Below are positions 1-21,922 of a stretch of 21,922 nucleotides of DNA, piece after piece. The position numbers were made by a program, and so were the translations under genes. Every line of letters starts with the position of its first letter. Positions within the stretch are counted from its first letter, which is position 1. The stretch comes from a virus, in the IMG/VR virus record IMGVR_UViG_3300020411_004381, positions 1 to 21,922 of that record. The stretch is one strand, 5' to 3'. A model generated the notes under the pieces. It saw only the letters and a list, made by a program, of their open reading frames with translations. It was not told where the DNA came from and searched no databases.

Positions 1-1
1 G

Positions 2-1672
2 CCAACGGTTCATTTGAAATCTGGTACGCACAAAATGGTAATAGACATGGGTGTAGATTCGGCGGACTATACTGATGAAATTATGTACCAGAAGTCTTCT
101 GATTATGGAACACTTATAAATTTTCCTGTAAATATAACAGGAGAGGGATACTCAACTGTTGTTGATATAATGAAAGTATTTAATGATGCTTTGGAAGAGA
201 ATGACGATAGGGCATCTGCATTTGGAAATAATAAGTTCGGATTTATAATTCTTGCTCCAGGAACAACTACGCTTCCTAATGGAAATGCAAACGTGCTTGA
301 TAGAGGAACTGTTTCATTTAGTAACTTCAGAACTAGGCTAAGCAGCATTCAGGTTGAAAACGGACTACTTAATGATGATGATGGAAATAGGTTAAATTGG
401 AATATAAATGTTGATTCTGTTGTGTTTGATAACTCAGAGAAAGAATCATATATCTATGATGATAACGCAGCATTTTTACAGAGACCAAATGAGATAGATG
501 CATTTTCTGATCCTGTAGGAAACATATCGATAACAAATAGTCAGTTTTTTTGCTCAAGTATATTTCTTAATCATGATGCTAATTATTTAAATAACATAAG
601 CATATTAAACAACGCCTTTAGAGGCTCTGGAGACGGAAGAATTGATGTTTCTCAGGATATATTTTTAAGCACCCTGCAGGGAACGCTAACCGGCTGTGAT
701 GGAGCTCCAAAAGAAAATAAAATTAATATTTTTGGAAATATTAATGCAGATCATAATGATGTAAATGTAAATACACAGATAGAGCAAGGTGTTTCATGGA
801 CGGATAGATCTGGTTCAGATATGGTTATAAAGGGAGATTTGACTGTCTGCGGAGGCATATCTATGGGCGGAATAGACTCTGAGGCGATTCAGTGGCCAAT
901 GTACAGAAAGAGGTCATACTTTTTTAATCACAGGCTAGACCCTCAGCTCTTGGATGTTCCGATGATCAACCTTGAAAAAGATAATGTTTGGGTGTGGAAT
1001 AGCCTTCGGGGCTCTGAGCCTTCTTTTGGCTCAGGAGTTGTTTACTTTAATGAAGAAATTAAGACATCTTATGATGATATATTGCCATCAGAGTCAGATT
1101 CAGGTGATCCAATCCACGTAAAGCACCTCTGGCCCGCCGTAGCTGTTTGGGATCCTAGAGACTCGGGTGATTTTATAAATGGAGCAAATGTAGAACTGCC
1201 AATACTAATAACTTTGCCAAGAGGAGAGACGTTGGTACGTGCAGAAATATATAGAAAAAATCAGGACTGGCCTGAGCTTTTGGGGAATACATGTGAAATA
1301 ACTGTAAAGATAAAGAAGTTTTCTGCAGGCCTTCGGACAGCAGAAAGCTGGCTATATAAAGAGCAGCCATATGAAGTTGTCGATTCTGATTCGGTAACTT
1401 TGACAAGGTCAGGATCACTGGGGGGCTCTGGATCTGGAGTAACACTTGTACTATCTGACCATTGGGAGAGGCTTACGTTCGACTTGAATGTTGAAAATGA
1501 TAGCGAGGGGATTTATCTTCATGATAAATATCTAATGACATTTAGCGTAGAATACCCAGACCATCCAGAAGACGCCTCTTATTCCGGCGGGTATCAGATT
1601 TTTTATAAGGCGCATACTGTATCACAAATAAATAGTCTGCAGGGCGCCTTAGGTTTGCACTCAGAGAGCTAG
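2..1672 (+). CDS. Beta-helix tail fibre/spike protein, 5'-truncated by window edge
   Basis: The frame is open from the first full codon, so this is the C-terminal part (556 residues in the window) of a longer protein; the TTG at 14 is not a real start. The first residues (PTVHLKSGTHK, then INFPVNITGEG about 35 residues on) match the entry strand pattern of pectate-lyase-like right-handed beta-helices. Asn/Ile-rich rungs follow (GNISITNSQF, NNISILNNAF, residues about 175-205). At about residues 274-290 a short GDLTVCGGISMGG stretch looks like the linker repeats of trimeric phage fibres. The last 265 residues are beta-rich and probably a terminal jelly-roll-like domain, unassigned. It ends with TAG 17 bp before the next fibre gene, which opens with a similar beta-helix signature. 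Likely role: receptor binding or surface-glycan contact at the virion tail. The beta-helix assignment is by pattern only; no catalytic residues could be assigned. Confidence 0.6.
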   Translation, partial: PTVHLKSGTHKMVIDMGVDSADYTDEIMYQKSSDYGTLINFPVNITGEGYSTVVDIMKVFNDALEENDDRASAFGNNKFGFIILAPGTTTLPNGNANVLDRGTVSFSNFRTRLSSIQVENGLLNDDDGNRLNWNINVDSVVFDNSEKESYIYDDNAAFLQRPNEIDAFSDPVGNISITNSQFFCSSIFLNHDANYLNNISILNNAFRGSGDGRIDVSQDIFLSTLQGTLTGCDGAPKENKINIFGNINADHNDVNVNTQIEQGVSWTDRSGSDMVIKGDLTVCGGISMGGIDSEAIQWPMYRKRSYFFNHRLDPQLLDVPMINLEKDNVWVWNSLRGSEPSFGSGVVYFNEEIKTSYDDILPSESDSGDPIHVKHLWPAVAVWDPRDSGDFINGANVELPILITLPRGETLVRAEIYRKNQDWPELLGNTCEITVKIKKFSAGLRTAESWLYKEQPYEVVDSDSVTLTRSGSLGGSGSGVTLVLSDHWERLTFDLNVENDSEGIYLHDKYLMTFSVEYPDHPEDASYSGGYQIFYKAHTVSQINSLQGALGLHSES

Positions 1673-1689
1673 TTATAGGAAGGCATTAG

Positions 1690-4600
1690 ATGTCAAAGTC
1701 AAAATATCCAAATAAATTAGATACATCAGTAGAGATACCGTTAGTTCGTGATAATATCACAGAGATAGGCTCTGATGTTTTAAACGGACTTAGATCTGCC
1801 ATATTTAATATCGAAAGAGCCTTGGGAATAAATCCTCATGGCTCCTCTGGTGGCACGGTAGCGTCAAGAATCTCTAAGTCTTTGGATGAATCTGGAAACA
1901 TAAAAAAAGAAGCACTTGATAGAGCAAGCGTTCTTTCTGGGCCAATATCAGACGCCGATGTTTCAAAAGTGGCTGCAATTAATGAGTCAAAGCTAAATTT
2001 AAATTTTCCAACTCAGCTTTTACAAGATGAGATATCTATATTAAATTCTCAAATAGATGATATAATAAGAAAAATTGAAGAATTAAACGTAGAGGTTGCC
2101 ACCCATATTCATCCTGACGCAACAAGCAGGCATAATGCAACCGCAATAAATGTTGAATCATATGTTGGAAGCCCAAGTGATATAGCCATAGACTACCTTG
2201 ATCAAGGAGACTTGCAAGAAACCTTGGCAGCAATATATGATAGCCATATAAACTATACAGGACTAGGTATATCAGAAACAAATAACTCCCATTCTGCAGA
2301 ACAAGTGTATTATGATAACGATGATACGAATGGCGTGCTGTCAGACAATGATGTGCAGTCGGCAATAACAAGCTTGTCCATGTTAGGCTCTGCCGGAATA
2401 AGAAACTTTATTTTAAATTTAAGTTCAAACGGCATAGTTAGAACTGGCTCTGTTACAAACGGATATTTGGATAGTGACCTTGGAGAGTTGCTTATAGATG
2501 AGACAACTCTTACATACTCTATTGGATTTGATTCGACTACCATTATTATGTTGCCAGAGCATCCGACTCCATTAAAAAGCATATCTGAGTTTGATGTGCT
2601 AACTATATCTAATGCAATAAACGAGAATGATAATGGTGATTATAGAATAAAGAGCGTTATTACTGGTGGATCAGGGGAAGTTACCAATATAGAGATATAT
2701 GGTATTTTGCATACAGAATCAGAATCGGGAACCCTTGGAAAGGTAACAAGAAATACATATGTTGGGTATAACCAGAACGGGTTTAACTGCGCTGTAAGAC
2801 CAAGGGTTGATAAGACAAATACCCCAGACGTACAGGTTGCAAATCCAAATTCTGCAACAATTATCTCTTCTGGAATCGCACCAGAATCTGTTACTGTAGA
2901 TAATCATGTTTTTTCAATAACTATAGATTCTGGTGAGACATTTGATATAGAAACATATGATGATTCTTCAGGGCAAACGCTTAGTACAATTGTTCATAAG
3001 ATAAACACTCAGTTTTCAGAAATGCACTTAAACTGTCTTGCATACAAAGTTAGAGTAGGAACGTGTTATGAATTAGCTATATCACACAATATTCCAAATT
3101 TTAATGGAGATGTGAAAGATAGAACAATAGAAATAACAGCTCCTAGTTCAAACAGCGGAATAAGCCAGCTCGGTTTTTCGAACTTTACCGATACAGTTTA
3201 TTATGGGGCTACATCAAATGCATTTCATATTAATGGCTATATTCATACGGAATTTGGCAGAATACAGGCTTTAAGCTCAGATCAGCTTACGTTGACAATT
3301 GGGACAACAAGGTTGGCGTTTTCTTCGGCAGAAGAGGCAAGCCAATATGATATAAGAAGGGGAGACTTGCTGGTGGTAAGCGGATCAACTGAGTCGTCAG
3401 ATGATGGTACATATAGAATTCGTGATGTATCCTCTGAGGCTCTATATGTTGATGACGACTCTGTTGCGTTCACAGGCACTCTGCTATCAGATACATCAGT
3501 GGTATACATAATAAGATGCACAATACCTGTCGGAGAAATGACTTTTTCTGAAGCCGTACTTCCCGATGGCTCAATAATATTTGATGGATTTGTTGATGAG
3601 GATAAAAATGTATTCTTTAAAAAGAGAATGGAAGTTAATGGAGATATTGTAACGTCAGATTTTGTTCTCGGAGTTATTGATGTATCTAGAAACTTTATAA
3701 AAGCTGGACAGACAGCAACGCTTACTGTTAGCGATGTAGATAGTACAATTTCCTTAGAAGACCCACTTGGTGTAGTTGGAGAGAGTGTATATGTTGGAGC
3801 AAGTGGTCAATATAAGGTATACTCTTCTGACAAGCTATCATATGTGGTTGTTCAAGTTCACATGACGGCTAAGCCTGCCACAACAATATCGGTAACCCTA
3901 CATGGTTTTGATGAGATATCCAGTGGAGCACTATGGCTCTGCAGAGGTATGTTCTCCAATTCATTGGGTTATGTAATTGGGCACACGGATGGTGACCAAT
4001 GGGTTCCGTCTATAATAGACAAGAGAACAACCGGAACTGTTGATAATACAATTATAAGTGAAAATATATTAGAGAGATACATTCAGGGTCCAAGAAATGA
4101 GCTTAGGGGGTCTGGAGTTATACAGGGCTTAAGCGTTTCAAACCACCAACTCATAACGGAACTTCTAGATGACGGAGTTACAACTGATTATTACCATACC
4201 GTAGACATTTCCGCTGGAGTTGCAGTTGTTAATGGAGTAAGAATTGAGTTTATAGGTGTAAATGAGTTTAGGATCAACTTAGATCATGCTGATGATTTTT
4301 ATATATCAATAGACCCTTACGGGTGTATACATGCTGCAAAGGAAGATTTAACGTTAGCACATTCATATCCATTTATAGACACAGAGCTTACGGTTTTGGC
4401 GCATATAGACGCCTCTGAAACTTATGTGACGGACCTTAGATTGTTTGTAGATCACCTTGATTACAAATATCTTGGAGATATTACAGTATCGAATGATCAG
4501 AGATTCGGCCACTTTACATCTATCCATAAGGCTTTGGAATATGCAAAAATGTTTTCAAAAATATTTCCAGATACGGGCGTTCCCAGCATCTTTGTAAAAG

Positions 4601-5331
4601 AAGGAGAGTATCTTATAGAAGATACAATTTATATTGATTTTGATGTTGCGATAAGGGGTGTTGGATCTGGAACTATATTTAAGAGGAGCGGAAGTCTGCT
4701 TGAGGGCGCCGGTAGTGCGCCATATATGAATGCAGTATTCTCTATTGGCTCCATACCCGAGTCGCCCTTTGTGACTACGTCATACGGCTCTTCTAGCCAC
4801 ATAGTTAGTGGCGTAACTCTTGAGAATTTTGTTTACAAGGCAGTAGAATCTGGTGATTGGAAATATGATGGAATGTATACGGTTATCTCTTTGCAACAAG
4901 AGACTGATGTTTCGCCAATAAGTTGTTTTAGATTTAGTAATATAGAGTTTCAAGGAGACGAGAGTGTTTATGGCGACCAGGCCGAAAGTGGGAATCAAGG
5001 TTACAATGCTACCGCTGCGACTGACGGACCTCATGAGTTAGCACTGCATGTTGGCAGGATAGAGGCGATGAGGTTTGGGAATATAATATTTACAAATAAC
5101 TTTATTAACTCAATGGGATATGGAAACGGGTCTGTTTATCTTGATGGAGGCAATCACTTTTCAAACATAATAATTACAAATAACATTTCAGTAAATGTAT
5201 ATAAATATAACGCTGAAGATTCTGGAAATAATCATGGCATAGTATCTTCTTTTTCAATTTCACACCCCTCAGAAAGCCCCAATACGTTTGAAGGATTTAT
5301 AGAGGCTAACAATACATCAGATGACCAATAG
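1690..5331 (+). CDS. Large tail fibre/tailspike with C-terminal pectate-lyase-like beta-helix
   Basis: A 1213-aa protein. The start is ATG 1690, with SD AGGAAGG at 1677-1683, 6 nt away. The N-terminal 120 residues are helical and may anchor the fibre. A short coiled coil follows (about residues 115-137, LLQDEISILNSQIDDIIRKI), then His-rich linkers (HIHPDATSRHN, NNSHSAEQVYY) like those in many phage fibres. Residues about 240-600 are beta-rich and contain two copies of a small module with the pattern GDxLxxSxxxxxxDGxYRI+xV (about 298-325 and 556-585). Residues about 928-1213 show the pectate-lyase-3-type signature: FTSIHKALEYA, then SIFVKEGEYLIEDTIYI and AIRGVGSGTIF, then Asn-rich rungs (FGNIIFTNNF, FSNIIITNNI). 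Likely role: adsorption fibre or tailspike, perhaps trimeric. The beta-helix sits at the extreme C-terminus with almost no cap domain, unlike the upstream fibre. Enzymatic activity cannot be judged from the sequence. Confidence 0.72.
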   Translation: MSKSKYPNKLDTSVEIPLVRDNITEIGSDVLNGLRSAIFNIERALGINPHGSSGGTVASRISKSLDESGNIKKEALDRASVLSGPISDADVSKVAAINESKLNLNFPTQLLQDEISILNSQIDDIIRKIEELNVEVATHIHPDATSRHNATAINVESYVGSPSDIAIDYLDQGDLQETLAAIYDSHINYTGLGISETNNSHSAEQVYYDNDDTNGVLSDNDVQSAITSLSMLGSAGIRNFILNLSSNGIVRTGSVTNGYLDSDLGELLIDETTLTYSIGFDSTTIIMLPEHPTPLKSISEFDVLTISNAINENDNGDYRIKSVITGGSGEVTNIEIYGILHTESESGTLGKVTRNTYVGYNQNGFNCAVRPRVDKTNTPDVQVANPNSATIISSGIAPESVTVDNHVFSITIDSGETFDIETYDDSSGQTLSTIVHKINTQFSEMHLNCLAYKVRVGTCYELAISHNIPNFNGDVKDRTIEITAPSSNSGISQLGFSNFTDTVYYGATSNAFHINGYIHTEFGRIQALSSDQLTLTIGTTRLAFSSAEEASQYDIRRGDLLVVSGSTESSDDGTYRIRDVSSEALYVDDDSVAFTGTLLSDTSVVYIIRCTIPVGEMTFSEAVLPDGSIIFDGFVDEDKNVFFKKRMEVNGDIVTSDFVLGVIDVSRNFIKAGQTATLTVSDVDSTISLEDPLGVVGESVYVGASGQYKVYSSDKLSYVVVQVHMTAKPATTISVTLHGFDEISSGALWLCRGMFSNSLGYVIGHTDGDQWVPSIIDKRTTGTVDNTIISENILERYIQGPRNELRGSGVIQGLSVSNHQLITELLDDGVTTDYYHTVDISAGVAVVNGVRIEFIGVNEFRINLDHADDFYISIDPYGCIHAAKEDLTLAHSYPFIDTELTVLAHIDASETYVTDLRLFVDHLDYKYLGDITVSNDQRFGHFTSIHKALEYAKMFSKIFPDTGVPSIFVKEGEYLIEDTIYIDFDVAIRGVGSGTIFKRSGSLLEGAGSAPYMNAVFSIGSIPESPFVTTSYGSSSHIVSGVTLENFVYKAVESGDWKYDGMYTVISLQQETDVSPISCFRFSNIEFQGDESVYGDQAESGNQGYNATAATDGPHELALHVGRIEAMRFGNIIFTNNFINSMGYGNGSVYLDGGNHFSNIIITNNISVNVYKYNAEDSGNNHGIVSSFSISHPSESPNTFEGFIEANNTSDDQ

Positions 5332-5339
5332 GAGGTCAA

Positions 5340-5825
5340 ATGTCAGATAACAGGGCAGAATCGGCAATAGATATAATCTTTAATCTATCAAGCCAAATTG
5401 AGCTTTTGGATAAAAAGCTAACAATCATTGATTCAAATCTAAAGTTATTAAACAATAAGGTTTCAAAATTATCAAAGCAAAATAACACTAGACCCTTGGC
5501 ATTAAATATAGAAAGAGACTTCCAGGAGGGCGCCGAAAATGTAATTGTAGATGGAGAGCCTTCTGAGAAAAAGTTGGTTCTTGGCAATATATCAGTATTT
5601 GGGCACATAATAGATGGAGATAGAAAGCCAATGAGCGATGTATTTGTTACGCTTTATGATTCAAATAATAAATTAGTAAAGGATCTTTCGTCAAATAAGG
5701 ATGGTTATTGGTCAGTAAGGTTGCCACCAGGAAAATATTCTGTAAAGTATGAGATAGAGGGTTACAAAGATATAAAGAGAGCTATTGAGTTGAAAGCAGA
5801 AATGAAAAATTATGAGGTAAAATAA
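5340..5825 (+). CDS. Coiled coil plus carboxypeptidase-regulatory-like domain virion protein
   Basis: A 161-aa protein. The start ATG 5340 is preceded by a full AGGAGGT SD (5330-5336), which overlaps the stop codon of the upstream fibre gene (TAGGAGGT), so translation is probably coupled. Residues about 10-48 form a heptad-like helix (LSSQIELLDKKLTIIDSNLK, then LLNNKVSKLSKQ), a likely trimeric or dimeric coiled coil. Residues about 80-161 match the carboxypeptidase-regulatory/transthyretin-like beta-sandwich: GHIIDGDRKPMSDVFVTLYD, then DGYWSVRLPPGKYSVKYEIEGY. The DGxWxxxLPPGxYxVxxxxxGY strand-turn is the diagnostic part. In phages such Ig-like folds are usually accessory surface domains on neck, fibre or capsid proteins. 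No signal peptide or membrane segment is seen. The role is inferred: a small fibre, whisker or fibre-attachment protein. The stop TAA overlaps the next ATG by one base. Confidence 0.6.
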   Translation: MSDNRAESAIDIIFNLSSQIELLDKKLTIIDSNLKLLNNKVSKLSKQNNTRPLALNIERDFQEGAENVIVDGEPSEKKLVLGNISVFGHIIDGDRKPMSDVFVTLYDSNNKLVKDLSSNKDGYWSVRLPPGKYSVKYEIEGYKDIKRAIELKAEMKNYEVK

Positions 5826-6163
5826 TGTTTTCTTTAAAAATATTTAATAAAAAAGATAATAGGTCGAGAAGCTTCAATAAGACAATTGAAACAATCCTTG
5901 GAATATTAAACTCAAAATTAAACAAACCAACCAAAGTTGTTTCTGATAAAAACTGTATAGAGGTTACGTTTGGCTCATCAGAATGGCCTATTAATGATGG
6001 GATAGTAACAGAGCTTGTTATTAAAAAAACATTATTTATTAATAATAGTGATTTAGAAGATAGAGGCAAACTTGACGCTTATATATCTGAAATAAGAAGT
6101 TTTTGTGATGGTGCAACAAGCATAGAAAACGTTGAATATCTTCCTTTGCATTTTAGAGATTAA
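5825..6163 (+). CDS. Hypothetical 112-aa protein in fibre-to-tail junction
   Basis: Not recognised. It starts at ATG 5825, one base overlapping the upstream stop (TAATG), with GAGGT at 5814-5818 as SD. This is good evidence that it is translated together with the preceding gene. The N-terminus is basic (FNKKDNRSRSFNK). The rest alternates predicted helix and strands (IEVTFGSSEW; VTELVIKKTLFI) with an acidic helix near the end (DLEDRGKLDAYISEIRSFCD). There is no transmembrane segment, signal peptide or catalytic motif. A size near 110 aa and the place before the tail terminator would suit a neck, tail-completion or fibre-assembly helper, but that is only context. The codon use (ATA, AGA, TTA) is like its neighbours. 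Confidence 0.6.
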   Translation: MFSLKIFNKKDNRSRSFNKTIETILGILNSKLNKPTKVVSDKNCIEVTFGSSEWPINDGIVTELVIKKTLFINNSDLEDRGKLDAYISEIRSFCDGATSIENVEYLPLHFRD

Positions 6164-6183
6164 GCCTTATATAGGGGTAATTA

Positions 6184-6990
6184 ATGTCAGATATTCAAAA
6201 TTTACCAGGAACGGGTATTCGTGGTGAGCATAGAGTTTACTCTGACTTCTTTTCTGACAATAATATTATTCAGCAAACAGCAATTGTTGCTCCAAAAAGC
6301 CTTCTTATAGATGGACTGAGAAGTGTTTTCAAAAATGATAATATATTTACATATCGCGCAGATGAATATGGTTATCCGCTAACTGTAGATTTAACAGGCG
6401 GAGACATAGATTCTGAAGATACTACTAAGATTTTGATATCAGACGCATACAGGTATGATGTCAAATTTTTTCCCGCTATAATAATAAAATCATCCGGAGG
6501 AAGCTATAAGCCGCTTTCTTTTAATCAAAATATGACCTATAAATATAGGCGAGAGACGGTAACTGATGAGTATGGTGCCACAAAGATTATTAGCACACCA
6601 ACTCATCGTGTTTATTCCGGGCTATGGGATATGAATTTTGAAGTTGGTATATATTCTGAGAGCTATTCAGAGTTGGAAGAGCTTGTTGATATAGTGTCAA
6701 TAGCTCTTCAATATACTCTTTGGAATGATCTAAGAGAGAATGGGTTATTTATAAAAAGATTAAATATTGGAGCTGAATCTGCAGAGCCATATGCTAATGA
6801 CTATATATATAGTCAGAATGTAACAATCAATACTCATAGCGAGTGGAGGGTTGAGATTCCGTTGGATAATGTAATAGAAAAATTGGTGTTTTATTTCGAT
6901 TCAGTAATGCATCCTATACCGGGACAAAAAGATGAAGCAGACGTACTTAGTTTGAATTACAATGACATATTACAGTTATCAGAAATTTAG
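6184..6990 (+). CDS. Probable tail terminator / tail completion protein
   Basis: A 268-aa protein. ATG 6184 is preceded by AGGGG at 6173-6177. It lies directly upstream of the sheath gene, where contractile phages usually keep the tail terminator or completion protein. Residues about 140-215 fit that family's pattern: a strand (WDMNFEVGIYSESYSELEEL) followed by a long helix (VDIVSIALQYTLWNDLRENG) and a return strand. This is the 'measure, then split into windows' layout of gpU/gp15-like terminators. The C-terminal half holds a second pair of strands (SEWRVEIPLDNVIEKLVFYF). Expected role: a ring that caps the finished tube and joins it to the head. At 268 aa it is longer than many terminators (130-200 aa), in line with the enlarged neighbours. 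The assignment rests on context and fold pattern, not on a recognised motif; a neck or baseplate role is possible. Confidence 0.45.
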   Translation: MSDIQNLPGTGIRGEHRVYSDFFSDNNIIQQTAIVAPKSLLIDGLRSVFKNDNIFTYRADEYGYPLTVDLTGGDIDSEDTTKILISDAYRYDVKFFPAIIIKSSGGSYKPLSFNQNMTYKYRRETVTDEYGATKIISTPTHRVYSGLWDMNFEVGIYSESYSELEELVDIVSIALQYTLWNDLRENGLFIKRLNIGAESAEPYANDYIYSQNVTINTHSEWRVEIPLDNVIEKLVFYFDSVMHPIPGQKDEADVLSLNYNDILQLSEI

Positions 6991-7063
6991 AAAATGATTT
7001 TAAAAAACAAACTACTAATAATAATAACTCAAATGAGTTTTGTATTGAATCGGAGGATGATAG
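6991..7063 (+). promoter_or_regulatory. Leader of sheath gene: short dyad and strong ribosome binding site
   Basis: This 73-nt gap is among the longer ones in the window. It holds an AT-rich tract and a short dyad, AACTCA-AA-TGAGTT (7026-7039), followed by TT. It then has a strong SD, CGGAGGA (7051-7057), 6 nt before the sheath ATG at 7064. The dyad is too weak to call a terminator. It may be a 5'-end stabiliser or may be chance in AT-rich DNA. No convincing sigma70-type -35/-10 pair is present. Confidence 0.3.
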
Positions 7064-10000
7064 ATGCCTAATATACCAGGAATATCAGGATACACACAGC
7101 CCGGTGTTTTTGCTAGGGATCGTGTTGTGTCAAGAGGAGTTTCGATCCCTGGAGGGATACGAATCGCATGCATTATGGGAGAGGGGCTTCGAGAGGAGCT
7201 TGTTGTCGTAAGTGCAGCAGGATCTGGCGCTGATGGAGATGCCACAGTTAGCCCAACAGGAAGTGGTGACGGAAGATATTTTAGCTTAAATCGCGCTCCG
7301 GTTGTAAGCGGAAGAACTGAGCTTTATCTTAACGGCTCTCGCCTTTATGGCCAAGAGTCTTCAACCAGAACAAATGGTTCGTGGGACTCTGATGGCTTTT
7401 CTGGAGAGTTTGATTTCAGGCTTGATGTTTCAAACGGAGCAATAGAGCTTCAAGGCGCTTCGATAGGCGACCAAGATGGATTTATGTATTCTGCATCACC
7501 CATGAATACAGGTGATACAATAATTTTATCTGGAGAATGCGGAACTTCTGATCTTATATCGGTTGTTGACTCTAGTGCCCCAGAGGAGCGTTGGACGGTT
7601 AGATGTGTTGGCGTTGCTAGAGACTCAAATGGTGACGCAATTCCTGGAAGAGGAACCTTTACCGTTACCGGATCATCATCTGGAATGCTAAGAGATGAAA
7701 GCGGATCCCCATATCTTTGGGACAGCGGAACTATTGACTCCCCATCGGGAGGCTTGTCCGGATCTTCTTCTCCTACGCAAGGTGTTGTTGTTGCACAAGG
7801 TAACTCGGCATCTTCAGATGGGTATGGGGATTCAGATGATTTTTATCAAGATGGAACTCCGGTAGTAAGAACTCCTGGAGATGACTCAACTGATGAGTTT
7901 GATATTCCAGGCAATATATTGGCAGCAGGCCAAGTCATGTCCGGAGACTATTTAGTGGTTGATGGGGGAAATCCTGAGGAGATATCCGATATATCTTATG
8001 ATTCTGTACTTGATATAACAACAATTACGGTTGAAAATGCGGCATTAGATGCGACCGGCATTGCTACTCCATGGGCTATCTATGCTACAAATATGTTGAT
8101 TGATGATCCATCAGAAATTCATAATCATTTAGATGGGACCATAGAGTCAGGTAATGAGGGTAGCTTTGCAAGCTCAGATGTTGGCAAGGTAGTGGTTGTT
8201 TGTGGCGGCGAAGCTACTGGAAAATACTATATTACTGCCGTAAACTCTTCAAGAAGAGTTAGGCTTGCATCATTTGATGATGCGAGTATAGGGCTTCCAT
8301 CAGCTGATGCCGAGGTTGCCGGAACTACTACATCAGGAGGTTTGATTGAAGGCGGTGGATCTACACGGTTTTGCGTTCTTCAAACAAATGGGGTTCTTCT
8401 TTTTGGAATTCAGGCCCAAAGCATAGCGTCAGAGGTTGGAGATAAATTTTACATAGATGTTAAATCGAGAACCCTTAGCCTTGGAGACACCCTTGAGGCA
8501 AGATATATCTACGAGTTGGACCTTGAGGACCCTGAGTACTTCACGTCCGCACAGGGTCTTATGAATAAGCATGGTACGCCAAGCTTAACAAACACACTTT
8601 CTCTTGGTGCACAGATGGCGTTTGAGAATGGTGCACCTGCAATTTTGGCATTACAATGTAAGCCTCCTCTTCCGCGAAGAACATCTTCTTATATTTTAGC
8701 AGAAGCTAATGATGGCGTTGGTGGCTTCAGTGGTGGCAGTGAGATTGATGATTTATATTTTCCAATACCGCGTCCAGTCACAGGTCTTCTTGAGGGCCGT
8801 CCAGATATGGATACTCAAGTAAATATAATGATAATAAGAAATGGCTCTGAAACACAAATCTTTCCAAACAAGGTTGGCTTTTATAACTCACAGTATGAAA
8901 ATGGAACCGGGCAAACATCTTTTATTACAGGGCTTGATACTGCATACTCATATACGATAGTGAATACAGAAAGGGACGTTTTGGGCTCGGGCGAGTCAGG
9001 AAGCATATCGTCATCATCCGATGAGTTTTCAACTGCAGAGTTTGATTTTGATGGAGAAGATATAAATCCTGGAGAAGCAAGGATAGTGATTCAATCTTTG
9101 ACGAATGCCGCAGGCACTGTGCTAACCACTGTTGAAGATATATCAACATACTTATTTGGAGCAGATGCAGCAGCTGAGCCGGCAGAACTTTTTGTACAAA
9201 GAATATCTGATGATAATACAGTCGAAGTAACTTCCTTAGGTGGGCGTACAATAGAGGCAGGCCATGACGCAACAGATGTGCAATTCTATATTTACAATGA
9301 GAATTCTACCGGTGGAAATGCTGCATTGATGCTAAATAGGGACTTGGTTGATAATCAAATATTGCAACAAGGAGATGGAATCAGAATATCATATATAGAT
9401 GAAAGAGATGCTGATTATTTTGATGTAAACTGGTTTAGCGCATTTGAAAGGCTTGAGGCTGCAGATGCGCAAATGATTGTTCCATTGCCAACACAAAATA
9501 GATTTGGAATATTTAGAGCTGCCGTAAATCATTGTGAGACAATGAGCACTATTGCGATACAAAAAGAGAGAATGGCTCTTTTTGGCGCACAAAGAGGTGT
9601 GACGGCAGAGGCTCTAGTAGGTATAGAAGAACTGGCGGTTGAGGATATAGGGGTTATTGAGGGAGTACAGGGCGATGACCCAGAAGAAGTTCTTGATGGA
9701 AACATTGAAGATCTTGTTAATCTTAAGCTTAATGATAACTACACTAGCAATAGGGCAATATACTTCTTTCCAGATGAGATAGTAAGAAATGTTAATGGGA
9801 CAAATACCTTTATAGATGGTTTTTACATGGCAGCATGCGCGTCTGGTTGGCTATCTGCTAGGCAAAATGTAGCTATACCATTAACTTATAAGAAACTAAG
9901 CGGATTTTCTATCCTTAGAGATAAGGTATTTACAAAAACAATGCAGAATTCAATTGGTTCAGTTGGAGCAACTCTTGTTACACCAGTAACTGGTGGAGGC

Positions 10001-10336
10001 AAGATTCTTCACGCAAGAACAACAAGTAACTCTGGATTTGTTGAAGATGAAGAAATCTCAATAATGTTTATTAGAGATAGGGTTAAGGAGATCTTAAGAC
10101 AATCACTGCAAGGATTTCTTGGGACTGTAGAGAATCCAAATACGCAGGGTCTAATAACTGCTCGTATTATAAATATAATGTCGGGCCTTGTTAGTCAAGA
10201 GCTAATTACAGCATTTGAAAATGTAAGAGTTGAAAGAGACAAGGTTGATCCGAGACAATGGAATGTATTTGCTAGATTCCAACCATCATATCCAATAAAC
10301 TACATCTTCGTTGATCTCGAAGTTGGCGTAATTTAA
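7064..10336 (+). CDS. Contractile tail sheath protein (oversized, with inserted domains)
   Basis: A 1090-aa protein; start ATG 7064 with GGAGGA SD. It forms the contractile outer cylinder that drives the tube through the host envelope. The N-terminus (IPGISGYTQPGVFARDRVVS, then IPGGIRIACIMGEG) is the typical sheath start. The region at about 486-545 (DPEYFTSAQGLMNKHG, then GAQMAFENGAPAILALQ) fits the sheath core. The last 270 residues are the conserved sheath C-terminal domain: ERMALFGAQRG, FFPDEIVRNVNG, YMAACASGWLSAR, SILRDKVFTKTMQNSIGSVG, IMFIRDRVKEILRQSLQGF, PSYPINYIFVDLEVGVI. Most sheaths are about 350-700 aa. Here two Ser/Gly/Asp-rich, beta-rich segments (about 45-480 and 580-800) appear to be insertions that would project from the tail surface. 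Residues about 367-405 (DVGKVVVVCGGEATGKYYIT) resemble the repeated module in the 1213-aa fibre. The tube gene follows 16 bp later. Confidence 0.93.
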   Translation: MPNIPGISGYTQPGVFARDRVVSRGVSIPGGIRIACIMGEGLREELVVVSAAGSGADGDATVSPTGSGDGRYFSLNRAPVVSGRTELYLNGSRLYGQESSTRTNGSWDSDGFSGEFDFRLDVSNGAIELQGASIGDQDGFMYSASPMNTGDTIILSGECGTSDLISVVDSSAPEERWTVRCVGVARDSNGDAIPGRGTFTVTGSSSGMLRDESGSPYLWDSGTIDSPSGGLSGSSSPTQGVVVAQGNSASSDGYGDSDDFYQDGTPVVRTPGDDSTDEFDIPGNILAAGQVMSGDYLVVDGGNPEEISDISYDSVLDITTITVENAALDATGIATPWAIYATNMLIDDPSEIHNHLDGTIESGNEGSFASSDVGKVVVVCGGEATGKYYITAVNSSRRVRLASFDDASIGLPSADAEVAGTTTSGGLIEGGGSTRFCVLQTNGVLLFGIQAQSIASEVGDKFYIDVKSRTLSLGDTLEARYIYELDLEDPEYFTSAQGLMNKHGTPSLTNTLSLGAQMAFENGAPAILALQCKPPLPRRTSSYILAEANDGVGGFSGGSEIDDLYFPIPRPVTGLLEGRPDMDTQVNIMIIRNGSETQIFPNKVGFYNSQYENGTGQTSFITGLDTAYSYTIVNTERDVLGSGESGSISSSSDEFSTAEFDFDGEDINPGEARIVIQSLTNAAGTVLTTVEDISTYLFGADAAAEPAELFVQRISDDNTVEVTSLGGRTIEAGHDATDVQFYIYNENSTGGNAALMLNRDLVDNQILQQGDGIRISYIDERDADYFDVNWFSAFERLEAADAQMIVPLPTQNRFGIFRAAVNHCETMSTIAIQKERMALFGAQRGVTAEALVGIEELAVEDIGVIEGVQGDDPEEVLDGNIEDLVNLKLNDNYTSNRAIYFFPDEIVRNVNGTNTFIDGFYMAACASGWLSARQNVAIPLTYKKLSGFSILRDKVFTKTMQNSIGSVGATLVTPVTGGGKILHARTTSNSGFVEDEEISIMFIRDRVKEILRQSLQGFLGTVENPNTQGLITARIINIMSGLVSQELITAFENVRVERDKVDPRQWNVFARFQPSYPINYIFVDLEVGVI

Positions 10337-10352
10337 TATAGGAGAATAAACA

Positions 10353-10961
10353 ATGGCCGATTATCCAAAAACCGGAAGTGTTTTAGATGAAACAATAAGA
10401 ACAGCCTTATCTACGCAAATCATTATTATGGTTAATAATGAACCTGTTGGGGCGGTTCAGAGCTTTCAAGAAACACAAAACAGAACTCTCAAGCCAATTA
10501 CCGAGGTGGGTACTGACGGTATAATAGAGCTTGTTCCTTCTGGTGCAACAAGAACCTCCTTGACGCTAAGAAGAGTTGCTTTCGACGGCCTATCTATAAC
10601 AGAGGCTTTTTCTCGTGGATTTAGAAATATTCAGGCTCAAAGAATACCTTTTGATATAGTTGTTGTAGATCAGTTTACTGGAACAGATAATGATGCAGTT
10701 ATAACTACATACCATAATTGCTTTTTTGAAAGAATTGGTAAAACATATAGTAGTGACGACTATGTTGTTGTCGAAGATGCTTCTGTGCAAACAGAATACA
10801 TATCTTCGCTTAGAGGCGGAGAGGCCGTTGTTCTTACGCAAGGTGTTGGAGGCGGAAGACAGCTGGCGGGAACTCAGACTGATGATGTAGAGATTCTTGC
10901 AGACAGTGGAACAAGAAGGGGTTCTTTGGACTTCCCTGGTCTTATATCCGCAGCATTCTAG
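10353..10961 (+). CDS. Tail tube protein
   Basis: A 202-aa protein; ATG 10353 with GGAG at 10341-10344. It follows the sheath gene by 16 bp, the near-universal position of the tube gene in contractile phages. The sequence is all-beta with few charged runs and fits the tube fold: IIIMVNNEPVGAVQSFQETQ (first hairpin), IELVPSGATRTSLTLRRVAF, then RIPFDIVVVDQFTG and TYHNCFFERIGKTYSSDDYV, and a final strand VVVEDASVQTEYISSL. The C-terminal 40 residues are Gly/Thr-rich (TQGVGGGRQLAGTQTDD). It should assemble as stacked hexameric rings inside the sheath, with the tape measure protein in the lumen. It is followed by a strong terminator, as expected for the end of a highly expressed sheath-tube unit. 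Length is similar to that of other tube proteins (about 140-200 aa). Confidence 0.82.
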   Translation: MADYPKTGSVLDETIRTALSTQIIIMVNNEPVGAVQSFQETQNRTLKPITEVGTDGIIELVPSGATRTSLTLRRVAFDGLSITEAFSRGFRNIQAQRIPFDIVVVDQFTGTDNDAVITTYHNCFFERIGKTYSSDDYVVVEDASVQTEYISSLRGGEAVVLTQGVGGGRQLAGTQTDDVEILADSGTRRGSLDFPGLISAAF

Positions 10962-11008
10962 TCTACATATAATTTAACAATAAATTTAATTTACTTTAAG
11001 TAAAATAT
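10962..11008 (+). other. AT-rich spacer with a 7+1+7 dyad upstream of the terminator
   Basis: After the tube stop there is an AT-only stretch with a TATAAT-like hexamer near 10967-10973 and a dyad, TTTACTT-T-AAGTAAA (10990-11004), directly before the terminator hairpin. The dyad is AT-only and weak. It could be a 3'-end structure that protects the sheath-tube mRNA. Nothing else is visible. Confidence 0.25.
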
Positions 11009-11040
11009 AAACACCATAGGCCTAACCTATGGTGTTTTTT
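11009..11040 (+). terminator. Rho-independent terminator after sheath-tube unit
   Basis: A perfect 12-bp inverted repeat (AAACACCATAGG, 11009-11020, with its complement at 11026-11037) encloses a 5-nt CCTAA loop. A run of six T (11035-11040) overlaps and follows the stem. It lies 48 nt after the tube stop and 27 nt before the chaperone start. Because the next genes are on the same strand and no strong promoter lies between, it probably attenuates rather than ends transcription, lowering chaperone and tape measure mRNA relative to sheath and tube. Confidence 0.88.
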
Positions 11041-11066
11041 AATGCTTTAGATAAAAGGAGAGTGTT

Positions 11067-11531
11067 ATGGCTAGAAAAAAAGCTACCGTATCTTCCGATG
11101 GTCCGGAGTTAGAATTAGAAGATAAGGAGTTGGGGCCGAAGTTATCTGCTCCAAACCTTAGAGATCTAGTTTTTCTGGGATCAGTTGAGGATACAGTTCG
11201 TATTGGAAATTTTGAATTTAAAATTAGAACTTTAAACGGAAAGCAGCAAAAGGCAGCTTTATCTTTGACGATGCAAAAGGATGATGATGAAAGATTAGCA
11301 GTTTTGAGGAGTGCGATACTTGCTTCTGCAATTGTTAGCGTCAATGGTGCGCCATTAGAGTCTGCATATGAAGATTTAAATCCCGATGGTCCAAACTTAA
11401 GTGATTTAGATAAAAAAATATCTGTAGTTGAGTCATTGCAGACAAGCGTTGTTGACAGGCTGTACTTGCGATATGATGAGCTAACAAAGCTTGCAAATGA
11501 TGATGTTGAGGAGGATGCGCTAAAAAACTAA
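11067..11531 (+). CDS. Tail assembly chaperone, short form (lambda gpG-like role)
   Basis: A 154-aa product when translation ends normally at TAA 11529. The start is ATG 11067, with AAGGAG at 11055-11060. The N-terminus is acidic and disordered (residues 1-32). The core has a strand pair (VRIGNFEFKIRTLNGKQQ) followed by helices, with DERLAVLRSAILASAIVSVN then GAPLE; the 'R..ILA.AI.S.NG.PL' run is frequent in phage tail assembly chaperones. The C-terminus is acidic (NDDVEEDALKN). It sits between tube and tape measure, the fixed place of these chaperones. It should bind the tape measure protein and recruit tube subunits, and is not expected in the mature virion. The final codons CTA AAA AAC TAA form a slippery site, so a fraction of ribosomes should continue into the -1 frame. 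Confidence 0.8.
   Translation: MARKKATVSSDGPELELEDKELGPKLSAPNLRDLVFLGSVEDTVRIGNFEFKIRTLNGKQQKAALSLTMQKDDDERLAVLRSAILASAIVSVNGAPLESAYEDLNPDGPNLSDLDKKISVVESLQTSVVDRLYLRYDELTKLANDDVEEDALKN
11522..11528 (+). promoter_or_regulatory. Programmed -1 ribosomal frameshift site (A AAA AAC)
   Basis: The heptamer A AAA AAC is a canonical X XXY YYZ slippery sequence. It is in the correct zero-frame register (CTA AAA AAC) and immediately precedes the TAA stop at 11529-11531. A -1 slip places ribosomes in the frame that stays open to 11968. An SD-like GAGGAGG (11508-11514) lies 7 nt upstream, comparable to the stimulatory internal SD known from dnaX. No strong hairpin is seen 5-9 nt downstream; a weak CTTTGCA/TGCAGAG stem (11564-11570 with 11582-11588) lies too far away to be the usual stimulator. 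Confidence 0.87.
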
Positions 11532-11968
11532 CATCTGACATAGAGTCTTTATTGAGATGGGAGCTTTGCAAGATTTGGAAGTGCAGAGTTGACGATCCAA
11601 TATTTACTGGCATCAACCAGTATCAATGGGCATGGTATGCCAGAATGATACTGGAAGAAAAGAATAACGAGTACGAAAGAAATATAGATTTAATAGAGTA
11701 CTTGGCGTCATTCTGGAACTACGAGGCTGTTAAGGCAATCCAAGATGCAAGATCTATGGACGAAAGGCACAGCTTTGCTTCAGACAGAGAGTTTGAGGAG
11801 CAGGTTAAGAGTGGTGACTTTAAGGATAACGAGTATCTGGATGCAGTCAGAATAGCCAAAGAAAATACTAATTTAAATGTTAATAGTGATCAGATAACTT
11901 CTTCTGATAGATTTAGGGTTCCAAGGAGCATTGCTTCTTTAAGAAAGATTATAGAGGATGATGGCTAA
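11528..11968 (+). CDS. Frameshift extension of tail assembly chaperone (lambda T-like part of fusion)
   Basis: The -1 frame is open from the slippery site (first new codon CTA at 11528) to TAA 11966-11968. It adds 146 residues to the 154 of the upstream gene, for a 300-aa fusion. The only start-like codon near its beginning is TTG 11552, which has no SD. That argues for expression by frameshift rather than separate initiation. The extension is helical and aromatic/charged: RWELCKIWKCRVDDPIFTG, QYQWAWYARMILEEKNNEYE, IDLIEYLASFWNYEAVKAIQ. The 'QYQWAWYARMI' helix and acidic followers resemble the second domains of other phage chaperone pairs. By analogy with lambda gpGT, this domain should bind the tube protein while the first domain coats the tape measure. 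The stop overlaps the tape measure ATG by one base (TAATG). Confidence 0.82.
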   Translation, partial: LTSDIESLLRWELCKIWKCRVDDPIFTGINQYQWAWYARMILEEKNNEYERNIDLIEYLASFWNYEAVKAIQDARSMDERHSFASDREFEEQVKSGDFKDNEYLDAVRIAKENTNLNVNSDQITSSDRFRVPRSIASLRKIIEDDG

Positions 11969-13791
11969 TGAGTAAGGGCGGTTTGGCAGGGCTTTTAGCC
12001 CAGTTCTCAGGTACTGATGTAGCAGGATCAATAGAGAAGGTTGCAGATACGTTTAATGATTTAAATGTAAGCCTTACTGCATTTTCTGATGTTGCAAATG
12101 GTGCAAATGATAATTATACAAATCTTCTTAATGGGTTAATAAAGTTTGGGGATACAGTTGGTCAAGTAGACAAGGTTGTAACTGGGCTTTTTGGAACCAG
12201 CTCCAAGCTAGGAGTGTCTCTTAGCGCAGTACTTAAGCCGATGCGCCTAATTAGTCAGGGTGTTGGTGCATTTGCCCAAACACAATCTGCTTTTGCAGAG
12301 TTGGCAGGAGCAACAGACTCTCTATCAGCGGGAATTAGAGAGACATATTCTGAGTTTCATGTTTTGACAAATACGTTTGGTGGAACATATGAAGAGGCTC
12401 AAAGGTTATCTGTTTTATTTACAGATTTACAGAAAAAGTCTGGCTCTGAAGAATTTGGGTTTGTAAGCAGAAAAGAGCTTATGGATGTCGCAAATGCCAT
12501 GGAGACTAATAACTTAGAGATATCAAGAATGTCAGAAATAATCCCTTCTGCAGGAAGAGATATGGATCTATTAACTACTGCTGTTTTGCAGGCCGATGCA
12601 TTATCTATGAGCGCATCAGAGCATATGGGGTATCTTTCCAGCGCCATAATGAAAACTGGCTTATCCTCCAATGAGGCCTTTAAGCAAATGGCCGGATTTA
12701 ATGAGGTTGCCGATAAGACTGGTATGAGTACTGCCAAGATAGCATCAGGGCTTCAGTCCGCAGTAAATAACTTTCAGCAACTAGGGCTTTCTGCTGATTT
12801 TGCAAAGCCGCTAATGCTTGGTTTTGCAGATAGTCTTTCCGGGGTTGGCATTGGTATAGAAAATGCAATTGGTTTATCACAAGCTTTGACCAAATCACTA
12901 GCCGGACTCGGAGAGGATTATGGGATGGCACATCTTGTATCGCAATTAGGAGGGCTTGACTATGGCCAGGGTGGCAGCGCGCTATCATCAGGTATAGGCA
13001 TACAAAAGGCCATGCTTGATGCAGAGAGTACCGGTGACTTTGAATCACTAGGGGCAGAGTTAGCGGACGGTATGAAGACCATGCTTGAGGGATTTGGCGG
13101 AGGAGAGATAGTTACGGTTACTGATGCGGCAAATGATCCAAGCAAGGCATCTGCATTTTATGTTCAACAGCAGATGCTCTCAAATCAATTTTCAATGAGT
13201 CAGTCAGAGGCAACAAGGACTCTTGAGATGCTGCAGCAATTAGATGATGCAAACGCATCAGGTGATTCAGAGACTGCAAAGAGGCTTAGAGAGCAAATTG
13301 CTGATCAAAAGGCCGGAAGAAATGATACAATTTCTCTTATGGAAAAACAAAATGTGCATACAGCAGGAATATTTGCTCATGCGCAAATGCAGACGAGAAT
13401 GCAATCGATGATGCTAAGAGACGAACTTGGTGGCGGTATGCTAGATCAGATGAGGGCTGAAGCAGATGAGATGGGGAAAGCATTTATGGATGCCTCAAGA
13501 GAAGGCTTGAGGCCTGAGTATATTAAAAATGCCGCAAGGGCGCTTGAAGAAGGGCTTCAGGGCGGCTTAAGGGGCAGGGGAGAGGGTGCTAACGAAAAAG
13601 CAACTCTAACAGAGTCTGCTAGAGAAGCAGTGGTTGATGAGGTGGTGCCCGCTATGGAAGATGTAAACTGGGATGATGCGGCAGATGCGTTTAAGCAATT
13701 CTTCAAAGATCTTGAGGCAACAATTTGGAACTCTTCAAAGATTAGCGCACCATCTACCGGGTCGAACGCTCCACCGGTAGTAACTCCATAG
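11968..13791 (+). CDS. Tape measure protein
   Basis: A 607-aa protein; ATG 11968 overlaps the chaperone stop, with GAGG at 11954-11957. It is almost wholly helical, rich in Ala/Gly/Ser/Leu, and lies right after the frameshifted chaperones, all typical of a tape measure protein that fills the tube lumen and sets tail length. Visible parts: an N-terminal amphipathic repeat-like region (IEKVADTFNDLNVSLTAFSD), a Gly-rich hydrophobic stretch at about 70-110 (LGVSLSAVLKPMRLISQGVG), and a middle region of short helices with 'SSNEAFKQMAGFNEVADKTG' type repeats. The C-terminal third is more acidic (LDDANASGDSETAKRLREQI), and the tail (residues 540-607) is Pro/Ser/Thr-rich. No lysozyme, peptidase or transmembrane motif could be recognised with certainty. 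At the usual scale of about 1.5 angstrom per residue the tail would be near 90 nm. The length is modest next to the giant sheath and hub. Confidence 0.82.
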   Translation: MSKGGLAGLLAQFSGTDVAGSIEKVADTFNDLNVSLTAFSDVANGANDNYTNLLNGLIKFGDTVGQVDKVVTGLFGTSSKLGVSLSAVLKPMRLISQGVGAFAQTQSAFAELAGATDSLSAGIRETYSEFHVLTNTFGGTYEEAQRLSVLFTDLQKKSGSEEFGFVSRKELMDVANAMETNNLEISRMSEIIPSAGRDMDLLTTAVLQADALSMSASEHMGYLSSAIMKTGLSSNEAFKQMAGFNEVADKTGMSTAKIASGLQSAVNNFQQLGLSADFAKPLMLGFADSLSGVGIGIENAIGLSQALTKSLAGLGEDYGMAHLVSQLGGLDYGQGGSALSSGIGIQKAMLDAESTGDFESLGAELADGMKTMLEGFGGGEIVTVTDAANDPSKASAFYVQQQMLSNQFSMSQSEATRTLEMLQQLDDANASGDSETAKRLREQIADQKAGRNDTISLMEKQNVHTAGIFAHAQMQTRMQSMMLRDELGGGMLDQMRAEADEMGKAFMDASREGLRPEYIKNAARALEEGLQGGLRGRGEGANEKATLTESAREAVVDEVVPAMEDVNWDDAADAFKQFFKDLEATIWNSSKISAPSTGSNAPPVVTP

Positions 13792-13809
13792 ATATCAACA
13801 GGATGTGTT

Positions 13810-14784
13810 ATGCAAGGATATAGGAAAACATTAAAATTTTTAGTTCCAAGAAATAAAGATGCTCTCGGAACCTTTTCTCTTGAGCATAGAGATGTTGTGC
13901 CTCTTTATATAAATCCACAGCAGATTAATATGAGAGAGAGAAAGATTATAAATAAGCAGCTGACAAAGGGAGGCTATCTCGTACAGTATTGGGGAGAAGA
14001 GCTTCCGGTCATGTCTGTTAACGGAACAACTGGTTCTTCTGGCATTGAGGGTATTCATATTCTTAGAGATATATATAGATATGAGCAGATAGCCGTAAAG
14101 CACCAACTTTTAAAGAAGATGGAGAATCAAACGGAGTCAATGATTGGAAACCTAACTGGGCTTGCAGAGATGGGGCAAAAATCCACAAGTTTTTGGGGAT
14201 CGTTAAGCAATGTCTTTGGAAACACTGGAATAAATGATATGCTGGGATCTCAGTGGTTATCTGGATCAAAAAGCGTTGTTGATTCGTGGGTTAGTGCCTT
14301 TAACCAGACAGCTGATAATGCGGTTCAGAGAACAGTTTTGCACCCATCACTAGGTGCGTTTGCAGTAAGTATGGATGTTTATTTTCAAGGCGAAAGATAC
14401 CGTGGATACTTTACTAACTTTAGTGTATCTGAAAGAGCTGCATCGCCAGGTTTGTTTGATTATAACTTTGAATTTATAATAACAAAAAGAATGGGCAAAA
14501 GAACCAACTTTATGCCATGGCATAGGAGTCCGGTAGACGCGGGTGGTGACCCAATACCGGCTGCCATTCCGTACGGCAAGGAGGCCGGAGGCATAGATCG
14601 AGGCCTATCATATCCGCCAACATATGATAATGAGGCTCTGCTTAATGATGAGGGAGACTACTCTTTCAGGTTTGCACAAGACCCAGACAGCCTAGTTACT
14701 GAGGGTGAGTTTGCAGGAGAATCTACAAATGAAGCTTCTGAGGTCGAGGTTAATGTAAACAGATATGGTAACATAAGTGACTGA
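13810..14784 (+). CDS. Tube initiator / baseplate hub connector candidate
   Basis: A 324-aa protein; ATG 13810 with AGGA at 13800-13803. It lies between tape measure and hub, the slot held in P2/Mu-like tails by gpX/gp43-type proteins and in T4 by the tube-end proteins gp48/gp54. Residues 1-90 begin with strands and a conserved-looking turn (PLYINPQQINMRERKIINKQ, then GGYLVQYWGEELPVMSVNG) and a helix (GIHILRDIYRYEQ). A helical Gly/Ser-rich insertion occupies about 105-175. A second beta part follows (LHPSLGAFAVSMDVYFQGER, GYFTNFSVSERAASPGLFDY, NFEFIITKRMGKRTNF). Together the two parts look like a tube-type beta-sandwich interrupted by a helical insert. The last 90 residues are acidic and low-complexity. 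Inferred role: nucleating tube polymerisation on the hub. No LysM domain or hydrolase motif is seen. Confidence 0.55.
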   Translation: MQGYRKTLKFLVPRNKDALGTFSLEHRDVVPLYINPQQINMRERKIINKQLTKGGYLVQYWGEELPVMSVNGTTGSSGIEGIHILRDIYRYEQIAVKHQLLKKMENQTESMIGNLTGLAEMGQKSTSFWGSLSNVFGNTGINDMLGSQWLSGSKSVVDSWVSAFNQTADNAVQRTVLHPSLGAFAVSMDVYFQGERYRGYFTNFSVSERAASPGLFDYNFEFIITKRMGKRTNFMPWHRSPVDAGGDPIPAAIPYGKEAGGIDRGLSYPPTYDNEALLNDEGDYSFRFAQDPDSLVTEGEFAGESTNEASEVEVNVNRYGNISD

Positions 14785-14798
14785 TATACACTGTATAT
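14784..14798 (+). promoter_or_regulatory. 7+1+7 dyad and TATAAT-like box before hub gene
   Basis: ATATACA-C-TGTATAT is a perfect dyad starting on the last base of the preceding stop codon. TATATAAT (14796-14803) overlaps it and resembles a -10 box, but no -35 element is found at the proper distance. It could be a regulator site, a small RNA hairpin near the hub ribosome binding site, or chance in AT-rich sequence. Confidence 0.22.
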
Positions 14799-14814
14799 AT
14801 AATTGGAGTTAGGC

Positions 14815-17800
14815 GTGGGCGGTTGGCTATCAGAAAATTATGAAAAATACAAAGAGATGCTCGGATCATCTGATGTTAACTCGGATGATATAGATACTCT
14901 TTTGAGAAAAGATGTAACAAATACGGTTGATCTGGTGGAAGATGGAGTTTCTGTTTATTTAAACCAGAATAGATCTGAGTCTATACGGCCTAATACTAGA
15001 AATATAGTTAGCTCAAACCCTGAAGCTGTAATTTTAATAAAAAAGAAAGCATTCTCAACATTAAAGTCTGCAAATGATTTACAATGGATGGATAAAACAG
15101 AGAAGTTTCTTCTTAGAGCAACAAAGGCATTGTTTGCATATAAGGTAACCCAAATAAGAGCATATGAGTCTCTAACGAAGCTAGACGATTACTATGAGAA
15201 AAATCGCTCTATAAACTTATTATTATTTTCTGATTTTCTTTATAACATACAAATGCTTGCCCTGCAGGAAAATACGCATGACCAGCAATCTAATTATCTA
15301 ATAGAACAGTTTACCCTCAGGTATGGTCCATCTGAAACATGGAGTGCTGCCCAGAGGGATGAGTTTCAAAGAGAGATAGGAGCAATAAGCAGCAGCAACC
15401 TCAGCCTTTCTGTTGACGGAGAGATTGATTTGTTGATAGCAAACACAAGGAGGCGGCTTGCAAAAATTGATTATGATGGCATAGGCAAGGATGATATGGC
15501 GTCTATTGCTAGCGTGCTAAAGAGAAATGCCTTTGGGCCAGATGCTGGACTTACTACATGGATTGTTGATCCAAGCAATACTGATAACTATACAACTGGG
15601 CCCGGTACTGGTGTAATTGAGCTTACGCTATTCAACGCTTTTACTACAAACTGCTCAATTGAGTCAACCCCAAGCCAAACAAGCTTTGTTATTGAAGATC
15701 CATATAGAATATTAGACATAATAGAGGATGATATAGAGCTCGCAATCAATGAGGCTCTTAGCGGCACAATTGGAGTATTGAGCTCTATGGCGGGTAGTAG
15801 TGGTGTTTTGGCAAGTCAAAACTCAAATGTTCCACTAATAGATGGAGCAATGATAGGGTCATCAATGCTTGAGTTGGCAGGGCTTGGCAGCATGGATGAC
15901 ACGCTTGATATGGACTATGTAAGAGATCGGCTAAGAACCTTTTATCTTGGAAGACCGTTTATAAATGCTGCAGACAGCGTAAATATTTTTATTCGCGGAA
16001 ATAGAATGACAAATGACTATTCTAATTCTGGGGCAGCTATGAACTCATTATCTATAATGGATAAATCCGAATATTCTATTGATGAGGTTATGCTCAAGGC
16101 AGAAAAGAAGCTTTATGCTGGAAATGTAAACGAAGATGTTCTCGATCTTGATGCTTATTTAAAGATGAGGGATAACTCGTCACTATCAATGGTTCATGTA
16201 TTCGGAGGGTTTGTCAGAAACACATCTTCATCGTTTACTAATGGAAAGAATACGGTTTCGGTTAGCTGTATTGATAATATGGAGTGGCTTAGGTGGTCTA
16301 GGGTTATAGGTCAGCCAGCACTAAATGATCCGCAAGGACTTCTTGAGGATCCAGTCACCCCATTTGATATAAAAAGTGATTCCTCAGGAGCAATGTCTTT
16401 TCAGGATGCTCCTGAGTTATTGTACGAGAATAAAATTTTAATCGGCACAGGGTTGCTTACCTATAACTCTGGCATTTTAAATGGGCAGTTTGCATCAGAA
16501 AATAACATTGTTCAAGGGCAGTATAATTTGGGCGGATCATTATTTGGAGCGATGAAAGTTCAGGCTCCAAGCGGATTTGTTTATAGGTGGAAAAAGGGAA
16601 TTATTACCGCAACTGCAGGTTTGACATCTAACAATCCATTGTTTAATGATTGGTCAAAAATAAGTCAGTACACTGAGGCATATGGTGTATCCATAGGCGA
16701 AGATGTTTTTAACAACTTAGATACCGCAAATATCCTTAGCATGCTGATTGTTGGTCAGCCATATAATGTTGATGCATTTATAAGACAGGCTTATGAGATA
16801 CAGGGTATATCAAATACTAATGCATCCACCCTTAGCTCTTCAGATCCGCTTTTTTCCGTTCTTAACGCAACAAGAAAGCAAAATTTAAAATTTGGAAACT
16901 TCAAGCCATATCGTGTAATAACAATGAATGCAAGCTCTGTAGAGCGGTTAGCTTCTGATAGTGTATTAAAGACAGAGGCTAATACTAAAATAGAGCAGCT
17001 TCAAAAAAGAAAAGCTGAGCTTAGAAACACCATAAAGAAGCTTAAGGCAAATAGCCCGGCAGGATCAAAGTCATCTGTAATAACATCCTCTTTGGTATCT
17101 GAAATAAAAACTATTGATGCTGGCATACAAAAGCAGCTTGCTATGGCAAATTTAGACAAGAATAGTTTGGATAACCAGGGTCACGATACAAGCTTTAATC
17201 TTTTTGGTGAAACGCAAGACATGGCCAATTCAGGGAATTACGAGGCTGATCAGAATATATCTAGGGCAATGACACAAGTTGGAGCGCAAAGAAGAGTTGA
17301 TGATGTCAGAATGAATAATGACCACAATCTTTTTATAATATCTGATCAATATGACAGTAATACAGAAATAAAACAGTATCTTTTTCAGTTAAAAAAAGGT
17401 GGTTGGAACCTATTTAGTGGTCAGTTCTATACAACATATGAAAAATGTGTAGAGGCGTCATCAATTGTTGATTTAGAATTTTTTTGCAATAGTGCGGGGC
17501 ATATCGAGCTTAGACCTCCTCAGTGGAATAGAACACCTCTAAGCGTATTAAGAGATTATTTGCAGATATCAAGATCTGAAAATAAAAATATTATACCTGA
17601 GTTCTTGCAAAATTTATTTCAGACTAGAATACAATCGCTAAGAAGAGAGGTTCATGCTCTTAATGTAAAGATAGCGCTAACATCATTGCTTATGGGGTTC
17701 TTTCCGGACAGGTCAATAATACCTGGTATGAGTATAAGCGGATCTGAATCTTTAAAATTCTTCGGAATATTGGTTGGTGACTCAGAAGCCTCAGGCGGGG

Positions 17801-19998
17801 ATGCGGCCCAGGTTTCGTTATATACAGAATATGAAAACTTTGGAAGCAGCTTGGTTGGTGCTTTGACCAAGGGCGCTAGCCTTATTGATGCTGGCTCTAA
17901 AAATGGAGCGTTTGGATTCTCATTAGACATGAACGGTGGAGACCCAGAGGGTGATATTCTACTGGGAGACACAGAAACTTTGTTAGGAGACTTTGATCCG
18001 ATATCTCAAGAGGTAATGTCGTTGTCAGGTCAAACCAATATAATAAATGAACTATTCCCTGTTGCAAGCCCAACGAGTGCTCCTCCAGGAAATGTGTCTG
18101 TTGGAGGTATAACTGGGTCCTCTTCAAAGGTAGATGTCGCAGCCGTAGCCAGAATCTCTGTCGTTGAGGAAATAAGGAAGTCATTTAAAAGGCTATCTGG
18201 AATAGACCCACTTTCTAGCGTTGTCGGAGGCGATGTAGTTAGTTTTAGTGATTTTGCGTCGGGGAACCCCGCAATACCTGCAGACGGAAAGCTTGTTGCT
18301 GTATCCAGCAGGGCTCGCGCAGAGAATGAGATAAACGACTCTATTCAGGTTACAAAAAAGTTTGAGCTACTAAAGGTTCTTAAAAACGCTATATCTCAAA
18401 GAGACTCAAAGGTTTCAACTTTAAAAAGAAATATTGAAAAGCAAAAAGAGTTAGATGAGATAGAAAGAGCGCTGTCAAGCGGTTATGCAGATCCGTTTGA
18501 TCAGATGCTTGATCAGGCAGATGATCCAAATGCATTAATCAAGAATGAAAGCGGATGGCTTGATACGCTAAAGGGTGTTTATGACGTAACAAAGCAGTCT
18601 ATAGATATATTAACAGGAGATGCTACAGAGTCAACCTTATGGGATCATTTGATAATAGATGATACGAGAAATTATTTGGGGCCAGGATCTGGAAAAAGAT
18701 TTGTTATAAAAAATCATAATATAATAAGGTCAGAGTTTAGAGAAACACCACCTGATTTCACTAGAGTAAATGTAGTTGGAGACGCCCCAATATATGGTGA
18801 GTCATATAGAAGATCGTTTCAGGGTGTTGCGTTTTGGTGTGGTGCAACAGACTTTGATCTTTGGAGGCAGTATGGGTATAAGCAGAGTGGCGATATTAAG
18901 CTTAACTTTGCAGCAAATGCGGAATTGCAGTGCAAGCCATATGCTATTATGCAGTTACAAATGCAAAGAGCTAAAATAAACTCTGGGTCAGTAACTGTAG
19001 TTGGAAATGAATATTATCAGCCAGGAGATGTAGTTTATGTTCAATATAAAAATCTTCTTTATTACGTAACACAGGTTAGTCATGCTTTTCAAATGGGTGG
19101 CTCTTATACTACCACTCTAACGCTTACCAATGGTCATCCAGTAGGATCATATCTACCCAGTCCATTTGACATTATTGGCCAGCAGTTTGTAGGAAATCCA
19201 TTACATGAGGGTATTTTAGTACACAAAAGTACATCTGGTGATGATGGATACATTCCCTTGCAGCCTGATTGCACACTTTTATTTCCTCCAAATGTAACAA
19301 TAGATGATCATAATGTTAGCACACTTCTTGATTTTCAAAATAATCAAAACAGATACTATAATATGATGCTTGATTTGTCATCAAAGAGTGTCATGACAGA
19401 TGAAACTTATGTTGTAATAAGAGGTTTTGTGACTGGCGATGGAGTTACGGACCAGACGGCAAAAGTCAAGAGGCGAATGGAAGCGGTTAGAAATCTTTTG
19501 GTGGACCCAGTTCAAATGACCCAAGGCGAATTTTCTTCTATGGGAGGAGATGATGTTTTGGATATGTTTAGGCGTCAAAAATCTACCAAGGGAATAACTA
19601 CAATGATACTTCCCAATGGCAATTTGGCAAAATCAATACCTGAAGACAAGATAATATTGCAAACAGTTAACCTTAATGGTGGAAATAATACTGTCGATTA
19701 TAGCATAGAATGTATGAATAGGGATATTTTTAATAGATATGAGCTTGAACAAGGAAATATTTCTAGAACTGGCGCATCTAATGTTAGCTCACAGGCAGGC
19801 AAAATGTTTAGTGCAAATTCTTTTTGGTTAAGCGAAGATGAGAAGGCTAATATTAAAGCTGCAGAGATAAAAGATTCAAAGAACAAATTTCCAAATGGCG
19901 GACCAAGCCAAGGAACGTGGTTTCATACCAGAGATGGTCTTGCGGAAGATCCAGACGCTGTTCAAAGAGCTATAGAAGTTGGAATAATAAAACTTTAA
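14815..19998 (+). CDS. Giant baseplate hub protein (gp27 / gpD-like) with insertions
   Basis: I choose GTG 14815 as start (1727 aa), because GGAG at 14805-14808 is 6 nt before it; the in-frame TTG 14803 has no SD. The N-terminal 330 residues are mostly helical (NPEAVILIKKKAFSTLKSAN, then WMDKTEKFLLRATKALFAYK) and unassigned. Residues about 383-505 match the first beta-domain of gp27/late-control-D hubs: ADSVNIFIRGNRMTND, then VFGGFVRNTSSSFTNGKNTV and VSCIDNMEWLRWSRV. A coiled coil follows at about 720-760, a Gly/Asp-rich insert at about 975-1160, and a second coiled coil at about 1183-1225. Residues about 1296-1460 look like the closing hub domain (SGSVTVVGNEYYQPGDVVYV, YYVTQVSHAFQMGGSYTTTL, TNGHPVGSYLPSPFDIIG). 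A further 270-residue C-terminal part contains VVIRGFVTGDG and RRMEAVRNLLV. The spike gene follows 90 bp later, as expected. Typical hubs are 350-500 aa, so this one carries over 1000 extra residues. Confidence 0.75.
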   Translation: MGGWLSENYEKYKEMLGSSDVNSDDIDTLLRKDVTNTVDLVEDGVSVYLNQNRSESIRPNTRNIVSSNPEAVILIKKKAFSTLKSANDLQWMDKTEKFLLRATKALFAYKVTQIRAYESLTKLDDYYEKNRSINLLLFSDFLYNIQMLALQENTHDQQSNYLIEQFTLRYGPSETWSAAQRDEFQREIGAISSSNLSLSVDGEIDLLIANTRRRLAKIDYDGIGKDDMASIASVLKRNAFGPDAGLTTWIVDPSNTDNYTTGPGTGVIELTLFNAFTTNCSIESTPSQTSFVIEDPYRILDIIEDDIELAINEALSGTIGVLSSMAGSSGVLASQNSNVPLIDGAMIGSSMLELAGLGSMDDTLDMDYVRDRLRTFYLGRPFINAADSVNIFIRGNRMTNDYSNSGAAMNSLSIMDKSEYSIDEVMLKAEKKLYAGNVNEDVLDLDAYLKMRDNSSLSMVHVFGGFVRNTSSSFTNGKNTVSVSCIDNMEWLRWSRVIGQPALNDPQGLLEDPVTPFDIKSDSSGAMSFQDAPELLYENKILIGTGLLTYNSGILNGQFASENNIVQGQYNLGGSLFGAMKVQAPSGFVYRWKKGIITATAGLTSNNPLFNDWSKISQYTEAYGVSIGEDVFNNLDTANILSMLIVGQPYNVDAFIRQAYEIQGISNTNASTLSSSDPLFSVLNATRKQNLKFGNFKPYRVITMNASSVERLASDSVLKTEANTKIEQLQKRKAELRNTIKKLKANSPAGSKSSVITSSLVSEIKTIDAGIQKQLAMANLDKNSLDNQGHDTSFNLFGETQDMANSGNYEADQNISRAMTQVGAQRRVDDVRMNNDHNLFIISDQYDSNTEIKQYLFQLKKGGWNLFSGQFYTTYEKCVEASSIVDLEFFCNSAGHIELRPPQWNRTPLSVLRDYLQISRSENKNIIPEFLQNLFQTRIQSLRREVHALNVKIALTSLLMGFFPDRSIIPGMSISGSESLKFFGILVGDSEASGGDAAQVSLYTEYENFGSSLVGALTKGASLIDAGSKNGAFGFSLDMNGGDPEGDILLGDTETLLGDFDPISQEVMSLSGQTNIINELFPVASPTSAPPGNVSVGGITGSSSKVDVAAVARISVVEEIRKSFKRLSGIDPLSSVVGGDVVSFSDFASGNPAIPADGKLVAVSSRARAENEINDSIQVTKKFELLKVLKNAISQRDSKVSTLKRNIEKQKELDEIERALSSGYADPFDQMLDQADDPNALIKNESGWLDTLKGVYDVTKQSIDILTGDATESTLWDHLIIDDTRNYLGPGSGKRFVIKNHNIIRSEFRETPPDFTRVNVVGDAPIYGESYRRSFQGVAFWCGATDFDLWRQYGYKQSGDIKLNFAANAELQCKPYAIMQLQMQRAKINSGSVTVVGNEYYQPGDVVYVQYKNLLYYVTQVSHAFQMGGSYTTTLTLTNGHPVGSYLPSPFDIIGQQFVGNPLHEGILVHKSTSGDDGYIPLQPDCTLLFPPNVTIDDHNVSTLLDFQNNQNRYYNMMLDLSSKSVMTDETYVVIRGFVTGDGVTDQTAKVKRRMEAVRNLLVDPVQMTQGEFSSMGGDDVLDMFRRQKSTKGITTMILPNGNLAKSIPEDKIILQTVNLNGGNNTVDYSIECMNRDIFNRYELEQGNISRTGASNVSSQAGKMFSANSFWLSEDEKANIKAAEIKDSKNKFPNGGPSQGTWFHTRDGLAEDPDAVQRAIEVGIIKL

Positions 19999-20088
19999 AT
20001 AACTTACTATTTTAAAAGTTATTGAGTATTATATTATAATAGTTTATTACTTTATGAAAATCATTTATTATTTTTACTGGTTAGTAGT
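19999..20088 (+). promoter_or_regulatory. Leader of spike gene: dyad, TATAAT box, no Shine-Dalgarno
   Basis: This 90-nt AT-rich gap contains an 8-bp dyad, AATAACTT (19998-20005) with AAGTTATT (20016-20023) and a 10-nt loop but no T-run, so it is not a standard terminator. It also contains TATAAT at 20035-20040, without a fitting -35 box. A 12-codon hydrophobic reading frame (ATG 20054, stop TGA 20090-20092; MKIIYYFYWLVVV by translation) ends in ATGA overlap with the spike ATG 20089. No SD lies before the spike start, in contrast to every other gene here. Confidence 0.3.
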
Positions 20089-21922
20089 ATGATTGGCGAA
20101 TTTTTCGAAGCAAAAATAGTTCGGGTTAACACAAGAGAGAATACATGCACCCTTAGGCGTATCGGTGATTCTGGTGATGGAAAAGGGATTACGGATGTGC
20201 CATTACCACAGCAATCTGGATATACTGATCGTGGAGTATATATTCATTATCCAAAGGACACAAGAGTTCTTGCCTTTTTTGCTCCTGCTATAACGCAAAA
20301 TCCTGTTACAATACTCAGTGTTCTTACAGAGGCACACATGTCGGGCAAGGGCTTGGATCCTATGGATCTGCCCGCAACTGTTTATAGCAACCCAAGAATG
20401 AGAGACTCTGCTTACTCTCCAGATGCAGTAATGAGGGGTGCGGCAGGATCTGATATTGGTGTGTTTAGATCTGGAGACATACGCATGTCCACGTCTCGTG
20501 GTAATGGTATGTATCTTAGAAGGCGTGGGTGGGGAGATAGTCTTTATTTGACTTCACATCTAGTTATAGAAAGCAGCAACTCTCATAATTTTATATCTGG
20601 AAACGTAATAAGGGTTTTTGGCGCAGACAGGCTGGCTCACCAGCCAGGTGAGTTTTATCATAACGACATAAGGTGTGACTTTAATCAGGACAATCCAGCC
20701 GGCCTACATGAGGTCGGTATGTTTCCTGCAAGTATTGCATGTGATACGACGGGTGTTTTAGATTTAAATAGAAACCCCAGACGGTCTGAATATGTGTTAA
20801 AGGTAAATGAATATGCTGAACAGTCGTCATTCAAGGGGTTTGACCATGAAGTTTTAATGCAATCTGGAGATGCAGATATAAGCACTGATGGCTATACATT
20901 CTCCAGAGATAAGTCGACAACAAATAGACTTCATATGCCAGAAAATCAATTATTAGAGGTTATAGCCGGAAGTGTTGTTGATATAAATGGAAATGTATTA
21001 GATATAAACTACAACAAAGTTGTTCTTGGCACAGGAATAGGCAGGTATCCGTGGAAAGATAAAAGGTCGCTCGAAGAGATTATTGCTGTTGATACAATGC
21101 TTAAGAGTCGAAGAGAAATAGGGTATCACTTTCAATTGTCTACAAACGTTTTGTCGATACCAAAGAGCACAAGTACATCAAATTTTTGCCTTGATATAGA
21201 TAAAGAGGGTGTTTTAAAGCTAAATGTTCCAAGTTCGACTAATACGGGGAATATTCCATTTTCATCTACCGCTAATTTTCTTGGGCCTGGTGACGATGTA
21301 AGCTTAAAGTATAGTAACCCTAGCAAAAAAGAGCCTGTTCCGGTTATGCTTTGGAGTGATTTTCTTGAAACAAATGACGAAGATGGAGATGGGGAGGTCG
21401 ATGCTGGAGCACTATCCGTTGCTGGTGGCTTTAGAAAGCTTCTTCTTCCGAGGGCTAAAAATAGGCCTGTCCGTGAGACTGGGGTCGAGCATCTTAATAT
21501 TGATGATAACCAATACTTTCCAAAAACAAATGATGGAGCAACAAAAGATAGTATTAGAATAAATACAACCAAATATCATAACATGTATGCAGCAGCAGAG
21601 AGGGCTATTGCTACCAGAATAACAGATATAAAGATGGTTAAGCATGGAAATAAGAGTCTTATAAAAAGCAGTCCATATGGAAAACAGTTTGAGGTTCTTG
21701 CTGTAACAACCAGGAATTCAAAAGAACAGTTAGACCCATTCTACCCTTCAGATAGGACGGTTGTTACTGTAGAGCCTGCGCAGCCAGCAATATATCCGGG
21801 CGGAATTAACTGTGTTGTTGCAGGAAGTTCCAGTGGTAATTGGAGTACTTACTCTAATAGCTATGAGACGACTACAGATTCAAAAGAGGGGCCGAAAGCA
21901 GTTCCTCTTGGCCATCTGCCTA
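20089..21922 (+). CDS. Baseplate spike / central puncturing protein (gp5 / gpV-like), 3'-truncated by window edge
   Basis: Open from ATG 20089 to the window end (611 complete codons, no stop). Residues 2-85 fit the OB-fold of gp5/gpV spikes: FFEAKIVRVNTRENTCTLRR, then DVPLPQQSGYTDRGVYIHYP and KDTRVLAFFAP, then NPVTILSVL; the LPQ..G motif and the PVxIL.VL strand are typical. It directly follows the hub gene, the standard D-V order. The rest is beta-rich with repeated short strands (residues 150-420) and a long C-terminal part rather than an obvious short beta-helix needle. Residues 430-438 (DEDGDGEVD) match a DxDxDGxxD calcium-loop pattern. Expected role: bind the hub trimer at the tail tip and pierce the outer surface. 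No lysozyme motif is visible in the part seen. The start has no SD (only ACTGGTTAG upstream), so initiation is probably weak or coupled. Being over 611 aa, it is larger than most simple spikes. Confidence 0.68.
   Translation, partial: MIGEFFEAKIVRVNTRENTCTLRRIGDSGDGKGITDVPLPQQSGYTDRGVYIHYPKDTRVLAFFAPAITQNPVTILSVLTEAHMSGKGLDPMDLPATVYSNPRMRDSAYSPDAVMRGAAGSDIGVFRSGDIRMSTSRGNGMYLRRRGWGDSLYLTSHLVIESSNSHNFISGNVIRVFGADRLAHQPGEFYHNDIRCDFNQDNPAGLHEVGMFPASIACDTTGVLDLNRNPRRSEYVLKVNEYAEQSSFKGFDHEVLMQSGDADISTDGYTFSRDKSTTNRLHMPENQLLEVIAGSVVDINGNVLDINYNKVVLGTGIGRYPWKDKRSLEEIIAVDTMLKSRREIGYHFQLSTNVLSIPKSTSTSNFCLDIDKEGVLKLNVPSSTNTGNIPFSSTANFLGPGDDVSLKYSNPSKKEPVPVMLWSDFLETNDEDGDGEVDAGALSVAGGFRKLLLPRAKNRPVRETGVEHLNIDDNQYFPKTNDGATKDSIRINTTKYHNMYAAAERAIATRITDIKMVKHGNKSLIKSSPYGKQFEVLAVTTRNSKEQLDPFYPSDRTVVTVEPAQPAIYPGGINCVVAGSSSGNWSTYSNSYETTTDSKEGPKAVPLGHLP

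Follow-up and report, generated by a model that had tools for sequence, protein, structure and literature searches.

Bacillus phage G (NC_023719) encodes a chaperone frameshift pair, gp181/gp182, between its tail tube and tape measure genes. The gp181 gene ends GAA TTA AAA AAC TAG, that is, with an A_AAA_AAC heptamer abutting the UAG stop codon, and the joined product has been deposited as gp182; our literature search found no paper on frameshifting in this chaperone. In phage lambda the heptamer is a different one, and some further codons separate the slip site from the stop. The lambda −1 slip near the end of gene G yields the G–T fusion, gpGT, for tail assembly, and the pair is encoded upstream of the tape measure gene (PMC5009743). 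For two sets of phage chaperone pairs that have been surveyed, slip site and stop are on average 26 and 36 nt apart (PMC10885494); the literature that we found gives such averages and no per-phage list. Outside tail genes, Escherichia coli dnaX combines an A-rich heptamer with an upstream internal Shine–Dalgarno (SD) sequence as stimulator, and in a few bacterial dnaX genes the zero-frame stop directly follows the site (PMC5009743). A stop directly after the slippery sequence is also described for sites read by eukaryotic ribosomes (PMC4373837), which differ in having elaborate 3′ structures and in belonging to unrelated genes.

Here we analyse a 21.9-kb metagenomic fragment from IMG/VR (21,922 nt; the window), in which positions 11508–11531 very probably constitute a genuine site of programmed −1 frameshifting, of the lambda G/GT type. 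Its G protein is homologous to that of phage G (tblastn E = 1e-3 from a relative of the window, L063; predicted fold E = 2.3e-8 from the window itself), and the phage G extension begins SDTYSRIRWK where that of the window reads SDIESLLRWE. Phage G differs in its UAG stop, in lacking an upstream GAGGAGG, in a short 5-bp stem after the stop and in a longer T frame of about 250 codons. Lambda has a non-contractile tail, whereas the window carries a sheath gene. Sheaths related to that of the window occur in Eggerthella phage LE2-3, which reads CTA AAA AAA TAA (A_AAA_AAA abutting UAA), and in Rhodococcus phage E3, with G_GGA_AAA 3 nt before UAA; in Gordonia phage Stormageddon G_GGA_AAA lies 9 nt before the stop. 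Similarity to T was not found by tblastn in LE2-3 or E3. The LE2-3 genes (L106, MW679026 64339–64704) are annotated as two separate genes; with A_AAA_AAA at the chaperone stop and the −1 frame open, the pair is probably an unannotated frameshift.

Architecture of the site

The 3′ end of the G frame reads GAG GAG GAT GCG CTA AAA AAC TAA (Table 1). A preliminary description made from the sequence alone had reported GAGGAGG, a 7-nt spacer, A_AAA_AAC and an immediate TAA across 11508–11531, followed by a −1 frame open for 146 codons, and all of these elements are present. GAGGAGG occurs once on the + strand of the whole window. Because an upstream TGA shuts the −1 frame, a fusion could come only from a shift within about 21 nt, and the heptamer falls inside that stretch. 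The predicted G–T fusion is 300 aa long, with the junction ...DALKN-LTSDIESLLR....

Table 1 Features of the frameshift site and neighbouring genes in the window
Feature	Coordinates	Strand	Remarks
Sheath ORF	7064..10336		1090 aa
Probable tube gene	10353..10961
G ORF, gpG-like tail assembly chaperone, 154 aa	11067..11531	+	ATG start; AGGAGA 11056–11061 upstream
Internal SD-like GAGGAGG, candidate stimulator	11508..11514	+	7 nt 5′ of heptamer
Overlap where a −1 shift gives a fusion	11510..11531	+	TGA 11507–11509 shuts −1 frame upstream
Slippery heptamer A_AAA_AAC	11522..11528	+	In phase; canonical heptamer in 59/59 distinct sequences
Zero-frame stop TAA	11529..11531	+	Abuts heptamer; ends ORF 11067–11531
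−1 frame T-like extension, 146 codons	11528..11968	+	Open to 11965, stop TAA 11966–11968
Possible distal stem-loop, weak evidence	11550..11602	+	At least 21 nt 3′ of heptamer; window's clade
T stop/tape measure start overlap, TAATG	11966..11970		Tape measure ATG at 11968
Probable tape measure gene	11968..13791

The overlapping G and T frames sit between the tube and tape measure genes, as a G/GT-type pair requires, in the order sheath, probable tube, G, T and probable tape measure; E3, Stormageddon and phage G share this gene order. The lambda G/GT arrangement proposed in the preliminary description is supported by the overlap, the in-phase heptamer, the chaperone homology and the gene order. 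Downstream, the T stop and the tape measure ATG overlap as TAATG, which could couple translation of the tape measure to shifted ribosomes. The sheath ORF is matched by sheath profiles only at C-terminal residues ~914–1088 and thus has a very large N-terminal or inserted region; it was matched over its full length, at 57–81% identity, in the three large contigs tested.

The heptamer is conserved across a lineage of viral contigs

As a single query the G protein matched nothing in viral contigs, so we scanned IMG/VR with the T frame and profiles built from it. Counting the window, this recovered 60 distinct loci, and 59 of them extend across the junction; the contigs reach 332 kb in length. Searches of cultured phages with nucleotide and T-protein queries gave no match, and searches of genome contigs found no relatives.

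Every one of the 59 sequences carries an in-phase canonical X_XXY_YYZ heptamer, either AAAAAAA, AAAAAAC or UUUAAAA, with a UAA or UAG stop 0 or 3 nt after its last base. The distance is 0 nt in 45 sequences (AAAAAAA in 38, AAAAAAC in 7) and 3 nt in 14 (UUUAAAA in 12, AAAAAAA and AAAAAAC in 1 each). At other ORF ends in the same loci such a heptamer lies 0 or 3 nt before the stop in 5 of 273 cases, none of which has a −1 frame open for at least 80 codons. Outside the window's own clade, G is only 21–37% identical to the window's G, yet the heptamer is present throughout, and therefore the heptamer is kept while the protein drifts. What is kept is a slippery heptamer and not an A-run as such, since the 12 relatives with U_UUA_AAA have it one codon earlier, always with the stop 3 nt after it (L047, L059, L060, L063, L064, L066, L073–L075, L079, L083 and L089). 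Where the first 29 loci have an A-run heptamer, its first A comes from a CTA, TTA, ATA, GTA or TCA codon, with A invariably in the third position, and lysine at the heptamer is encoded by AAA, although AAG makes up 49% of the window's lysine codons. The G stop codon is UAA in 39 sequences, UAG in 20 and UGA in none; behind an A-run whose last base is A, a UGA there would place an ATG in the T frame, and the stop would be read by RF2 in place of RF1.

An alignment of relatives had been proposed as a check that heptamer and GAGGAGG are both conserved while surrounding codons drift. The heptamer behaves in this way, and no junction-spanning relative lacks it, a case that would have counted against frameshifting; the position of the SD varies (see below). 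Judged from these sequences, adjacency of slip site and stop is the rule throughout the lineage and a family trait. The preliminary description had seen in this placement a distinct variant: the placement is real and conserved, but as a rule of the lineage that is also found in LE2-3 and in cultured phage G, where the frames have already been joined, it is not new in itself. Against means of 26 and 36 nt, a layout of 0–3 nt is short but not unprecedented. The likeness to dnaX is also loose, extending to the A-rich heptamer and the upstream SD; dnaX uses A_AAA_AAG, has its SD 10 nt upstream together with a stem-loop, and meets an early stop in the −1 frame.

Identity of the two products

The first ORF is identified as a tail assembly chaperone from the profile matches of its homologues, its predicted fold and its position. 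Two tail assembly chaperone profiles, PHROG 2792 and PHROG 2992, match 18 and 16 of 52 homologues, respectively (best 2.2e-8); the window's own G has no significant family match, including to these two. Its predicted structure (mean pLDDT 78) finds Bacillus phage G gp181 and gp182 as best matches among viral models. Among solved structures, the best is the HK97 tail assembly chaperone (2OB9; Z = 7.9, rmsd 3.8, 98 aligned), followed by YqbN (3KLU; Z = 7.8). A Z of 7.9 is by itself indistinctive, and counts here because the top two matches are both of the phage tail-chaperone type and stand clear of the others (the third is at 4.6). T is predicted to be all-helical and has no solved match in the PDB; all 59 sequences conserve the extension, and its changes fall mainly at third codon positions.

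A hairpin follows the stop in nearly all relatives

A hairpin lies a few nucleotides after the heptamer in nearly all relatives. In the first set of 29 loci, the downstream stem is more stable than nearly all synonymous shuffles in 26, the three exceptions without a stable stem being L018, L019 and the window. Among all 59 sequences, L059 and L084 also fall above z = −1.9, yet have a recognisable interrupted stem. There are three main stem forms (GGAGCC..GGCTCC, AAAGCTCC..GGGAGCTTT and AGAGCTCCC..GGGAGCTCT), which follow the tree and whose 5′ strands occupy three codon registers, encoding EP, KSS or ELP. Across the 34 distinct sequences with the first form, 96% of the pairs remain intact and two changes are compensatory, a result equalled by 3 of 500 shuffles; the covariation is modest because much of the stem is invariant. 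Rfam returned no match. In two distant relatives (L094 and L098) with the heptamer one codon before the stop, the heptamer-to-stem distance of 7 nt is kept and the stop-to-stem distance is not.

An SD as stimulator throughout the family can be rejected, as typical members have no SD beyond codon expectation. The preliminary description had named an SD, instead of a nearby downstream hairpin, as the likely stimulator; for the family this fails, nearly all relatives having the hairpin, and it is plausible for the three-member clade of the window, which has a strong SD and no such hairpin.

Proposed mechanism

The explanation that we regard as very probable on the comparative evidence is that a short G chaperone is accompanied by a G–T fusion arising from a −1 slip on A_AAA_AAC. 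The gene at 11067–11531 would give the short tail assembly chaperone G. On a small fraction of ribosomes, tRNA-Lys on AAA and tRNA-Asn on AAC would slip by −1 just before UAA, and these ribosomes would read on through CTA ACA TCT... to produce the 300-aa fusion. By analogy with lambda, G would coat the tape measure protein and the rarer G–T would recruit the tail-tube protein. We infer slippage, its rate and this role in tail assembly from the anatomy of the site, its conservation in 59 sequences, and the homology and predicted fold of the chaperone. Stimulation in most of the lineage probably comes from the hairpin that directly follows the stop. The window's clade lacks this hairpin, and an internal SD a short way upstream (GAGGAGG in the window) may take its place, a substitution that we consider quite possible but somewhat short of even.

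In E. coli A_AAA_AAC works with low efficiency (PMC4066793; PMC5009743). IS elements (PMC4066793) and the g–t pair of a haloarchaeal virus (PMC5009743) nevertheless employ it, and both its low efficiency and its use elsewhere would fit a rare fusion. The low efficiency may also be held against the explanation, together with the 7-nt spacing of the SD, which is below the 9–14 nt reported for internal SDs in −1 shifts (PMC5009743) and is altered in the two nearest relatives. A further point against is a result cited in PMC4373837: when the HIV-1 slippery sequence was tested in bacteria, a stop as next codon lowered −1 frameshifting.

Alternative explanations

T might be translated independently, by initiation or reinitiation, for example starting at TTG 11552 or through coupling with the stop of G. 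This TTG is in frame and is the only start-type codon in the window's T frame before the first ATG, which lies 117 nt downstream; moreover, L019 has an ATG at +21 and L088 has TAATG at the stop. The TTG is not positioned behind the SD, nor does GAGGAGG have a T-frame start codon at SD distance, so the earlier remark that the extension lacks an SD-preceded start of its own holds. Across the 59 sequences no start is conserved in the T frame, 58 have none within 12 nt of the stop, and the first ATG usually lies 84–117 nt downstream, inside the conserved domain. The G genes of the set begin with ATG behind a GGAG- or GAGG-like SD, and thus SD-led initiation is normal here and T is without it. A single TAA-to-TGA change would supply an ATGA coupling start, which none of the 59 uses, and between the heptamer and TTG 11552 the T codons show conservation at the protein level (serine as TCT or AGC). 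On the evidence of the relatives we reject separate initiation as highly improbable. Slippage of RNA polymerase on the A-run, joining the frames in place of ribosomal slippage, would suit the seven consecutive A of most homologues; the window has only six, 12 homologues have UUUAAAA with four, the X_XXY_YYZ phase is always kept, and the conserved downstream hairpins fit a ribosomal stimulator. The in-phase heptamers, UUUAAAA included, argue for slippage by the ribosome, and we reject the transcriptional route as a shade less probable still. A frame break in a metagenomic fragment could also reflect a sequencing error or a decayed gene; 59 distinct sequences and cultured phage G share the break, with a heptamer in the same position, which already refutes this idea, and its probability is negligible.

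With ribosomal frameshifting preferred, the alternatives that carry weight concern what stimulates it in the window's clade. The window, L018 and L019 form a well-supported group (100/99), the position of which among the hairpin-bearing groups is not fixed by the tree; further members were sought in vain, and the SD question therefore rests on three sequences. Close to its stop the window shows no stem (−5.5 kcal/mol; compared with synonymous shuffles, z is about −0.4), and it lacks a stem-loop 5–9 nt downstream, the usual distance for a stimulator (PMC5009743), at which most of the wider family has one. All three hairpin-less members have strong anti-SD energies: −12.2 in the window, the strongest of the 59 sites, −10.5 in L018 and −9.3 in L019, matched by 0.1%, 0.7% and 2% of in-frame 22-nt coding windows, respectively. 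These values make an SD-stimulated site plausible in this clade. GAGGAGG may, however, be incidental to a real frameshift, reflecting Glu–Glu codons, with the clade using the bare heptamer and stop or the distal stem-loop at 11550–11602. The spacing from SD to heptamer varies (7 nt in the window, 16 nt in L018, 10 nt in L019); synonymous shuffles, a weak test, match the SD in fractions of 0.06, 0.20 and 0.08, respectively, so the match stems partly from a Glu-rich peptide; and hairpin and SD strengths are uncorrelated across the family (rho = −0.07, P = 0.57). The distal stem reaches z of about −2 (−1.5 to −2.3 over a 90-nt stretch) with one C–G/U–A pair change among the three sequences, but lies 21–33 nt from the heptamer, far from the usual 5–9 nt. 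It would be long and two-part and would run over conserved WELCKIWKC codons in all three. We judge an incidental GAGGAGG to be about an even call. The fuller proposal, that in this clade a 5′ internal SD replaces the 3′ post-stop hairpin of the lineage at a homologous stop-adjacent site, with the stop possibly tying the shift to release-factor activity, is tentative and on the unlikely side.

Implications

The sequences indicate that a lineage of large, uncultured myophages conserves a frameshift site of the G/GT type, with a layout common to the cultured Bacillus phage G. The G/GT rule is thereby widened to a broad lineage of such phages, and a layout with the slip site set against the stop codon (0–3 nt) is described. 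In phages of this kind the second half of the chaperone will probably escape gene callers. The possible exchange of an SD for a hairpin in the window's clade is a question worth testing. At a single homologous site the lineage varies naturally in heptamer, hairpin register and SD context, which makes it useful for testing how a low rate of frameshifting is set by stop codon, hairpin and SD.
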